Shown here piece by piece: positions 1 through 64,000 of a DNA stretch of 64,000 bases; positions within the stretch are counted from its first letter, which is position 1, and the number at the start of each line of letters is the position of its first letter. The notes below the pieces were generated by a model, which saw only the letters and a list, made by a program, of their open reading frames with translations, searched no databases and was not told the origin of the DNA. A program made the translations under genes and the position numbers. This stretch comes from Salinirussus salinus. GTDB lineage: Archaea; Halobacteriota; Halobacteria; Halobacteriales; Haloarculaceae. The stretch covers positions 1-64,000 of the forward strand of contig NZ_WOWO01000004.1 of the NCBI RefSeq assembly GCF_009831455.1. Direction: 5' to 3'.

Positions 1-94
1 TGGACGATCATTCCTGCGCACAAGATTTTAAGTCCGAAGGGCCGACCAACGCCGGCATGGCCGACGCGCGGCTGGAACTGGCAGAGGCACCGGC

Positions 95-151
95 CGGGGG
101 GTCGGGGGGGGGGCGGGGGGGGGCCCGCCCGCCCCCGCCCCCCCCCCCCCG
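95..151. repeat. G-run/C-run palindrome
   Basis: The plus strand carries runs of about 6, 10 and 9 G, followed at once by C runs of 3, 3, 5 and 13. Together they form a near-perfect inverted repeat of homopolymer blocks. Such DNA could fold as a GC hairpin or, on the G-rich arm, a quadruplex. Homopolymers of this length are also a classic place for sequencing and assembly error, so exact run lengths should be treated with caution. Confidence 0.8.
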
Positions 152-220
152 CCACCACTCACGGGCGGCGTGCGGGGCGGGCCCCACCATCGGGAGCGGC
201 GTGGAACGACGAGCGGCCGG

Positions 221-341
221 CTTTTTCGCCCACGTTTTTCGACGAGCGGGGTGCGGGCCGACGGCCCGCACCCGGATGCCGTGGCGGCGGAGCCGCCACG
301 CGGTGGTGAGTGAAACGAGCCACCCGAGGAGAAAAAGGTGG
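221..341 (+). repeat. Dispersed hairpin repeat, copy 1
   Basis: This is the most diverged of three copies in the window; the others are at 37714-37829 (minus) and 39195-39311 (plus). The order is CTTTTTCGCCCACG, a second T tract, a hairpin with arms TGCGGGCC/GGCCCGCA, a hairpin with arms CGTGGCGGC/GCCGCCACG, a more variable third segment, and GAAAAAGGTGG. The ends form an imperfect inverted repeat (CTTTTTCGCC against GGCGGAAAAAG in copy 3). It lies in non-coding DNA about 260 nt before the first gene. Confidence 0.75.
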
Positions 342-550
342 CCTCGGGAGGTCGAGGGCGTCGACGTGGAGATCGCTATTGAGCCACTTCCGGAGGCAGC
401 CGCCAGCGACGACTGACCGGCCGCGAGCCTCTCGCGGAGGTGGCCGCAGGTGGCGACTGACGGCACGGCGCCTGGCTCCCGGGAACGGGTGACCGCCGCG
501 AGAAAGGGGGGAGGGGGGCAGCCGGCCGCCCGGCGGGCCGCGTGTGACAA

Positions 551-580
551 CCCTTATTCGGTTCGATACGAATAGGGGGG
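551..580. promoter_or_regulatory. Inverted repeat over the first gene's promoter
   Basis: CCCTTATTCG and CGAATAGGGG are separated by 8 nt and match as an inverted repeat at 9 of 10 positions. The left arm includes a TATA-like CTTATT. The site ends about 20 nt before the ATG at 601, where a regulator could compete with basal factors. That it is an operator is inference from symmetry and position. Confidence 0.45.
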
Positions 581-600
581 GCAAGAGACCCCGCGTGACC

Positions 601-1287
601 ATGGAAGAGAGCGTCTCGGGATTCAAGACCCGCGGTGACTGGATGGCCATCGTCGAGCACGGCGAGCGCATCACGCGCGCGCTGCAGGAAGTCGCCGACG
701 AGGAGGGGATCGACCTCGGGGACGCCCTCGACGAATTCGACGAGTGGCGTCCCAAGAGCCACGAGCGCATCGACGAGGACGTCAACGAGAAGACCGCGGC
801 GCAGGCAAGCGTCGCCGAAGGGGAAGGCGAGAAGGAAGGGAAAGGTCCGGACGAGGACCTTCAGACCGCCGGCGAGAAGCTCGCGGAGTCCTACGAGAAC
901 CTCGACGAGCCCGACGAGGCCGTCGGCAAGTGGGGCGAGAGCATCGACTACGTGGCCCGCGCGGCCGACTCGGCGGGGCGGAAGGCCATCCGCACGGTCG
1001 AGAACGCCGTCTACCGCAACGTGATGACCCAGATCGCTCCCTACTACTTCGACAACGAACTCATCAGCGCGAACCTCCAGCAGGTCCGGGGGGCCGACGA
1101 GTACGTCTTCGAGGTCAACGTCAACGACGACGACCTGAAGGTCCACGTCTCGAACAGGCTGGCCGACTACGAGTCCGAGGTCGACCGCTGGCACGTCGAC
1201 ACCGAGAAGGCCACCGAGACCGCCGAGGCCGCGGAGGGCGCCGAGGCACCCGACAACGGCACGCCCGCCGACGCCGACACCAACTAG
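601..1287 (+). CDS. DUF5828-like haloarchaeal protein
   Basis: This 228-residue acidic protein has no catalytic motif I recognise. It resembles a haloarchaea-restricted family I know as DUF5828, with an N-terminal segment starting MEESVSGFKTRGDW, a central EGEGEKEGK stretch, a helix-rich DSAGRKAIR region and a C-terminal acidic/Ala-rich tail. It lacks a signal peptide and membrane segments, so it should be cytosolic. I chose the ATG at 601 because it matches the family N-terminus; a GTG at 544 would read through the inverted-repeat promoter. The function is unknown. Confidence 0.8.
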   Translation: MEESVSGFKTRGDWMAIVEHGERITRALQEVADEEGIDLGDALDEFDEWRPKSHERIDEDVNEKTAAQASVAEGEGEKEGKGPDEDLQTAGEKLAESYENLDEPDEAVGKWGESIDYVARAADSAGRKAIRTVENAVYRNVMTQIAPYYFDNELISANLQQVRGADEYVFEVNVNDDDLKVHVSNRLADYESEVDRWHVDTEKATETAEAAEGAEAPDNGTPADADTN

Positions 1288-1396
1288 CCCCCGTCACCGG
1301 GCGGGCAACCGCGCCACCCGACGCCGCAGCACGGGGGTCGTCACCCCCAGTCGTTCGGGACCTTTTACTCGGCCGTCCGGTCCCTACTGCCGTCCG

Positions 1397-2911
1397 ATGA
1401 GCCTGGACATACTCGGGTCCGGCAGTGGCGACCGTGGCGACGTCGGCGGCCGCGAGGTCACCGTCGTCGGCGCGGGGGTCGGCGGTCTCGCGGCGGCGGC
1501 CTACCTGGCTGACGCCGGCGCGGACGTCCGCGTCCTCGAACAGCACGACCGGCCGGGCGGGCACGCCAACCGCTTCGTCGAGGACGGGTACACCTTCGAC
1601 ACCGGTCCCTCCTGGTACCTGATGCCCGACGTCTTCGAGCGGTTTTTCGGTCACTTCGGACGCTCGCCCGAGGACTTTTACGACCTGGTCCACCTCGACC
1701 CCCACTACCGGGTGTTCTGGAAGGACGGCGACCGTGCGGACGTCCGGCCGGATATGGCCCACAACCGCGCCCTCTTCGACTCCTACGAGGACGGTGCCGG
1801 CGAGGCGCTGGAGGCCTACCTCGACGAGGCCGAGTACACCTACGAGGTGGGCATGGACCGCTTCGTCTACGAGGACCGCGGGCGGCTGCGCGATTTCGTC
1901 GACCTGGACGTGCTCAAGTCTGCCCGGGGACTCTCGCTTCTGGGAACGATGAACGACCACGTCGCGGACTACGTCGACCACCCCAAGCTACGTCAGCTAC
2001 TGCAGTACACGCTGGTCTTTCTGGGCGGGTCGCCGTACAACACGCCGGCGCTGTACAACCTGCTGAGCCACGTCGACTTCAACCTCGGCGTCTACTACCC
2101 GGAGGGCGGGATGTACAGCGTCGTCGAGGGGATGGTCGAACTCGCCGAGGACCTGGGGGCGACGGTCGAAACCGGCCGGCCGGTCCGCCGGGTCGAGCGT
2201 AACGGCGCGGGGCTGCGCACCGACACCGACGCGGGGCCGGTCGCCGCCGACGCCGTCATCAGCAACGCAAACCCCGCCCACGTCGAGCGCGAACTCCTCC
2301 CGGAGGGTCGCCGCGAGCACGGCGAGGGCTACTGGGAGGGCCGGACGCTCGCCCCCTCGGCGTACATGCTCTATCTCGGCGTCGAGGGCGGCGTCGACCC
2401 CCTCGCACACCACACGCTGGTGCTCCCCACGGACTGGAAGAGCCACTTCGAGTCCATCTTCGAGGAGCCGCGCTGGCCGGAGGACCCCGCCTACTACGTC
2501 AACGTGCCCTCGACGACCGACGACGCGGTCGCCCCCGAGGGCGGGCACACGGTGGTCGTGCTCGTGCCCATCGCCCCGGGCCTCGAGGACGACGACCCGG
2601 CCCGCGAGCGGTTCCGCGAGCAGGTCCTCGACGATATCGCCGCCCACACCGGCGTCGACCTGCGCGGCCGGATCGCGGTCGAGCGGGAGGCCTGCGTCTC
2701 CGAGTTCGCAGCGCGGTACGGCGACCCCCGCGGGAGCGCGCTGGGGCTGGCACACACCCTGCGCCAGACCGGCCCCTTCCGGCCGGACCACCGCTCGGAC
2801 GCCCTGGAGGGGCTGTACTACACCGGCGCGTACACCCGGCCGGGGATCGGTGTGCCGATGTGTCTCATCAGCGGCGAACACGCCGCCGAGGCGGTCGTCG
2901 CGGACCGCTGA
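1397..2911 (+). CDS. crtI: Phytoene desaturase-type oxidoreductase
   Basis: This 504-residue FAD enzyme belongs to the CrtI/CrtD carotenoid desaturase family, which introduces double bonds into phytoene or later C40/C50 carotenoids. The Rossmann motif GAGVGG lies at residues 25-30, followed by an E-x-x-x-R-x-GG signature (EQHDRPGG). The C-terminal FAD-closing motif (YYTGAYTRPGIGVPM) is near residues 470-485. A TTTTAC box about 30 nt before the ATG fits a leaderless transcript. No other carotenoid gene is adjacent, so phytoene desaturase (CrtI) cannot be told apart from the 3,4-desaturase type (CrtD) by context. The symbol is the best guess. Confidence 0.85.
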   Translation: MSLDILGSGSGDRGDVGGREVTVVGAGVGGLAAAAYLADAGADVRVLEQHDRPGGHANRFVEDGYTFDTGPSWYLMPDVFERFFGHFGRSPEDFYDLVHLDPHYRVFWKDGDRADVRPDMAHNRALFDSYEDGAGEALEAYLDEAEYTYEVGMDRFVYEDRGRLRDFVDLDVLKSARGLSLLGTMNDHVADYVDHPKLRQLLQYTLVFLGGSPYNTPALYNLLSHVDFNLGVYYPEGGMYSVVEGMVELAEDLGATVETGRPVRRVERNGAGLRTDTDAGPVAADAVISNANPAHVERELLPEGRREHGEGYWEGRTLAPSAYMLYLGVEGGVDPLAHHTLVLPTDWKSHFESIFEEPRWPEDPAYYVNVPSTTDDAVAPEGGHTVVVLVPIAPGLEDDDPARERFREQVLDDIAAHTGVDLRGRIAVEREACVSEFAARYGDPRGSALGLAHTLRQTGPFRPDHRSDALEGLYYTGAYTRPGIGVPMCLISGEHAAEAVVADR

Positions 2912-3010
2912 GCCGCCGGCGGTCACGCCCCGCGCCGCCGTTCGGCCGGGCCCGCGGCCGGCAGCCGCGAGCCGGTAGGCTCATGGCCCGGGGAGCCAGT
3001 ACCCGTCCCA

Positions 3011-4195
3011 ATGGCAACCCCGACGCTCGCGGTCCTGCTCGTGGCCGGCGCGGCGAGTCTGTTCATGGCGTGGGCCATCGGCGCCGGCTCCTCGGGGTCG
3101 ACCCCCTTCGCCCCCGCGGTCGGGGCAAACGCCATCTCGATCCTCCGGGCGGGCTTCGTCGTCGGCATCCTCGGCCTCCTGGGGGCAGTCCTCCAGGGGG
3201 CGAACGTCACCGAGGCCGTCGGTCAGGAGTTGGTGGTCGGCGAGCCGCTGGGCGCGACCGCTGCGGTCATCGGCCTGGTGGTCGCCGCGACGCTGGTCGC
3301 GGTGGGTATCTTCGCGGGCTATCCCATCGCGACGGCCTTCACCGTCACCGGAGCGGTCGTCGGCGTCGGCCTCGCGAGCGGGGGCGCGCCCGCGTGGGCG
3401 AAGTACCAGCAGATCGGCGCGCTGTGGGTACTCACCCCGGTCATCGGCGGCGGCCTCTCCTACGGGACCGCCCGGCTGCTGCGCGCGGAGTCGGTCCCCG
3501 AACGGGTCGCCGTGCCCGTCCTCGGCGGGCTGGTGGGGCTCCTCCTGGCGAACATCGGCTTCGTCCTGCTGGGGCCGCCCGACGAACAGACCTCCGTCGC
3601 GACGGCCGTCGCGGTCGCCGTCGACGGCGGCCTCGCCGCCGCGGCCGGCGCCTCCTTGCTGGTCGCGCTGCTGGTCGCGGGGGTGCTGGCCTACGACATG
3701 CGGGCCAGCGGGCCGGCGGCCAGCCAGCGACACTTCCTGCTGGCGCTCGGAGGGCTGGTCGCCTTCTCCGCCGGCGGGAGCCAGGTCGGTCTCGCGCTCG
3801 GCCCGCTGGTCCCCCTGACCGGGTCGCTCGAGCTGCCGCTTGTCGCGCTGCTGTTCGGGGGTGGCCTCGGTCTCCTCGTCGGCTCCTGGACCGGTGCCCC
3901 GCGGATGATCAAGGCGCTGAGCCAGGACTACTCCTCGCTTGGACCCCGCCGGTCGATCGCCGCGCTGATCCCCTCTTTCGCGATCGCTCAGACCGCCGTC
4001 TTCTTCGGGATCCCCGTCTCGTTCAACGAGATCATCGTCTCGGCGATCATCGGCAGCGGCTACGCCGCGAGCGGGGCCGGCGGCGAGGTCTCCGGCGCGA
4101 AGATGGGCTACACCGTGCTGGCGTGGGTCGGCTCGCTGGTCGGTGCCTTCGCCGTCAGCTACGGAGCCTTCCTTGGCGTATCGGCCGTGCTGTGA
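3011..4195 (+). CDS. pitA: PiT-family inorganic phosphate transporter
   Basis: This 394-residue membrane protein has about ten hydrophobic helices and the two related halves of PiT (PF01384) carriers. The N-terminal half contains PAVGANAISILRAGF and the C-terminal half contains SFNEIIVSAIIGSGYAAS, each the expected signature region. Family members couple inorganic phosphate uptake to a cation gradient at the cytoplasmic membrane. It lies alone on this strand between the desaturase and a convergent CNNM-type gene. No PhoU-like partner is adjacent. Confidence 0.88.
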   Translation: MATPTLAVLLVAGAASLFMAWAIGAGSSGSTPFAPAVGANAISILRAGFVVGILGLLGAVLQGANVTEAVGQELVVGEPLGATAAVIGLVVAATLVAVGIFAGYPIATAFTVTGAVVGVGLASGGAPAWAKYQQIGALWVLTPVIGGGLSYGTARLLRAESVPERVAVPVLGGLVGLLLANIGFVLLGPPDEQTSVATAVAVAVDGGLAAAAGASLLVALLVAGVLAYDMRASGPAASQRHFLLALGGLVAFSAGGSQVGLALGPLVPLTGSLELPLVALLFGGGLGLLVGSWTGAPRMIKALSQDYSSLGPRRSIAALIPSFAIAQTAVFFGIPVSFNEIIVSAIIGSGYAASGAGGEVSGAKMGYTVLAWVGSLVGAFAVSYGAFLGVSAVL

Positions 4196-4225
4196 GGCGA
4201 GCGTACGGGCGGGAGTGGGGGCGGC

Positions 4226-5638
4226 TCAGTCGTCCGTCGTCGCCTCGGCGTCGGGTTCGGCCGCGCCGTCCTCGCTGTCCTCGTCCTCCTCGGCGGCCAG
4301 GCCGGTGATCCGGGCTTTCATGATCCGTGTGTTCTCGACCTGCTCGACGCGGATGGTCAGCCCGTCGTACTCGATGGCCTCGCCCTCCTCGACCAGCCGG
4401 CCCGCGCGGTTGAAGATGAACCCCGCGATGGTCTCGAACTCCTCGCCCTCCGGGAGGTCGACCCCCAGCGCCTCGTTGAGCTCGTCGATGTTGACCTCGC
4501 CTTTGACGATGGCGGTGTCGTCGTCGAGGACCTCGATCGGCTCCTCCTCGCCGCCCTCGAGGATCTCCCCGACGATCTCCTCGGTCAGGTCCTCCATCGT
4601 CACCAGCCCCTCGGTGGTGCCGAACTCGTCGACGACGATCACCATGTGGAGCCGCTCGTCGCGCATCTCGGTCAGCAGGTCGTCGACGTTTTTCGACTCG
4701 GGGACGTGCAGCGTGGGCGTGGTCAGGTCGTTCAGGTCGACGTCCTCGACCTCGCCGTACTGGAGCTCCCGTACCAGGTCGCGGATGTGGACGACGCCGA
4801 TGATGTTGTCGAGGCTCCCCTCGTAGACCGGCAGGCGGGCGTGGTTGCTCTGGACGAACGTCTCCAGGGCCTCCTCCAGTGTGTTGTCGACCGAGACCGC
4901 CGTCATGTCCAGCCGGGGAGTCATCACCTCCTTCGCGATGGTGTTGTTGAAGCGGAGCGTGCGCTGGAGCATCTCCCGTTCCTCCTCGTCGAGCACGCCC
5001 TCCCGTTCCCCGGTCTCGATGATATCGCGGATCTCCTGGCGGGTGACATAGGAGGTCTCGATCGCCGAGCGCCCGCCGGTGACACGGTTGACCGCGCGGG
5101 TGAGGTAGTCGAACAGCGCCACGAGCGGCAACAGGAGGTTCTCGGCGAACTTCAGCGGGCGGGCGATGGTCAGCGCCCAGGACTCGGTGTTCTCGATGGC
5201 GTAGGACTTGGGGGCGCTCTCGCCGAACAGGAGCACGAGACTCGTGATCCCGACCGTCGAGAGCACCACCGGCAACAGGCCGTTCCCCAGGTAGTAGGTC
5301 AACAGCCCCGTCGCGATGGCCGACATCGCGATGTTGACGAGGTTGTTGCCAACGAGGATCGTCACCAGCAGGCGGTGGGGGTCGTTGCGCAGCGCCGCGA
5401 GCGTCTTCCCCGCTTTCGTCCCGTTGCTGGACAGCGCTTCGACGCGGTGGGAGGCAAGCGAGAACATCGCGATCTCGGAGGAGGAGAAAAACCCCGAGAG
5501 CACGAGCAACACGAGGATGATGAGGCCCCCGATGACGGCAAAGAGGGTATCGGAGATGGTGAGGCCCAGCACCTCGAAGGCCAGGGGAACGGTCATTAGC
5601 GTCGGTACTTGCGTGCCGGCGGGTGTAAGCGTTACCAT
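4226..5638 (-). CDS. CNNM/CorC (hemolysin C)-type membrane protein
   Basis: This 470-residue protein has the CNNM/DUF21 architecture. A hydrophobic N-terminal domain with about four helices (residues 20-165) is followed by a paired CBS module (about 210-345, with the TEEIVGEI signature) and a CorC_HlyC C-terminal domain (about 360-445). It ends in an acidic tail. Relatives act in magnesium or other cation efflux and tolerance, gated by nucleotides at the CBS pair. The start could be the ATG at 5638 or the in-frame ATG 14 codons later. It converges on the phosphate transporter. Confidence 0.88.
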   Translation of the reverse strand: MVTLTPAGTQVPTLMTVPLAFEVLGLTISDTLFAVIGGLIILVLLVLSGFFSSSEIAMFSLASHRVEALSSNGTKAGKTLAALRNDPHRLLVTILVGNNLVNIAMSAIATGLLTYYLGNGLLPVVLSTVGITSLVLLFGESAPKSYAIENTESWALTIARPLKFAENLLLPLVALFDYLTRAVNRVTGGRSAIETSYVTRQEIRDIIETGEREGVLDEEEREMLQRTLRFNNTIAKEVMTPRLDMTAVSVDNTLEEALETFVQSNHARLPVYEGSLDNIIGVVHIRDLVRELQYGEVEDVDLNDLTTPTLHVPESKNVDDLLTEMRDERLHMVIVVDEFGTTEGLVTMEDLTEEIVGEILEGGEEEPIEVLDDDTAIVKGEVNIDELNEALGVDLPEGEEFETIAGFIFNRAGRLVEEGEAIEYDGLTIRVEQVENTRIMKARITGLAAEEDEDSEDGAAEPDAEATTDD

Positions 5639-5768
5639 GCTTTCGACCGGACCGCCGGGGGGCCGGGGAACCGGCCCGCGTGACGCAGAGGCCCACCCGG
5701 CGACGCGGTCGTGCGGGGCGTCAGCCGGTCGCCGAAGGGCTTACACGCGCCTCGCCCGAAAGACGCGT

Positions 5769-6065
5769 ATGAGTCAGCCAGCCATCACGCTGTACCGCCT
5801 GCAGGCCTGCCCGTTCTGTGAGCGCGTCGTCCGGAAGCTCGAGGAGTACGACCTCGAGTACCAGTCGCGGTTCGTCGAGGCGCTGCACTCGAAGCGAAAC
5901 GTCGTCAAGCGGGTCACCGGGAGCCGGACCGTCCCCGCCATCGTCGACGAGAACACCGGCGTCACGATGTCCGAGTCCGCCAACATCGTCGAGTACCTCG
6001 AACGGACCTACGGCGGGGCCGCCGCGGGCGCCGACGAGGGGACGGCCGCGGCGGGGGGGTCCTGA
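5769..6065 (+). CDS. Glutaredoxin/GST-N-type thioredoxin-fold protein
   Basis: This 98-residue thioredoxin-fold protein has an N-terminal CPFC active site (residues 14-17), a conserved TVPAIVD cis-Pro loop and a SANIVEYL helix, as in glutaredoxins and GST N-terminal domains. Both active-site cysteines are present, so it could pass electrons from low-molecular-weight thiols; haloarchaea use gamma-glutamylcysteine rather than glutathione. Its stop is followed without a gap by the GTG start of the redoxin gene, which suggests translational coupling and a shared redox role. The tail is Gly/Ala-rich and probably disordered. Confidence 0.88.
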   Translation: MSQPAITLYRLQACPFCERVVRKLEEYDLEYQSRFVEALHSKRNVVKRVTGSRTVPAIVDENTGVTMSESANIVEYLERTYGGAAAGADEGTAAAGGS

Positions 6066-6575
6066 GTGGACCTGCCCTTCGACGTCGTCGACCTGGAACC
6101 GACCGACCACCCCACCGAGGGCGAGGAGGCGCCGGACTTCCGGCGCCCGCTCGTAACCGAGGAGTTCTGGGAGGACCGCGCGCTCTCGGAGCTGACCGCC
6201 GAGGGGCCGGTCCTGCTGGTCTTTCACCCGATGGACGGGGCCTTCCCGGCTACCTACATGTACAACGAGCTTCGGGACCGGGAGGTCGCCGAGAAGGTAC
6301 GGGTCGTCGGCTGCTCCATCTCCACCCCCTACGAGCACAAGGCGCTCATCGAGGACCGCGAGGTCGACTTCGCGGTCTTCTCGGACCCGAAAAACGGCGT
6401 CGCAGAGGCCTACGACGTCGTCCACGACCTCGACGGGATGACCGGTGTCTCCGAGCCCCGGCCCGCGGTCTTCGTCGTCGACGCCGAGCGGGTCGTCCGG
6501 TACGCCTGGGTCGCCGAGGAGTGGCCCGACTTCCCCGACTACGACGACCTCGAGGCCGCCCTCGACGAGGTGTGA
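6066..6575 (+). CDS. Redoxin/peroxiredoxin-like protein without peroxidatic Cys
   Basis: This 169-residue protein has an AhpC/TSA-type fold: N-terminal APDFRRPLV, strand LLVFHPMDGAF, GCSIST and a C-terminal PRPAVFVVDAERVVRY. Where active peroxiredoxins have a Thr-x-x-Cys loop, this protein reads HPMDGAFPATY, so the peroxidatic cysteine is absent. The only Cys is C83, in the following strand. It starts at a GTG directly abutting the upstream TGA and overlaps the next gene by one base, so all three genes are likely one operon. Peroxidase activity is doubtful; a chaperone or binding role is possible. Confidence 0.82.
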   Translation: MDLPFDVVDLEPTDHPTEGEEAPDFRRPLVTEEFWEDRALSELTAEGPVLLVFHPMDGAFPATYMYNELRDREVAEKVRVVGCSISTPYEHKALIEDREVDFAVFSDPKNGVAEAYDVVHDLDGMTGVSEPRPAVFVVDAERVVRYAWVAEEWPDFPDYDDLEAALDEV

Positions 6576-7165
6576 TGGAGACGACCGACCCCGCCGTCGC
6601 CGCCGCGGCGGTCGCAGACGGGGACCTGGTCGTCTACCCCACCGAGACGGTCTACGGCCTCGGGGCCGACGCGCTCGACGCCGAGGCCGTCACGCGGGTG
6701 TTCGACGCCAAGCGCCGCGACCGCACCGAGCCGGTCTCGATGGCCGTCCCGACGGTCGAGGCCGCCCTCGAATACACCCGCGCCACCGCGCCCGAGCGGG
6801 CGTTCATGCACGAGTTCCTGCCCGGTCCGGTCACTGTCGTCCTCGAGCGGACGGCGGCGGTCCCGGACGTCCTCACGGGCGGGCGCGACCGCGTCGGCGT
6901 GCGCGTCCCGGACTGTGAGCCCGCGCTCGCGTTGCTGGCCGAGACGGGGCCGCTGACCGCCACCAGCGCCAACGTCAGCGGCCGGGAGAGCGCCCGCCGG
7001 GTCGCGGACCTGGACTCCGAGATCCGGGCGGCTGTGGCGGTCGCGCTCGACGCCGGCGAGACCCCCGGCGGGACGCCCTCGACGGTCGTCGACGTGACTG
7101 CCGGCCGGGTCCACCGCCGTGGAGCCGCGGCCGCGGACGTCGAGGACTGGCTCGACGCGCACTGA
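6575..7165 (+). CDS. Threonylcarbamoyl-AMP synthase (Sua5/YrdC family)
   Basis: This 196-residue protein is of the Sua5/YrdC/YciO family, which makes threonylcarbamoyl-AMP from threonine, bicarbonate and ATP for t6A37 tRNA modification. It has the DLVVYPTETVYGLGADA signature near the N-terminus, the KRRDRTEPVSM nucleotide-binding stretch, PGPVTVVL and TATSANVSGRES. The length matches the short YrdC-type proteins without a C-terminal Sua5 domain. The ATG overlaps the redoxin stop (TGATG). Its link to the redox pair is positional only. Confidence 0.9.
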   Translation: METTDPAVAAAAVADGDLVVYPTETVYGLGADALDAEAVTRVFDAKRRDRTEPVSMAVPTVEAALEYTRATAPERAFMHEFLPGPVTVVLERTAAVPDVLTGGRDRVGVRVPDCEPALALLAETGPLTATSANVSGRESARRVADLDSEIRAAVAVALDAGETPGGTPSTVVDVTAGRVHRRGAAAADVEDWLDAH

Positions 7166-7190
7166 CCGGCCGGCCTCATCCCGCAGGCGC

Positions 7191-7856
7191 TCACCCGCCC
7201 AGCAGCGACCGCAGCGACCGCGTCCGAACCCCACATTCCTCGCGGAACTCGCAGGGTTCGCACTTGGCGTCGCTGTCGACCCGCGGCGGCGGACCGTCGA
7301 CCGTCCGGGCGGCCCGCACCGCCTCGCGGTACTCGGCGCTCCGGCGTGGGCCCACGTCGACGGCCCGGACGACTCCGTGTGCGGGGTACTCCGCGTAGAC
7401 CCGTTCGACCCGGGTCTCGCGCTCCCAGGACAGGGCCTTCGCCGCGGCGACCAGGCGCACACTCTGGGGGTGCCAGACGCCCGTTTCGGGGGGCTCGCCG
7501 GTGAACACGAGCGACAGCGACGGGCCCGCCGGCCCCTCGAACCGCTTGTGGGCGACTCCCCGGCAGTCCTTCCCCGAGAGGAGGATGTCGCGGTCGTCGG
7601 GGTCGGCGAGCGCCCCCCAGCAGTCCAGCCGGGCCTTCGCGCTCCCGAGCCGCGAGCGGAACTGCGTCGGGGTGACCTCGACGGGCGCCTCCCGAAGCGC
7701 CGCGTCGTCGGCGAGCAGTTCGGGGTACCGGAAGGCGACGGCGCGCCGGCGCCGGACCTCGGGCGGGGTCTCGCGGGCGTCGGCGGGCTGGCGGCGGCGG
7801 TAGTACAGCTTGCGCGGGCAGTAGGCGGCCGTCGCCACGTCGCGGAAGGCGTGCAT
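7191..7856 (-). CDS. Solitary Cas4-like (Dna2/Cas4 family) protein
   Basis: This 221-residue protein matches the Cas4/RecB-like nuclease family in layout. A first cysteine in AAYCPRKLYYRRR (residue 13) and a C-terminal CEPCEFREECG cluster could jointly hold an iron-sulfur centre. A GVVRAVD segment lies between them. Classical PD-(D/E)XK residues are not obvious to me, so nuclease activity is uncertain. There are no cas genes or CRISPR repeats nearby, so it is a solo Cas4-type protein, possibly in DNA repair. It lies just downstream of the next minus-strand gene (gap of 25 nt). Confidence 0.7.
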   Translation of the reverse strand: MHAFRDVATAAYCPRKLYYRRRQPADARETPPEVRRRRAVAFRYPELLADDAALREAPVEVTPTQFRSRLGSAKARLDCWGALADPDDRDILLSGKDCRGVAHKRFEGPAGPSLSLVFTGEPPETGVWHPQSVRLVAAAKALSWERETRVERVYAEYPAHGVVRAVDVGPRRSAEYREAVRAARTVDGPPPRVDSDAKCEPCEFREECGVRTRSLRSLLGG

Positions 7857-7881
7857 GGGCGGTCTGGTCCCGGCTTCGGAT

Positions 7882-8523
7882 TTAAAAATCGAGGTCGAGT
7901 TCGGGGTCGATGTCCTCGGCGGCCTCCCGGAGGCCGTCGGCGCGGGCGTCGCCGACGACCCGCCCTTCCAGGTCGGCGTCGGTCAGCCGCTCCTCGAAGG
8001 CAGTCCGGAACCGCTCGCTGGTCCGGCGGACTCGCTCCTGGGCCCGGGCGACCCGCTCGGCCCGCTCGAGGGCCCCGGGGTCGGCATCGACCTCCCGGCC
8101 CGCGGCGACCGCCGCCAGCAGTTCCGGGTCGGCGTCGTCCTCGCGCAGGAGGTGCAGGTCCGTCCGGGCGCGGAACACCGCCGCCTCCGGGACGTCCAGT
8201 TCGGCGGCGATGGCGGCGTCGTCGTCGCCGGCGTAGAACCGCTCGACGACCGTCGCGAGCGCCCCGTCGTCGAGGTCGGTGTCGAACCCGAGAGCGGCAC
8301 GCATCCCGGCGACGACGCCGACGACCCCTTCCGCGTCCCCGTCTTCCAGCAGTGACCCGCGGTCGGCGCGTTGCTCCGTGGTGGCCGTCTCCGTTCCGGT
8401 GGCCTCGACGAACACCTCCCGGAGCCGCTCGGTCTCACCCGGTTCGCCCCGGTCTTCGGCCGCACTGCCCGCGCCGCCGGGCGGCTGGTCACCGGCGTCC
8501 TCGCGGTCGTCGGGGTCGTCCAT
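7882..8523 (-). CDS. Conditioned medium-induced protein 4-like
   Basis: This 213-residue acidic protein has an N-terminal disordered Asp/Gly-rich segment, a DDGALATVVERFYAGDDDAAIAAELDV helix-turn-helix-like region and an FRARTDLHLLREDD stretch. I recognise this pattern from haloarchaeal proteins annotated as conditioned medium-induced protein 4, of unknown function. The YAGDDDAAIAAELDVPEAAV segment looks like a sigma-type HTH, so DNA binding is possible. The ATG at 8523 follows an AT-poor spacer. It probably shares a transcript with the Cas4-like gene. Confidence 0.75.
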   Translation of the reverse strand: MDDPDDREDAGDQPPGGAGSAAEDRGEPGETERLREVFVEATGTETATTEQRADRGSLLEDGDAEGVVGVVAGMRAALGFDTDLDDGALATVVERFYAGDDDAAIAAELDVPEAAVFRARTDLHLLREDDADPELLAAVAAGREVDADPGALERAERVARAQERVRRTSERFRTAFEERLTDADLEGRVVGDARADGLREAAEDIDPELDLDF

Positions 8524-8713
8524 CGGGCGTCCGTACGCGGCCGCGACACAAGTGCGTCTCGCCGCCCGACCGGGCGCCGGGGCCCGCCGCCGGCCCGGTC
8601 CGCCGTCGGCCACGGGGTGGCTCCCGGAGAGCGAACGGGGACCGAGACCGCCAGCCGCTACGGCTTTGCCGCCGTGGACGGATTTATGGGGGTCGTCTCC
8701 GACGGGCCGAGTG

Positions 8714-9292
8714 ATGTCAGGGCAGCAGGGGCAGCAGGGGCAGCAAGTACAGCACGGGCATCCGGAGGGGCGCGACGTGAACGTCGACGCCCTGCTCCCG
8801 AACGAACAGGTGATAGTCGACGAGCGGCCGGCCTGGACCAACTGGACGCTACAGCTGTTTCTCGCGGGGCTTGTCATACTGCTTGGGCTCGCTTCGAGTG
8901 CCGGCGCCGAGGCGGGGACCCCCGCCGTACTCGGCATCTTCATCGGCCTGCTCATCGTCGGGTACGTCTGGTACAAGCGCCGCCGGATCCGGTATCTCGT
9001 CACCGACTACCGGATCCTCGTGGTGACCGGCATCACGACGCAGGCGACAAACGAGGCGTGGCTGGAGGACATCAAGGGGATGCAGACCGGCGCCTCCTTC
9101 TTCGAGCGGGTGCTCGGCCACGGCCACATTACCGTCTCCCACGACATCCTTCCGCGCAAGAGTGCGCTGCCGGGGCTGGGACTTCTGCTTCCGTTCGCCC
9201 AGCCACACACGGGGCTCGAACTGGGGGGCGTGAAGGACTACCAGAAGATCGCGAACCTCATCCGGAAACGGCAGGCGCAGCGGAAAGGGTGA
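8714..9292 (+). CDS. PH-domain (bPH2/DUF304-like) membrane protein
   Basis: This 192-residue protein starts with a low-complexity GQQGQQGQQ repeat (9-nt units at DNA level). A LLPNEQVIVDERPAW segment follows, then two membrane helices (about residues 45-85), and a bacterial PH-like domain with YLVTDYRILVVTGI and LGHGHITVSHDI. Such proteins sit at the membrane inner face; their ligands are mostly unknown. An AT-rich box (GGATTTATGG) about 30 nt upstream supports the ATG at 8714. It converges with the zinc-ribbon membrane protein at 9339. Confidence 0.82.
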   Translation: MSGQQGQQGQQVQHGHPEGRDVNVDALLPNEQVIVDERPAWTNWTLQLFLAGLVILLGLASSAGAEAGTPAVLGIFIGLLIVGYVWYKRRRIRYLVTDYRILVVTGITTQATNEAWLEDIKGMQTGASFFERVLGHGHITVSHDILPRKSALPGLGLLLPFAQPHTGLELGGVKDYQKIANLIRKRQAQRKG

Positions 9293-9338
9293 GCTGCGCG
9301 ACGTGAGGGAGGGCAGAAACGACCGGGTTCCGACGGGG

Positions 9339-9908
9339 TCAGAAGTCGATGCCGAAGTGGGTCCGGTCGAGCGCCAGTGCGGCGACACAGTACACCGAGG
9401 CCAACAGGAGAACCAGGCTCAGGAAGCTGAACTCGTTGGCGAGGGTGATGATCCACCAGACAACGGAGAGAACGGAGATGATCACTCCGCCGTACCAGCC
9501 CCACTCCTCGGCGTTCCAGATGCCGTAGCCGAGTGCGATGTCGATGCCACCCAGAACGAAGAAGATCAGCGCGCCAGCGAGACCCAGGCCGGCGAGGTCA
9601 CCGGGCACTGCCGTGAGCGCGTCCGCCAGCGCGACGAACGCGATCCCGGCGAGGATCCCCAGGATGCCGTAGAAGATGAAAATGCCCGTGACGACCTTCG
9701 ACTTCGCGGGCGCGGTCTGTGAGTACTGCTGTGCACCCGCGGCAGGCTGCGCCGCGCCGACACCGCCGCCGTCGGGCCGTCCCGCCGGCTGACCCTGTGG
9801 CTGCTGTTGGTGCCGGTGGCCCTGGTTGTTCGCGAACTGTGCCCCGCATTCCGGACACGCTGCGGCGCCCTGTGCTACCTGTGCCCCGCAGTTGTGACAC
9901 TGTGCCAT
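9339..9908 (-). CDS. Zinc-ribbon membrane protein
   Basis: This 189-residue protein has an N-terminal zinc ribbon (CHNCG at residue 4, CPECG at residue 18). A Gln/Gly/Pro-rich linker runs to about residue 65, followed by four hydrophobic helices. This is a common haloarchaeal layout for small membrane proteins of unknown role. Loop residues WNAEEWGWYGG recall DUF-type four-helix proteins. It is divergent from hemB, sharing the AT-rich 9909-10050 spacer, where TTTACCTAAAAG could be its TATA element. Confidence 0.8.
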   Translation of the reverse strand: MAQCHNCGAQVAQGAAACPECGAQFANNQGHRHQQQPQGQPAGRPDGGGVGAAQPAAGAQQYSQTAPAKSKVVTGIFIFYGILGILAGIAFVALADALTAVPGDLAGLGLAGALIFFVLGGIDIALGYGIWNAEEWGWYGGVIISVLSVVWWIITLANEFSFLSLVLLLASVYCVAALALDRTHFGIDF

Positions 9909-10050
9909 GCTACGGCGGGATGTTCTGCAGAACTTTACCTAAAAGTTGTTGTATACATACACACCGAAACCACACGAAGATTTATATATCGCTACGCGAC
10001 TGCCGGCCGGCAAACGTCAGGGCTTTGAACCGCTCACCCCGAGAGTGAGT
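9909..10050. promoter_or_regulatory. Divergent promoter region for hemB and the zinc-ribbon gene
   Basis: This 142-nt spacer is much more AT-rich than its surroundings. TTTATATA at 9981-9988 is a good TATA box for hemB, placing its transcript start near 10010. On the minus strand CTTTTAGGTAAA (9934-9945) suits the zinc-ribbon gene. Between them lies an 8-nt palindrome, TGTATACA (9950-9957), which could bind a shared regulator; that is inference. Confidence 0.6.
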
Positions 10051-11031
10051 ATGAACCTCACCGACCGTCCCCGTCGTCTGCGTTCGGACGGTGTCAGCCC
10101 GCTCGTTCGGGAGACGCGCCTCGACCCACAGGACCTCATCGCGCCCGTCTTCGTCGACGCCACCGCCGACCAGCGCCGGCCGATCGAGTCGATGCCCGGC
10201 CACGAGCGCGTCCCCGTCGACGAGGCGGTCGAGCGGGTCCGGGAGGTCCGCGAGACCGGCGTCGGCGCGGTGCTGGTCTTCGGTGTCCCCGACTCCAAGG
10301 ACGGGCGGGGCTCGCGGGCGTGGGCCGAGGACGGCGTCGTCCAGCGGGCGGTCCGCGCCGTGAAAGCCGAGACCGACGCCTACGTCATCACGGACGTCTG
10401 CCTCTGTGAGTACACCAGCCACGGCCACTGCGGCGTGCTGGAGGAGGGGGCCCGCGATGACCCCCACATGACCGTCGCCAACGACGACACCCTCGAGCTG
10501 ATCGCGCGCACTGCCCGCTCGCACGCCGACGCGGGCGCGGACATGGTCGCGCCCTCGGGGATGATGGACGGGATGGTCGCCGCCATCCGCGAGGAACTGG
10601 ACGGGGCCGGCCACGAGTCCGTCCCCGTCATGAGCTACGCCGCCAAGTACGAGTCCGCGTTCTACGGCCCCTTCCGGGACGCCGCCGACGGCGCGCCCGC
10701 GTTCGGCGACCGCCGGCACTACCAGATGGACCCCGCCAACGCCCGCGAGGCCAGCCGGGAAGTGGCGCTCGACGCCGAACAGGGGGCGGACGTGCTGATG
10801 GTCAAGCCCGCCCTCCCGTACCTGGACGTCGTCCGGCAGGTCCGCGAGAAGTTCGACCACCCCGTGGCCGCTTATAATGTCTCCGGGGAGTACGCGATGC
10901 TCCAGGCCGCCGCCGAGAAGGGGTGGCTCGACCTCGAAGCGGTGGCTCACGAGTCGCTTCTGTCGATCAAGCGGGCCGGCGCGGACCTCATCGTGACCTA
11001 CTTCGCCGAGGAGATCGCCCGCGAACTGTAG
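10051..11031 (+). CDS. hemB: Porphobilinogen synthase
   Basis: HemB condenses two 5-aminolevulinate molecules to porphobilinogen in tetrapyrrole (heme, cobamide) synthesis. The 326-residue length is normal. The metal-site cysteines C117, C119 and C127 are present ([14 protein letters not shown]), so it is a zinc-type enzyme. The two active-site lysines are K199 ([13 protein letters not shown]) and K252 ([11 protein letters not shown]). The ATG at 10051 is about 65 nt downstream of a TTTATATA box. hemL, an earlier step of the pathway, lies 7 kb downstream but is not in the same operon. Confidence 0.97.
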
Positions 11032-11061
11032 CCGGTGTCGGGCGGGCGGCCGTGACGTGAC

Positions 11062-12114
11062 TCAGCCGTCCTCGTTCGGGCGGTCGGCCTCGGGTTCGGC
11101 CGGCCGGAGCCACAGCCGGACCCGCGTCCAGCCGTCGCCCCGCTCGTAGCCGAGGTGACCGCCACAGGCCTCGGCGACCCACCGGGCGAGCCACAGCCCG
11201 ACTCCCGTGTTGTGCCGGAGCTGGGTGATGTCGCGGTCCTCGAAGACCGGAGCCCGGACCGGCCGGGGGATCCCGGGGCCGTCGTCTGCGACTTCGACGG
11301 CCACGCGGTTCCACCCCTCCCGCACCGAGACCTCGATGGTCGGCTCCTCGCCGCCGTGGACCGCACCGTTCTCTACCAGCGCCGCGAGCGCGTCCCGGAG
11401 CCACGGGACCCCCTGTGCGGAGAGGCTGTCGGGAAGCGACGCCACCACCGTCGCGTCGTGGGTCGCGTCCGCAGCCGCAACCACCGACCGGGCCAGCGCC
11501 GCGACGTCGGTGGGCTCCGGCTCGTGGTCGTCCATGAGCACCCGCTCGACAGTCCGGGTCTCCTCCCCGGAACTCAGCAGCTGCCTGGCGTGGGTCGCGA
11601 TGGTCTCGCCCAGCTCCGCGACCACCGGGGTCCCGGCCCGCTCGGTGACCTGGTCGGCGGCCGCGAGCACGACCTGGAGGTCGTTCCGGAGGTCGTGGCG
11701 AAGCAGCCGGTGGATCACCTGCATGTGGCGCTCGTAGCGGCGCTGGTCGGTGATGTCGGTGTAGATGGCGAAGCCGTACTGTCCGCCGTCGCGGTCGTAG
11801 GGCACCCCCCGGTAGAGAAAGTCGCGGGGACCGGTGGCCGTCTCCCGGGTCACGATCCCGGTGTTGTGCTTGCCCCGCGCCGTCCGGCGGTCGAACCGTT
11901 CCGACTCCCCGGACGCGTCCCCGGGGACGATGAAGTCGTTGAGCGACTCGCCGAGCACCGCCTCCCGGTCGTAGCCGAACACCTCCTCGAAGGCGGGGTT
12001 GACCGCACGGACGACCGGGACCTGGTCGACCAGCTCGATCTCGACGACCGGGTCGCCGATGAGGTCGAACAGGTGCCCGAAGCGCTCCTCGGCGGTCGTT
12101 TCCGGGCCGCTCAC
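11062..12114 (-). CDS. PAS-domain sensor histidine kinase
   Basis: This 350-residue soluble kinase has an N-terminal PAS domain (about residues 12-130), a HisKA-type H box RLLRHDLRNDLQV (about 138-152) and a HATPase_c domain. The HATPase has an N box (ENGAVH), a G1 box (DDGPGIP) and a G2 box (GVGLWLARWV). All phosphotransfer and ATP-binding residues I can check are present. No membrane helix is visible, so it should sense a cytosolic cue. There is no adjacent response regulator. It points away from the amt operon across a long spacer; a role in nitrogen sensing would be speculation. Confidence 0.92.
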   Translation of the reverse strand: MSGPETTAEERFGHLFDLIGDPVVEIELVDQVPVVRAVNPAFEEVFGYDREAVLGESLNDFIVPGDASGESERFDRRTARGKHNTGIVTRETATGPRDFLYRGVPYDRDGGQYGFAIYTDITDQRRYERHMQVIHRLLRHDLRNDLQVVLAAADQVTERAGTPVVAELGETIATHARQLLSSGEETRTVERVLMDDHEPEPTDVAALARSVVAAADATHDATVVASLPDSLSAQGVPWLRDALAALVENGAVHGGEEPTIEVSVREGWNRVAVEVADDGPGIPRPVRAPVFEDRDITQLRHNTGVGLWLARWVAEACGGHLGYERGDGWTRVRLWLRPAEPEADRPNEDG

Positions 12115-12534
12115 GGCCGGGCTCCCCCCGGCGGTGCAGCCGGCCCACCCCCGACCGCATCCGGCCGGTGAGGGGACGGCGGCGCACCGGCGCCGCTCGC
12201 GGACACACCCCCGCTGCGGCCGTCATCAGTCACACGCCGGGGTCCCCCGAATCGCCGGTCCAACAGACACACGCCTCTCGTAACCATACGATCGTCCTGA
12301 AGACTGTGTCTACAACTCAAGCGTTTGCGCGATACGGCAATATTTATGCCGACTGTCCACAATAGCCCCGCCACATGTGCGCGAGTCGGCGTGGCGGGTC
12401 ACCCGTCCCGGGCCGCGGCCGGTTCGGGGCGCGGGCCGCAACACCCCGTGTAAGACCCGGTCGGTGGCGGTTCCGGCGGTTCACGTATGCACAGAATCGG
12501 ATGGAAGAACGTCGCGTAACTGGACGGAATACCA

Positions 12535-12553
12535 CCTTATATCGATAATATCG
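12535..12553 (+). promoter_or_regulatory. Shared amt upstream motif, copy A
   Basis: CCTTATATCGATAATATCG lies 200 nt before the first amt start. It matches the sequence 197 nt before the second amt start at 15 of 19 positions. It contains the small inverted repeat CGATA/TATCG. The equal spacing suggests a nitrogen-control element or an upstream promoter inherited through duplication. Confidence 0.5.
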
Positions 12554-12602
12554 TTGGGAAGATCCGTCATATGACCACTAAATAACGAATATTCTGGATT
12601 GT

Positions 12603-12619
12603 GTAAACCAAGGCCTTAT
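12603..12619 (+). promoter_or_regulatory. Putative core promoter of the first amt gene
   Basis: GTAAA followed eight bases later by CTTAT lies about 130 nt before the start codon, as it does before the second amt gene (15213-15229). The CCTTATTA portion can act as the TATA box, giving a leader of roughly 90 nt. The evidence is AT content and positional conservation only. Confidence 0.4.
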
Positions 12620-12720
12620 TACGTATCATGTACTGAGCCGGAACCGTAATGCACGAAACGAGTGTGCGGAAATCGACGCGGTTTGGTGTGGTATCAGGTA
12701 CTGATCGTGGTGTATCTAAC

Positions 12721-12727
12721 GGAGGTG
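12721..12727 (+). promoter_or_regulatory. Strong ribosome binding site deciding a TTG start
   Basis: GGAGGTG lies 7 nt before the TTG at 12735. Clear Shine-Dalgarno sites are rare in this window, and this one supports the unusual TTG start of the first amt gene. The resulting N-terminus aligns with that of the second Amt protein. Confidence 0.7.
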
Positions 12728-12734
12728 TAAACTC

Positions 12735-14228
12735 TTGACAGGGCTGGTACCGCTGCAGTCGGCGACCGACATCGCCCTCGCCAACGGGATAAACAACGTG
12801 TGGGTGCTGGTGGTGTCGTTCCTCATCTTCTTCATGCAGCCCGGCTTCGCGATGCTGGAGGCGGGCCAGGTGCGTGCGAAGAACGTTGGGAACGTCCTGA
12901 TGAAGAACATGACCGACTGGGCGCTCGGCGTGATCGTCTACTTCCTGCTCGGGACGGCGGTCGTGGGCCTCGTGGGGATGCTCACGACGCCGGGGCTGTC
13001 GCTGGACATCGGCTCCGCGTTCAGCGTCCTCTCGGACACGGCGGCCGCCGTCCCCGGGACGGAGGCAGTCGGCCTCAACCCGTGGGTCAGCTTCCTGTTC
13101 GGTGCGGTCTTCGCGATGACTGCCGCGACGATCGTCTCGGGGGCCGTCGCCGAGCGGATGAAGTTCACCTCCTACGTGCTGTTCGTGGTGGCGATGGTCG
13201 GCATCATCTACCCGGTCCTGCCGGGGATGGCGTGGGGCGGCAACGGCCTGCTCTCGGGGAGCGGCTTCCTCGGTGACGCCATCGGCGCCGGCTACCTCGA
13301 CTTCGCCGGGGCGACGGTCGTCCACATGGCCGGCGGGCTGGCCGGTCTGGTGGCCGCGAAGATGGTCGGGCCACGGTCGGGCCGCTACGACGAGAACGGC
13401 AACTCGCAGGCGATCCCCGGCCACTCGATCATGTTCGCGGTGATCGGCACGCTCGTGCTGGCCTTCGGCTGGTACGGCTTCAACGTCGGCACGAACGCGA
13501 CCATCATCAGCTTCGGCGAGGCCGGCGTCGCCTTCTCGGGCTCCGGTCTCGGCCGCGTGGCGCTGGTGACGACGCTGGGCATGGGTGGGGGTGCGGTCGC
13601 TGCGATGGCCGTCTCCTCGCTCTGGCAGGGCAAGCCGGACCCTCTGTGGACCGCCAACGGCCTCCTGGCCGGGCTGGTCGGTGTCACGGGCGCCGTCCCC
13701 CACGTCACCTGGTGGGGTGGCCTGCTCATCGGCGTCATCGCCGGCGCACTCGTGCTGCCGGCATACCGCTGGACGGTCGACTCGCTGAAGATCGACGACG
13801 TCTGTGGCGTCTTCGCCGTCCACGGCGCCGCCGGCGGGGTCGGCACGATCCTGATCCCGGTCTTCGGCGCGGCGAGTGGCGGCGGCTGGACGTTCCTGGG
13901 CGGCACTCAGCTCGCCATGCAGGTCGTCGGCGTGCTCGTCATCGGCACCTGGACGGTGCTGGCGACGATGGTCTCCCTGAAGGTCATCGGCGCTATCACC
14001 GGTGGGCTCCGCGTCTCCGAGGAGGAGGAGAGCGAGGGGCTCGACCAGGGCGAACACGGCGTCTCGGCCTACCCCGAGTTCGGCTCGGAGGGCGGCCGCA
14101 GCCCCGTCAGCGCCGCCGACGGCGGCGCCCGCACTGATGGCGGCGTCGACGTCGACGGCGACCTCCGGACCGACGGCGGCACCGTCGACGCAACGACGGA
14201 CGCTCCCAACGGAGGTGAGAACGAATGA
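12735..14228 (+). CDS. amt: Ammonium transporter Amt (first copy)
   Basis: This 497-residue Amt/MEP/Rh channel carries ammonium across the cytoplasmic membrane, through about eleven helices. Family signatures include [16 protein letters not shown] and [12 protein letters not shown]. The pore twin histidines lie in VVHMAGG and [10 protein letters not shown] hydrophilic C-terminal tail of about 70 residues ([21 protein letters not shown], then Gly/Asp-rich) extends beyond the core and is longer than in the second copy. The TTG start is supported by a GGAGGTG site. It overlaps glnK by 4 nt (ATGA), so channel and regulator are co-translated. Confidence 0.95.
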
Positions 14229-14572
14229 GCGAGATCACGATGATAATCGCGTACATCCGCCCGGACAAGCTGGGCGACGTCAAACAGGGGCTCGCCGAGG
14301 CCGGCGCGCCCTCCCTTACTGTGACGAACGTCTCGGGCCGGGGCTCCCAGCCCGCCAAGACCGGGCAGTGGCGCGGCGAGGAGTACGTCGTCGACCTCCA
14401 CCAGAAAGTCAAAGTCGAGTGCGTCGTCGAGGAGGCACCGGTCGACGACGTGGTCGACGCGATTGAGGAGGCGGCCCACACGGGCGAACCGGGCGACGGG
14501 AAGATCTTCACCATGCCCGTCGAGGAGGCGGTCCAGATCCGCACCGGCGAGCGCGGTCCCGACGCCGTGTAG
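14225..14572 (+). CDS. glnK: PII nitrogen regulator GlnK (first copy)
   Basis: This 115-residue PII protein binds ATP/ADP and 2-oxoglutarate and plugs Amt channels through its T-loop. The T-loop carries the conserved tyrosine (Y54, in [11 protein letters not shown]), the B-loop carries GEPGDGKIF and the C-loop carries RTGERG. It is coupled by a 4-nt overlap to amt and followed directly by the lrp gene. It differs from the second GlnK at about 13 of 115 positions, mainly at the termini and residues 68-75. Confidence 0.96.
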
Positions 14573-15043
14573 ATGGACGTCGACGACATCGACAGACAGG
14601 TCCTCGCCGCCCTCATCGCGGACGGGCGGGCGGCCGATGCAGACCTGGGCGCCGCGGCCGGTGTCGGTGCGTCGACCGCGAGCTGGCGACGCCAGTCCCT
14701 CGAGGATGCCGGCGTCATCCGCGAGTACCAGCCCCGTCTGGACTACGCCGCGCTCGGCCAGCCGGTGACGGCGCTGTTCCAGGTCGACGTCGACCCGTCG
14801 GTCCGGGAGACGGTGCTCGCCGCCCTCCGTGACGACGCCCGGTTCTACACGGTCTACGAGGTCGCCGGCCCAGACGACATCCTCGCGTTCGGGCGCTTTC
14901 CCGACCGCGACAGCCTGGTCCGGGCGCGCCGCCGTCTCCGCGGAGAAGAGGGGGTCCGTCACGTCCGCATCACCCCGGTCCGCCCGGTCGCCGACCTCGA
15001 CCAGTTCGCCCCCGAAGCCGGCGACGAGGACGGCGACGGCTGA
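14573..15043 (+). CDS. Lrp/AsnC-family transcription regulator
   Basis: This 156-residue protein has an N-terminal winged HTH (IDRQVLAALIADGRA to ASWRRQSLEDAGVI) and a C-terminal AsnC/RAM ligand-binding domain (YEVAGPDDILAFGRFPDRDSL). Its ATG follows the glnK stop without a gap, so it belongs to the first amt-glnK operon. Position suggests it controls the two ammonium modules in response to an amino acid such as glutamine, but no ligand is shown by the sequence. The C-terminus is acidic. Confidence 0.92.
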   Translation: MDVDDIDRQVLAALIADGRAADADLGAAAGVGASTASWRRQSLEDAGVIREYQPRLDYAALGQPVTALFQVDVDPSVRETVLAALRDDARFYTVYEVAGPDDILAFGRFPDRDSLVRARRRLRGEEGVRHVRITPVRPVADLDQFAPEAGDEDGDG

Positions 15044-15144
15044 CCCGGGCGCGCCCGCCCGGTTCCGTATCCGTTCCGGACGGTTCCGCCCAACGTTCGT
15101 CCGAAACCCGCTGACGAACGTCCCGTTTTCCGACCGATATACAA

Positions 15145-15163
15145 CCTTATATGGCTAATATTC
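15145..15163 (+). promoter_or_regulatory. Shared amt upstream motif, copy B
   Basis: CCTTATATGGCTAATATTC lies 197 nt before the second amt start and matches copy A at 15 of 19 positions. It sits in the 298-nt AT-rich spacer between lrp and the second amt, which I find otherwise gene-free. Confidence 0.5.
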
Positions 15164-15212
15164 CTCCTAATTTCGAACGAATGGCTGGATAATCTCCTAT
15201 TTGTTTGTATAC

Positions 15213-15229
15213 GTAAAGCTAACTCTTAT
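15213..15229 (+). promoter_or_regulatory. Putative core promoter of the second amt gene
   Basis: GTAAA and CTTAT are spaced as in the first amt leader. The following TATATAG gives a good TATA box about 115 nt before the ATG. It implies that the second amt-glnK pair has its own transcript. Confidence 0.45.
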
Positions 15230-15341
15230 ATAGTGTCCTTCCACACGAACAGACCGTGATTGAGTGTCTGATGTTGGAAATATACTGTCGAGTGTTGGAC
15301 GAATGCGCACACAGTGACAGACACACGACACAGGTGACAAC

Positions 15342-16694
15342 ATGCTAGCACCACTACAGGCAGCGGTCGTCGAGGGCGTCGTCAACGAAATCAACGCGGT
15401 GTGGTTCCTGCTGGTATCCTTCCTTATATTCTTCATGCACGCGGGCTTCGCGATGCTGGAGGCGGGGCAGGTCCGGTCGAAGAACGTCGCGAACCAGCTG
15501 ACCAAGAACCTCCTGACCTGGAGCGTCGGGGTCTCGGTGTATTTCCTGGTCGGCGCCGGCGTCTACGCGGTCGCCGGCGGCGGGGAGTACGTCTGGACGT
15601 TCGCCGGGAGCGGGCTGGACTGGGTCACCTGGCTCTACGGCGCCGTCTTCGCGATGACGGCCGCCACCATCGTCTCCGGCGCCGTCGCCGGCCGGGCGAA
15701 GCTGCGCGCGTACGTCACGTACACGGTGATGCTCTCGGCGGTCATCTACCCCGTCGTGGGCGGCATCTCGTGGGTCTCGGGCAGCTTCCTCGGGTCGATG
15801 GGCTTTCAGGACTTCGCCGGCGGGATGGTCGTCCACGGGATGGGCGGCATCGCCGGCCTGACCGCCGCGTGGGTCATCGGCCCGCGGATCGGCCGGTTCA
15901 ACGACGACGGGAGCGTCAACGTCATCCCCGGCCACTCGATGACGTTCGCGGTGCTGGGGACGCTCGTGCTGGCCTTCGGCTGGTACGGCTTCAACGTCGG
16001 TACCGCGGCGATCCTCAGCTTCAACCCCGACCCCGGCGCGGCCTCGACGGTGATCGAGGTGGGTGGTGAGACCGTCGGCTTCAACAGCGACACGCTCGGC
16101 CGGGTCGCGATGACCACGACGCTGGCGATGGGGGCCGGCGCGATGGGTGCCGGGCTGGTCGCCTGGCTCAAAACCCGCAAGGTCGACACCCTCTACGTGG
16201 CCAACGGGCTGCTCGCGGGCCTGGTCGGGATCACTGCCATCCCCGACACCACGGCCTGGTGGGGTGCCTTCGTCGTCGGCGGGCTGGCGGGCGCACAGCT
16301 CCCGGTGGTCTTCGGGTTCGTCGAGCGCCGGCTCAACATCGACGACGTCTGTGCGGTCTTTCCCGTCCACGGGAGCGCGGGCGTGCTCGGCACGCTCATG
16401 TTCCCGTTCGTGGCCGCGCCGGGGGTCGTCGACAGTATCCCCGGCGCCTTCCTCACCCAGCTGACCGGCGTCGTCGTCATCGGCGGCTGGACGGTGCTGG
16501 CGACCGCCGCGGTCTTCGGCGCCCTCCGGGCGCTCGGGCAACACCGCGTCTCCGAGGACCACGAGCGGGAGGGGCTCGATTCCTCCGAACACGGCGTCGA
16601 GACCTACCCCGAGTTCGGCGGGCGGGACAGCGTGATGGCCGACGGCGGCGCAACGTTCAACACCACGGAACGGGTGGGTGAATCCGATGACTGA
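15342..16694 (+). CDS. amt: Ammonium transporter Amt (second copy)
   Basis: This 450-residue Amt channel has the same plan as the first copy. It has [16 protein letters not shown] near the N-terminus, pore histidines in [11 protein letters not shown] and [21 protein letters not shown], and a shorter hydrophilic C-terminal tail. The two proteins share signatures, but loops and tail have diverged clearly, so the duplication is not recent at this locus. It overlaps the second glnK by 8 nt. The upstream spacer has its own promoter-like elements. Confidence 0.95.
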
Positions 16695-17034
16695 GATCAC
16701 GATGGTCGTCGCCTACATCCGTCCGGACAAGCTCAGCGACGTGAAACAGGCGCTCGCGGAGACGGGCGCGCCCTCTCTCACTGTGACGAACGTCTCCGGC
16801 CGGGGCTCCCAGCCCGCCAAGACTGGGCAGTGGCGCGGCGAGGAGTACGTCGTCGACCTCCACCAGAAGGTGAAGGTGGAGTGCGTCGTCGCCGACGTGC
16901 CCGCCGGTGACGTGGTCGACGCGATCGAGGAGGCGGCCCACACGGGCGAACCGGGCGACGGGAAGATCTTCACCATGCCCGTCGACGACGCCGTCCAGAT
17001 CCGCACCGGCGAGCGCGGCCCCGACGCCGTGTAG
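16687..17034 (+). CDS. glnK: PII nitrogen regulator GlnK (second copy)
   Basis: This 115-residue PII protein has the same T-loop ([12 protein letters not shown]54), B-loop and C-loop as the first copy. The DNA is also unusually alike: a 59-nt stretch (14465-14523 and 16927-16985) is identical, including third codon positions. I chose the ATG at 16687 because the protein then begins MTEITM like its paralogue; a GTG 9 nt upstream is possible. It overlaps amt by 8 nt, so it probably regulates that channel. Confidence 0.95.
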
Positions 17035-17085
17035 GCCCGCGCCGCGACCGAACGCGGCGGGCGAACAGTTTCTCGCGGTGCGGAC

Positions 17086-17505
17086 TCAGCCGTCGGTCGC
17101 TTCCAGGTCCCCGCGCTCGCGGACGCACTCGTGGACCCGGTCGGGGAGGGGGGTCGGCTCGAAGGTCTCGTCCACGAGCACGAAGCTCACCTCCCCGGAC
17201 GCGGCCCGCTCGCCGTTCTCGCGACGGACCGTGAAGTCGACTGTCAGCGACGTCTCGCCGGCGGTGACCGCCGTCTCCACTGTCGCCGCCTCGCCCGCCC
17301 GCAGCGGCGTCTCGAAGGAGGCCGCGGCGTCGACGGCCGGCAGCGCGTGGCCCTCGCGGCGCAACGCCTCCATGAGGTGGTCCTCGACCGGCGCGAAGTA
17401 GTCGTTCAGCCCGACGACCACGAAGTGGAAAAACCGGGGGAAGTAGATCAGCCCGCCGGCGTCGGTGTCCCCCCAGGTCACCCGGACCGTCGTCTCGTGG
17501 GACAT
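17086..17505 (-). CDS. 4HBT-type acyl-CoA thioesterase
   Basis: This 139-residue hot-dog fold protein has the 4-hydroxybenzoyl-CoA thioesterase signature WGDTDAGGLIYFPRFFHF (residues 11-28), including the catalytic-type Asp. Family members hydrolyse acyl-CoA or aryl-CoA thioesters as small oligomers in the cytosol. The substrate cannot be told from sequence. It converges on the second glnK and is separated from hemL by the nested-hairpin element. Confidence 0.9.
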   Translation of the reverse strand: MSHETTVRVTWGDTDAGGLIYFPRFFHFVVVGLNDYFAPVEDHLMEALRREGHALPAVDAAASFETPLRAGEAATVETAVTAGETSLTVDFTVRRENGERAASGEVSFVLVDETFEPTPLPDRVHECVRERGDLEATDG

Positions 17506-18104
17506 ACGCGGGCTACCCGCTCGCTGGGTGTAACTGTTGGCCCGACGTATGAGTTGTACTTAGTTGGGAGGGCTCAGGAGCGAGAGCTGCGAGCAGCAAG
17601 AAAGCCCCCGGAGGCTCGCCGTCGTCGGCGCTACGCGCCGACTGCCTGAGGGAGATTCGCTCCCTCTCTGGCTACGACTCGCTGCGCTCCTCAGTCGCTT
17701 TCACTCCTTGCGGTGCTTACGTCGTCTCGCTCGGCGAGCCTCCGGCCCCTTTCAGTCCCGCCCGGCTTGGACAGCCGAAGTGGGTGGGACTGAAAGGGGC
17801 GACCTGTTCGACGACGGTCGGAAATCGCAGCGCGATTTCGGAGCACATCAGAAATCGGAGATTTCTGAGGACGGCGGGCGACGTAAGGACCGCAACGAAC
17901 GCAGTGAGTGAGGACCGCAGCGAGCGCGAGGTCGACCGAAGGGAGACCTCGGCCTGCTCGAACGGTGACCACAGGGAACCGTGAGAGCCCCCCGAGTCGA
18001 ACAGGTCGGGGCTTTCTTGCTGGGGTAAATCCCGTCTCTGCTAAACGAAACACCACTGACCTGTGACGCGTCAGCTTCTTTCCCCCCGAGCCGAACCTCA
18101 CAGT
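17506..18104. other. Spacer holding the nested-hairpin element
   Basis: This 599-nt spacer separates the thioesterase and hemL start codons. About 430 nt of it is the nested-hairpin element (17594-18022). The right-hand 80 nt contain GCTAAACGAAAC, a possible hemL promoter. Frames crossing the element are open but Arg/Ser-rich and not credible as haloarchaeal proteins. Confidence 0.7.
17594..18022. repeat. Nested-hairpin element closed by a 15-bp inverted repeat
   Basis: The ends, CAGCAAGAAAGCCCC (17594-17608) and its exact complement (18008-18022), close the structure. Inside, three stems abut with almost no unpaired bases. The first has 13 bp (17608-17620 with 17733-17745), the second 19 bp with one G-T pair (17745-17763 with 17782-17800) and the third 12 bp (17801-17812 with 17996-18007). 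Arms one and three contain further small hairpins, e.g. GTCGGCG/CGCCGAC, GAAATCG/CGATTTC and AGAAATC/GATTTCT. It could be a structured RNA or a mobile palindromic element. I see no target duplication and no RNase P or SRP signature. Confidence 0.75.
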
Positions 18105-19441
18105 ATGAACGACGACCAGTCCCGCTCGCTGTACGGGCGCGCGCTTGACGCCATGCCCGGCGGCGTCAACTCCTCGGTCCGGGCGGTCCGGCCCTACCCC
18201 TTCTTCATCGAACGCGGCGACGGCGGCCACGTCGTCGACGCCGACGGCAACCGCTACATCGACTACGTGATGGGCTATGGCCCCCTGCTGCTGGGCCACG
18301 ACCTCCCCGACCCGGTCACCGCGGCCGTCCAGCAGGCCGCTGCCGAGGGGCCGATGTACGGCGCCCCGACCGAGGTCGAGGTCGAACTCGCGGAGTTTCT
18401 GGCCCGCCACGTCCCCAGCGTGGAGATGACCCGCTTCGTCAACTCGGGGACCGAGGCGACGGTGTCGGCGGTCCGGCTCGCGCGGGGGTACACCGGCCGG
18501 GACAAGGTCGTCATCATGCAGGGCGGCTACCACGGCGCTCAGGAATCGACGCTCGTGGAGGGCGCGGGCAGCGACACTCACCCCTCCAGCCCCGGCATTC
18601 CGGACTCCTTCGCCGAGCACACCCTCACCGTTCCCTTCAACGACGAGGAGGCGGTGTGGGAGGTCTTCGAGGAACACGGCGACGAGGTCGCGGCGGTGAT
18701 GACCGAACCGGTGCTGGGAAATTATGGGATCGTCCACCCCGTCGACGGCTACCTGGAGACGCTCCGGGAGGTGACCGAGGAGCACGGTGCGCTCCTGGTC
18801 TTCGACGAGGTGATCACCGGCTTCCGCGTGGGGGGATTGCAGTGCGCCCAGGGGAAGTTCGGCGTCACGCCCGACGTGACGACCTTCGGGAAGATCGTCG
18901 GTGGCGGCTTCCCGGTCGGCGCCATCGGCGGGAAGACGGAGATCATCGAGCACTTCACCCCGTCAGGGGAGGTGTTCCAGTCGGGCACCTTCTCGGGGCA
19001 CCCGGTGACGATGGCCGCCGGCCTCGAAACCCTCAGATACGCCGCCGAACACGACGTCTACGACCACGTCAACAGCCTCGCCGCCGAGTTACGGGAGGGG
19101 CTGACCGACATCTGTGCCGACCAGGCCCCCGCGTACACTGTCGTCGGGACGGACTCGATGTTCAAGACCGTGTTCACCCGGGACGCCCCCGACGACCTCG
19201 GGAACCAGTGCGGCTCCGGCTGTCGCCAGCGGGAGTCCTGCCCCCGGTACGACATCTGCCCGAAGACCGGCGGGGACATCAAGCGCGCGGATACCGAGCG
19301 CTGGGAGCGACTCCACTGGCCCGCGATGCGCGAGCGGGGCGTGTTCCTGACCGCCAACCAGTTCGAGTCCCAGTTCGTCTGTGACGCTCACACCGAGGCG
19401 GACATCGAGGAGACGCTGGAAGCCTACAAGGAGGTTCTGTA

Positions 19442-19442
<1 letters not shown>
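18105..19442 (+). CDS. hemL: Glutamate-1-semialdehyde 2,1-aminomutase
   Basis: HemL converts glutamate 1-semialdehyde to 5-aminolevulinate, the substrate of HemB, by the C5 route. The 445-residue protein has the PLP lysine at K263 ([13 protein letters not shown]) and the N-terminal [11 protein letters not shown] signature. Residues about 365-395 form an insertion with cysteines at 369, 373, 379 and 385 (CX3CX5CX5C), not found in bacterial HemL as far as I know. The ATG at 18105 fits the family N-terminus. The stop overlaps the next gene's GTG by one base. Confidence 0.96.
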
Positions 19443-20275
<833 letters not shown>

Positions 20276-20343
20276 CCGCCTGAACCCGTCTGAGTGCCGG
20301 CACGTTTCCGCAGCGTTTTGAGCCCGCCCGCCGAAGCCCGGGT

Positions 20344-20541
20344 ATGACCGACGACCCGCAGGTCCCCGTCGTCTGCCCGGAGTGTGGGACCGAGACGGAC
20401 GTTGCCCTCTCGGCGCTGGCGGAGACGCTGGAGCGACACAACGAGAACCGCCACGGCGGCGAGGAGTGCGCGCAGGTCGACCCCGACCTCGCCGCGGAGC
20501 TGCAGGACCTGGTGGCCGAGGACATGGGGCTGCTGGACTGA
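20344..20541 (+). CDS. Small zinc-finger protein
   Basis: This 65-residue acidic protein has one CPECGT knuckle (residues 11-16) followed by ETLERHNENRHGGEEC, so two Cys and two His could hold one zinc ion. Such tiny zinc proteins are common in haloarchaea and mostly uncharacterised. It lies 68 nt after the propeller gene and 75 nt before prs, on the same strand, possibly in one transcript. The ATG at 20344 is the only suitable start. Confidence 0.8.
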   Translation: MTDDPQVPVVCPECGTETDVALSALAETLERHNENRHGGEECAQVDPDLAAELQDLVAEDMGLLD

Positions 20542-20616
20542 CAGGAGGCGACCGCGGCCAGCCGGGCGCCCGCCGGATCCGAAAGGCCCGTTAGGCAGGG
20601 TAGCGACTCCCCGGTA

Positions 20617-21459
20617 ATGATACTCAGCGGCTCGCGCTCGCAGTCCCTGGCGGCCGCGCTCGCCGCCGAAACGGGCCACGAGCTCGCCGGCGCCTCCCGC
20701 GACCGCTTTCCCGACGGCGAACAGCTCGTCGAGCTCGACCCGCCGGAGCTCGACGAGGCGGTCGTCGTCGCCTCGACGGTCTCGGACGCCGCCCACGTCG
20801 AACTCCTCCAGCTCCAGGACGCCGCCCGCGAGGCCGGCGCGAGCCGGGTGACGACCGTCCTCCCCTACATGGGCTACGCCCGCCAGGACGAGGCCTTCGA
20901 GCCCGGCCAGCCCGTCTCCGCCCGGGCGGTCGCGCGGGCCCTCTCCACGGGGACCGACCGCGTCTTCGTCGTCGAACCCCACGAGCCGGGCGTCTGCGAG
21001 CACTTCGAGGTGCCCGCGGAGCTGGTCGCGCCCGCGGGGCTGCTCGCCGAGCCGCTCGGTGACCTGACCGAGCCGCTCTTTCTGGCCCCCGACGCCGGCG
21101 CGGCCGACCTCGCGGAGACGGTGCGAGACGCCTACGGCCGCGGGGCGGTCGACCACTGCGAGAAGACCCGCCACTCCGGCAGCGAGGTGACCGTCGAGCC
21201 CGCCGGAACGGGCGTCGGCGGCCGCGACGTCGTCCTGGTCGATGACATCGTCGCCACCGGGTCGACGATGAGCCAGGCGATCGCCGGAATGGCCGGCGAC
21301 GCCGCGAGCGTGACCGTCGCCTGCGTCCACGCCCTGTTCGCCCGCGACGCCTACACGAAACTCCGGCGGGCCGGCGTCGACGCCGTCTACGCGACCGACA
21401 CCGTCGAGCGCCCGGTGAGCGAAGTGAGTGTCGCCCCCGCGGTCGCCGACCGGCTGTGA
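20617..21459 (+). CDS. prs: Ribose-phosphate pyrophosphokinase
   Basis: Prs makes PRPP from ribose 5-phosphate and ATP for nucleotide, histidine and tryptophan synthesis. The 280-residue protein is of the short archaeal class. It has the N-terminal FPDGEQLVEL region, YMGYARQDEAFEPGQPVSA (flexible loop) and the PRPP-binding VLVDDIVATGSTM near residue 210. Its stop overlaps the GTG of an MFS gene by 4 nt. upp, a PRPP consumer, follows 1.3 kb downstream. Confidence 0.95.
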   Translation: MILSGSRSQSLAAALAAETGHELAGASRDRFPDGEQLVELDPPELDEAVVVASTVSDAAHVELLQLQDAAREAGASRVTTVLPYMGYARQDEAFEPGQPVSARAVARALSTGTDRVFVVEPHEPGVCEHFEVPAELVAPAGLLAEPLGDLTEPLFLAPDAGAADLAETVRDAYGRGAVDHCEKTRHSGSEVTVEPAGTGVGGRDVVLVDDIVATGSTMSQAIAGMAGDAASVTVACVHALFARDAYTKLRRAGVDAVYATDTVERPVSEVSVAPAVADRL

Positions 21460-22697
21460 CGTCGGGCCCCGACGCTGCCGGCGGGTCGGCCGTCGACGCA
21501 ACTGCTGGAAGCGGCGCCGAGACCACGAGCGACGCCACCGTGGCCGCCGATTCGGGCTACCGGTGGCGGATGCTCGCCGTCGTCTCGCTTGGCTGGGCAG
21601 CCCTCCAGTGGGGCCGCTTTCTGCTCCCGCCGCTTCTGCCCCGCATCCAGGCCTCGCTGTCTCTGTCCTCGGCAGCCGTGGGGCTGGCGCTCGCCGCCTT
21701 CACGCTGGTCTACGCCCTCGTCCAGTACCCCAGCGGAACCTACTCCGACTCGCTGTCGCGGGCGACGCTTCTGGTCCCCGGATTCCTGGTCATCCTCGCT
21801 GGCTTTGCCTTCGTGGGCATCGCCGTCCACCCGGCGCTGTTTCTCGTCGGCATCCTGCTGGTCGGGGTCGGGAAGGGTCTCTTTGCCAGCCCCTCGCGGG
21901 CGCTGCTCTCGGACCTCTTTGCCGACCGGCCGGGCCGGGCGCTGGGGATCTACTCCGCGGGGACCGACATCGGCGGGCTGCTGGCCTCCGGGCTCGCCAT
22001 CCTGGTCATCGGGACGACCTGGCGGGCCGCCTTCGTCCCGGTACTCGTCTGCCTGGGGCTGATGGGGGCGCTGTTCGTCGTCTGGAACCGCGAATCCTAC
22101 ATCCTCCGCCGGGAGCGGCTGGCGGTCGGCGACACCGTCCGCCGCGTGGTCGCCACCCGCGACCAGCGCGAGCGCCTGGCCGCCTACGCCCTGTTCTTTT
22201 TCGCTATCGGCGGGCTGATCAATTTCTTCCCGACCCTGCTCGTGGTGAACGGGTTCTCGGAGACGCTGGCCAGCGGCGTCTACGCGCTGGTGTTCGTCGT
22301 CGGGATGGTCACCAAACCCGTCGGTGGCGCGGTCTCGGACCGGTACCCCCGCCTGCTGGTGAGCATCGGCGCGCTCCTCTTTTCGGTCGCCGGGCTCGCC
22401 GTGGTTCTCCTGACCGGCTCGCTCGCCGCCGTCGCGGCCGGCACGGTCGTGATGGCGGTCGGCTACAAGACCCAGTTCCCCATCGTCGACAGCGTGGTGA
22501 TGGACGCCGCCCCCGACGGCTCGGTCGGCGGGGACCTGGGGGCCGCCCGGGGACTCTTCCTGACGACCAACGCCGCCGGTCCGGGTGTGGTCGGCGTCCT
22601 CGCGCAGTTCTACAGCTACACCGTCGCCTTCTGGGTGCTCGCGGCGACCATCGCCCTCGCCGGCCTCATCCTCGTTCGCCAGTACCTGCGGGCGTGA
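21456..22697 (+). CDS. MFS transporter
   Basis: This 413-residue protein has about twelve hydrophobic helices after an Ala/Thr-rich N-terminal tail of 30 residues. A DSLSRATLLVPGF segment follows helix 2, where MFS proteins carry motif A, and DIGGLLASGL follows in helix 5. The substrate is not evident. The GTG start overlaps prs by 4 nt, and the gene lies between prs and upp, so a nucleobase or nucleoside substrate is a reasonable but unproven guess. Confidence 0.85.
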   Translation: MTSGPDAAGGSAVDATAGSGAETTSDATVAADSGYRWRMLAVVSLGWAALQWGRFLLPPLLPRIQASLSLSSAAVGLALAAFTLVYALVQYPSGTYSDSLSRATLLVPGFLVILAGFAFVGIAVHPALFLVGILLVGVGKGLFASPSRALLSDLFADRPGRALGIYSAGTDIGGLLASGLAILVIGTTWRAAFVPVLVCLGLMGALFVVWNRESYILRRERLAVGDTVRRVVATRDQRERLAAYALFFFAIGGLINFFPTLLVVNGFSETLASGVYALVFVVGMVTKPVGGAVSDRYPRLLVSIGALLFSVAGLAVVLLTGSLAAVAAGTVVMAVGYKTQFPIVDSVVMDAAPDGSVGGDLGAARGLFLTTNAAGPGVVGVLAQFYSYTVAFWVLAATIALAGLILVRQYLRA

Positions 22698-22776
22698 ACC
22701 GTCGATGGACGCGCCGAACCGTCGCACCCTCTCGGCCGACCACACCAGCTAAGCCGGCCCCGTCCCAGCAGCCGGT

Positions 22777-23436
22777 ATGGACGAGGAGGACGTCACCGTC
22801 GTCGCGAACCCCCTGGCACAGGACTGTCTGACCGACCTGCGCAGCGTCGAGACCGACGACGCCGCCTTCCGGGGCCGGCTGAACGACCTGGGGCGGGTCT
22901 GCGGGGTCGCGCTCGCGGACCGCCTGCCCGCCGAGACCGTCGACGTGACCACGCCGCTGGCGGAGACGACCGGCACGCGCGTCCGCTCGGAGGACGTCGC
23001 GCTCGTGAGCGTCCTCCGGGCCGCGACCCCCTTCGTGGCTGGCCTCGTCGAGAGCCTCCCGCGGGCCAGACAGGGCGTGCTCTCGGCGAGCCGCGACGAG
23101 AGCCGACGGCTCGAGGACGGGAGTTTCCCCGTCGAAGTGGAGTACGTCAAACTGCCCGACGTCGACGGCGATACCGTCGTTGTCGCGGACCCGATGCTCG
23201 CCACGGGGAGCACGATGGTCGCCGCCCTGGAGGCGGTCGACGAGGCCGGCGACCCCGACGAGGTGCTCGCGCTCTCGGCGGTCAGTGCCCCCGCGGGAAT
23301 CGAGCGGGTCCGGGAGGCGTTCCCGGAGGTGGAGGTCGCGACCGTGGCCGTCGACGACCGCCTCGACGAGAACGGCTACATCGTCCCCGGGCTGGGCGAC
23401 GCCGGCGACCGCGCCTTCGGCACCGAGGGGGAGTGA
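22777..23436 (+). CDS. upp: Uracil phosphoribosyltransferase
   Basis: This 219-residue protein salvages uracil to UMP with PRPP. It has the PRPP loop VVVADPMLATGSTM (about residues 133-146) and the uracil-binding C-terminal ENGYIVPGLGDAGDRAFGT. The length and both signatures are standard. It is on the same strand as prs, which makes its cosubstrate. A compact GGTCCC/GGGACC inverted repeat 49 nt after the stop (23485-23497) may help termination. Confidence 0.95.
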   Translation: MDEEDVTVVANPLAQDCLTDLRSVETDDAAFRGRLNDLGRVCGVALADRLPAETVDVTTPLAETTGTRVRSEDVALVSVLRAATPFVAGLVESLPRARQGVLSASRDESRRLEDGSFPVEVEYVKLPDVDGDTVVVADPMLATGSTMVAALEAVDEAGDPDEVLALSAVSAPAGIERVREAFPEVEVATVAVDDRLDENGYIVPGLGDAGDRAFGTEGE

Positions 23437-23657
23437 GCTGCCCCGGCAGTCCGCAACAGCCGAGCGAGCGGAGGCTTTCCTGCTGGTCCCAGGGACCCGT
23501 CCACAAACGCCCTTACCTGAACACAGCCGCCGGAGTACCCCGTGGATCTAACCCCCTGTCTTCCGGTGGAAAACCGCACGACTCCGGTGTCGCAGGCGCT
23601 TGGGCCACTACTTTCGCTCCGGTGGGGGGTCGTGACTTGGACAGAGCCGTCCGCCAG
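23437..23657. other. Convergent spacer after upp
   Basis: This 221-nt spacer lies between convergent genes. It holds the small inverted repeat GGTCCCAGGGACC at 23485-23497 and a TTCCGGTGGAAAA sequence near 23560 that is weakly like an origin recognition box core. I find no tRNA or gene in it. Confidence 0.5.
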
Positions 23658-24260
23658 TCACTCGCGGTCGATCTCGGCGCGGCCGCTGGTGGCGCTTCGC
23701 AGCCGGTCCCGGAGGTCCGCGGCCGACGCCTCGGGCGCCCGCACGTCGAACCGGACCCGCTCCTCGTAGTCGGCCTCGAAGTCGGCGTCGGCACCCTCGA
23801 GGAGTCCCCGGACGCTGCCGGAGTCGTCGTAGTCGACGGTGACGGCGAAGGACTCGCGGGGGCGACGCTCGGTCGTCCCGGCGTCGGCGACGGCCTCCTT
23901 GACGGCGCGGCCGTAGGCCCGGGCAAGCCCGCCGACGCCCAGCTCCGTCCCGCCGAAGTAGCGGGTGACGACCGTGGCGACGTTCTCCAGCTCCTCGCCC
24001 TGGAGGACGTTCAGGGCGGGCTTGCCGGCGCTGCCGGTGGGTTCGCCGGCGTCGCTCTCGTACTCCCGCAGCGGGGCGGCCCGCACCCGGTAGGCGGGAA
24101 CGTTGTGGGTCGCGTCGGCGTACTCCTCGCGGACCGCCTCGACGAAGTCCTCCGCCGCCTCGACGCTCTCGACGGGCGCGACGTGGCCGAGGAACTCGGA
24201 GCCCCGTATCTCGAAGGCCGCCCGTCCGCGGCCGGCGACGGTCCGGTAGCGCTCGGTCAC
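23658..24260 (-). CDS. IMPACT/YigZ-family protein
   Basis: This 200-residue protein belongs to the UPF0029/IMPACT family. The N-terminal domain carries SEFLGHVAPV and THNVPAYRV, then the typical DAGEPTGSAGKPALNVLQ and VVTRYFGGTELGVGGLARAYG. A C-terminal DUF1949-like domain follows (about residues 130-195). Bacterial and eukaryotic members are linked to translation control, but the archaeal role is unknown. I chose the GTG at 24260 because the protein then starts VTERYRTV, the usual family N-terminus, and stays clear of the upstream peptidase gene. Confidence 0.87.
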   Translation of the reverse strand: MTERYRTVAGRGRAAFEIRGSEFLGHVAPVESVEAAEDFVEAVREEYADATHNVPAYRVRAAPLREYESDAGEPTGSAGKPALNVLQGEELENVATVVTRYFGGTELGVGGLARAYGRAVKEAVADAGTTERRPRESFAVTVDYDDSGSVRGLLEGADADFEADYEERVRFDVRAPEASAADLRDRLRSATSGRAEIDRE

Positions 24261-24312
24261 ACCCGCCGTTGCGGGGCCGGCGGGGTTGTGGGTTTCGCCC
24301 GCCGGCCCGTCG

Positions 24313-26457
24313 TCAGTCGGTGGCTCCCTCTTCTCCGTCTCCGGTTCCGGCGCCGTCGCCGTCCCCGCCGTCCTCTTCGCCGGCCGACAGCCCCGCCTCG
24401 TCCTCGCGGTCGAGTGCACGTGGAGTGTCGTGGTACTCGGAGTAGCCGTCGAACCACCGGGCGATGCGCTCGACCCGGTCGACGATGTGGTTCGGCTGGC
24501 CGGACCGGGAGAGTTCGTGGCCCTCGTCCGGATAGCGGACGAGGCGGGTGTCGATGCCGTGCTTGCGGAGGGCCCGATAGAAGAGTTCGGCCGTGGAGGC
24601 CGGCGTCCGGTAGTCGTCCTCGCTGTGGAGCACGAGCGTCGGGGTCTCGACGGCGTCGGCGCTGCTGACCGGCGACTGCTCCCAGAGGAAGTCGGCGTCC
24701 TCCCAGGGGACGGCGTCGAAGTCGCCCTCGACGAGCTTGTAGGCCATGTCCGTCGAGCCGTAGAAGCCGGTGAGGTCGTAGACCCCGCGCTGGGAGACCG
24801 CGGCGGTGAAGCGGTCGGTGTGCCCGACCAGCCAGGCGGTCATGAAGCCGCCGAAGCTCCCACCGGTGAGAAAGACCTGGTCGCCGTCGACGTACGCGCG
24901 GTCGGTCACCTCGTCGACGCCCGCGAGCACGTCCGCGGCCGTCACGGCCCCCCAGTCGCGCTCGATGGCCTCGGCGAAGTCCTGGCCGTAGCCCGTCGAC
25001 CCCCGGGGGTTCGACCAGAAGACGACGTAGCCCCGGGCCGCGAGCGTCTGGAACTCGTGCCACATCGTCCCGCTCGTGGTCCACATGGCGTGGGGACCGC
25101 CGTGGACCTCCACCGCCAGCGGGTAGGTCTCGTCGGGGTCGAAATCGGGCGGCGTGAGCACCCAGCCCTGGACCTCGTGGCTGCTCTCGCCCCAATCCGC
25201 CGCGTCGACGCTGACCGAGACCTCCTCCGGCCGGGAGACCGCCCGGTCGTCCAGCAGGTCGGCGTTTGCCCGGGTGAGCCGGCGTTCCTCCGTCCCGCCG
25301 GGCGTGGTCACGTACAGGTCCCCGGGGTGGTCCCACTCGCTGCGGACGACCGCGAGCAGGTCCTCGCCGACGTGGAGGCCGTCGACGCTGGCCCACGCTT
25401 CGCGGACGACCCGCTCGGCGTCGCTCCCGTCGCCGTCCCAGGGAGCCGCCCACACCGCCCCCGCGCCCTCGTCGGGCGTCACCAGGTACAGCGACTCGTC
25501 GTCGGGCCCCCACTGGACCGAGTGGTCGAAACTCAGCGTCCGGTCGAGGGCGGCCATCGGGGTGTGGACCTCCCCTGCCTCGACCTCGTAGACCCGGGCC
25601 TCCACGGGACGCATCGAGGCACGGTCGTCCTCGACGTAGGTGTAGGCGACGCGGCCGTCACCCGTCGCCGCGAGCGTCGTCGCCCACGCCGTCGTGGTGT
25701 GGAGTGCCTCGCGCTCCCCGGACGCCGTGTCGTAGGCGACGATGGTGTGCTCGTTCGAGTCGTCGGGGTCGGGCTCGCCGTCCCGGACCGTGTAGTAGAG
25801 GGTGTCGGCGTCGCCGAACTCGGGGGTGGCGTGGTCGCGGTCGGCGTCGGTGACCCGCTCGATTTCGTCGCCCTCGCCGCCGGTCGGCCCCGGCGCGTCC
25901 TCGGGCGCACCGCCGAGGTGGGCGAGGTAGACCTGCCCGCGGCGGCCGTCGAAGTACTCCTCCATCGACCGGTAGACCGTCCGGTCGATCACCCGCGGGT
26001 CCGGGGGCTCGGGCTCGTAGTCGTCGGGGACCGACAGGTCCCGGTCGGCCTCGCGGTCGTCGGCGGTGACCCGCTGGACGAACGCCACCCGGTCGCCCGC
26101 CGGCCCCCACGCGATGCCCTCGACGCCGCCGACGACGTCGGTGACCTGGCGGGCCTCGCCGCCGTCGGTCGGCACGACCCACAGCTGCGGGCGGTCGTCG
26201 TCGGCCCCGCGGGTGGAGACGAAGGCCAGCCGGTCGCCGCCCGGGCTGAACCGGGGCTGGCTGTCGACCCCCTCCGCGAGGGTGAAGCGGCGGGGCTGGC
26301 CGCCGCCGGTCGGGGCCAGGTGGACCGTCGCCTCGTAGCTGTCCCCCTCCTCGCTCGGCTCCGCGCGGACGAACGCGACGCGCTCGCCACCCGGCGCGAC
26401 GCGGGGCTCGGTGACCCCCGCGAGGTCGTGAAAGTCCGTGGCCTCGATCCGTTCCAT
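24313..26457 (-). CDS. S9-family serine peptidase (acylaminoacyl-peptidase type)
   Basis: This 714-residue enzyme has an N-terminal beta-propeller gate with repeated RVAFV- and LWVVP-like blades (about residues 10-400) and a C-terminal alpha/beta-hydrolase domain. The nucleophile is S534 in GGSFGGFM. Asp (HSEDDYRTP) and His (DEGHELSRSGQ) complete the triad. Family members cleave short peptides in the cytosol. The ATG at 26457 gives a normal N-terminus (MERIEATDFHDLAGV). It is divergent from the MATE gene and is followed after 52 nt by the IMPACT-family gene. Confidence 0.92.
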   Translation of the reverse strand: MERIEATDFHDLAGVTEPRVAPGGERVAFVRAEPSEEGDSYEATVHLAPTGGGQPRRFTLAEGVDSQPRFSPGGDRLAFVSTRGADDDRPQLWVVPTDGGEARQVTDVVGGVEGIAWGPAGDRVAFVQRVTADDREADRDLSVPDDYEPEPPDPRVIDRTVYRSMEEYFDGRRGQVYLAHLGGAPEDAPGPTGGEGDEIERVTDADRDHATPEFGDADTLYYTVRDGEPDPDDSNEHTIVAYDTASGEREALHTTTAWATTLAATGDGRVAYTYVEDDRASMRPVEARVYEVEAGEVHTPMAALDRTLSFDHSVQWGPDDESLYLVTPDEGAGAVWAAPWDGDGSDAERVVREAWASVDGLHVGEDLLAVVRSEWDHPGDLYVTTPGGTEERRLTRANADLLDDRAVSRPEEVSVSVDAADWGESSHEVQGWVLTPPDFDPDETYPLAVEVHGGPHAMWTTSGTMWHEFQTLAARGYVVFWSNPRGSTGYGQDFAEAIERDWGAVTAADVLAGVDEVTDRAYVDGDQVFLTGGSFGGFMTAWLVGHTDRFTAAVSQRGVYDLTGFYGSTDMAYKLVEGDFDAVPWEDADFLWEQSPVSSADAVETPTLVLHSEDDYRTPASTAELFYRALRKHGIDTRLVRYPDEGHELSRSGQPNHIVDRVERIARWFDGYSEYHDTPRALDREDEAGLSAGEEDGGDGDGAGTGDGEEGATD

Positions 26458-26587
26458 GGACGCCGCTGGGGACGGACCCGGCAAAGGCGTTCGGGACCCG
26501 GCGGGCGAGGTGTCCACGGCGGGCGCGTACCCGCCCGCAGACAGGGAACAAAACATAGGAGTGACCGGCGGCCAACGTGCCGGAGGG

Positions 26588-28036
26588 ATGAGTGTCCGCA
26601 GTCGCGTGCGCGACGTCCTCGACCGCTTCCCGTCGGCGCTGGCCCGGCTGGGGGTCGTCGAGCGCTCCAGCGCGACCGAGGCCTTCGACCTGGCCGTGCC
26701 GGTGATGGTCACCGGCGGGCTCCGGGTACTGCTCCGGATCGCCGACTTCCTCTTCGTCGGGATCGCGCTCGGCGACGCCGCCATCGGCGGCCTCGAGATC
26801 GGCTTCCAGTACTACTTCATCGGCTTCGGGCTCTCGCTCGCCCTGACCAGCGGCACGATAAGCGTCGTCTCCCGGCTCCAGGGCGAGGGGCGGGGCGGCC
26901 GGGCGAACCTCGCGGTCAAGCAGTCGCTGCTGCTCTCGACGGCCATCGCCCTCCCCCTGACGGCCGCCTCGTGGCTCTACGCCGAGCCGATGGTGGCGAT
27001 ACTCACCGACGATCCCGCCGTCGTCGGCTACGGCGCGGCCTACCTCCAGGTCGTGATGCTGTCGCTCGTCTTCCGCTTCTACTCGATGGTCGCCGCGCGG
27101 GCGCTGGCGGGTAGTGCGGACACCCGAACGCCCATGTACGTCCGCCTGCTGACGCTGCCGACCAACCTCGTGCTCAACGCCGTGCTGGTCTTCGGGCTCG
27201 GTCCCTTCCCCGCGCTGGGGGTCGTCGGCGCCGCCATCGGCACCGCCGTCGCAAACACCCTGGCCTCGCTCGTGTTCCTGGCGCTGCTCGTCTCGGGCCG
27301 GTACGCCGTCACGCTCCCGCTCTCGCGGCCCCACTTCGAGTTCGGCCTGAACCGCGAGATCGTCCGTGTGGCCGCGCCGCTTGCCGGGATGCGGATGCTC
27401 CAGTCGACCGCCCGCTTTCCCTTTCTGTTCATCCTGGGCGTGCTCGGGACGCCCGCGCTGGCCGCCTACGCCATCGGCCGCCGGGTGATGCTGCTCGCGC
27501 TGATGCCCGCCTGGGGTTACGCGACCGCCGCGAGCACGCTCGTCGGCCAGGCCATCGGCGCCGGCGACCGCGACGACGCGACGGACTACGGCTGGCAGAC
27601 CCTGCGGATCGGGCTGGCGACCCAGCTCCTGCTGGCGGTCGTGCTCGTCGTCGCCGCCCGGCCGCTGGCGCTCGCCTTCGGGACGGAGTACGTCGACCTC
27701 ACGGTCGACTTCATCCGCGTGTTCGGGCTCGTCACCGCCGGCTTCAGCATCTCCCGGACGATGCGGGGGAGCCTCCGTGGGGCGGGTGACACCCGGTGGC
27801 CGCTGTACGCCGAGTTGCTGGGCTCCTATCTGGTCCGGATCCCCATCGCCGCGCTCGCGCTCCCCGCGACCGTCTCGGTTTCGGTCGCCGGCTTCTCGTT
27901 TGCGCCCGGGATGGACCTGGGATACACGGCGGTCTTCCTGGCGCTGTTCGTCGACTTCTACGCCAAGGCCGCGGTCAACACCGGCCGGTTCTGGTCGGGC
28001 AAGTGGTGGGGCGTCGCCCAGCGGGCGAGCACCTGA
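26588..28036 (+). CDS. MATE-family efflux transporter
   Basis: This 482-residue protein has twelve predicted helices in two six-helix halves, as in MATE (NorM/DinF-like) cation-coupled drug exporters. Characteristic segments include GGLEIGFQYYFIGFGLSLALTSG in the first half and TAGFSISRTMRGSLRGAGDTRWP in the second. The substrate is unknown. The ATG at 26588 follows GGAGGG directly, and AACAAAACATAGG about 40 nt upstream may hold the promoter. It is divergent from the S9 peptidase. Confidence 0.9.
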   Translation: MSVRSRVRDVLDRFPSALARLGVVERSSATEAFDLAVPVMVTGGLRVLLRIADFLFVGIALGDAAIGGLEIGFQYYFIGFGLSLALTSGTISVVSRLQGEGRGGRANLAVKQSLLLSTAIALPLTAASWLYAEPMVAILTDDPAVVGYGAAYLQVVMLSLVFRFYSMVAARALAGSADTRTPMYVRLLTLPTNLVLNAVLVFGLGPFPALGVVGAAIGTAVANTLASLVFLALLVSGRYAVTLPLSRPHFEFGLNREIVRVAAPLAGMRMLQSTARFPFLFILGVLGTPALAAYAIGRRVMLLALMPAWGYATAASTLVGQAIGAGDRDDATDYGWQTLRIGLATQLLLAVVLVVAARPLALAFGTEYVDLTVDFIRVFGLVTAGFSISRTMRGSLRGAGDTRWPLYAELLGSYLVRIPIAALALPATVSVSVAGFSFAPGMDLGYTAVFLALFVDFYAKAAVNTGRFWSGKWWGVAQRAST

Positions 28037-28065
28037 GTCACGCCCCGGTCCGCTCACAAGCGACG

Positions 28066-28791
28066 TCAGTCCTCCAGGCTCGGGTGCGTGACCTGGTCGT
28101 CGGGGTGTGGCTCGGCGAAGCGCTCGCGCATCGTGGCCAGGGATTCCGCCTCCCGCTCGCGGCGCTCGGCCTCGTCGACCTCCTCACAGCCCGGCGGCAG
28201 CGGCCGGTCGCGGTCGGTGAAGTAGCCCTCGGGGGCGACCCAGTCGTGGTAGAACGGCCGGTCGTCGTCCTCCAGTATCGTCACGCCGACCTCGGCGCCG
28301 TGGCCGGCACAGACCGCCGCCTGGTGGGGTTTTTCGGCGAGCCGCCCCGCCGCGTAGAGCCCGTCGACGCCGGTCCGGCCGCGCTCGTCGGTGTCGATGA
28401 ACGCCTTCCCGCGGTCGATGATGCCGACGCCGTCGATCCCCTCGAGGTAGCCGACCGCGTTCTTGGTCGCCGCGACGACGTACGCCGTGCGGTACCGGTC
28501 GCCGGCCGCAGTCTCGACCCCGAAGCCCTCCTCGGTCTGTTCGACGCTGGCTACCCTCGCCTCGACCTGTCGACAGCCGGCCCGTTCGGCCTGCTCGCCG
28601 AGCAGGTCGAGCAGGTGTCGGCCGTTGACGCCGGCGGGGAAGCCGGGGAAGTTCTCCAGGTGGGCGTTCCGCCGGAGCAACGACCCGCCCGCATCGACCA
28701 CGAGCGTGTCGAGGCCGTGGCGGGCGGTGAAGATGGCTGCGGAGAGTCCGGCCACACCACCGCCGACGACGACCACGTCGTACCGGGTCAT
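28066..28791 (-). CDS. FAD-dependent oxidoreductase, thioredoxin reductase-like
   Basis: This 241-residue flavoprotein has the N-terminal dinucleotide motif VVVGGGVAGLSAA (about residues 6-18) and the C-terminal GVDGLYAAGRLAEKPHQAAVCAGHGAE. It resembles TrxB but is shorter by about 70 residues. The CxxC redox pair is missing, and the NAD(P)-binding domain is reduced to AYVVAATKN. It therefore cannot reduce thioredoxin in the standard way. The C-terminal 60 residues are acidic and helix-rich. The function is open. Confidence 0.85.
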   Translation of the reverse strand: MTRYDVVVVGGGVAGLSAAIFTARHGLDTLVVDAGGSLLRRNAHLENFPGFPAGVNGRHLLDLLGEQAERAGCRQVEARVASVEQTEEGFGVETAAGDRYRTAYVVAATKNAVGYLEGIDGVGIIDRGKAFIDTDERGRTGVDGLYAAGRLAEKPHQAAVCAGHGAEVGVTILEDDDRPFYHDWVAPEGYFTDRDRPLPPGCEEVDEAERREREAESLATMRERFAEPHPDDQVTHPSLED

Positions 28792-28870
28792 GCCCGTCGG
28801 TCGGCTCCCGCGGGTTATGAGCGTGACCATCCGCCAGCAGGCAGACACCGCACGGAAAGCGCCAGCCCCG

Positions 28871-29308
28871 CTACTCGTACTCGCCTTCCCGGACGTCGGG
28901 TTCGGGCTGGCTGGCCATCTGGAGGCGGTTGCGCGGGACGAAGTGGGCCAGATCGGTCGTCGTGACGATACCGACCGGCTCCCCGTCCTCGGTGACGGGG
29001 AGCTTCTTGACGCCGTTGTGCCCCATCCGCTCGCCAGCGACCCTGACCGACTCGTCGGGCCGGATCGTCACCACCGGGTCCGACATGATCTCGGCGACCG
29101 TCGTCGACTCGAGGTCGACCTCCTCGCCGACCGCAGCGACGACGTCGGCCTCGGTGACGATCCCGTCGACGATCTCCTCGCCGACGACGAGCGAGCCGAC
29201 GTGTTCCTCTCTGAGTGTCCGGGCAGCTTCGACGACTGTCATCTCCCCGTCGACAGTGAGGACGGGGCTGGTCATGATACCGCTGACCGGGGTGTCGTCC
29301 ATATCCAC
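28871..29308 (-). CDS. CBS-domain pair protein
   Basis: This 145-residue protein consists almost wholly of two CBS motifs (IMTSPVLTV to GIVTEADV and IMSDPVVTI to GIVTTTDLAHF), which form one Bateman module binding an adenosyl nucleotide. No effector domain is attached, so it may regulate a partner protein. The ATG at 29308 is used here; a second ATG two codons later is equally good. It lies 79 nt upstream of the flavoprotein on the same strand. Confidence 0.9.
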   Translation of the reverse strand: MDMDDTPVSGIMTSPVLTVDGEMTVVEAARTLREEHVGSLVVGEEIVDGIVTEADVVAAVGEEVDLESTTVAEIMSDPVVTIRPDESVRVAGERMGHNGVKKLPVTEDGEPVGIVTTTDLAHFVPRNRLQMASQPEPDVREGEYE

Positions 29309-29421
29309 GGATACGGCGCCAGCGGCTTAATGCTGACTGCACCGCGTGCCCGGGAGCAGCCGCCACAGTCGGTGGGTGGTCGGCTCGAAACGAATTCGCT
29401 TTTCGCCGGTGGGCCGGTACC

Positions 29422-29649
29422 ACGCCGACGTACGCGACGCGTGATTACGCCCCGAACGCCAAGCTCGGCTTTCTCGCCGGACTGGCGCTGTGGACGGTCG
29501 GAGCGCTTGGCGGAGTGGTCGGACCGGCCCTGTTCGGCCCCCTGCCTGGGTGGGAGACGATGCTGCTCGCTGACGCCGAGGTCCTCGGCGTGCCGGTCGG
29601 GCTGCTGTCACTGGTTGTGTTCGGTGTCGAACTCCCGCCGGTCGAATGA
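29422..29649 (+). CDS. Small membrane protein lacking a standard start codon
   Basis: This frame encodes about 75 residues (TYATRDYAPNAKLGFLAGL, then two hydrophobic helices, ending PPVE). It looks like a small two-helix haloarchaeal family I know as DUF7860. No ATG, GTG or TTG precedes the conserved part in frame. Where the family methionine is expected there is ACG at 29422. It could start at ACG, be a decayed gene, or reflect a one-base error. It converges with the next small membrane gene. Confidence 0.5.
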   Translation, partial: TPTYATRDYAPNAKLGFLAGLALWTVGALGGVVGPALFGPLPGWETMLLADAEVLGVPVGLLSLVVFGVELPPVE

Positions 29650-29663
29650 CATCCTCCGCAGGC

Positions 29664-29906
29664 CTACGACGTCCGCCACGCCGCCAGCGCCGGCAGGACC
29701 TCCTCGCGGGCCAGGTCGAGTGCGAGCCCGAGCGCGACCAGCCCGAACACTCCGAGCCAGACGGCAGGCCACTGGTGACCGCCGAGATACTGCTGGACGC
29801 TGTTGTACTCGGCGACCAGCCCGACCAGCGACAGGACGACCGTCCCGAGGCCGTACATCACGAGGGCGAACAGTTCGGCGCCGGCATCCGCCAGCAGCTC
29901 GTACAT
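29664..29906 (-). CDS. Small two/three-helix membrane protein
   Basis: This 80-residue protein (start MYELLADAGAELF) has hydrophobic segments at about residues 12-32 and 45-65 and a basic end (LAAWRTS). I do not recognise a family with certainty. An alternative ATG nine codons upstream would add MSFSRPPVD. The spacer to the divergent 29-residue gene has AAAGCTCC-type promoter-like sequence only. The stop is 14 nt from the end of the converging small gene. Confidence 0.65.
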   Translation of the reverse strand: MYELLADAGAELFALVMYGLGTVVLSLVGLVAEYNSVQQYLGGHQWPAVWLGVFGLVALGLALDLAREEVLPALAAWRTS

Positions 29907-30016
29907 ATCTACCGGAGGACGGCTGAACGACAAGAGCCTTTCCGTCGTCGCGCTCGCTGGTTCCCGGGCAGCCCCGAAACCCCGGAGCTTTTACTCGGGG
30001 CCGCGAACCGCCGTGC

Positions 30017-30106
30017 ATGAGCACCTCAACGAAGGTCGTCCTCGGGACCGTCGGCGTCGCCGCGCTGCTGTCGGTCGTGATCCTCGTCAACCTCGTCGCG
30101 GCCTGA
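30017..30106 (+). CDS. 29-residue single-helix membrane peptide
   Basis: ATG at 30017 opens MSTSTKVVLGTVGVAALLSV followed by a hydrophobic end: one short basic segment and a single membrane helix. GAGCTTTTACTC about 30 nt upstream is a good TATA context for a leaderless transcript. The TGA overlaps the ATG of the next gene by one base (TGATG), implying coupled translation. It is too short for routine gene calling but has start, promoter and coupling evidence. Confidence 0.65.
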   Translation: MSTSTKVVLGTVGVAALLSVVILVNLVAA

Positions 30107-30885
30107 TGTTCGCCGAGCGCGACCTCGCGCCGGCGGTGGCGGCGGTCCGCGAGGCACACGGCGGTCTCGTACTCGACTGCGAGCAGGATTTCGAGACGCT
30201 CCCCCCCGCCGCGGCCGAGGACCTGGGCCTGCTGGTCGACGGCCTCGACCCCTTCGACGCCCCCGACGCGTGGCTGCCGCCGGACGCCCCGGAGGTCCTC
30301 CGGGAGTACGCCAGCGGCACCTTCACCGTGGGGATGCCCGGCGACGGCAGCGTGGCCTGGACGCGCCAGACCGACCCGCCGGTCGTCGTCTGCAAACCCC
30401 GGCTCGACGAGTCACCGGCGGCCTTTGCGGACTTCCTTGTCGCCGAGGCCACCGTCCAGGCGGGGCTGGGCGACCCCGAACACTTCCTGGGCTTTTTCCA
30501 GGGCCGCTATCCCGAGTTCGACGCCGCCCTGGACGCGCTCGGGCCCGTCGAGACCTACCAGGTGGCCGCCGCGTGTCACGACGCCTACCTGGGACTCGCC
30601 ACCCGCGACATCTTCGCTGGGTGGAGAGACGGTGAGACGGCCCCGCTGTTCGAGGCCTGGATGGACGCCGGCGACCGGCTGACCGGCCGTCTTGAGGAAC
30701 TGCCCGGAGCGGTCGCCCGCGGGGAGACCGGCTTCGCCGACGCCGCCGAACTCGCCTGCAGCGGCGTCAAGCACGCGCTCGACATCCCGTCACCCTTCGA
30801 CGCGCTGGACGCCGCGGCCTACCGCGACCACGGCGCGGACTACGCCGTCCGGTGGGCCGAGAGGACCGCCGAGACGGTCGAGTGA
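30106..30885 (+). CDS. Conserved haloarchaeal protein, DUF7089-like
   Basis: This 259-residue soluble acidic protein has no catalytic motif I recognise. It begins MFAERDLAPAVAAVREAHGG and contains VVVCKPRLDESPAAFADFLVAEA and DPEHFLGFFQGRYPEFDAAL. I believe it belongs to a haloarchaeal family catalogued as DUF7089, but I am not certain. It is translationally coupled to the 29-residue membrane peptide upstream. The downstream orc gene converges 15 nt away. Confidence 0.7.
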   Translation: MFAERDLAPAVAAVREAHGGLVLDCEQDFETLPPAAAEDLGLLVDGLDPFDAPDAWLPPDAPEVLREYASGTFTVGMPGDGSVAWTRQTDPPVVVCKPRLDESPAAFADFLVAEATVQAGLGDPEHFLGFFQGRYPEFDAALDALGPVETYQVAAACHDAYLGLATRDIFAGWRDGETAPLFEAWMDAGDRLTGRLEELPGAVARGETGFADAAELACSGVKHALDIPSPFDALDAAAYRDHGADYAVRWAERTAETVE

Positions 30886-30900
30886 GCGCGCCCTGCCCGG

Positions 30901-32037
30901 CTACAGCCGGTCCAGCACCGCCTCGGGCTCGTAGTTCAGCGTCAGTTCCCGGGAGCGACCCCGGCCCTCGACGTCGGTGTAGGTGGCGTCGATGACGCCC
31001 AGCTGGTCGAGCTTGTTGATGATCTCCGAGTAGCGGGTGTAGCCCAGGTCGGTCTCCTCGTGGAAGACCTCGTAGATGTCGCCGGCCCGCTTGCCGTCGT
31101 GGTCGGCGATGACCTCCACGAGCGCCCGCTCGGAGTCGGAGAGTCCCTGCAGGCGCCGCGAGAGGTGGACGTAGCGGGACTTGTCGTAGGCTTCCTCGAC
31201 ATCTTGCCGTTCCACCTCGCGGCTGGCGCGCATCTCGGCGTTCAGCCCCGCGCGGTGGAGCAGGTCGATCCCCACGCGCAGGTCCCCGCCCTGCTCGGCG
31301 GTGAGTTCCGCGACGCGGTCCAGCGTCGGGGCGGCGATGACGTCGTCGTGAAAGCCCCGCTTGGCGCGCTCGGCGAGGATGTCCGCGATCTCGGGCTCGT
31401 CGTAGCTGGGGAAGTAGACTTCTTCCGGCCGGAAGACGCTCTGGACCCGGCTGTCCAGCGCCTCGATGATCTCGAGGTCGAGGTCCGAGGAGACCAGGAT
31501 GACGCCGATCCGGGCCCCGCCCTGCTCCTCGTGAGCCCGGAGCAGCGAATAGAGGGTGTCGGAGGCCTCGGACTCGTAGAAGAGGTAGTTGACGTCGTCG
31601 AGCGCCACGACGAGCACCTCGTCGTCTTCGACCAGGCGGTCGGTCACCTGCGAGAACAGCTTCTTGAAGGAGATGCCCGAGGAGGGGGGCTCGTAGTCGA
31701 AGACGCCCTCGAACAGCCGCGAGAACACCGAGTAGCGGGTGGAGTTGACCTGGCAGTTGACCCGCACCGCCTGGACGTCGGTCTGGGCGCGGAGTTCGTC
31801 GAACAGCACCTGGATGGCGGTGGTCTTGCCCGTCCCCGGCGGGCCCTGGGCCATGACGTTCAGCGGCCGGGACCCCCGGACTGCGGGGCGGAGGGCGTAC
31901 TTCAGGCTCTCCATCTGGGTCTCGCGGTGGCTGAACGTCTCGGGGACGTAGTCGATCTCGAAGACGCGCTCGTCGCGGAACACCGACTCGTCCCAGGACA
32001 GCATCCCCTCCTCGGGGTCGTCGGTCATCACTTTCAC
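30901..32037 (-). CDS. Orc1/Cdc6-type replication initiator
   Basis: This 378-residue AAA+ protein has Walker A GPPGTGKTT (about residue 65), Walker B VVALDDVNYL (about 145), arginine-rich sensor segments and a C-terminal winged helix (GYTRYSEIINKLDQLGVIDA). Haloarchaea encode many Orc1/Cdc6 paralogues that bind origin repeats. I see no cluster of origin recognition boxes next to this gene, so it is probably not paired with an adjacent origin. The ATG at 32028, three codons inside, is an equally likely start. Confidence 0.93.
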   Translation of the reverse strand: MKVMTDDPEEGMLSWDESVFRDERVFEIDYVPETFSHRETQMESLKYALRPAVRGSRPLNVMAQGPPGTGKTTAIQVLFDELRAQTDVQAVRVNCQVNSTRYSVFSRLFEGVFDYEPPSSGISFKKLFSQVTDRLVEDDEVLVVALDDVNYLFYESEASDTLYSLLRAHEEQGGARIGVILVSSDLDLEIIEALDSRVQSVFRPEEVYFPSYDEPEIADILAERAKRGFHDDVIAAPTLDRVAELTAEQGGDLRVGIDLLHRAGLNAEMRASREVERQDVEEAYDKSRYVHLSRRLQGLSDSERALVEVIADHDGKRAGDIYEVFHEETDLGYTRYSEIINKLDQLGVIDATYTDVEGRGRSRELTLNYEPEAVLDRL

Positions 32038-32194
32038 CGAGCCTGTCGCGCCACTTAACGCTACTGGGGAGCCCCGTCGGGTCGCGGCCGGGCGCGGCTG
32101 GCCCGGGTCCGACCGGCGTCAGCGACCGCAGATAAACCCCGCGCAGGTTTGAGCGACAAGGCGCAGGGGGCGACGGGACCGACGTGGAGACGTG

Positions 32195-32452
32195 ATGAGC
32201 CTACTCGACACGCTCCTCGGAACCGACGACACGGACGACGGCGAACTGGAAACGGACGGTGGCGTGGCTGCAGACGACGGCGGGGTGGCCGCGGGTGGCG
32301 ACGCAAGCGGAGACGCGGCTGCCGGCGGCCGGCGCGCCCGGTGCCGGAACTGCGGGCAGTACTACGGGGCAGCGGCGGAGACCTGTCCGCACTGCGGGTC
32401 GGGCAACAAGCTGCTGGGCGGGCCCGCGGACGGGACCCGCCAGCGCCGGTGA
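32195..32452 (+). CDS. Small zinc-ribbon protein
   Basis: This 85-residue protein has an acidic, Gly/Ala/Asp-rich N-terminal half (residues 8-48), likely disordered, and a C-terminal zinc ribbon with CRNCG and CPHCG (about residues 51-68). The ATG at 32195 is preferred over the GTG just upstream. It is divergent from orc1/cdc6 and converges on the HTH-10 regulator. The function is unknown; two-knuckle ribbons of this kind often mediate protein or nucleic acid contacts. Confidence 0.75.
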   Translation: MSLLDTLLGTDDTDDGELETDGGVAADDGGVAAGGDASGDAAAGGRRARCRNCGQYYGAAAETCPHCGSGNKLLGGPADGTRQRR

Positions 32453-32482
32453 CTTCCGTCCTCCAGACACAGCCGCCCGGTC

Positions 32483-33145
32483 TCAGAACGGGCCGCCGGA
32501 GACCAGGTCGGCCATGACGGTCCGCTCGGCCCGCCGGAGCAGTTCGCCCGCGGTGCCGGTCGCACAGTCGAGCCTGTCGGCCACTTCCGAGAGGGTGGCC
32601 TCGCGGGGCGACCGGTAATAGCCGGTCTCGACGGCCGCGCGGGCGGCCTCGAACTGGCGCTGGGTCAGTCCCTGCCGAGCCTCGACCCGGCCGGCCGCGT
32701 ACTCCCCGACCGAGACCACCTCGACACCCATCGTCTCGGGGATGTCCTCGACGGCCGCCTGGACCGCTCCCGCCGGGCCGACGGCCGTGAGGTGGACGGT
32801 GCCGTCGGTGCGGTACTCGACGGGCATCAACAGAAGCAGCCCGGGCTGGCTGAAGGCCGCCGAGAACTCCCGGTCCTCGCCGGTCAGCGCCTCCCGGACG
32901 TACAGGTAAAACGAGTCGTCCGGGCAGGGGCTGAGCTCGTAGGCCCGGACCGCCTCGCGGGCCTCCAGCGCCTCCCGGTATGGCTCGGTCGGCCCCTCGA
33001 CGTGGACGAGCATGGCGTGCGTCGACTCCCCCGCCTCGCGGTGGAGCAGCCGCGCCGGCCCGTAGGCGTCGCGCTCGACGACGAACTGGTGCATCGGGTT
33101 GCGCTCTCCGGGAGACTGGGAGACGCTCACCTCGAGATAGCGCAT
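32483..33145 (-). CDS. HTH-10 (bacterio-opsin activator-type) regulator
   Basis: This 220-residue protein has an N-terminal domain of the bacterioopsin-activator type (about residues 1-150). A C-terminal HTH_10 DNA-binding domain follows: LTQRQFEAARAAVETGYYRSPREATLSEVADRLDCATGTAGELLRRAE. This is the haloarchaeal Bat-like class. No PAS or GAF domain is present, so its signal is unclear. It lies 34 nt upstream of nothing on the same strand except the MutS-like gene behind it, which may share its transcript. Confidence 0.9.
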   Translation of the reverse strand: MRYLEVSVSQSPGERNPMHQFVVERDAYGPARLLHREAGESTHAMLVHVEGPTEPYREALEAREAVRAYELSPCPDDSFYLYVREALTGEDREFSAAFSQPGLLLLMPVEYRTDGTVHLTAVGPAGAVQAAVEDIPETMGVEVVSVGEYAAGRVEARQGLTQRQFEAARAAVETGYYRSPREATLSEVADRLDCATGTAGELLRRAERTVMADLVSGGPF

Positions 33146-33179
33146 GCCGCCGGGCTACGGGCGCTCGCGGTTTATAGGC

Positions 33180-35198
33180 TCAGAACTTCTCGAGCAACCC
33201 CTCGTAGAAGCCGGTCCCGTCCTCGCCGGCGAGCTTCTCGACGATGAGTTCGGGGGTCGAGCGGGCCAGCGTCCCCTTGACCGGCGAGCGATTCACCCGC
33301 AACTCCCCGTCGACCAACCCCTCGGCCTCGATGCCGTCGACGGCCAGGTCGGCCTCGGCGGCCGCCCGGATCTCCCGGGCGAGATGCGAGACGAACACCG
33401 CCGTTGCGTCCCGGTCGGAAAGCGACTCCAGGATGCCCGCCATGATGTCTGCGGCAGCGCCCGGCTCGGTGATGCTCTCGAGTTCGTCGACGAGCACGAG
33501 GACGGGGCGGTCGGCGCTCACTTCGGTGACGAGGTCGCCAAACTCTCGGAGCGTCGACTCGAAGGCTCCCGCGTCGAGGGTGCCCTGGCTCTTGGCGTAG
33601 TAGTGGAGTTCCGCGACGCGCCCGACGCGGGCCCGCTCGGCGGGCACGGGCAGACCCATGTGCGCGAGCGTTACGACGAGCGCCACCAGGTCAAGCGTCG
33701 AGGTCTTCCCGCCGCTGTTGACCCCCGAGAGCAGCGCCACCCCCTCGACACCGTAGTCGACGGGTTCGACCTCCCCGAAGGGCACATCGAGCAGCGGCGA
33801 CCGGCCGCCCTCGACCTCGAACCCCTCTCCCTCGATGGCCGGCATCGTACAGTCGAAGTCGGCGGCGAAGCGGGCGACCGCGAGTTCGACGTCCAGCTCG
33901 AGGGCGGCCGAGACCAGCGCCTCGGCGTCCCCGCGCAGCCCCGCGAGGTCGCGGGCGAGTTCGCGCTTCCGGCGGGTCCGGCGGCGGTCCCGGGCGGCCC
34001 GCAACTCCTCGCGCAGGCGCGAGACGACCTCCTCGTCGCGTTCCACGGGGTAGGTCGGACGGTCACCGAAGGCCCGCCGGGCCAGGTCGGCAGTCCCCTC
34101 CAGGTCGAGCGCGTCGACGAGGTGCTCGCGAGCGCGCTCGACGGCGGCCTCGTACTCCCCGGAGAGCTCCTGGGAGAGCAGCGAGTCCACGCCGGCGCCC
34201 TGCTCGACCAGCGAGAGGAGGTCGGTCCCCTCGATGGTGACGTCGCGGGCCTCGATGGCCTCCCGGAGGCCGTCGTTGGCGACCCGCTCGGCCTCCGCGA
34301 CCGCGGTATCGAGTCCCTCGACGGCCGCGGCCAGCCGGTCGAGTTCGTCGTCGCCGGTCACCTCGCCCTCGTCGTCGAGCCGCTCCAGGGCGTCGGCCAG
34401 CGTCTCCAGGTCGCAGGCGACGTCGAGGTCGGCCCGGCGGGCGACGGTCACCGCGGCCCGGAGCGGCCCACGGTTCGTCGCGAAGAACTGGAGGGTTCGC
34501 TCGGGGACCACCTCAACGGGATTCTCGAGGGCGTCGGACTGGACCCGGACGTCGCCCTCGACGTCGATCCCCGCGAACTCCGAATCGAGGGCAATTACGG
34601 TGGCGTACCCGCGGGCGAGCTCGGCCAGCTGGCGGGCGTCGTCGACGAGTTCGACGCTCAGCTCGGGCACCGCCTCCCGGGCGCGGGCGTAGGTCTCGGC
34701 GTCGCTCGTGGCGAGACAGCGGTCACGGACGCGGACGTCTCCGGGTGAGCCGAGGGGTGCGACGTCGGTCAGCGCCTCCCGAACCGACGGGTCGGGGTCG
34801 CGGGCCAGCGCCCGCTCGGCGAAGGCGCGGGCTTCCTCGATCCGCGACTCGCTGGCGCTCGGGTAGAACGTCTCCAGCCGTTTGGCACCGTAGTCGGTGA
34901 CCGCCCGCTCCTGGAGCAGCGCGAGGGTGTCACGGTAGAGCTCGCGGGCGCGGTCGGTGGCGAGAAACCCGCCGGGGTCGTCGTGGCGCCGCCGGACGGC
35001 CGCGCGGGCGATGCGGGCGGCCCGCCCCTCGCTGACCCCGGGTGCCCGGGCGAGCGTGGCGACGTCGCCCTCCCGGAGCGCCCGCTCGGGGGCCTCCAGG
35101 TCCCGGAGGGCGTCGGCAGTCTTGGCCCCCACGCCGGGGATCGACTCCAGGTCGAGGTCGGCGTCCGAGCCAGGGTCCGTGTCGGCGTCCGACTCCAT
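33180..35198 (-). CDS. MutS-family ATPase with N-terminal HhH
   Basis: This 672-residue protein has a C-terminal MutS ATPase domain with Walker A GVNSGGKTST (about 491-500) and Walker B LVLVDELES (about 566-574). Upstream is a helical core/clamp region. The N-terminus carries a helix-hairpin-helix (LESIPGVGAKTADALRDLE) instead of the mismatch-recognition domain I, so it is a MutS5/MutS-like paralogue rather than MutS1. No Smr nuclease domain is visible. It could act on branched DNA. The ATG at 35198 is chosen over a GTG two codons upstream. Confidence 0.88.
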   Translation of the reverse strand: MESDADTDPGSDADLDLESIPGVGAKTADALRDLEAPERALREGDVATLARAPGVSEGRAARIARAAVRRRHDDPGGFLATDRARELYRDTLALLQERAVTDYGAKRLETFYPSASESRIEEARAFAERALARDPDPSVREALTDVAPLGSPGDVRVRDRCLATSDAETYARAREAVPELSVELVDDARQLAELARGYATVIALDSEFAGIDVEGDVRVQSDALENPVEVVPERTLQFFATNRGPLRAAVTVARRADLDVACDLETLADALERLDDEGEVTGDDELDRLAAAVEGLDTAVAEAERVANDGLREAIEARDVTIEGTDLLSLVEQGAGVDSLLSQELSGEYEAAVERAREHLVDALDLEGTADLARRAFGDRPTYPVERDEEVVSRLREELRAARDRRRTRRKRELARDLAGLRGDAEALVSAALELDVELAVARFAADFDCTMPAIEGEGFEVEGGRSPLLDVPFGEVEPVDYGVEGVALLSGVNSGGKTSTLDLVALVVTLAHMGLPVPAERARVGRVAELHYYAKSQGTLDAGAFESTLREFGDLVTEVSADRPVLVLVDELESITEPGAAADIMAGILESLSDRDATAVFVSHLAREIRAAAEADLAVDGIEAEGLVDGELRVNRSPVKGTLARSTPELIVEKLAGEDGTGFYEGLLEKF

Positions 35199-35326
35199 CT
35201 GCACCCCGGTTCGGGCGAGGGGAGCAAAAACCCAGCGAGGGGGAGACCCGAACGAAGTGAGGACCTCCAGACGGCGAGCGGCGCCATCCGCGCCGGGGTT
35301 AAACCCGGCCGGCGCGTAGCCGGGGT

Positions 35327-35986
35327 ATGCAGGTCGGTCTCATCTCCGATATCCACGGCAACCGGGTGGCGCTGGAGGCGGTGCTGGCGGACATGCCACC
35401 GGTCGACCGGCTGGTGTGTGCGGGCGACGTCGTCGGCTACAACCCCTGGCACGCCGACTGCGTCGACGCGATGCGCGAGCGGGCGGTGCCGACGGTGATG
35501 GGCAACCACGACCGCGCGGTCGCGGGCGGGGCGCACTTCGCCTTCAACTCGATGGCCGGCGCGGGCGTCCGGCACGCCCGCGAGGCGCTCGACGACGACC
35601 AGCTCGAGTGGCTCGCGGCCCTCCCAAACGAGCGGGCGGCCTGCGAGGGGCGTGTGCGGCTGGTCCACGGTCACCCCGACGACCCCGATCGGTACACCTA
35701 CCCCGCGCAGTTCGGCCCCCACCTGCTCGACGAGGAGCAGGTGCTGGTGCTCGGACACACCCACGTCCAGCACCACGAGCGCTACGACGAGGGGGTGGTC
35801 GTGAACCCGGGCAGCGTGGGCCAGCCACGGGACGGCGACCCGCGGGCGGCGTACGCGACTCTCGACCTCGAGGGGCTGCGGGTCGAGGAACACCGCGTCG
35901 AGTACGACGTCGACGAGGTGGTCGCGGCCATCGCGTCGGCGGGGCTCCCCACCGAACTCGGCGAGCGGCTACGGGAAGGGCGGTAG
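35327..35986 (+). CDS. Calcineurin-like metallophosphoesterase (YfcE-type)
   Basis: This 219-residue protein has the metallophosphoesterase metal ligands in order: GLISDIHGN (D-x-H), CAGDVVGYNP (GD), MGNHD (GNH), VHGHP and LGHTHVQ. It resembles phosphodiesterases of the YfcE/MJ0936 group that hydrolyse small phosphodiesters. VVVNPGSVGQPR is a family signature. The substrate is unknown. A GGGGTTAAACCC-containing promoter box lies about 30 nt before the ATG. It is divergent from the MutS-like gene. Confidence 0.93.
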   Translation: MQVGLISDIHGNRVALEAVLADMPPVDRLVCAGDVVGYNPWHADCVDAMRERAVPTVMGNHDRAVAGGAHFAFNSMAGAGVRHAREALDDDQLEWLAALPNERAACEGRVRLVHGHPDDPDRYTYPAQFGPHLLDEEQVLVLGHTHVQHHERYDEGVVVNPGSVGQPRDGDPRAAYATLDLEGLRVEEHRVEYDVDEVVAAIASAGLPTELGERLREGR

Positions 35987-36021
35987 GAGAGGGGGGCGGG
36001 GCGGGCGGGGACCGGGGGCGC

Positions 36022-37203
36022 CTAGAGCACGCCCTGCAGACAGTCCAGCGTCTCCTCGCGGTCCTCCCAGGGGACGAACACGGCAACGGAGGTGGCGCTG
36101 GTGACGACGTCGTAGAGGTAGATCCGCTCCTCGGCGAGCGGCGCGAGCACCTGCTGGATGGCGTCGGTCTGGCTCTGGACGTCGTTGCCGGTGACCCGGA
36201 CGACGGCGATCTCCTCCTCGCGGGTGATGCTGGAGAGGGTCTCGTCGGCGACGACCTCCTCGTGCATCAGCGCCTCGGCGCGCTCGGCGTTGTCGGCGTC
36301 GACGTAGAAGGTGATCGAGTCCATCCCGCTGGAGACGGTCTGGATGTTGATCCCCTCCTCGCCCAGCGCGGAGGACAGCGTCGCGAGGATCCCGGGCTGG
36401 TTGCGGACGGCGCGGCCGGCGGCGGTCAGACAGACCAGCTCGCGCTCGTGGAGGTCGATGAGATTTTGAAACTCCCCGCTGATGGAGGTGCCGCCCGCGA
36501 GCAGGTCGTCGTGCTGGTAGTGGACCACCCGGACGGTGAGCCCGTCGGTCTTGTAGGCGAGCGCGGAGGGGGCGACGACCTCCGCCCCCCGGAAGGAGAG
36601 GTTGCGGAGTTCGTCGACGGTGATCTCCCCGACGTTGCGCGCGCCCTCGACGACGTCGGGGTCGCCGGTCATCACGCCCTCGACGTCGGTGACGATGACC
36701 ACCTCGTCGGCGTCCATGTAGTTGCCGAGCATGACGGCGGTGGTGTCCGACCCGCCGCGACCGAGCGTCGTGATCGTGCCGTCGTGGTCCTGAGCGAGAA
36801 AGCCGGTGATGACGGGGACGACCCCGTCGCGCATCCGCGCTGCGCACTGCTCGGCGCGCCCGCGGGTCTCCTCGACGTCGACCTCGCCGTACTCGTCGGT
36901 GATGATCGGCCAGTCGGCCCGGCCGGGCTCGAGGAAGGAGGCGTCGATCCCGCGGGCCTCCAGGGCGCCCTTGAGCATCCGGACGGAGGTCCGTTCGCCC
37001 ATGCTGACGATCTCGGCGCGGTCCTCCTCGCTGGCGTCGAATTTCATCTCGTCGATCAGCGTGTCCGTCGTCGACCCCATTGCGCTGACCACGACAGCCA
37101 CCTCGTGGCCGGCCTCGACCGCGGCGGCGATCGAGTCCGCGGCCCGGTTGATCCGGTCGCCGTCGGCGACGCTGGTCCCTCCGAACTTGACTACGACCCG
37201 CAT
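36022..37203 (-). CDS. lysC: Aspartate kinase
   Basis: This 393-residue enzyme phosphorylates aspartate, the first step to threonine, methionine and lysine. The N-terminal MRVVVKFGGTSVADGDRI and TTLGRGGSDTTAVMLG mark the kinase domain. Two C-terminal ACT domains (about residues 265-393) include AVRNQPGILATLSSALGEEGINIQ and likely mediate feedback inhibition. The ATG at 37203 matches the family start. It converges on the phosphoesterase. No other pathway gene is adjacent. Confidence 0.95.
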   Translation of the reverse strand: MRVVVKFGGTSVADGDRINRAADSIAAAVEAGHEVAVVVSAMGSTTDTLIDEMKFDASEEDRAEIVSMGERTSVRMLKGALEARGIDASFLEPGRADWPIITDEYGEVDVEETRGRAEQCAARMRDGVVPVITGFLAQDHDGTITTLGRGGSDTTAVMLGNYMDADEVVIVTDVEGVMTGDPDVVEGARNVGEITVDELRNLSFRGAEVVAPSALAYKTDGLTVRVVHYQHDDLLAGGTSISGEFQNLIDLHERELVCLTAAGRAVRNQPGILATLSSALGEEGINIQTVSSGMDSITFYVDADNAERAEALMHEEVVADETLSSITREEEIAVVRVTGNDVQSQTDAIQQVLAPLAEERIYLYDVVTSATSVAVFVPWEDREETLDCLQGVL

Positions 37204-37322
37204 CCGACCACCCCGTGACGCGTGTCCCTCATGGTGTGTTGGCGCCCGCTTTGTCGCCGCCGTGGATAACTGTGTCCATCTGTGCCACCGACTTTTACTG
37301 TCTCCGCGCCCCAACCGGGAGT

Positions 37323-37709
37323 ATGGAACTGCGGGACGCCGTCGAGGCCGACGCCGGGCGCCTGGCGGAGTTGACCGACGCCCCGCGGGACGTGATGCGC
37401 AACCTCGTCCACGACCGCACCGTCAGGGTCGCCGAGCGCGAGGAGGAGATCGTCGGCTTCGTCAGCTACGACGCCCGCGCCCGGACGGTTCACGTCACCC
37501 AGATCGAGGGCGACCCCGACGCCTTCCCGACGCTGCTGGAGGAGCCGCTGGGCTTCGCCCGCGCCGAGGGGATGGCCGTCGAGATGCTCGTCCCCGACGG
37601 CGAGCCCGACGTCGAGGACGCCGCGGTCGCCGCCGGCTTCGAGGAGACCGGCTCCGGACCCCGCTTCGAGGGGCGACCCACGACCAGACTCAGGACCGAC
37701 CAGCCATAG
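37323..37709 (+). CDS. GNAT-type N-acetyltransferase
   Basis: This 128-residue protein shows a shortened GNAT fold. N-terminal LRDAVEADAGRLAELTD is followed by VRVAEREEEIVGFVSYD and FARAEGMAVEMLVPDGEPDVEDAAVAAGFEETG. The typical Q/R-x-x-G-x-G/A acetyl-CoA loop is not evident, so activity is uncertain. The TTTTACTG box near 37292 is a probable TATA element for the ATG at 37323. Hairpin repeat copy 2 starts 4 nt after the stop. Confidence 0.78.
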   Translation: MELRDAVEADAGRLAELTDAPRDVMRNLVHDRTVRVAEREEEIVGFVSYDARARTVHVTQIEGDPDAFPTLLEEPLGFARAEGMAVEMLVPDGEPDVEDAAVAAGFEETGSGPRFEGRPTTRLRTDQP

Positions 37710-38010
37710 ACTACTTTTTTGGGCCTCGGGTGCGCTCCGCGCACCGCGTGGCGGCGAGGCCGCCACGGCATGCAGGTGCGGGCCGCCGGCCCGCAACTCG
37801 CTCGCGTAAAAAACACAGTGAAAAAAGCCGGACGCTCGGTCGCGTCGCTCCCTCGCGTCCGGGGAACCGGCGGCCTGCGGCCGCCGGATGCTCGTGGTCA
37901 GCCTGCCCTTCCCCGGGTCGCGCGGTCGCGGCCGCCGCCGCGACACGCGCTCGCGGCCACACCTTGTGCCCGACCAAAACGCCAAGAGACCGGCCACACG
38001 ATCGTTTGGT
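37710..38010. other. Hairpin-rich spacer before the beta-propeller gene
   Basis: No gene is visible in these 301 nt. The spacer carries repeat copy 2 (37714-37829). It also has a hairpin with CCGGACGC/GCGTCCGG arms (37828-37835 and 37855-37862) and a 9-bp hairpin CCGGCGGCC-TGC-GGCCGCCGG (37867-37887). The last 100 nt hold the promoter of the next gene. Confidence 0.7.
37714..37829 (-). repeat. Dispersed hairpin repeat, copy 2
   Basis: Read on the minus strand, this copy is nearly identical to copy 3 over an 80-nt core starting GCGAGCGAGTTGCGGGCC. It holds three hairpins: TGCGGGCC/GGCCCGCA, CGTGGCGGC/GCCGCCACG and GTGCGC/GCGCAC. T and A tracts bound the core. It begins 4 nt after the acetyltransferase stop, so CTTTTTTG could also serve as that gene's terminator. 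It faces copy 3 across one gene. Confidence 0.85.
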
Positions 38011-38991
38011 ATGCTCTACGCGGGAAGCGACGACGGCGTCTACCGCATCGCCGGCGTCCCCGGCCCCGACGAGACGACCGCCGAGCGGGTGCTCGAGGCG
38101 GAGGACGTCTACCGCGTCGAGCGGTACGACCCCCTCGAGGGACTGTTCGCCACTGCGGAGTCCGGGCTGTACTACTCCCCTGCAGGGGACGACTGGCTCC
38201 GGCTCCCGGTCCCGGAGGAGCAGGTCTACGCGGTCACCGTCGACCCCGCGGGCGAGCGGGTCTACGCCGGCACCCGACCGGCCCGGGTGTTCGTCGCCGA
38301 CTGGGACGGGCCACCGGGAGCCGACCGCTGGACCGAACTCGACGGGTTCCGGGCGCTGCGCGACCGGGCCGACTGGGGGATCCCCCGTCACGACGACCTC
38401 GCGCAGGTCCGCAGCCTCCGGACCCACCCCGGGGCCCCCGACCGGCTCGTCGCCGGCGTCGAGGTCGGCGGCGTCCACCTCAGCGACGACCGCGGCGCGA
38501 GCTGGGTCGACAGGAGCATCGAGGGGTTCGACGCCCCGCACACCGACGACATCCACCACATCGCGCTCCCGGACCCGGGGACGCTGGTCGCCTCGACCGG
38601 GAGCGGGCTCTACCGAAGTGAGGACGCCGGCCGGACGTGGACCCGGCTCGACACCGGCCACCGCCAGCGGTACTTCCGGGAAGCGAGCGTCCACGACGGG
38701 GCCGTCTACGCCGGGGCCGCGCCCGCCTCCTCGTCCTCCTGGGAGGAGGACCGCGACCACGCGCTGCTGGTCTCCCGCGAGCGCGGTGGCGAAGGACTCC
38801 AGCAGGTCGACACCCCGACCCCCGAGGAGGTCCCGCTGGGGTGGTGTGTGGTCGAGGGCGACCCGGTAACTGCGACCCACCGAGGGACGCTGCTCCGCCG
38901 GGACGACGGGGAGTGGGAGCGGGCCGGGTCGGTCCCGACGCCGGGGGCGGTCCGCGGGCGGTACATGCCGCTGTGCTGGGTCGAGTCCTGA
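38011..38991 (+). CDS. WD40/BNR-like beta-propeller protein
   Basis: This 326-residue protein is made of repeated blades such as LYAGSDDGVYRI, LFATAESGLYYS, VYAGTRPARVFV, VHLSDDRGASW, LYRSEDAGRTW and LLVSRERGG. Several carry the S/T-x-D-x-G-x-x-W Asp-box. It has no signal peptide or membrane helix. Glycosidase-type residues are not evident, so it is likely a binding or scaffold propeller. Inverted repeat copies 2 and 3 lie on either side, with no other gene inside the pair. Confidence 0.82.
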   Translation: MLYAGSDDGVYRIAGVPGPDETTAERVLEAEDVYRVERYDPLEGLFATAESGLYYSPAGDDWLRLPVPEEQVYAVTVDPAGERVYAGTRPARVFVADWDGPPGADRWTELDGFRALRDRADWGIPRHDDLAQVRSLRTHPGAPDRLVAGVEVGGVHLSDDRGASWVDRSIEGFDAPHTDDIHHIALPDPGTLVASTGSGLYRSEDAGRTWTRLDTGHRQRYFREASVHDGAVYAGAAPASSSSWEEDRDHALLVSRERGGEGLQQVDTPTPEEVPLGWCVVEGDPVTATHRGTLLRRDDGEWERAGSVPTPGAVRGRYMPLCWVES

Positions 38992-39165
38992 CGGACATCT
39001 GCCCCCGTGGGGACCCGCTCGACTCCCGGGCGGTCCGTTCGCTCGTGGATGGCGGCCGCTCACATCCGAGGGTGGCCTTTACCGGGAGCATCCGCGCGAA
39101 CGGCGAGGGGCCAAAGGCCCCTCCTGCAGCCGGACGTAGTCAGGCGACGGCGTGAGCGCGGTTCA

Positions 39166-39200
39166 CTCCGACCGAGCGCAGCGAGGTCGGAGGTCTTTTT
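39166..39200 (+). terminator. Hairpin followed by T run
   Basis: CTCCGACC (39166-39173) and GGTCGGAG (39185-39192) form a perfect 8-bp stem with an 11-nt loop, followed by TCTTTTT. It could end transcripts of the beta-propeller gene, 175 nt after its stop. It may equally be the outer part of the repeat unit, because copy 2 has an analogous hairpin at its T-run side. Confidence 0.35.
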
Positions 39201-39311
39201 CGCCCACGTTTTTGCCGCGAGCGAGTTGCGGGCCAGTGGCCCGCATCTGCATGCCGTGGCGGCCTCGCCGCCACGCGGTGCGCGGAGCGCACCCGAGGCG
39301 GAAAAAGGTGG
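39195..39311 (+). repeat. Dispersed hairpin repeat, copy 3
   Basis: The order matches the other copies: CTTTTTCGCCCACGTTTTTG, hairpin TGCGGGCC-AGT-GGCCCGCA (39227-39245), the CGTGGCGGC/GCCGCCACG hairpin, the GTGCGC/GCGCAC hairpin and GGCGGAAAAAGG. Its ends form an imperfect terminal inverted repeat. Copies 2 and 3 are in opposite orientation about 1.37 kb apart. No transposase lies between them. Confidence 0.85.
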
Positions 39312-39352
39312 GACCGCACACCTTTTGCCCGCCGGTGGTGTATCCGGCGGAT

Positions 39353-40171
39353 ATGCAGACGCTCACCCTGGGACCGGCGGGGACCTACTCCCACCGCGCG
39401 GCCGGGGCCGTCGCCGACGACGACGGGATCGCCTTCACGGAGTCGGTGACGGCCATCGTCGAGGCGGTCGCCGACGGCGACTACGACCGGGGAGTCGTCC
39501 CCGTCGAGAACAGCATCGAGGGGTCGGTGACGGAGTCACTGGACGCGTTCACCGAGTACGAGGTGGCGGTCGTCCGGGAGATCATCACGCCCATCCGCCA
39601 CGCCCTGCTCGCGCAGGGCGAGGACTTCGAGACCGTCGCCAGCCACGCCCAGGCGCTCGCGCAGTGTCGTTCGTATCTGGAGGAACACTACCCGGACGCC
39701 GACCTCGAAGCGGTGGCCTCGACGGCCCGCGGGGTCGAGCGCGCCCGCGAGGACGCGAGCGTGGCCGCCATCGGTCACCCCGCCAACGCCGACGGCGACC
39801 CGGCCCTCCGGACGCTCGCGGAGGACATCCAGGACCGGACCTCCAATGCCACCCGCTTTCTGGTGGTCGCGCCCGAGAGCGAGCGCAGCGAGGCCGGCTC
39901 CAAAACCTCCCTCATCGTCTACCCCAGCGAGGACCGCCCCGGGCTCCTGCTGGAGATGCTCGAACCCTTCGCCGACCGGGACATCAACCTCACCCGCGTC
40001 GAGTCCCGCCCCAGCGGCGAGCGGCTGGGCGACTACGTCTTCCACATCGACGTCGCCGCGGGCCTCTACGAGCAGCGCACCCAGGACGCCCTGGCGGCGG
40101 TCGAGGAGATCGCCGGCGAGGGATGGGTCCGCCGGCTGGGCTCGTATGACTCCGAGACTGTTCTCTACTGA
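39353..40171 (+). CDS. pheA: Prephenate dehydratase
   Basis: This 272-residue enzyme converts prephenate to phenylpyruvate for phenylalanine synthesis. It starts [17 protein letters not shown] and carries [11 protein letters not shown] and the catalytic SNATRFLVV (Thr-Arg-Phe) motif. A C-terminal ACT domain ([26 protein letters not shown]) probably binds phenylalanine for feedback control. There is no fused chorismate mutase. Its promoter region is reduced to about 40 nt by repeat copy 3. Confidence 0.95.
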
Positions 40172-40193
40172 CCGCTACAGCCACAGCAATCCC

Positions 40194-40436
40194 GTGCACT
40201 ACGTCTACGTCCTGCGGTGTGCCGACGACACCCTCTACACCGGGTACACCACCGACGTCGACCGCCGCGTGGCCGAACACGACGCTGGCGAGGGCGCGAA
40301 GTACACCCGCGGGCGGGCGCCGGTCGACCTCGTCTACACCGAATCCTTCGGGAGCCGGTCGGCCGCGCTCTCCCGGGAACACGAGATCAAGGCGCTCTCC
40401 CGCGCCGAAAAGGAGCGGCTGGTCGGGGAGGAGTGA
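40194..40436 (+). CDS. GIY-YIG domain protein (UPF0213 type)
   Basis: This 80-residue protein is a single GIY-YIG domain. It has [20 protein letters not shown] (the GIY and YIG strands), then [20 protein letters not shown] and a C-terminal [15 protein letters not shown]. Related small proteins have been tied to DNA cleavage, but most are untested. I chose the GTG at 40194, which starts the conserved strand directly; an ATG at 40146 would overlap pheA and add 16 residues. It lies 22 nt after pheA. Confidence 0.85.
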
Positions 40437-40589
40437 ACAACGACGCCGGCGCGTTACTCGGGGGCTGTGACCCACGTCACCGCCAGCACATATCAGCAAA
40501 ACTGCCATTCTGTGCGGCGGTGCCGGACGGGGTGATCCTCTGCCAAAAGGTTTGAGAGGGCGGAGCGGGAAGGGCGAGCCGAGACGAGT

Positions 40590-42233
40590 GTGGTCACGTT
40601 GTTCACCACCATGACTGTCGTTTTGGCGATATTCGACTCCTCGCTGGGCTACGAACTCCTGTTCGGTGTCGCGGCGCTGGCCTGTTTCGTGGCGGCGACC
40701 CGGGCCTGGAAGGTCGAGGATCCGGAACTGCGCTGGAGCCTGCTTGCGCTGTTGCTCGCCAGCGGCGGGTGGTCGGCCTCTCACGTCGGGATGTTCGCCC
40801 TCCCGGACCCGTTCCGGGAGTTCAGCTACCTCTTCGGGCTTATCCTCGGGTTCGGCACCGTCTGGGTGTGGCTGTACTTCGCCTCGGCGTACACCGGGCG
40901 GACCTACCACCGCGAGCCGACTTTCCGGTGGCTCGCCGGCGCCATCTACCTGGCCGTCGTGGCGGTGAAGGTGACCAACCCGTTCCACCACCTCTACTTC
41001 GAGACGGCCTTCGTGACCGACCCGTTCCCCCACCTCACGGTCCAGCAGGGGGTGTTCCACTGGGCGGTCACCGGCTTCTCCTACGCGCTGGCCGCGGCGG
41101 GCATCTTCATGCTGCTCGACCTGTTCGTCTCCTCGGACTACGACACCTGGCCGCTGGCGGTGCTGGCGGGGCTGACCGGGCTGCCGGTCACGCTCGACAT
41201 CGTCGGCTACGCGACCCCGCTTCTGGTGGACATCATCTACGCCCCACTCGGCGTCGGGGCCTTCGCCATCGGCGTCCTCTTTCTGTTCCGGGACCGGTTT
41301 CTCGCGGTCAAGGCCACCGGCGGCGTCAGCGACCCGCTGGTCTTTCTCGACGACGACGGCCGGATACGGGACTACAACGAGCCCGCCGGCGACCTGTTTC
41401 CCGCGCTGGCGGCCGGCGACCGGCTGGACGCGGTCGTCCCCGGCGCGACCGACGCCGCTGCCGACGACCAGCTGCTCGAACTCGACGTCGAGGGCGAACG
41501 GCGGTACTTCGTGGTCTCGAACAGCGTCTTCGAGGTCGGGCAGAACCGCGTCGGCCAGGTCGTCCTCTTCTCGGACGTGACCGACTCCGAACAGCGCCGG
41601 CGCGAGCTCGCCCGCCACAACCGCCAGCTCGAGGACTTCGCCGGCGCGATGACTCACGAGCTGCGCAACTCCCTGCAGGTCATCGACTGGAACGTCCAGG
41701 CCGCCGCCGAGACCGTCGACCTCGACTTCGACCGGCGGGACCCCCTGGAGACGGCCACCGGTGCTGCCGACCGGATGGGTGACCTCGTCGACGACTTCAC
41801 CGTACTCGCCCGCCACGGCCAGACCGTCGAGGGGCTGGCCGAGCTCGACCTCGGCGAGGCCGTCGCGGACGCCCGCCGCGAGGCCGACACGGACGTCTCC
41901 GTCACCGTCACCGACGACGCCACCATCGAGGCCGAACCCCGCCGGCTCCGGGCGCTGTTCGCCAGCGCCTTCGAGTTCGCCGACCGCAACGGTGCGACCG
42001 AGGTCACGGTCGAGGCGACCCGCGACGGGTTCGCGCTCGCCGACGACGGTAACCCCCCTATCGAACCGGTCGAGAAGTACTTCGCCTACGACGAGGCCGT
42101 TCCCGACGCGAAGGCGGGGATGAAGCTGCCCAACGTCCGCTCGCTGGCGAACGTCCACGGCTGGGAGGTGGCCATCGACTCCGGCTACCGGGACGGGGTG
42201 CGGGTGGCCGTCTCCGGCGTCCGGCTGCTGTGA
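40590..42233 (+). CDS. 7TM sensor histidine kinase with atypical ATPase
   Basis: This 547-residue protein has seven N-terminal helices (about residues 10-235, HisKA_7TM type) and a PAS-like domain (about 245-340). A HisKA segment with MTHELRNSLQVIDWNVQ follows (about 352-368). The C-terminal HATPase-like region is degenerate: the N box reads SAFEFADRNGA, G1 reads ADDGNPPIE and G2 has no Gly-rich loop. Phosphorylation in cis is therefore doubtful. The GTG at 40590 is used; an ATG seven codons later is possible. Confidence 0.86.
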   Translation: MVTLFTTMTVVLAIFDSSLGYELLFGVAALACFVAATRAWKVEDPELRWSLLALLLASGGWSASHVGMFALPDPFREFSYLFGLILGFGTVWVWLYFASAYTGRTYHREPTFRWLAGAIYLAVVAVKVTNPFHHLYFETAFVTDPFPHLTVQQGVFHWAVTGFSYALAAAGIFMLLDLFVSSDYDTWPLAVLAGLTGLPVTLDIVGYATPLLVDIIYAPLGVGAFAIGVLFLFRDRFLAVKATGGVSDPLVFLDDDGRIRDYNEPAGDLFPALAAGDRLDAVVPGATDAAADDQLLELDVEGERRYFVVSNSVFEVGQNRVGQVVLFSDVTDSEQRRRELARHNRQLEDFAGAMTHELRNSLQVIDWNVQAAAETVDLDFDRRDPLETATGAADRMGDLVDDFTVLARHGQTVEGLAELDLGEAVADARREADTDVSVTVTDDATIEAEPRRLRALFASAFEFADRNGATEVTVEATRDGFALADDGNPPIEPVEKYFAYDEAVPDAKAGMKLPNVRSLANVHGWEVAIDSGYRDGVRVAVSGVRLL

Positions 42234-42302
42234 GGAACAGCCCGCCTGCCAGCGCGCCCGGCCCCGCGCCGGTTTTTTGCCCGGCGCCCGCCAACGGCGG
42301 GT

Positions 42303-42761
42303 ATGGTACTCGACCCGGGCGACCCCGCTCCCGACGTCAGCGCGCCAACGCAGGACGGGGAGGTCGTCTCCCCCGACTTCGCCGGCCCGACGGTCGTCGC
42401 CTTCTACCCCGAGGACGGCTCTCCCGGCTGTACGACCGAACTCGAGCAGTTCGCCCGCGAGCGGGAGGTCTACGAGGAGGCCGGCGTGACCGTCTACGGC
42501 GTCTCCGTCGACGGCGTCGACTCCCACCGCGACTTCGCCGCCGAGACCGGCGTCGAGTTCGACCTGCTTGCCGACCCCGACGGCGACCTCGCGGACGCCT
42601 TCGGCGTCGAGCGGACGGCGCCCGGCGACCGGACCCCGCGGACGACGTTCGTCCTCGCCGACGGCACGGTCCACCGCGTGTATACGGGCGTGGGCCCGGA
42701 CGGCCACGCCCGGGACCTCCTGATGGACCTGCTGGAGGACGGGCTGGTCGAACTGGAGTGA
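42303..42761 (+). CDS. bcp: Peroxiredoxin, BCP type
   Basis: This 152-residue thiol peroxidase has the peroxidatic Cys C43 in FYPEDGSPGCTTE. PGDPAPDVSAPTQDG is at the N-terminus and RTTFVLADGTVHRVYTG near the C-terminus. No second cysteine is present, so it is a 1-Cys enzyme that needs an external reductant. It detoxifies hydroperoxides in the cytosol. It converges on leuS. The intact Cys loop contrasts with the redoxin-like protein at 6066. Confidence 0.93.
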   Translation: MVLDPGDPAPDVSAPTQDGEVVSPDFAGPTVVAFYPEDGSPGCTTELEQFAREREVYEEAGVTVYGVSVDGVDSHRDFAAETGVEFDLLADPDGDLADAFGVERTAPGDRTPRTTFVLADGTVHRVYTGVGPDGHARDLLMDLLEDGLVELE

Positions 42762-42795
42762 GGCGGGGCCCACCGCCGGTCGCCACAACAGCGGG

Positions 42796-45501
42796 TCAGG
42801 ACTGGATGTCGATGGCCGGTCGGCCGGGCTCGGCGTCCCTCGCCAGGTCGCCAGGGGCCTCCGCGGCGCCGTAGACCGCCACCTCGGCGCCGAACTCCCG
42901 CCGGATGAGCCAGGCCGCCCGCTCGAGGGCCGCCCGCTCCCGGTCGGGGTCGAGATACTCGTCGACCCGCCCGCTCCCGGCAAGCGTCTTCGCGAAGTCG
43001 GCGGCGGCCTCACCGCGCTCCCGCAGGTCCTCGTCGGCCATCACCGCCCCGACGACGTCCCCCTCCGCGTCCCGGGCGAGGTCGGCCGCGCGGTGTTTCC
43101 AGGCCGGCGCGACGGCGACCTCGACCCGCTCGGGGTCGGCGATGTCGGCCACGTCGACGATGTCGCGGATGTCCTCGCGGGTGTTCTCGACCAGCCGGCG
43201 CTCGAGGTTGTAGCCGGGCGGGGGCGACCCCGTCGGCCACGCCGCCTCCGCGACCAGCCCCTCGCCGCCCAGCAGCTCCCACAGCTCCTCGGCGACGTGG
43301 GGGGCGACGGGCGCGAGCAGCTTCGCCGTCGTCTCCAGCGCCTCGGTGACGGCCCCCTCGTCGGGTGTCGTCGCGTCGCGGTACTGGCGCACGAGCGCGA
43401 CCAGTTCGCGGACCGCCTGCAGCGCGTGGTTGAACCGGAACCGCTCGAACTCCTCGGTGGCGGTGGCGGCGGTGGCGGCGGTCTCGCGGGCGACGTACTC
43501 CGCGATGGGGTCTTCGCCCGCGCCCTCGCTCCCGCCGCCGCCACCGTCACCGCCGGCCGTCTCTATCTCGCCCTCTGCGAACGCGCGAGTCAGGCGGTAG
43601 ACATTTTGAAGGAACTGGTGGGCCGAGCGGGCACCCTCTTCGGTCCAGTCGAAGTCCTTCTCGGGCTGGGCGGCGTTCATCATAAAGAGCCGGGCGGTGT
43701 CGGCGCCGTACTCCTCGACGAAGGGCCGCGGGGAGACGACGTTGCCCGAGGAGGAACTCATCGCCGTGCCGCCCTTGCGGACCATCCCCTGGGTGAGCAG
43801 GTTCTCGAAGGGCTCCTCGACGCCCTCCAGCATGTCGAGGTCAGCGAGCACCTTCGTGAAAAAGCGGGAGTAGATGAGGTGCATCGTCGCGTGCTCGATG
43901 CCGCCGACGTACTGGTCGACGGGCATCCAGTCGCTGGCGCGCCCGGTGTCGAAGGGCGCTTCCTCCAGGTCCGGCGAGACGTACCGCAGGAAGTACCACG
44001 AGGAGTCGACGAAGGTGTCCATCGTGTCCGTCTCCCGCTCGGCAGGCCCGCCACAGTCCGGGCAGGTCGTCTCCTTCCACTCCGTGGCGGCGTCCAGCGG
44101 GTTGCCGGCGGTCTGAATGAACTCCGGGAGCTCGACGGGCAGCTCCTCGTCGGGCACCGACACGTACCCGCAGTCCGGACACTCCACCAGGGGGATCGGC
44201 GTTCCCCAGTAGCGCTGCCGGGAGATACACCAGTCCTGCAGGCTGTGGGCCGTCCGCTCCTCGCCGTCGAGGTCCTCGACGAACCGGTCGCGTGCTTCCG
44301 GACTTTCCAGGCCGTCGTACTCCCCGCTGTTGACGAGCACGCCGTCCTCGGTGTAGGCCGCCTCCTGAACGTCCACTGCCTCGGGGTCGACGTCGGCGTC
44401 GGGGGCGGGCTCGACCACTTGCTCGACCGGCAGGTCGTGTTCCTCGGCGAAGGCGTGGTCCCGCTCGTCGTGGGCGGGCACTGCGTAGAGCGCGCCGGTG
44501 CCGATATCCTCCAGCACGTAGTCGGCGACGTAGACGGGGATCTCCTCGCCGGTCGCGGGGTTGGTGGCGTACTCGCCGGTGAACACGCCCGACGTCTGGG
44601 GGAGTTCCTCCTCAGTGTGTTCGGCGCGGTGGATGTACTCCGCGAGTTCCTCGTCGTCCTCGGCGAGGCGCTGGGCCACCTCGTGGCCGGGCGCGAGCGC
44701 GAAGAAGGTCGCCCCGTGGATGGTGTCGAGCCGGGTGGTGAAGATCTCGACCTCGTCGCCGGTCGTCAGCTCGAAGCCCACGCTCGCCCCCTCCTGTTTG
44801 CCGATCCAGTTGCGCTGCATCTCCCGGACGTTCTCGGGCCAGCCGTCCATCCCGTCCAGGGCGTCGTAGAGCTCGTCGGCGTAGTCGGTGATAGTAAAGA
44901 ACCACTGGTCGAGCTCCCGGCGCTCGATGGGCGTGCCACACCGCCAGCACCGCTCGTCGTCGCCTTCGACCTGCTCGTCGGCCAGCACCGTCTCGCAGTC
45001 CGGACACCAGTTCAGCTCGGTGGCCTTGCGCTCGACCAGCCCTTCCTCCCGGAACCGGTTGAAAAACCACTGGTTCCACCGGAAGTAGTCGGGCTCGCAG
45101 GTCGTCACCTCCCGCTCCCAGTCGAAGCCCAGCCCCATCAGCTCCATCTGGTCTTTGATATTCTGGATGCAGTCCATCGTCCACCCGCGGGGGTCGACGT
45201 CGCGCTCGTTGGCGGCGTTCTCCGCGGGCAGACCGAAGGAGTCCCACCCCATCGGGTGCAGCACCGACTCCCCCTGCATCCGCTTGTAGCGGGCGTAGGC
45301 GTCCGTGATCGTGTAGTTGCGGACGTGGCCCATGTGCATCTCCCCCGATGGGTAGGGGAACATCGCCAGCACGTAGGCGGGGTCCTCGGCGTCGTCCTCG
45401 ATCCGGAACACCTCCTCGTCGTCCCAGACGCGCTGCCACCTGGACTCGACCTCGGTGTGGTCGAACCCCCGCTCGCGTTGCTCTCCGCTTCCGGTACTCA
45501 T
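42796..45501 (-). CDS. leuS: Leucyl-tRNA synthetase
   Basis: This 901-residue class I synthetase is of the bacterial LeuRS type. It has HIGH-equivalent YPSGEMHMGHVRNY, the CP1 editing domain (about residues 220-410), two CxxC zinc knuckles (NWCPDCETVL, RCWRCGTPI) and WYFLRYVSPD. The KMSKS region reads RKGGTAMSSSSGNVVSP, so the catalytic-loop lysine before GN is a serine here. The anticodon-binding domain is at 640-790. AAGGTATAG in the upstream spacer is a plausible TATA box. Confidence 0.96.
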   Translation of the reverse strand: MSTGSGEQRERGFDHTEVESRWQRVWDDEEVFRIEDDAEDPAYVLAMFPYPSGEMHMGHVRNYTITDAYARYKRMQGESVLHPMGWDSFGLPAENAANERDVDPRGWTMDCIQNIKDQMELMGLGFDWEREVTTCEPDYFRWNQWFFNRFREEGLVERKATELNWCPDCETVLADEQVEGDDERCWRCGTPIERRELDQWFFTITDYADELYDALDGMDGWPENVREMQRNWIGKQEGASVGFELTTGDEVEIFTTRLDTIHGATFFALAPGHEVAQRLAEDDEELAEYIHRAEHTEEELPQTSGVFTGEYATNPATGEEIPVYVADYVLEDIGTGALYAVPAHDERDHAFAEEHDLPVEQVVEPAPDADVDPEAVDVQEAAYTEDGVLVNSGEYDGLESPEARDRFVEDLDGEERTAHSLQDWCISRQRYWGTPIPLVECPDCGYVSVPDEELPVELPEFIQTAGNPLDAATEWKETTCPDCGGPAERETDTMDTFVDSSWYFLRYVSPDLEEAPFDTGRASDWMPVDQYVGGIEHATMHLIYSRFFTKVLADLDMLEGVEEPFENLLTQGMVRKGGTAMSSSSGNVVSPRPFVEEYGADTARLFMMNAAQPEKDFDWTEEGARSAHQFLQNVYRLTRAFAEGEIETAGGDGGGGGSEGAGEDPIAEYVARETAATAATATEEFERFRFNHALQAVRELVALVRQYRDATTPDEGAVTEALETTAKLLAPVAPHVAEELWELLGGEGLVAEAAWPTGSPPPGYNLERRLVENTREDIRDIVDVADIADPERVEVAVAPAWKHRAADLARDAEGDVVGAVMADEDLRERGEAAADFAKTLAGSGRVDEYLDPDRERAALERAAWLIRREFGAEVAVYGAAEAPGDLARDAEPGRPAIDIQS

Positions 45502-45633
45502 GTGTCACCTGTTGGGATACCGACGGTGCTATACCTTTCCCTTGGGCGGCCGCGACCGGCGCCACGGCAGCCAGGCGAGCGCGGCGGGCCGGCGTGAGCC
45601 CCCCGCGGCGGCCCGCAGCGGCGCCGCCGGCGC

Positions 45634-46620
45634 TCAGGTGTCCGTGCCCACCAGCGCGAAGTCGGTGCCGACGCCGGTCTCGCGGGCCCGTTCGTAGACG
45701 ACGTGGGCCGCGGCGACGTCCTGGATCGCCAGCCCCGTCGAGTCGAAGACGGTGACGCCGTCGCCGTCCTCGCGGCCGGCCTTCTCGCCGGCGACTACCT
45801 CGGCGAGTTCGGCGTGGATGTCACCGTCGTCGAGCGCGCCCTCGCTCCAGGGGACGTTGATCTCCCCGGAGTGGGTACACTGGTCGTAGTCGTCGATGAC
45901 CAGCTTGGCGTCCGCGAGCACGCTGTCGGCGATCTCGTGTTTCCCCTCGGCGTCGGCTCCCATCGCGTTGACGTGGGTGTGCTCGCCCACGCTGGTGACG
46001 ATGGGCTCGCGGACGGGCGTGGTCGTCGAAACCACGTCGCAGGCGGCGGCCTCGTCGATGCTCCCCTCGCGGACGTCGTACGCTTCGGCGTAGCGCTCCC
46101 GGAGGGCCGCGATGGCGTCGGGGTCGCGGTCGGCGACGACCACACGCTCGATGGGGCGGACCTCGGCGACGGCCTCCAGCTGGCTGTAGGACTGGATCCC
46201 CGCGCCCACCAGCCCCAGCGAGGTGGCGTCCTCCCGGGCGAGATACCGGGTCGCGACGGCGGCGGCCGCACCGGTCCGCAGGCGGGTGAGGCTGGTCCCG
46301 TCCATGAGCGCGAGCGGGAGCGCGGTCGCGGGGTCGGAGTAGATCATGGTGCCCATGACGGTCGGCAGGTCGTGGCGGTCCGGGTTCCCCGGGTGGGAGT
46401 TGACCCACTTGACGCCCGCGGCCTCCCAGTCGCCGGCGTCGATGTAGGCGGGCATCGACCGGAAGTCGCCGTCGTGCTGGGGGAGGTCGATGTAGGACTT
46501 GGCGGGCATCTGGGTGTCCCCGCGGGCGTCGGCCGCGAAGGCACCCTCGACGGCGTCGATGACCGCCGCCATCGAGGCGCTCTCGGTCACGTCCGCCGGG
46601 TCGAGAAGCAGCGTCTCCAT
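45634..46620 (-). CDS. Ornithine cyclodeaminase/alanine dehydrogenase-family enzyme
   Basis: This 328-residue NAD(P)-dependent enzyme belongs to the OCD/mu-crystallin family. It has VKWVNSHPGNPDRHDLPTVMG, LRTGAAAAVATRYLA, the Rossmann GLVGAGIQSYSQLEAV (about residue 130) and THVNAMGADAEGKHEI. Archaeal relatives include alanine dehydrogenase and ornithine cyclodeaminase, which cannot be told apart here. The ATG at 46620 fits the family start. It is divergent from the MFS gene at 46799. Confidence 0.9.
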   Translation of the reverse strand: METLLLDPADVTESASMAAVIDAVEGAFAADARGDTQMPAKSYIDLPQHDGDFRSMPAYIDAGDWEAAGVKWVNSHPGNPDRHDLPTVMGTMIYSDPATALPLALMDGTSLTRLRTGAAAAVATRYLAREDATSLGLVGAGIQSYSQLEAVAEVRPIERVVVADRDPDAIAALRERYAEAYDVREGSIDEAAACDVVSTTTPVREPIVTSVGEHTHVNAMGADAEGKHEIADSVLADAKLVIDDYDQCTHSGEINVPWSEGALDDGDIHAELAEVVAGEKAGREDGDGVTVFDSTGLAIQDVAAAHVVYERARETGVGTDFALVGTDT

Positions 46621-46798
46621 GCGGTGATCTGTCCCGGCGGCCCACTTAAGTCCACGTCCGTCAGCCAGGGTCGTGTTTCGTTCAGCAGCGTCGGTGCTCG
46701 GTCCGATTCTGCCATAGCGAACACTACCGCGGCTCCTCCCGCCCGCACCCCTCACCGGACCCGACGGTATTTGTGCCCGCCCTGCGACAGCCCCGGCG

Positions 46799-47971
46799 AT
46801 GCGCGAACGCCGCCGGGTGCTCGCCGTGACGTCGACGGCGCTTTTCTTCTCGGTACTCGTCTGGTTCAACTACTCGGCGGTGCTCCCGCTGGTGGTCGAG
46901 GAGTGGGGGCTGTCGGGGCTGGAAGCGGGCGTGGTCTTCGGCGCCTTTCAGGCCGGCTACCTGGTTGCGATCCTCCCGGCCGGCCGGCTCGCGGACCGCT
47001 ACTCCCCGCGGTGGGTCATCGCCGCCGGCGCGACCGGGACTGCCCTCCCCAGCCTCGCCTTCGCCGCCCTCGCGGACGGGGTCGTCCTCGGAAGCCTCCT
47101 GCGCTTTCTCTCCGGCCTGTTCGTCGCGGGGGTGTACGTCCCGGGGATGCGCTTCGTCAGCGACTGGTACCCCGAGTCCGTCCGCGGGCGGGCGCTTGGC
47201 CTCTATATCGGCACCTTCGAGTTCGGTAGCGGGCTCTCCTTCGTCTTCGCGACGCTTGCCGCCGAGGCCGTCGACTGGCGGCTCGCGGTCGCAGTGACGA
47301 GCATCGGCGCGCTCGGGGTCGCGCCGCTCGTGCTCGGGCTCACCCGCGACAGCCCGACGGCCGAGTCCGCATCGGAGGGATTCGACCTCGCGGTCCTCCG
47401 GAACCCCGAGTATCTCGCCGCCGTGGGCGTCTACGCCTGGCACAACTGGGAGCTGTTCGGTGTCCGCAACTGGCTGCTGGCCTTCCTGGCGGCCACGCCC
47501 GCCTTCGCCGCCACCGGCTCGCCAGTCCTCCCGGGGCTCGCGGTCGGGGCCTCCATCGTCGCCAGCGGGTTCGGCGACGCCCTCGGCGGGCGCCTCAGCG
47601 ACGCCGTCGGTCGGCCCCAAACGATCGCCGCCGGCCTCGCCGCCAGCACGCTCCTGAGCGCCGCATTCGGCCTGCTCGGCGGCCTCCCGCTGGCCGCGCT
47701 GGTCGCGCTTGCGGTCGGCTACGGGCTCGTGCTCACCGTCGACAGCGCCCCCACCTCGACGCTGGTGACCGAGGTCGTCCCCGACGAGCACGTCGGTACC
47801 GCGCTGTCGGTCCAGTCGCTCGCCGGCTTCTCGACGACCGTGGTCTCGCCGGTCGTCTTCGGGCTGGCGCTGGACCGGGCGGGCTACGCCGCCGCCTTCC
47901 CGACGCTCGCCCTCGGTGGATTGCTCGGATTGCTGTCGGTCGGCGCGCTCGTGTGGATTCGTGGGCGGTGA
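46799..47971 (+). CDS. MFS transporter
   Basis: This 390-residue protein has twelve hydrophobic helices with MFS motif A (AGRLADRYSPRWV) after helix 2 and a second copy (GGRLSDAVGRPQT) in the C-terminal half. Charged residues inside the helices are few. The substrate is unknown. GGTATTTGTG about 30 nt before the ATG is a leaderless-type promoter. The gene converges on the E2 gene with an 18-nt gap. Confidence 0.9.
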   Translation: MRERRRVLAVTSTALFFSVLVWFNYSAVLPLVVEEWGLSGLEAGVVFGAFQAGYLVAILPAGRLADRYSPRWVIAAGATGTALPSLAFAALADGVVLGSLLRFLSGLFVAGVYVPGMRFVSDWYPESVRGRALGLYIGTFEFGSGLSFVFATLAAEAVDWRLAVAVTSIGALGVAPLVLGLTRDSPTAESASEGFDLAVLRNPEYLAAVGVYAWHNWELFGVRNWLLAFLAATPAFAATGSPVLPGLAVGASIVASGFGDALGGRLSDAVGRPQTIAAGLAASTLLSAAFGLLGGLPLAALVALAVGYGLVLTVDSAPTSTLVTEVVPDEHVGTALSVQSLAGFSTTVVSPVVFGLALDRAGYAAAFPTLALGGLLGLLSVGALVWIRGR

Positions 47972-47989
47972 GGGCAGCGGGGCCGCCGC

Positions 47990-49624
47990 TCACTCCAGCA
48001 GTAACAGCGACGGCTCCTCGAGGTACCCCATGACGGTGTTGGCGAAGCGGGCGGCGTCGGCCCCGTCGATGACCCGGTGGTCGATCGACAGCGAGAGCGG
48101 CAGCGTGTGGCGGGCCACCACCTCGTCGTCGACCACCACGGGCCGCTTGGCGAGTTCCCCCAGCCCGAGGATCGCCGTCTCCGGGTGGTTGACGATCGGC
48201 GAGGCGTACTCCCCGCCGACCGCCCCGAAGTTGGTCACCGAAAAGGTCCCGCCCTGCATCTCCTCGCGGGAGAGTTCGCGCGCTCTGGCGCGCTCGACCA
48301 GGTCCGCGACCTCCGCTGCGAGCTCCAGGACTCCCTTCTCGCCGACCCGCTCGACGACCGGCACGAGGAGGCCGTCGTCCGTCGCCGTCGCCACCCCGAC
48401 GTTCGCTGCGTCGTGGTAGACGATCTCCTCGCGCTCCTCGTCCAGCCGGCTGTTCAACACGGGGTGTTCGCGGAGGCCGGCGGCGACGGCCTTGAGCACG
48501 AACGGGAGGTAGGTCAGCCGGACGCCGCGCTCCTCGGCGGGCCCGCGCAGCCGCTCGCGGGTCTCGACGAGTTCGGTCACGACGACGCTGTCGTGGTGGG
48601 TCGCCCGCGGGACCGCGTCGTCCGCGGCAGCCATCCGCTCGCCGATGGTCCGGCGGATCCCCCGGTACGGTTCCCGACGCTCGCCGGCCGCAGCCGCGCC
48701 GCCCGTGTCGGCCTCGCCGGCCGGCGGGCCGATGCCGGCGGGCTCGGCTCCAGCCGTGGACCCGGCTCCCGCTCCGGCCCCTGACTCGGCGCCGCCCGCG
48801 GCCTCGCTGGCCTCGCCGGCCTCTGCGGCCGCCGACTGCGCCTCGGCGTGCGCGCGGACGTCCTCGGCGTCGACGAAGGGCTCGCCTTCGCGGGTCTTGT
48901 CGGTTGGGACGCTGTCGATGTCGACGCCGAGTTCGTCGGCCAGCGCCCGGGTCGCCGGCACCGCGAGCGTCCGGTCGCGGTCGGCCGCACCCGCCGTCTC
49001 GGCCGGGGTCGTCCCTCCGCCCGCGGCCGCCCCGCTGTCGTCCCCGCGGCGCGTGACGGCCGCCGTCGGCCCGTCGCCGGCCCCGCCGGCCGGCCCGTCG
49101 CTGGCCGCGCCAGCCTCCGTTGCGCTCGTTCCCGCCGGGCTCGCTTCCGCGTCGCTCCCGCCCGCGTTCGCGGCCGCGCGCACGTCACTTTCCACGACCC
49201 GACCGCCCGGGCCGGAGCCGTCGACCGCCGCGAGGTCGACCCCGAGTTCGCGGGCCAGCCGCCGCACGCTCGGTGCGGCGAACACGCGCCCGCCGGTCCC
49301 GTTGCCTCCGGGGGCCGTCCCGGCGGGGTCGGCCGCAGGCTCCTCGCCGTCGGCGGCCTCCGCTTCCTCCGGTTCGGCGCCGCCCTCGGCGTCCTCCTCG
49401 ATGGTGACCACGACCTCGCCGACGGGGACGACGTCGCCGACCTCGGCGTGGAGTTCCCGGACGACGCCGGTGACGGGCGCAGGCAGGTCGACGACCGCCT
49501 TGTCGGTCTCGACCTCCGCGAGCACGTCGTCCTCGGCGACGCGGTCACCCGGCTCGACGTGCCAGGCGACGACCTCCCCCTCGCTGACCCCCTCGCCGAC
49601 GTCGGGCAGTGCGAACTCGAACAT
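47990..49624 (-). CDS. 2-oxoacid dehydrogenase E2 acyltransferase
   Basis: This 544-residue dihydrolipoyl acyltransferase has a lipoyl domain with the modified lysine in VETDKAVVDL (about residues 39-48). Two peripheral subunit-binding-like domains follow: FAAPSVRRLARELGVDL at about 115-150, and VPATRALADELGVDI at about 222-262. The catalytic core runs to the end and carries the active-site SLSIDHRVIDGADAARF. Ala/Gly-rich linkers join the modules. It overlaps the E1 beta stop by one base. No E3 gene follows. Confidence 0.93.
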   Translation of the reverse strand: MFEFALPDVGEGVSEGEVVAWHVEPGDRVAEDDVLAEVETDKAVVDLPAPVTGVVRELHAEVGDVVPVGEVVVTIEEDAEGGAEPEEAEAADGEEPAADPAGTAPGGNGTGGRVFAAPSVRRLARELGVDLAAVDGSGPGGRVVESDVRAAANAGGSDAEASPAGTSATEAGAASDGPAGGAGDGPTAAVTRRGDDSGAAAGGGTTPAETAGAADRDRTLAVPATRALADELGVDIDSVPTDKTREGEPFVDAEDVRAHAEAQSAAAEAGEASEAAGGAESGAGAGAGSTAGAEPAGIGPPAGEADTGGAAAAGERREPYRGIRRTIGERMAAADDAVPRATHHDSVVVTELVETRERLRGPAEERGVRLTYLPFVLKAVAAGLREHPVLNSRLDEEREEIVYHDAANVGVATATDDGLLVPVVERVGEKGVLELAAEVADLVERARARELSREEMQGGTFSVTNFGAVGGEYASPIVNHPETAILGLGELAKRPVVVDDEVVARHTLPLSLSIDHRVIDGADAARFANTVMGYLEEPSLLLLE

Positions 49625-50676
49625 CAGTACTCCGCGGTCTCCCGGATGGCGTCCCCGATCCGCTCAGCCTCGGGGAGGTAGTACTCCTCCAGCGCATAGA
49701 GCGGGAAGGGAACGTCGAAGCCCGTCACCCGGCGTATCGGCGCCTCCTGGTAGAGCACCTGCTCCTGGAGGGTCGCGGTGATCTCGCCGGCCAGTCCGCC
49801 ATTGCGGTGGGCCTCGTGGACGACGACCGCCCGCCCGGTCTTCGCGAAGGACTCACGTACTGTGTCGCGGTCCATCGGCGCCAGCGTCCGGAGGTCGACG
49901 ACCTCGGCGTCGACGCCCTCCTCGGCCAGCGCCTCGGCGGCGTCGAGCGTCGGCCGGGTCATCGCCCCCCAGGTGAACACCGAGACGTCCGTCCCCTCCC
50001 GGCGGACCGCTGCCTCCCCGAGCGGGAGGGTGTAGGTCTCGTCGGGCACCTCGCCGCGGAATGCCCGGTAGATCTTCTTTGGCTCGAGGAAGACCACGGG
50101 GTCCTCGCTGCGGACGGCGGCCGCGAGCAGCCCCTTCGCGTCGTAGGGGGTCGAGGGGACGACCACCTTCAGCCCGGGGATGTGCGCCAGCGCCGCCTCC
50201 GTGGACTCGGAGTGGTGCTCGGGCGCGCGGATCCCGCCGCCGTAGGGCGCCCGGACCACGAGCGGGCAGGTGAAGCGCCCGCGGCTCCGGCTGCGCAGCC
50301 GGGCGGCGTGCGAGACCAGCTGGTCGTAGGCGGGGTAGAGAAAGCCCATGAACTGGACCTCCGCAACCGGGCGCATGCCGAAGGCCGCGAGGCCGACCGC
50401 GGTGCCGACGATGCCCGACTCCGCCAGCGGCGTGTCGACCACGCGCCGGTCGCCGAACTCCTCGATCAACCCCTGGGTGGCCCGGAAGACGCCGCCGTTC
50501 TCGCCGACGTCCTCGCCCATCACGAGCACGTCCTCGTCGCGGGCGAGTTCGCCGTACAGGCCGTCCCGAACGGCTTGAACGAGCGTGAGATTCTGCGTGC
50601 TGCCGCCGGGTTCTCCCCCGGGGCCAGTGCCTGCGTCGGCCTCGGCGTCCCCGTCGGCGCCGGTGTCGGTGCTCAT
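49624..50676 (-). CDS. 2-oxoacid dehydrogenase E1 beta subunit
   Basis: This 350-residue subunit pairs with E1 alpha to form the thiamine diphosphate-dependent decarboxylase. [20 protein letters not shown] near residues 50-70, [15 protein letters not shown] and [10 protein letters not shown] are standard. An Asp/Gly-rich 28-residue N-terminal tail precedes the fold. It overlaps E1 alpha by 4 nt and E2 by 1 nt, so the three are co-translated. The substrate (pyruvate or branched-chain 2-oxoacid) is not determined by sequence alone. Confidence 0.94.
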
Positions 50677-51797
50677 TCGAGCAGGTCACCCCCGTGACGG
50701 GCCTCCAGGTCGCGCAGGTACTCCAGTTGCTCTTCGAGCCGCCCGGGCATGTCCGCGTAGACGTTTTTGAACATCTCCTCGATGTCGGGGCGCTCGTGGG
50801 TCTCGGCGGCGTCGATGGCGTCGGCGACCTCTGCCTCGACGGCGGTCTCGATGGCGTCGACCCGCTCGTCGTCGAGCAGGCCCCGCTCGCGGAGGAACGT
50901 CTCCATCCGCGGGATGGGGTCCAGGCGGCGCCACCGCTCGACTTCCTCCTCCTCGCGGTAGACCGTCGGGTCGTCGGCGGTGGTGTGGGCGCCAAAGCGG
51001 TACTGGACGGCCTCGACCATCGTCGGCCGGGTCGCCCCGCCGACCTCGGGGTCGCCGCCCTCGCCGGTCCGGGCCTTCTCGACGGCGTCGCGGGTGACCT
51101 GGTAGACGGCGAGGGGGTCCATCCCGTCGACCTGCACGCCCTCGAAGCCGTAGGCCCGGGCCTTCTGTGCCAGCGTGGCGCTTGCAGTCTGGCGTTCCCG
51201 GGGGACCGAGATGGCCCACTGGTTGTTATTGCAAAAGAAGACGGCGGGCACGTCGAAGACGCCGGCGAAGTTCAGTCCCTCGTGGAAGTCGCCCTCGCTG
51301 GTGGCGCCGTCGCCGAAGTAACACATCGTCACCCGGTCCTCGTCGCGGAGCTTCGCCGCCCAGGCCGCCCCGGTCGCGTGAGGTATCTGGGTGGCGATTG
51401 GGACCGCGACGGTGAACATGTTGACGCCCTCGGGGGCGACGTTGCCCTCCTCGGTCCCCATCCAGTACAGCAGGATCTTCTCCAGGGGCCACCCCATCGC
51501 GTACGCGGAGACGTGCTCGCGGTAGCTGGGGAACAGCCAGTCCGGCTCGGCGAGGGCGTGGACGCTGCCGACCTGGGCGGCCTCTTGCCCCGACAGGGGG
51601 GGATACGTGCCCATCCGGCCCTGGCGCTGGAGACTCACCGCCCGCCGGTCGAAGTGCCGGCCCAGCTTCAGCTCGCGGTACATCTCGACCAGCTCGTCGT
51701 CGGAAAGGTCCGGCACCTCGGCGTCCTCCCGGACCTGCCCGCTCTCGTCCAGCACCTGTACCTGACCGCTCGCCTGGAGGGTACTCAGAGAAACCAC
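50673..51797 (-). CDS. 2-oxoacid dehydrogenase E1 alpha subunit
   Basis: This 374-residue subunit carries the thiamine diphosphate/Mg site ([20 protein letters not shown], then [11 protein letters not shown]). It also has [15 protein letters not shown], the phosphorylation-loop region of mitochondrial homologues. The start is a GTG at 51797. It is first in the E1 alpha-E1 beta-E2 operon. lipA lies 153 nt upstream on the same strand. Haloarchaea oxidise pyruvate mainly through a ferredoxin oxidoreductase, so the in vivo substrate of such complexes is open. Confidence 0.94.
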
Positions 51798-51950
51798 CTG
51801 CCGAAGTACGACATACTTCCAGGCTTGCCCCCCGCGCCGTTTATGCGTTTCGCGGTTATGTCTGCCGGTTCTCGGCAGCCTTCGGGGTGTTACTCGCGGT
51901 AATTATGAACAGTTGATCACCGCAGCTGGCGGTGGCCGCACCCGCCGGCA
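51798..51950. promoter_or_regulatory. Spacer between lipA and the E1 alpha gene
   Basis: This 153-nt spacer is AT-richer than its flanks and includes the minus-strand TATA-like CATAAACGG near 51838-51846, about 45 nt before the GTG. It suggests that the E1-E2 operon has its own promoter despite following lipA on the same strand. Confidence 0.4.
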
Positions 51951-52883
51951 TCAGTCGCCGTCCGCCCGCTTCGCGTCGGCCCGCGCCTGGTCGACCGACT
52001 TCCCGTCGCGTTCGAGAGCCTCGACGAACAGTTCGCCGGCGCGGTACGAGGAGCGGACCATCGGGCCCGCCGCACAGTACAGAAAGCCCAGTTCCGCCTC
52101 GGCGACCCGCTCCCAGGTGTCGAAGACGTCCGGGTGGACGTACTCGCTCACCTCCAGGTGCGAGCGGGAGGGCTGGAGGTACTGGCCCAGAGTGACGACG
52201 TCGACGCCCACGGCCCGGAGGTCCCGCAGCGTCCGGTAGACCTCGTGGGCGTACTCCCCGACCCCGAGCATGACGGAGGTCTTGGCGTATGGCTCCGCGT
52301 CGGCGACCCGGGAGAGGACCGACAGCGACTGCTCGTAGCCCGCCCGGCGGTCCCGAACCGGCCACTGGAGCCGTTCGACGGTCTCGACGTTGTGGGCGAG
52401 CACGTCCGGCCCGGCGTCGATGACCTCCTGGACCAGCTCGGGCTCCCCCTGGAAGTCCGGGATCAGCGCCTCCACCAGGACTGATGGGTCCCGCCGTTTG
52501 ATCTCCCGGACGGTCTCGGCGAAGTGGCCCGCCCCCTGGTCGGGGAGGTCGTCGCGGTCCACGCTCGTCAGGACGACGTAGTCCAGCCCGATCTCGGCGA
52601 CGGCGTCGGCGACCTGTTCGGGTTCCTCGGGGTCCGGCGGCTCCATCCCGCCGGTCTCCACGTCACAGAAGTTACAGCCCCGCGAGCACCGCTCGCCCAG
52701 CAGCATGAACGTGGCCGTCCCCGGGCCGTCACGGCCCGACCAGCACTCCCCCAGATTGGGGCAGTTGGCCTCCTCGCAGACCGTGTTGAGGTCGTGGTCG
52801 TCGAGCGTCTGCCGGATGTGAGTGAACCGCTGGCCCGACGGCGGCCGCGTCTTCAGCCACTCGGGCTTGCGCACACCGCTCAT
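51951..52883 (-). CDS. lipA: Lipoyl synthase
   Basis: This 310-residue radical SAM enzyme inserts two sulfurs into octanoyl groups on lipoyl domains. The auxiliary cluster cysteines are C36, C41 and C47 (CEEANCPNLGEC), and the radical SAM cluster is C66, C70 and C73 (CSRGCNFC). The C-terminal RSSYRAGE motif is present. It lies just upstream of the E2 gene cluster, whose lipoyl domain is its likely target. Octanoyltransferase or lipoate ligase genes are not in the window. Confidence 0.96.
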   Translation of the reverse strand: MSGVRKPEWLKTRPPSGQRFTHIRQTLDDHDLNTVCEEANCPNLGECWSGRDGPGTATFMLLGERCSRGCNFCDVETGGMEPPDPEEPEQVADAVAEIGLDYVVLTSVDRDDLPDQGAGHFAETVREIKRRDPSVLVEALIPDFQGEPELVQEVIDAGPDVLAHNVETVERLQWPVRDRRAGYEQSLSVLSRVADAEPYAKTSVMLGVGEYAHEVYRTLRDLRAVGVDVVTLGQYLQPSRSHLEVSEYVHPDVFDTWERVAEAELGFLYCAAGPMVRSSYRAGELFVEALERDGKSVDQARADAKRADGD

Positions 52884-53019
52884 TGACGGCTGTTACGGGC
52901 CCGCAGACAAAAGCGTGCGGTCCGTCGGCCCCGAGTGGGTCCGACGGACGCGTGGCCCGGCAGTCCGGCGGACGGCGGAACGCGAAACCTCTTTGTCGGC
53001 AGGGCCCCCCGACACGTCC

Positions 53020-55461
53020 GTGTCAGGTCCGCCCGACGCCGAGGCCGAAATCGCGGTCGCGGACGTGCTCCCCGACTTCGCCGACGCCTTTCCCTTCGAG
53101 CGGTTCAACCGGATGCAGACCGCCACCCTGCCGGCCCTGCTCGACACCGAGGAGAACGTCGTGGTGGGCGCGCCGACCGCCAGCGGCAAGACCGCCGTCG
53201 CCGAGGTGGCCATCTGCCGGACGCTCGCCGAGGGCGGGACCGCCCTCTTCCTGGCCCCGCTGCGCGCGCTCACCAACGAGAAGGAACGGGAGTGGGAGCG
53301 CTTCGAGGACCTGGGCTACTCCGTCTACGTCGTCACCGGCGAGCGCGACCTGAACTCCCGGCGGGCCGAGCGGGCGGACGTGCTCGTGATGACCCCCGAG
53401 AAGGCCGACTCCGCCACCCGCAAGTACGACTCCCGGCGCTATTCGTTCGTGACCGACATCGACTGCTGTATCATCGACGAGGTCCACCTGCTGGACTCCG
53501 AGAAGCGGGGCAGCGTCCTCGAGGTGACCGTCGCCCGCCTCCGGCGGCTCTGTGACCCTCGGGTCGTGGCCCTCTCGGCGACGATGCCCAACGTCGAGGA
53601 CGTCGCGGCGTGGCTGGACGCCCCCGCGGAGACGACCTTCCAGTTCGACGACTCCTATCGGCCCGTGCCGCTGGAGGCCGACGTCGCCACCTACAGCCAC
53701 GGCGAGAACGCCTTCGCCGACAAGTACCGCCGGCTCTACCGGGCGCTGGACCTGGTCGAACCCCACCTCCGGGAGGGCGGCCAGGCGCTCGTCTTTGTCT
53801 CCTCCCGGCAGGACACCGTCCGGGCCGCCGAGAAGACCCGCGACGAGTTCGCCGAGCGCGACGTTCCCGTCGACGCCCGCGGCGACTACGACTTCCACAC
53901 CGAGGCCGCCGAACTCGACAACGACACCCTCCGGCAATCCGTGCTCGACGGCGTCGGTTTCCACCACGCCGGCCTCTCGCGGGCGGACAAGGAGCGCGTC
54001 GAGCGGTGGTTCCGCGAGGACCGCATCGTCGCCCTCTTTTCGACCTCGACGCTCGCCTGGGGGGTGAACCTCCCCGCCCGGTGTGTCGTCATCCGCGACA
54101 CCAAACTCCACGACCCCCTGGAAGGTGAGGTAGAGATGAGTCCGCTGGACGTCCTCCAGATGCTCGGGCGAGCGGGCCGGCCGGGCTACGACGATACCGG
54201 CTACGCCTGGGTGGTCTGCCCCCCCGAGGACGCCGAGCGGTACCGCCGGCTGCTCCGGGACGGCGAGCCCATCGACTCCCGGCTGGCCGGCGACGAGGAC
54301 GCCGAGGTTGCAACCCGGAACGGGGGGGACGGCGAGAGCGACGGGAGCCGCCAGGCTCCCCCCGGCGGGGACCTGGCGGTCCACCTCAACGCGGAGATCG
54401 CGCTCGGGACCGTCGGGGACGTCGGCGACGCGATGGACTGGCTGGAGACCACCTTCTACTACGTCCGCGCCCAGCGGGCCGCGGGCTACGTGGCCGGCGA
54501 GGACCTCCGGGACCGCGTCAGCGACACCCTCGAGTGGCTCGCCGCGGAGGGGTTCATCGAGGTCGACGGGCTGGCCGTCGAGCCGACCGAACTCGGGCGG
54601 CTGGCGTCGGACTTCTACCTGCGCCTGGAGACTGCCGCTCGCTTCGCCGCACTCGCGGAGACCGACCCCGGCGAGTTCGAGGTCCTCCGGACGGTCGCCG
54701 GCGCCCTCGAGTTCGACAGCGTCAGCGCCCGCTCTGACGAGGCCGACGCCATCGACGCCGTGCTGGGCGAGCGCGCCGACGACCTTGCCGACGGCTCGCG
54801 GAAGGTGCTCGCCATCCTCCGGGCGGCGATGGACGGCTCCACTCCTGGTGCGCTCAAAAGCGACGCGTGGATCATCCGGCAGAACGCACTCCGGCTGCTT
54901 GGGGCGCTGCGGACCGTCCTCGACCGCTTCGACGGCGCGGAGACCGCCAACCTCGTTGCCCGGGTCGTCGCCCGCGTCGAGACGGGGATCAGCGCCGACG
55001 CGGTCGGGCTGACCGCCATCGAGGGCGTCGGCGCGACCCGCGCGCGCACCCTCGCGGCGGCCGGCCTCGAAACGCCCGAGGACGTGGTCGCGACGGGGGT
55101 CGACGGCCTCGCCGCCGCGGGGCTGGCCGAGGGGGTCGCCGAACGCGTCCACGAGGCCGCCCGCGACCTGCCCGTCGTCGAGGTCGACTGGGGCGACCTT
55201 CCCGACACCGTCGGCCGCGGCGAGCGCTCGCTCCACGAGGTGACCGTGCGCACGGCCGCGGGCGCGGCCCGCGCCGGCCTGCGCGTGACCGTCAACGGGG
55301 TGGAGATGACCGCCAAGGACAGCTATCTCGGGGCGACCGAGCTGCCGGTCGCGCTCTTCGGCAGCGATACCGACCGCCTCGAGCTGGCGGTCAGGGTCGC
55401 CTTCCCGGACCTCCCCCTGCCGCCGAGCATCCACACCCGGACGGTAACCGTCACTGACTGA
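53020..55461 (+). CDS. Hel308/Ski2-like DEAD/DEAH helicase
   Basis: This 813-residue superfamily 2 helicase has Walker A PTASGKT (K57), DEVH at 153-156, SAT (LSATMPNVEDV), a second RecA domain with SRQDTVRAA and LGRAGRPGYDD, a winged helix and a ratchet-like helical region. Near the C-terminus are helix-hairpin-helix segments (LTAIEGVGATRARTLAAAG). A final Sec63-like beta-rich stretch follows. It may unwind branched DNA at stalled forks or RNA. The GTG at 53020 gives the usual family N-terminus; upstream in-frame codons are possible. Confidence 0.9.
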   Translation: MSGPPDAEAEIAVADVLPDFADAFPFERFNRMQTATLPALLDTEENVVVGAPTASGKTAVAEVAICRTLAEGGTALFLAPLRALTNEKEREWERFEDLGYSVYVVTGERDLNSRRAERADVLVMTPEKADSATRKYDSRRYSFVTDIDCCIIDEVHLLDSEKRGSVLEVTVARLRRLCDPRVVALSATMPNVEDVAAWLDAPAETTFQFDDSYRPVPLEADVATYSHGENAFADKYRRLYRALDLVEPHLREGGQALVFVSSRQDTVRAAEKTRDEFAERDVPVDARGDYDFHTEAAELDNDTLRQSVLDGVGFHHAGLSRADKERVERWFREDRIVALFSTSTLAWGVNLPARCVVIRDTKLHDPLEGEVEMSPLDVLQMLGRAGRPGYDDTGYAWVVCPPEDAERYRRLLRDGEPIDSRLAGDEDAEVATRNGGDGESDGSRQAPPGGDLAVHLNAEIALGTVGDVGDAMDWLETTFYYVRAQRAAGYVAGEDLRDRVSDTLEWLAAEGFIEVDGLAVEPTELGRLASDFYLRLETAARFAALAETDPGEFEVLRTVAGALEFDSVSARSDEADAIDAVLGERADDLADGSRKVLAILRAAMDGSTPGALKSDAWIIRQNALRLLGALRTVLDRFDGAETANLVARVVARVETGISADAVGLTAIEGVGATRARTLAAAGLETPEDVVATGVDGLAAAGLAEGVAERVHEAARDLPVVEVDWGDLPDTVGRGERSLHEVTVRTAAGAARAGLRVTVNGVEMTAKDSYLGATELPVALFGSDTDRLELAVRVAFPDLPLPPSIHTRTVTVTD

Positions 55462-55632
55462 GCGCCCTCGATAAATCGTCTCGCGCCGTTTGCGGGCGCG
55501 ATGAAACGACCCGTACTGCCCGTAAAGAGTCCGAATATGCCGGCCACGCGGGGAAAACGTGGTGAAATCGCGCTAGCGGTCGACCCCCTATATGGAGGTG
55601 GGGGGACATGGCTCGAAGCGAGGAGACTCACT

Positions 55633-55860
55633 ATGTCGAACGCGTCCCCGCACAGGTTGCGGCGAGTCGACGGCGGTGCCGTCCGCGCGTCGGTGGAATC
55701 GCTGGTCCGAGCAACTGGCTTCTGGACGGCCGTTGCGTTGCCCTTCGTCGTGCTCGTCGTCGTGGCAACCGGCGGCGCACAGCGCCATCCCGTGGCCTTT
55801 TCCGGCCTGCTGGCGGCCAACCTGGCCGCGCTGGTCCTCGGCCGGAACTACGACCGCTAG
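55633..55860 (+). CDS. Small single-pass membrane protein
   Basis: This 75-residue protein (MSNASPHRLRRVDGGAVRAS) has a basic N-terminus and two hydrophobic stretches (about residues 28-43 and 53-68). I do not recognise the family. An ATG at 55501 in the same frame would add 44 residues that look like non-coding DNA, so I chose 55633. The spacer to the helicase contains ATAAATCG and CTATATGG, possible TATA boxes for this gene. Confidence 0.65.
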   Translation: MSNASPHRLRRVDGGAVRASVESLVRATGFWTAVALPFVVLVVVATGGAQRHPVAFSGLLAANLAALVLGRNYDR

Positions 55861-55967
55861 GTGGTCTCCTCGCTCCTGTTTCCCACACCTGCGGGGTGGT
55901 CCCACCCCGCCTGGTCCTGCCACACCTGACCCTGCCTTTGAAATACCAGGCCGGGACCACCCGGCCC

Positions 55968-56681
55968 ATGCGCGTCATCACCGGCCGCTGTACGGCCGCC
56001 TTCGACGGTCCCGGCTCCCGCGAGCGCAAACAGCACGGCGAGTGCCTCGTCCTCGTCAAGCCCGACGACACCGTCCTCGTCCACGACGCCCGCGGCTACC
56101 AGCCGGTCGCCTGGCTCACCCGCCCCGACGCGGTGACGGTCACCGACGAGGCCGTCGTCGCCCAGGACGGCGACCAGCACCTCCGGGTTACCCGCCACGA
56201 CACGACCACACGGGAGGTTTCGGCGAGCGCAGCCGGCGTCCCCGTCGGTGACTGTCCCGACTGCGGCGACCGGCTCGTCCGCGCCCGCGGCGACGTCTCC
56301 TGTCCCGGCTGCGGGGCCCGTTACGGGCTGCCCGCCGGCGCGACCGTCCTCGAGGAGACCTGCGAGTGTGGCTGTCCGCGGCTCCGGGTCGCGCGCGGCG
56401 GGGAGTTCGAGGTGTGTCTCGACCGCGACTGCGAGTCGCTTGACGAGCGGGTCCGCGAGCACTTCGACCGGGCCTTCGACTGTCCGGCCTGTGGCGGCGA
56501 CCTTCGGGTGCTCCGTCGAGGTGGCCTGATTTTCGGCTGCGAGGGCTACCCCGACTGCGAGACGAGCTTTGCCGTCCCGCAGGGGGTCCACGACGGGGCC
56601 TGCGAGTGTGGCCTGCCGGCCTTCGAGACCGGGTCGGGGCGGCGGTGTCTGGATTCGACCTGCGGGGTACCGGTGGAGTGA
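55968..56681 (+). CDS. NucS N-domain protein with topoisomerase-type zinc ribbons
   Basis: This 237-residue protein begins with a domain like the N-terminal (DUF91) half of the mismatch endonuclease NucS/EndoMS (GRCTAAFDGPGSRERKQHG, then VLVKPDDTVLVHDARGYQPV, to about residue 85). In place of the NucS nuclease domain it has Cys4 zinc modules: CPDCG/CPGCG, CECGC/CLDRDC, CPACG/CEGYPDC and CECG/CLDSTC. The third resembles topoisomerase I zinc fingers. A DNA-binding role without cleavage is the simplest reading. endA follows 56 nt downstream. Confidence 0.82.
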   Translation: MRVITGRCTAAFDGPGSRERKQHGECLVLVKPDDTVLVHDARGYQPVAWLTRPDAVTVTDEAVVAQDGDQHLRVTRHDTTTREVSASAAGVPVGDCPDCGDRLVRARGDVSCPGCGARYGLPAGATVLEETCECGCPRLRVARGGEFEVCLDRDCESLDERVREHFDRAFDCPACGGDLRVLRRGGLIFGCEGYPDCETSFAVPQGVHDGACECGLPAFETGSGRRCLDSTCGVPVE

Positions 56682-56737
56682 CCGTCGCCCCGACGCCGGA
56701 CCGCAAGGGGCTTTGGCTCGCCGGCCGTCGCTCGGGC

Positions 56738-57835
56738 ATGGACGCGACGTTCGACGGCACGGCCGTCCGGGCGGGGTCGGCCGCCCGCGAGCAGTTCTAC
56801 GACGCCCGGGGGTACGGCCGGCCCGACGACGGCGGGGTCGTCCTCGCGCCCGTGGAGGCGGCCCACCTGCTCTTCCGCGGCGACCTCGACAGCGTGGTCG
56901 ACCGTCGTCCCGGGGGTAACGGCCGCCGGCTCGGCTTCCCGGCTTTCCTCGCCTCGACGGCCGTCTCGGAGGTCGACTTCTTCGTCTACAAGGACCTCCG
57001 GGACCGGGGTTTTTACCTCTCGCCGGTCGACCGGGGCGGAGCCGGAAGCGGCGGGGCTGGCGCGAACGGTGACCCCGGCGAGTTCGCCGTCTACCCGCGA
57101 GGCAAGGGCCCCTGGGACGACGCGGTCGCCTACCGGGTGCGGGCGGTCAGCGAGCGGGCGACCGTCGACGCCGGGGCGCTACACCGCCTGGCCGCCCCCG
57201 CTGGCGACGACACGGCCGGGAAGGCGGGCCGGGAGCCGACCGGCGTGCTGGCGGTCGTCGACGAGGAGAGCGAGACCACCTACCTCGAACTCGGCACGCC
57301 GACCCTGTCGGGGTCGACCCACCACGACCTCCCACCGGCCGAGGGGGACCTGCTGGCCGACCGGGTGCTGGTCTGGGACGCACCCGACCCGCTGTACGGC
57401 CGGGCCTTCTACGGCCAGCCGCTGGACGACGGGGTCCAGCTCTCGCTGGTCGAGGCGGCCTACCTCGCCCGGGCGGGCCTGCTGACTGTCGACGGCGGGG
57501 AGGAGGCCGTCGTCAAGCGCGGCCGGGAGGTGGAGGGCGACCGGTTCGACCGGCGGCTGCGGGCCTACGGCGCCCTCCGGACGGCCGGGATCGTCCCCAA
57601 GACCGGCTTCAAGTTCGGCGCCGACTTCCGGACCTACGACGACGTGGCCGACGTCGCGGACCTGGGCCACTCCGAGCGGCTGGTCCGGGTGCTCCCGCCC
57701 GAGTACGGCTTCGCGCCGCGGGACCTGGCGCTCGACGTGCGGCTGGCCCACGGCGTCCGCAAGCGGATGGTGTACGCACTGACGGGCACGAGCGAGGGGA
57801 TCGCGTGGCTCTCGGTCGGCCGGCTGACGCCCTGA
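56738..57835 (+). CDS. endA: tRNA-splicing endonuclease
   Basis: This 365-residue protein is the fused, two-repeat form of archaeal EndA that cuts bulge-helix-bulge introns. The C-terminal active unit holds the triad Tyr (FGADFRTYDD), His (DLGHSERLVRV) and Lys (HGVRKRMVY). The N-terminal unit (residues 10-170) is the structural copy. The ATG at 56738 is preferred over in-frame upstream codons that run into the preceding gene. trpS lies downstream on the same strand; haloarchaeal tRNA-Trp genes usually carry an intron, so the pairing makes sense. Confidence 0.94.
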   Translation: MDATFDGTAVRAGSAAREQFYDARGYGRPDDGGVVLAPVEAAHLLFRGDLDSVVDRRPGGNGRRLGFPAFLASTAVSEVDFFVYKDLRDRGFYLSPVDRGGAGSGGAGANGDPGEFAVYPRGKGPWDDAVAYRVRAVSERATVDAGALHRLAAPAGDDTAGKAGREPTGVLAVVDEESETTYLELGTPTLSGSTHHDLPPAEGDLLADRVLVWDAPDPLYGRAFYGQPLDDGVQLSLVEAAYLARAGLLTVDGGEEAVVKRGREVEGDRFDRRLRAYGALRTAGIVPKTGFKFGADFRTYDDVADVADLGHSERLVRVLPPEYGFAPRDLALDVRLAHGVRKRMVYALTGTSEGIAWLSVGRLTP

Positions 57836-58028
57836 GCGATGAAAACCGTTATGTCGCTGGTGGCGGTGGATCGTCGTATGACGGCCGCTTCCCGCCCGTG
57901 GCGCCCGCAGGCTCAGGAAGCGGACAGTCCCGACGGCCGGGCCGGCGCGTGACGCCGCCCCCGACCGCGGTGCTCCCTCCACCTTCTCGCCGCGACGCTT
58001 CGCCCGACGACCACCCAACACCCGACAG

Positions 58029-59648
58029 ATGACACAGGAACGCGACGCCGACCGCGACCCGGACGCACAGCCACCGACCGAGCCGCGAGCCGACGGCGGA
58101 ACCGTCGACGACGTGGCGCTTGACCCGTGGGGCTCCTCGACGGTGTCGGACTACCGCAAGCTGTTCGAGCAGTTCGGCATCGAGCGCTTCGAGGAAGTTC
58201 TCGGGGAGGTGCCCGACCCCCACTACCTGATGCGCCGCGGCGTGATCTTCGGCCACCGCGACTACCGCCCGGTCGCCCGCGCGATGCGCGAGGACGACCC
58301 CTTCGCCGCGCTCTCGGGCTTTATGCCCACCGGCGACCCCCACATCGGCCACAAGCTGGTCTTCGACGAGATCATCTGGCACCAGCAACAGGGCGGGGAC
58401 GCCTACGGCCTGATCGCCGACCTCGAGGCTCACAGCGCCCGCGGGCTCTCCTGGGCGGAGATCGACGAACACGCCCGCAACTACATCCTCTCGCTGCTCG
58501 CGCTCGGGTTCGACCCCGAGGAGGGCGAGCTCTACCGCCAGTCCTCGAACCGGGTGGTCCAGGACCTCGCCTTCGAGCTGGGGGCGGAGGCCAACTTCTC
58601 GGAGCTGCAGGCCATCTACGACTTCGACGGCGAGACCGACGTCTCCCACATGCAGTCGGTCGTCACCCAGATGGCCGACATCCTCTACCCCCAGCTCGAG
58701 GAGCCCAAGCCGACGGTCATCCCCGTGGGGCCGGACCAGGACCCGCACATCCGGCTCTCGCGGGACCTTGCCGCCCGGCTGCGCTACTTCGGGGTGACGG
58801 AGGCCTACGCCAGCTTCGAGCTGACCGACGCCGAGCGCCGGACGCTCGCGCTCGTCTACGAGGACCTCGCAGACGGCGGCGAAGCGACGGACGGCGACGA
58901 CGCCAGCGGCGAGGCGGACGACACCCTCCGGTGTGAGGACGCCGCCGCCTTCCTCCGGGACGCCGCCGACCGTGCGGATTCGTTCGGGACGCCGGAGACC
59001 CGCGCCTCGCTGCTGGAGAAACTCGACAACGCCGGCATGGAGCCCCTCCGGCCCCGGGTTCGCTTCGTCGACCGCAACGCCACAGAGGAGGCCTTCGAGG
59101 CCCTGGTCGAGGCGGTCGACGGCGAGAAGCGCGTCTACGAGAACCACGTCGACGCCTTCGAGGTGGACCGGGGGGCCGCCGACCAGCTGGCCCGCGAGGT
59201 CGAGGTCGCCCACGGCGGCTACGGCTTCCTCCCGCCCTCTTCGGTCTACCACCGCTTTATGACCGGCCTCACCGGCGGGAAGATGTCCTCCTCGGTGCCG
59301 GCGAGTCACATCTCGCTGTTGGACGACCCCGAGGAGGGCTACGACAAGGTGAAAGCCGCCACCACCGGCGGCCGCGAGACCGCCGAGAAACAGCGCGAAC
59401 TCGGCGGCGAGCCCGACGACTGCCCCGTCTACGAGCTCTACGCGTACCTGCTCGCGAGCGACGACGACGAGTTCGCAAAGCGGGTCTACGACGAGTGCGC
59501 CGGCGGCGAGCGGCTGTGTGGCGACTGCAAGGAGCAGGCCGCCCGGCTGATGGAGGAGTTCCTCACCGAGCACCAGGAGAAACGCGCCGAGTGGGAGGAC
59601 CGGCTCGAGGACCTCGACATCGACCTCGACACCGACCGCAAGCGCTGA
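58029..59648 (+). CDS. trpS: Tryptophanyl-tRNA synthetase
   Basis: This 539-residue class I synthetase charges tRNA-Trp. PTGDPHIGHKLVFDE is the HIGH motif (about residues 100-114), and GGKMSSSVPAS is KMSKS (about 416-426). It is longer than the typical archaeal enzyme of about 370-430 residues. The extra length is an acidic N-terminal tail (1-35) and an acidic insertion of over 100 residues between the catalytic core halves (about 275-400). The ATG at 58029 is 193 nt after endA. Confidence 0.94.
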   Translation: MTQERDADRDPDAQPPTEPRADGGTVDDVALDPWGSSTVSDYRKLFEQFGIERFEEVLGEVPDPHYLMRRGVIFGHRDYRPVARAMREDDPFAALSGFMPTGDPHIGHKLVFDEIIWHQQQGGDAYGLIADLEAHSARGLSWAEIDEHARNYILSLLALGFDPEEGELYRQSSNRVVQDLAFELGAEANFSELQAIYDFDGETDVSHMQSVVTQMADILYPQLEEPKPTVIPVGPDQDPHIRLSRDLAARLRYFGVTEAYASFELTDAERRTLALVYEDLADGGEATDGDDASGEADDTLRCEDAAAFLRDAADRADSFGTPETRASLLEKLDNAGMEPLRPRVRFVDRNATEEAFEALVEAVDGEKRVYENHVDAFEVDRGAADQLAREVEVAHGGYGFLPPSSVYHRFMTGLTGGKMSSSVPASHISLLDDPEEGYDKVKAATTGGRETAEKQRELGGEPDDCPVYELYAYLLASDDDEFAKRVYDECAGGERLCGDCKEQAARLMEEFLTEHQEKRAEWEDRLEDLDIDLDTDRKR

Positions 59649-59678
59649 CCGTCGCCGGACCCGCCCTGCGGACTGCCC

Positions 59679-61490
59679 TTACCACGGCGGGGACCGGGGC
59701 TCCTCGCAGGGCCCGGTTCGCTCCAGCATCACGACGTACTGCCTGTTCGCCAGCTCCTGCTCGTCGCCGTAGAGGTCGCTCTGCGGGACGACCCCCAGCG
59801 GCAGCAGGTCGGCAAGCGACCCCGGCTCGGCCCGGTCGAGGACGTAGTCGTCGGGCGGGTCACCGAAGGCGGCGACGACCTCGTAGTTGCGGCTCCCGTT
59901 CAGGAGTCCGCGGACGTACGCCCGTCGCTCGCTCACGTTCGAGCGGACGTACCGGACGCGCTTTTCCGGTGGGGCGTCCCGGAGGTAGTGCAGGTCCTCG
60001 GAGACGAGCTGAATGTAGTCGGGACAGGCCACCGACACCTCCCCGGGCGGACCGCCGTCGTTGGGGTGGCTCAGCCGCGGCCAGGTCGGCGAGACGGCGT
60101 CCTCGAACCCGTGCTGGTAGCTCTCCACCGTCGCCTCCCGGGGGACGTTCCCTTCGATCCACGCGCGTGCGTCCCCGCGGGGCGTGTCGGCGTACTGCAT
60201 CGTCCCCACGCCGGCGTACAGCCCCGTCGTGACCACGAGCGCCGCGACCGCGAGCCCCCCGACAGTCGGGTGGCGCCGGCGCAGGCGGACCAGCCCGGCC
60301 GCCCCCAGCAGGACCAGAAGCGCCATCGTCGGGAGGAGGTGGTGGGGCCGGAAGTCGTGCCAGGGGACGAAGAGGACGACGAACATCCCAAGACAGCCCG
60401 CGACGAGCGCGGTCGCGTCGTCGCCGCGGTCGAGCGTCCGGAGGGTTGCTGCAGTCCCGGCCACGACCGCGAGCAAGAGCGGCCACCCGAACGCGCTGGC
60501 GTAGCCCCGGAGGAACCACCACAGGACCGGGGCGTCCGGGCCGACTGGGTCGACGATCCGGTAGCCGGTCTGGCCGAACAGCCGGCGCGCGACCGGCTGG
60601 AGGTTCCCCACCAGCACGTCGGGGAAACTGAGGATGACCACGACGGCGCCGAGGACGGCACCCCGTCGAAGCTGCCGGGAGCGCCACAGCCCCCGCCACC
60701 ACCCCCCATCGGTTCCGCGCTCCCGGAGGACGTACGCCAGCAGGACGGTCGGAGCGACCGGCGCCGCAGTCAGTTTCAGCCCTATCGCGACTCCGCCGGC
60801 TGCACTCGCCGCGTAGAACCGTCCCGTCCCGCCAGCCTGGACGTACCGCACGAGCAGGTACATCGCGAGCAACAGGAAGAAAAGCGCCGGGAGGTCCTCC
60901 CCACCCTCGTGGGCGAGCACGACGACCTCGAAGGTGAGTCCGAACAGGAGCGCCCCAAGCCGGCCGGTCGCGCGGTCCCGGAGGACGGTCCCGAGCCGGT
61001 AGGTGAGATACACCGACCCGACGGCCGCCAGCAGGCTCACCAGCCGGACCGCGAGCAGGCTCGCGGTCAGGAGCCACTCGGGGGTCGCCCGCCAGACGCC
61101 GATGAATCCGAACTCCGGGTCCGGGTCCGCCATCGCCGCGACGGCGTCGAGCTGTCCCACCAGCGCCGCCGCCAGCACCACCGGTGCCAGGGCGAGGACG
61201 TACAGATAGAAGGTCCCGCCGAAGGGCGTGCGGCCCCACGCGACCCCCTCCCGGAGCCCCTCGACGCTCGGGTCCGAGACGACCGACCCGTACGCGACCA
61301 GCGCGTCGAGCAGCCGGTCCCGTTCGTCCCAGGTGGCGACGTTCGGCGCCCGGTGCCAGAGCCAGAACCCACACAGCAGCACCGACAGCAGCAGAATGTA
61401 CGCGAGATAGGGGTCCTCCCGGAGGTCCGTCCGGACGGTGCTGCGTGCGCGCCCGAGCGCCGCCCGCACACCACCCTCACCGGTCCACAT
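59679..61490 (-). CDS. Membrane glycosyltransferase, GT39/ArnT-like
   Basis: This 603-residue protein has about eleven membrane helices and a C-terminal globular domain (about residues 430-603). The first loop carries ATWDERDRLLDALVAYG, an acidic site typical of GT-C enzymes that use a lipid-phosphate sugar donor, and FPWHDFRPHHLLPTMALL is a later family-like segment. It probably glycosylates a protein or lipid on the outer face. No other glycosylation gene is adjacent. It is divergent from pheS. Confidence 0.83.
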   Translation of the reverse strand: MWTGEGGVRAALGRARSTVRTDLREDPYLAYILLLSVLLCGFWLWHRAPNVATWDERDRLLDALVAYGSVVSDPSVEGLREGVAWGRTPFGGTFYLYVLALAPVVLAAALVGQLDAVAAMADPDPEFGFIGVWRATPEWLLTASLLAVRLVSLLAAVGSVYLTYRLGTVLRDRATGRLGALLFGLTFEVVVLAHEGGEDLPALFFLLLAMYLLVRYVQAGGTGRFYAASAAGGVAIGLKLTAAPVAPTVLLAYVLRERGTDGGWWRGLWRSRQLRRGAVLGAVVVILSFPDVLVGNLQPVARRLFGQTGYRIVDPVGPDAPVLWWFLRGYASAFGWPLLLAVVAGTAATLRTLDRGDDATALVAGCLGMFVVLFVPWHDFRPHHLLPTMALLVLLGAAGLVRLRRRHPTVGGLAVAALVVTTGLYAGVGTMQYADTPRGDARAWIEGNVPREATVESYQHGFEDAVSPTWPRLSHPNDGGPPGEVSVACPDYIQLVSEDLHYLRDAPPEKRVRYVRSNVSERRAYVRGLLNGSRNYEVVAAFGDPPDDYVLDRAEPGSLADLLPLGVVPQSDLYGDEQELANRQYVVMLERTGPCEEPRSPPW

Positions 61491-61804
61491 CGCTTCTCAC
61501 GCCCGCCGGCTCGGAAAAAAGCGCACCGATCCAGGCGCCGGTGGGTTTTTGTCGCTGCGCTCGCGACCCTCGATCCATGACGCCCGACCCCACCAGTCGG
61601 TGTCCCGGCGTGCAGCCAGCGACGCGGCAGGGGTCCGGGTTCTTTTTCGCCTGAGTCGGGCCGGTGGACTCCCCCGCATCCGGGAAGATGCGGGGGACGA
61701 AACCACCCGCCAGTCCGGGGGAAACTCCCCCGCTGGCCGCGAGTGAGAACCGTTAACTGTCGACCGCGCTCCCTACCGACAACGACCGCCACGATTCAGA
61801 CACC
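61491..61804. other. Spacer upstream of pheS with two hairpins
   Basis: I see no gene in this 314-nt spacer. A perfect 11-bp hairpin (61670-61680 with 61687-61697) and a second hairpin (61710-61736, outer CCAG/CTGG and inner CGGGGG/CCCCCG) lie 70-135 nt before pheS. CCGTTAAC near 61750-61757 could be the pheS TATA box; if so, the hairpins lie upstream of the transcript. Confidence 0.6.
61670..61736 (+). promoter_or_regulatory. Paired hairpins upstream of pheS
   Basis: The sequence ACTCCCCCGC occurs in the left arm of the first hairpin and again in the right arm of the second. The arms could therefore pair in alternative, mutually exclusive ways. That pattern is typical of switching structures, but whether it is transcribed with pheS is unknown. 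Confidence 0.35.
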
Positions 61805-63322
61805 ATGACAACACGACTCCCGCCAGCGCAGGTGGCCCTGCTGGAGGCCGCCGACGCCGAGACGGACCGCCCGATAACCGACCTGGCCGGCGAGGCCGAC
61901 CTCAAGCCCGAAGCCGCCACCCGTGCCGCCTTCGAACTCGAGGACGCTGGCCTCGTGACGGTCACCGAGGAGGTCGAGGACTCGCTCGCGCTCACCGCGG
62001 AGGGCGAGCGCTACCGCGAGGAGGGGCTCCCCGAACTCCGCCTCTACGAGGCCGCCCTCGCTGCTGGCGCCGACCGGGAGCCGGCCGGGCTCGGCGACCT
62101 GCTTCCCGAGGCCGGCCTCGACGGCGACGCCGTCGACATCGCGCTCGCGAACTTCGCCCGGAAGGGCTACGGCGAGGTCGAGAGCGGCTCGGTGCGGGCC
62201 GACCCCGACGCCGACCCCGGCGAGGACGCCGAGCGGGCTGCCCTCGAGGCCGTCGCCGCGGGCGACGCGGACGGCGTCGAGGAGGCGACCCTCGAGCAAC
62301 TGGAGCGCCGTGACCTGCTCGAGCGGACCGAGCGGACCGTCCGGCTGGCCCGGCTGACTGATGAGGGGGTGACCGCGCTGATGGGTGGCGTCGAGGCCGC
62401 CGAGCGCGTCGACCGCGTCACGCCCGAGCTGCTCACAAGCGGGGAGTGGGCAGAGGTCGAGTTCGCGGAGTACAACGTCGAGGCCGACGCCGAACAGTAC
62501 CAGGGCGGCCGCGAGCACATCCTCCGCCAGACCGCAAACCGCGTGAAGGACGTGCTCGTCGGGATGGGCTTCGAGGAGATGGAGGGGCCACACGTCGACG
62601 CCCAGTTCTGGATCAACGACTGCCTGTTCATGCCCCAGGACCACCCTGCCCGGACCCACTGGGACCAGTTCGCACTCGAACGGCCCGACGCGATCCGCGA
62701 GCTGCCCGAGGACCTGGTCGAGCGGGTCCGCTCGGCCCACCTGGAGGGCGTGGGCGAGGACGGCGAGGGGTACCACTCCCCCTGGGCGCTCGGGACGGCG
62801 AAGTCACTGGACCTGCGCGGGCACACCACGTCGCTGTCGATGCGGTATCTCTCGGGCCACCAGGAGGGCGAGCTGGAACCGCCCCAGCGCTACTTCAGCG
62901 TCGAGAAGGTGTACCGGAATGACACGCTGGACCCGACCCACCTGCTCGAGTTCTTCCAGATCGAGGGGTGGGTGATGGCCGAGGACCTCTCCGTGCGCGA
63001 TCTGATGGGCACCTTCGAGGAGTTCTACGACCAGTTCGGGATCACCGACCTGGAGTTCAAGCCCCACTACAACCCCTACACGGAGCCCAGCTTCGAGCTC
63101 TTCGGCACGCATCCCGAGACCGGCGAACTCGTGGAGGTCGGCAACTCCGGGATCTTCCGGGACGAGGTGACCGAGCCCCTTGGCGTTGAGGCGGACGTGA
63201 TGGCCTGGGGGCTCTCCCTGGAGCGGCTGCTGATGCTGATCTACGGCTTCGAGGACATCCGTGACGTCCACGGGACGCTGTGTGACCTCGACCTGCTGCG
63301 GAACGTGGAGGTGATGCACTGA
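61805..63322 (+). CDS. pheS: Phenylalanyl-tRNA synthetase alpha subunit
   Basis: This 505-residue class II subunit is of the archaeal type. N-terminal winged-helix-like DNA/tRNA-binding repeats (about residues 1-200, e.g. ATRAAFELEDAGLVTV) come first. The catalytic core has motif 2 (YFSVEKVYRNDTLDPTHLLEFFQIEGWV) and motif 3 (GLSLERLLMLIYGFEDIRD). It forms an alpha2beta2 enzyme with PheT. The stop overlaps the pheT start by one base (TGATG). The ATG at 61805 is the only start consistent with the fold. Confidence 0.96.
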   Translation: MTTRLPPAQVALLEAADAETDRPITDLAGEADLKPEAATRAAFELEDAGLVTVTEEVEDSLALTAEGERYREEGLPELRLYEAALAAGADREPAGLGDLLPEAGLDGDAVDIALANFARKGYGEVESGSVRADPDADPGEDAERAALEAVAAGDADGVEEATLEQLERRDLLERTERTVRLARLTDEGVTALMGGVEAAERVDRVTPELLTSGEWAEVEFAEYNVEADAEQYQGGREHILRQTANRVKDVLVGMGFEEMEGPHVDAQFWINDCLFMPQDHPARTHWDQFALERPDAIRELPEDLVERVRSAHLEGVGEDGEGYHSPWALGTAKSLDLRGHTTSLSMRYLSGHQEGELEPPQRYFSVEKVYRNDTLDPTHLLEFFQIEGWVMAEDLSVRDLMGTFEEFYDQFGITDLEFKPHYNPYTEPSFELFGTHPETGELVEVGNSGIFRDEVTEPLGVEADVMAWGLSLERLLMLIYGFEDIRDVHGTLCDLDLLRNVEVMH

Positions 63323-64000
63323 TGCCCGTCGTCGACATCGACCCCGACGAACTGCGGGACCTCACGGGCCACGACGAGAAGAGCGACGACGACCTCCGGG
63401 CGGACCTGTTCGACCTCGGTCTCGAATTCGAGGGCTGGACCGAGGACGACGAGATGCAACTGGAGTTCGCCCCCGACCGGCTGGACCGGCTCTCCGTGGA
63501 GGGGGTCGCGCGGTCGCTGCGGTACCACTACGGGGACGACCGCGGCGTCTACGTCCCTCCGACGAACGACCCCGAGTGGACCATCCGCGTCGAGGACCAG
63601 CCCCCGGGTCGACCCTACGTGACCGGTGCGGTGGTACGGGGCGTCGACTTCACCGAGGGCTCGCTGGAGTCGCTGATCCAGCTCCAGGAGAAGCTCCACG
63701 CGACGATGGGCCGCCAGCGCGCGAAGGGCGCCATCGGGGTCCACGACCTGACGATGCTGAAAGGTGACGCCGCGACAGACGAGGCCCGCAGCGGCGCGGG
63801 CAAGACGGTCCGCTACACCAGCGTCGCCCCAGACGGCGAGCGGTTCGTCCCGCTGGATGCCGACGCGGAGATGACGCCCGCCGACGTGCTGGCCGACCAC
63901 CCCGTCGGCGAGACCTACGCCGACCTCGTCGAGGGGTTCGAGCGCTACCCCGCGATCTACGACGCCATCGGCCTCTTTTCGTTCCCGCCGGTGATCAACG
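63322..64000 (+). CDS. pheT: Phenylalanyl-tRNA synthetase beta subunit (5' part)
   Basis: The first 226 codons of pheT are present and the frame is open at the right edge. The N-terminus MPVVDIDPDELRDLTGHDEK, then EFAPDRLDRLSVEGVARSLRYH and ESLIQLQEKLHATMGRQR, matches the B1/B3/B4 editing region of archaeal PheT. The ATG overlaps the pheS stop by one base, so the two subunits are co-translated. No defect is visible in the visible part. Confidence 0.95.
   Translation, partial: MPVVDIDPDELRDLTGHDEKSDDDLRADLFDLGLEFEGWTEDDEMQLEFAPDRLDRLSVEGVARSLRYHYGDDRGVYVPPTNDPEWTIRVEDQPPGRPYVTGAVVRGVDFTEGSLESLIQLQEKLHATMGRQRAKGAIGVHDLTMLKGDAATDEARSGAGKTVRYTSVAPDGERFVPLDADAEMTPADVLADHPVGETYADLVEGFERYPAIYDAIGLFSFPPVIN

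Follow-up and report, generated by a model that had tools for sequence, protein, structure and literature searches.

The window analysed here, 64,000 nucleotides from the start of contig NZ_WOWO01000004.1 of Salinirussus salinus, contains two facing repeats (copies 2 and 3) that enclose a single gene. We compared the locus with a second genome of the same genus (G001, a fragmented assembly that is 78% complete), referred to below as the congener. The features of the locus are:

37326 to 37709, plus strand: acetyltransferase-like (GNAT) gene whose stop codon adjoins copy 2; its orthologous 3' end is 90% identical in the congener.
37710 to 37958, plus strand (canonical orientation): copy 2, the complete element, left shell through right-hand module.
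37710 to 37720, plus strand: left shell of copy 2 (ACTAC-TTTTTT), directly 3' of a TAG stop codon; the T-tract is a candidate terminator of the upstream gene.
37721 to 37807, plus strand: core of copy 2, formed by three hairpins (A, B, and C); the congener has a different core here (38% identity).
37808 to 37894, plus strand: A-tract, CACAGTG, A-tract, and hairpins D and E of copy 2; the minus strand reads a hairpin and then TTTTTT.
38011 to 38991, plus strand: bracketed gene of 326 aa, a putative Asp-box/BNR propeller, not at this place in the congener.
39088 to 39316, minus strand: copy 3, the whole element, with an approximate right end; its right side points toward the propeller stop codon, and its left edge precedes the pheA start by about 41 nt.
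39165 to 39201, plus strand: hairpin D of copy 3 running into TTTTT, by folding a candidate terminator of the propeller gene.
39214 to 39301, minus strand: core of copy 3 with three hairpins, 96% identical to the core of copy 2.
39353 to 40171, plus strand: pheA, prephenate dehydratase (PDT and ACT domains), with promoter-proximal sequence that is conserved in the congener as far as the copy 3 boundary.

The gene upstream of copy 2, which had no Pfam match, is presumably a GNAT-type acetyltransferase, a label taken from the appearance of its sequence only. The beta-propeller fold that the original prediction assigned to the bracketed gene is weakly supported: one BNR/Asp-box repeat (E = 0.0017, below the Pfam cut-off) is in keeping with it, while no Pfam family exceeded the cut-off, a PDB sequence search returned no relative, and an AlphaFold2 model from the single sequence was unusable (pLDDT 38). 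A candidate target duplication between the region upstream of this propeller gene and the pheA promoter was dropped, because the best 16-nt window matched at 14 of 16 positions and three further upstream regions matched pheA at 14 or 15.

The near-identical repeats facing each other around one gene, as first described, are real. Their inverted arms (37713-37827 and 39195-39309) extend over 115 nt at 88% complementarity, and the cores align over approximately 81 columns, with a longest unbroken exact match of 53 nt. The cores are far more alike than the shells around them, which are 58% identical, and by core the two copies are each other's best match among the long copies of the genome.

Copies 2 and 3 are members of a dispersed haloarchaeal repeat family. 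A DNA search of the 3.37-Mb genome (G000) found 12 long copies, far beyond chance, and a third long copy lies within the window at approximately 214-341 on the minus strand. A covariance model built from the 12 long copies refound them together with shorter, one-hairpin forms, and a second model built on the right-hand module gave 34 matches at E ≤ 0.01; the union of both by position brings the family to about 36 loci. Of the 116 genomes of the taxonomic family, 55 have relatives by DNA search, some as partial matches; at the level of the order, right-module relatives turn up in 83 genomes out of 146. A pattern search for the exact core among genome contigs returned one record, from Halomarina rubra (L225); its R1 score and flank equal those of L055 in genome G011, and from this the taxonomic family is taken to be the one with Halomarina. 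An Rfam scan of the window gave nothing at gathering scores, and among the titles and abstracts that searches of open-licence papers listed, none describes the repeat.

Three parts make up an element of this family: a shell of T- and A-tracts, a palindromic core that varies between copies, and a module on the right-hand side. Read in canonical orientation, an element begins with ACYACY and T5-6, continues through a core of one to three hairpins to A5-6, and is completed by CGTGGGCG or CATAGTG, a further A5-6, hairpin D, GTGAACCG, hairpin E, and CGGATGCT. Many copies carry an extra module beyond CGGATGCT that ends in CGCTCGCGGCC, and one locus of a related genome (L217; G040 C1:2763266-2763632) has the right-hand module three times in tandem at 142-nt spacing. 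Since a T-tract with a hairpin is a simple signal, the likeness between copies might reflect convergence of independent, ordinary terminators under GC-rich composition. To this reading we give almost no credence, as the extended identity of core and shell and the matches across the family genomes already refute it for the long copies.

Covariation of the core hairpins is seen across 27 copies taken from other genomes. In an alignment that was fitted to the model, 17 of 29 pairs changed on both sides, and 93.6% of cells were paired versus 34-47% in slid controls. As a folded RNA the core of copy 3 stands out from its composition (z = -4.92), that of copy 2 is unexceptional (z = -1.39), and hairpin D of copy 3 folds at -21.7 kcal/mol (z = -1.98). 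Hairpin B loops are found in both senses. At loci L078 and L079, which are otherwise almost identical, the hairpin D loops are exact reverse complements (TCGCGGTGCTC and GAGCACCGCGA), which looks like a palindrome inverted in place. The model also matches a different repeat with a similar hairpin B (GGGACTGAAAGGGGCCGCTCGCGTGGCGGC...) and without the T/A-tract shell (L092, L095, and L106, on contigs C1, C2, and C3 of this genome).

The position of the elements relative to genes is distinctive. With gene ends taken from a codon-usage gene caller trained on the window, which misses atypical genes, 26 of the 35 scored copies of this genome have a stop codon or tRNA 3' end no more than 4 nt from their left edge, four of them at tRNAs; three others, including copy 3, precede a gene start by 37-41 nt. 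Among 27 copies from other genomes, 13 have a stop or tRNA end at most 8 nt away, six precede a start by 34-54 nt, and about half do not adjoin a stop codon. Elements are enriched in gaps between convergent genes (18 of 31 versus 22 of 113, p = 5e-5). Placement at stop codons and tRNA ends, together with this enrichment, is what a bidirectional terminator would be expected to show, and copies 2 and 3 obey these placement rules. Only one of the 57 genes of the window shows a TTTTT at most 16 nt from the stop codon, consistent with the gene upstream of copy 2. On the opposite strand, alignments show at the sequence level that hairpin D is accompanied by CTTTTTT. Weighing against a terminator are an automatic terminator scan, which returned two hairpin-T sites and placed only one of them in an element (copy 2, minus strand), the unexceptional core fold of copy 2, and the copies of other genomes that lie away from stop codons. 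In Haloferax volcanii, T stretches terminate transcription in vivo, and hairpins do so less strongly (PMC7237163).

We therefore turn to a model in which copies 2 and 3 are structured gene-end repeats that most likely serve as bidirectional terminators and insulators, that also recombine, and between which the propeller gene is not mobile cargo; we consider this model probable. The terminating and insulating roles are read from sequence. For the gene on the left, the signal would be the T5-6 tract within a few nucleotides of the stop codon; for transcripts from the opposite side, hairpin D would lead into TTTTTT-CGCCCACG-TTTTTT. Copy 2 would thus terminate the acetyltransferase-like gene, and copy 3 would do so for the propeller gene, setting it apart from the pheA promoter. 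The resemblance to haloarchaeal intrinsic terminators lies in a T stretch close behind the stop codon and adjoining hairpins; those terminators are single signals, whereas here a long repeat common to many loci offers candidate signals on both strands (PMC7237163).

Comparison with the congener bears on the age of the two copies. At the acetyltransferase-like gene the congener has the same stop codon, the same T- and A-tracts, and a right module that is 75% identical, but its core measures 52 nt rather than 87 nt and differs in sequence. Copy 2 is therefore old, and its core changed in one of the two lineages. The gene behind the congener's element encodes a quinone oxidoreductase (QOR), and no propeller gene is found there; because the assembly is incomplete, its absence is shown for this place only. 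At pheA, the congener has PrsW directly upstream and no element, and homology resumes at the pheA promoter, where copy 3 has its outer edge. Either copy 3 or its placement is new here, or it was lost in the congener. Since copies 2 and 3 have a common core within differing shells, a core exchange between them, in either direction, is likely; cores may be swapped between copies within stable shells.

Two other readings have copies 2 and 3 act as a unit. The first takes them as the ends of a composite element that travels together with the enclosed gene. An inward-facing pair around one gene invites this reading, as does a second facing pair that brackets a low-GC insert (see below). The congener keeps copy 2, with the same stop codon and shell, next to a gene other than the propeller gene, and the 1.6-kb block is thus not absent as a unit, a pattern that the original prediction suggested looking for in close relatives; this orthology largely refutes the composite element, and adherence to the family placement rules adds to the case. 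Propeller homologues elsewhere had no such repeat in the flanks examined, and no transposase was found among the scanned neighbouring proteins. The genome-wide search, which covered Y1 transposases (PF01797), gave no match in this genome, while control genomes including Haloferax volcanii matched. Each copy belongs to its neighbouring gene, and copies 2 and 3 therefore do not delimit a small jumping element; we regard the composite reading as extremely unlikely. The second reading holds that the pair drives reversible inversion of the propeller gene. The 53-nt inverted match would provide a substrate, and the common core suggests past exchange between the copies, but no inverted arrangement was seen, the congener has no propeller gene at this place, and we consider an inversion switch very unlikely.

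The second facing pair consists of nearly identical elements (L189 and L190, C2:56773-56919 and 57737-57883) behind genes that we take, from sequence appearance, to encode a Cdc48-type ATPase and a CBS-domain protein. Between them lies an insert of 54% GC, in which a lipoprotein-like reading is divided over two frames. The congener has both elements too, separated by a short spacer and lacking the insert, which argues against a composite element here as well, and supports the view that each neighbour owns an element and that facing pairs arise in this way. With about 40 copies, two pairs within 1.7 kb were seen where 0.8 would be expected by chance, so the closeness of copies 2 and 3 is roughly at chance level. 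For inward pairs within 1.7 kb the figures are 2 seen and 0.2 expected, a small-number excess that counts in favour of the composite reading.

Gene order around the copies differs between the two genomes. In the congener, one region reads DP2-like 3' end, QOR, element, GNAT, and AspK, and another reads SUI1, element, EngB, and, farther on, PrsW and pheA. In S. salinus the order is SUI1, element, PrsW, and, farther on, EngB, element, QOR, and DP2-like; elsewhere it is AspK, GNAT, copy 2, propeller, copy 3, and pheA. Pfam confirmed PrsW and QOR; DP2, SUI1, EngB, and similar names are presumed from sequence appearance. All new joints in S. salinus bear an element. Three other genomes have the DP2-like 3' end directly after GNAT, and for this reason the order of the congener at GNAT is probably ancestral. 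Copies thus sit at the joints of a rearrangement that split gene neighbours of the congener, and the propeller gene would have come to lie between two boundaries rather than to travel as cargo of a mobile unit.

The rearrangement is one connected set of events, chosen for study because elements are present. Across 0.79 Mb of the congener, synteny breaks occurred at 6 of 9 gaps with elements versus 9 of 26 others (p = 0.10, not significant), and at 2 of 5 versus 9 of 26 once the four gaps already followed were removed. Given this selection and the non-significant test, we call the link between elements and rearrangement suggestive. The proposal that the repeats are a recombination substrate thus stands in part: the common core within differing shells and the changed gene order with elements at the new joints favour it indirectly. 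We infer gene conversion between copies, and the repeats as a cause of rearrangement, from these patterns. Repeats also lie at rearrangement joints in the haloarchaeon Haloferax volcanii, at sod1 and sod2 (PMC6063281); there the repeats are 600-bp gene copies with experimental proof, whereas here they are non-coding, 80-250 bp long, and the evidence is comparative.

A different explanation is mobility: the repeat would be non-autonomous, of the small-mobile-repeat or MITE-like kind, with inverted T6/A6 ends and a preference for inserting just behind stop codons and tRNA genes, any terminator function being a by-product. Dispersed near-identical copies are in keeping with it, such as L029 and L030 (cores 99% and shells 97% identical), as are candidate inverted ends, T6 and A6 tracts with short flanking complementarity read from the alignment, and PrsW, which has a copy here and none in the congener. 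The PrsW and pheA sites that lack an element in the congener are both rearranged. Small mobile repeats of Haloquadratum walsbyi offer a haloarchaeal precedent: like the present repeat they are non-coding, dispersed, about 110 bp long, and have no recognised partner transposase, their mobilisation being unknown, and they have inverted ends, to which the T6/A6 tracts may correspond; compared by description rather than by sequence, they differ in that they are described as inserting into other mobile elements (PMC3119063), whereas the present repeat sits at stop codons and tRNA ends and has a T/A-tract shell with exchangeable cores. REP/REPIN elements and GTAG- or CGTC-tagged palindromes are likewise short, palindromic, intergenic, dispersed, and often downstream of genes (PMC3733652, PMC3116915). 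Inspected by eye, the oriented alignment of the present repeat shows neither a GTAG nor a CGTC tag at an end; its genome has no Y1/RAYT gene, and several hairpins lie inside its shell. RAYTs can be lost. Against mobility, no target duplication was recognised by eye, no autonomous partner was seen, and the genome has no Y1 transposase. Moreover, the two congeners retain shells at orthologous genes but differ in the cores, a pattern not like that of whole units inserting. We regard mobility as a real possibility, though not the probable account; it can be compatible with the terminator explanation.

The terminator model replaces the mobile-element reading of the locus and accounts for both copies. 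Accounts of transcription termination in archaea mostly feature a plain T stretch. We hypothesize, speculatively and with considerable doubt, that haloarchaea possess modular terminator repeats in which a fixed gene-end shell holds a swappable palindromic core, that such repeats act as portable homology that reshuffles gene neighbourhoods, and that facing pairs provide insulated sites where single foreign genes can land. If true, a widespread repeat that has candidate signals on both strands, is tied to stop codons, retains its shell as the core changes, and lies at rearrangement joints would link transcription termination to haloarchaeal genome plasticity, a link that the copies of the repeat make testable.
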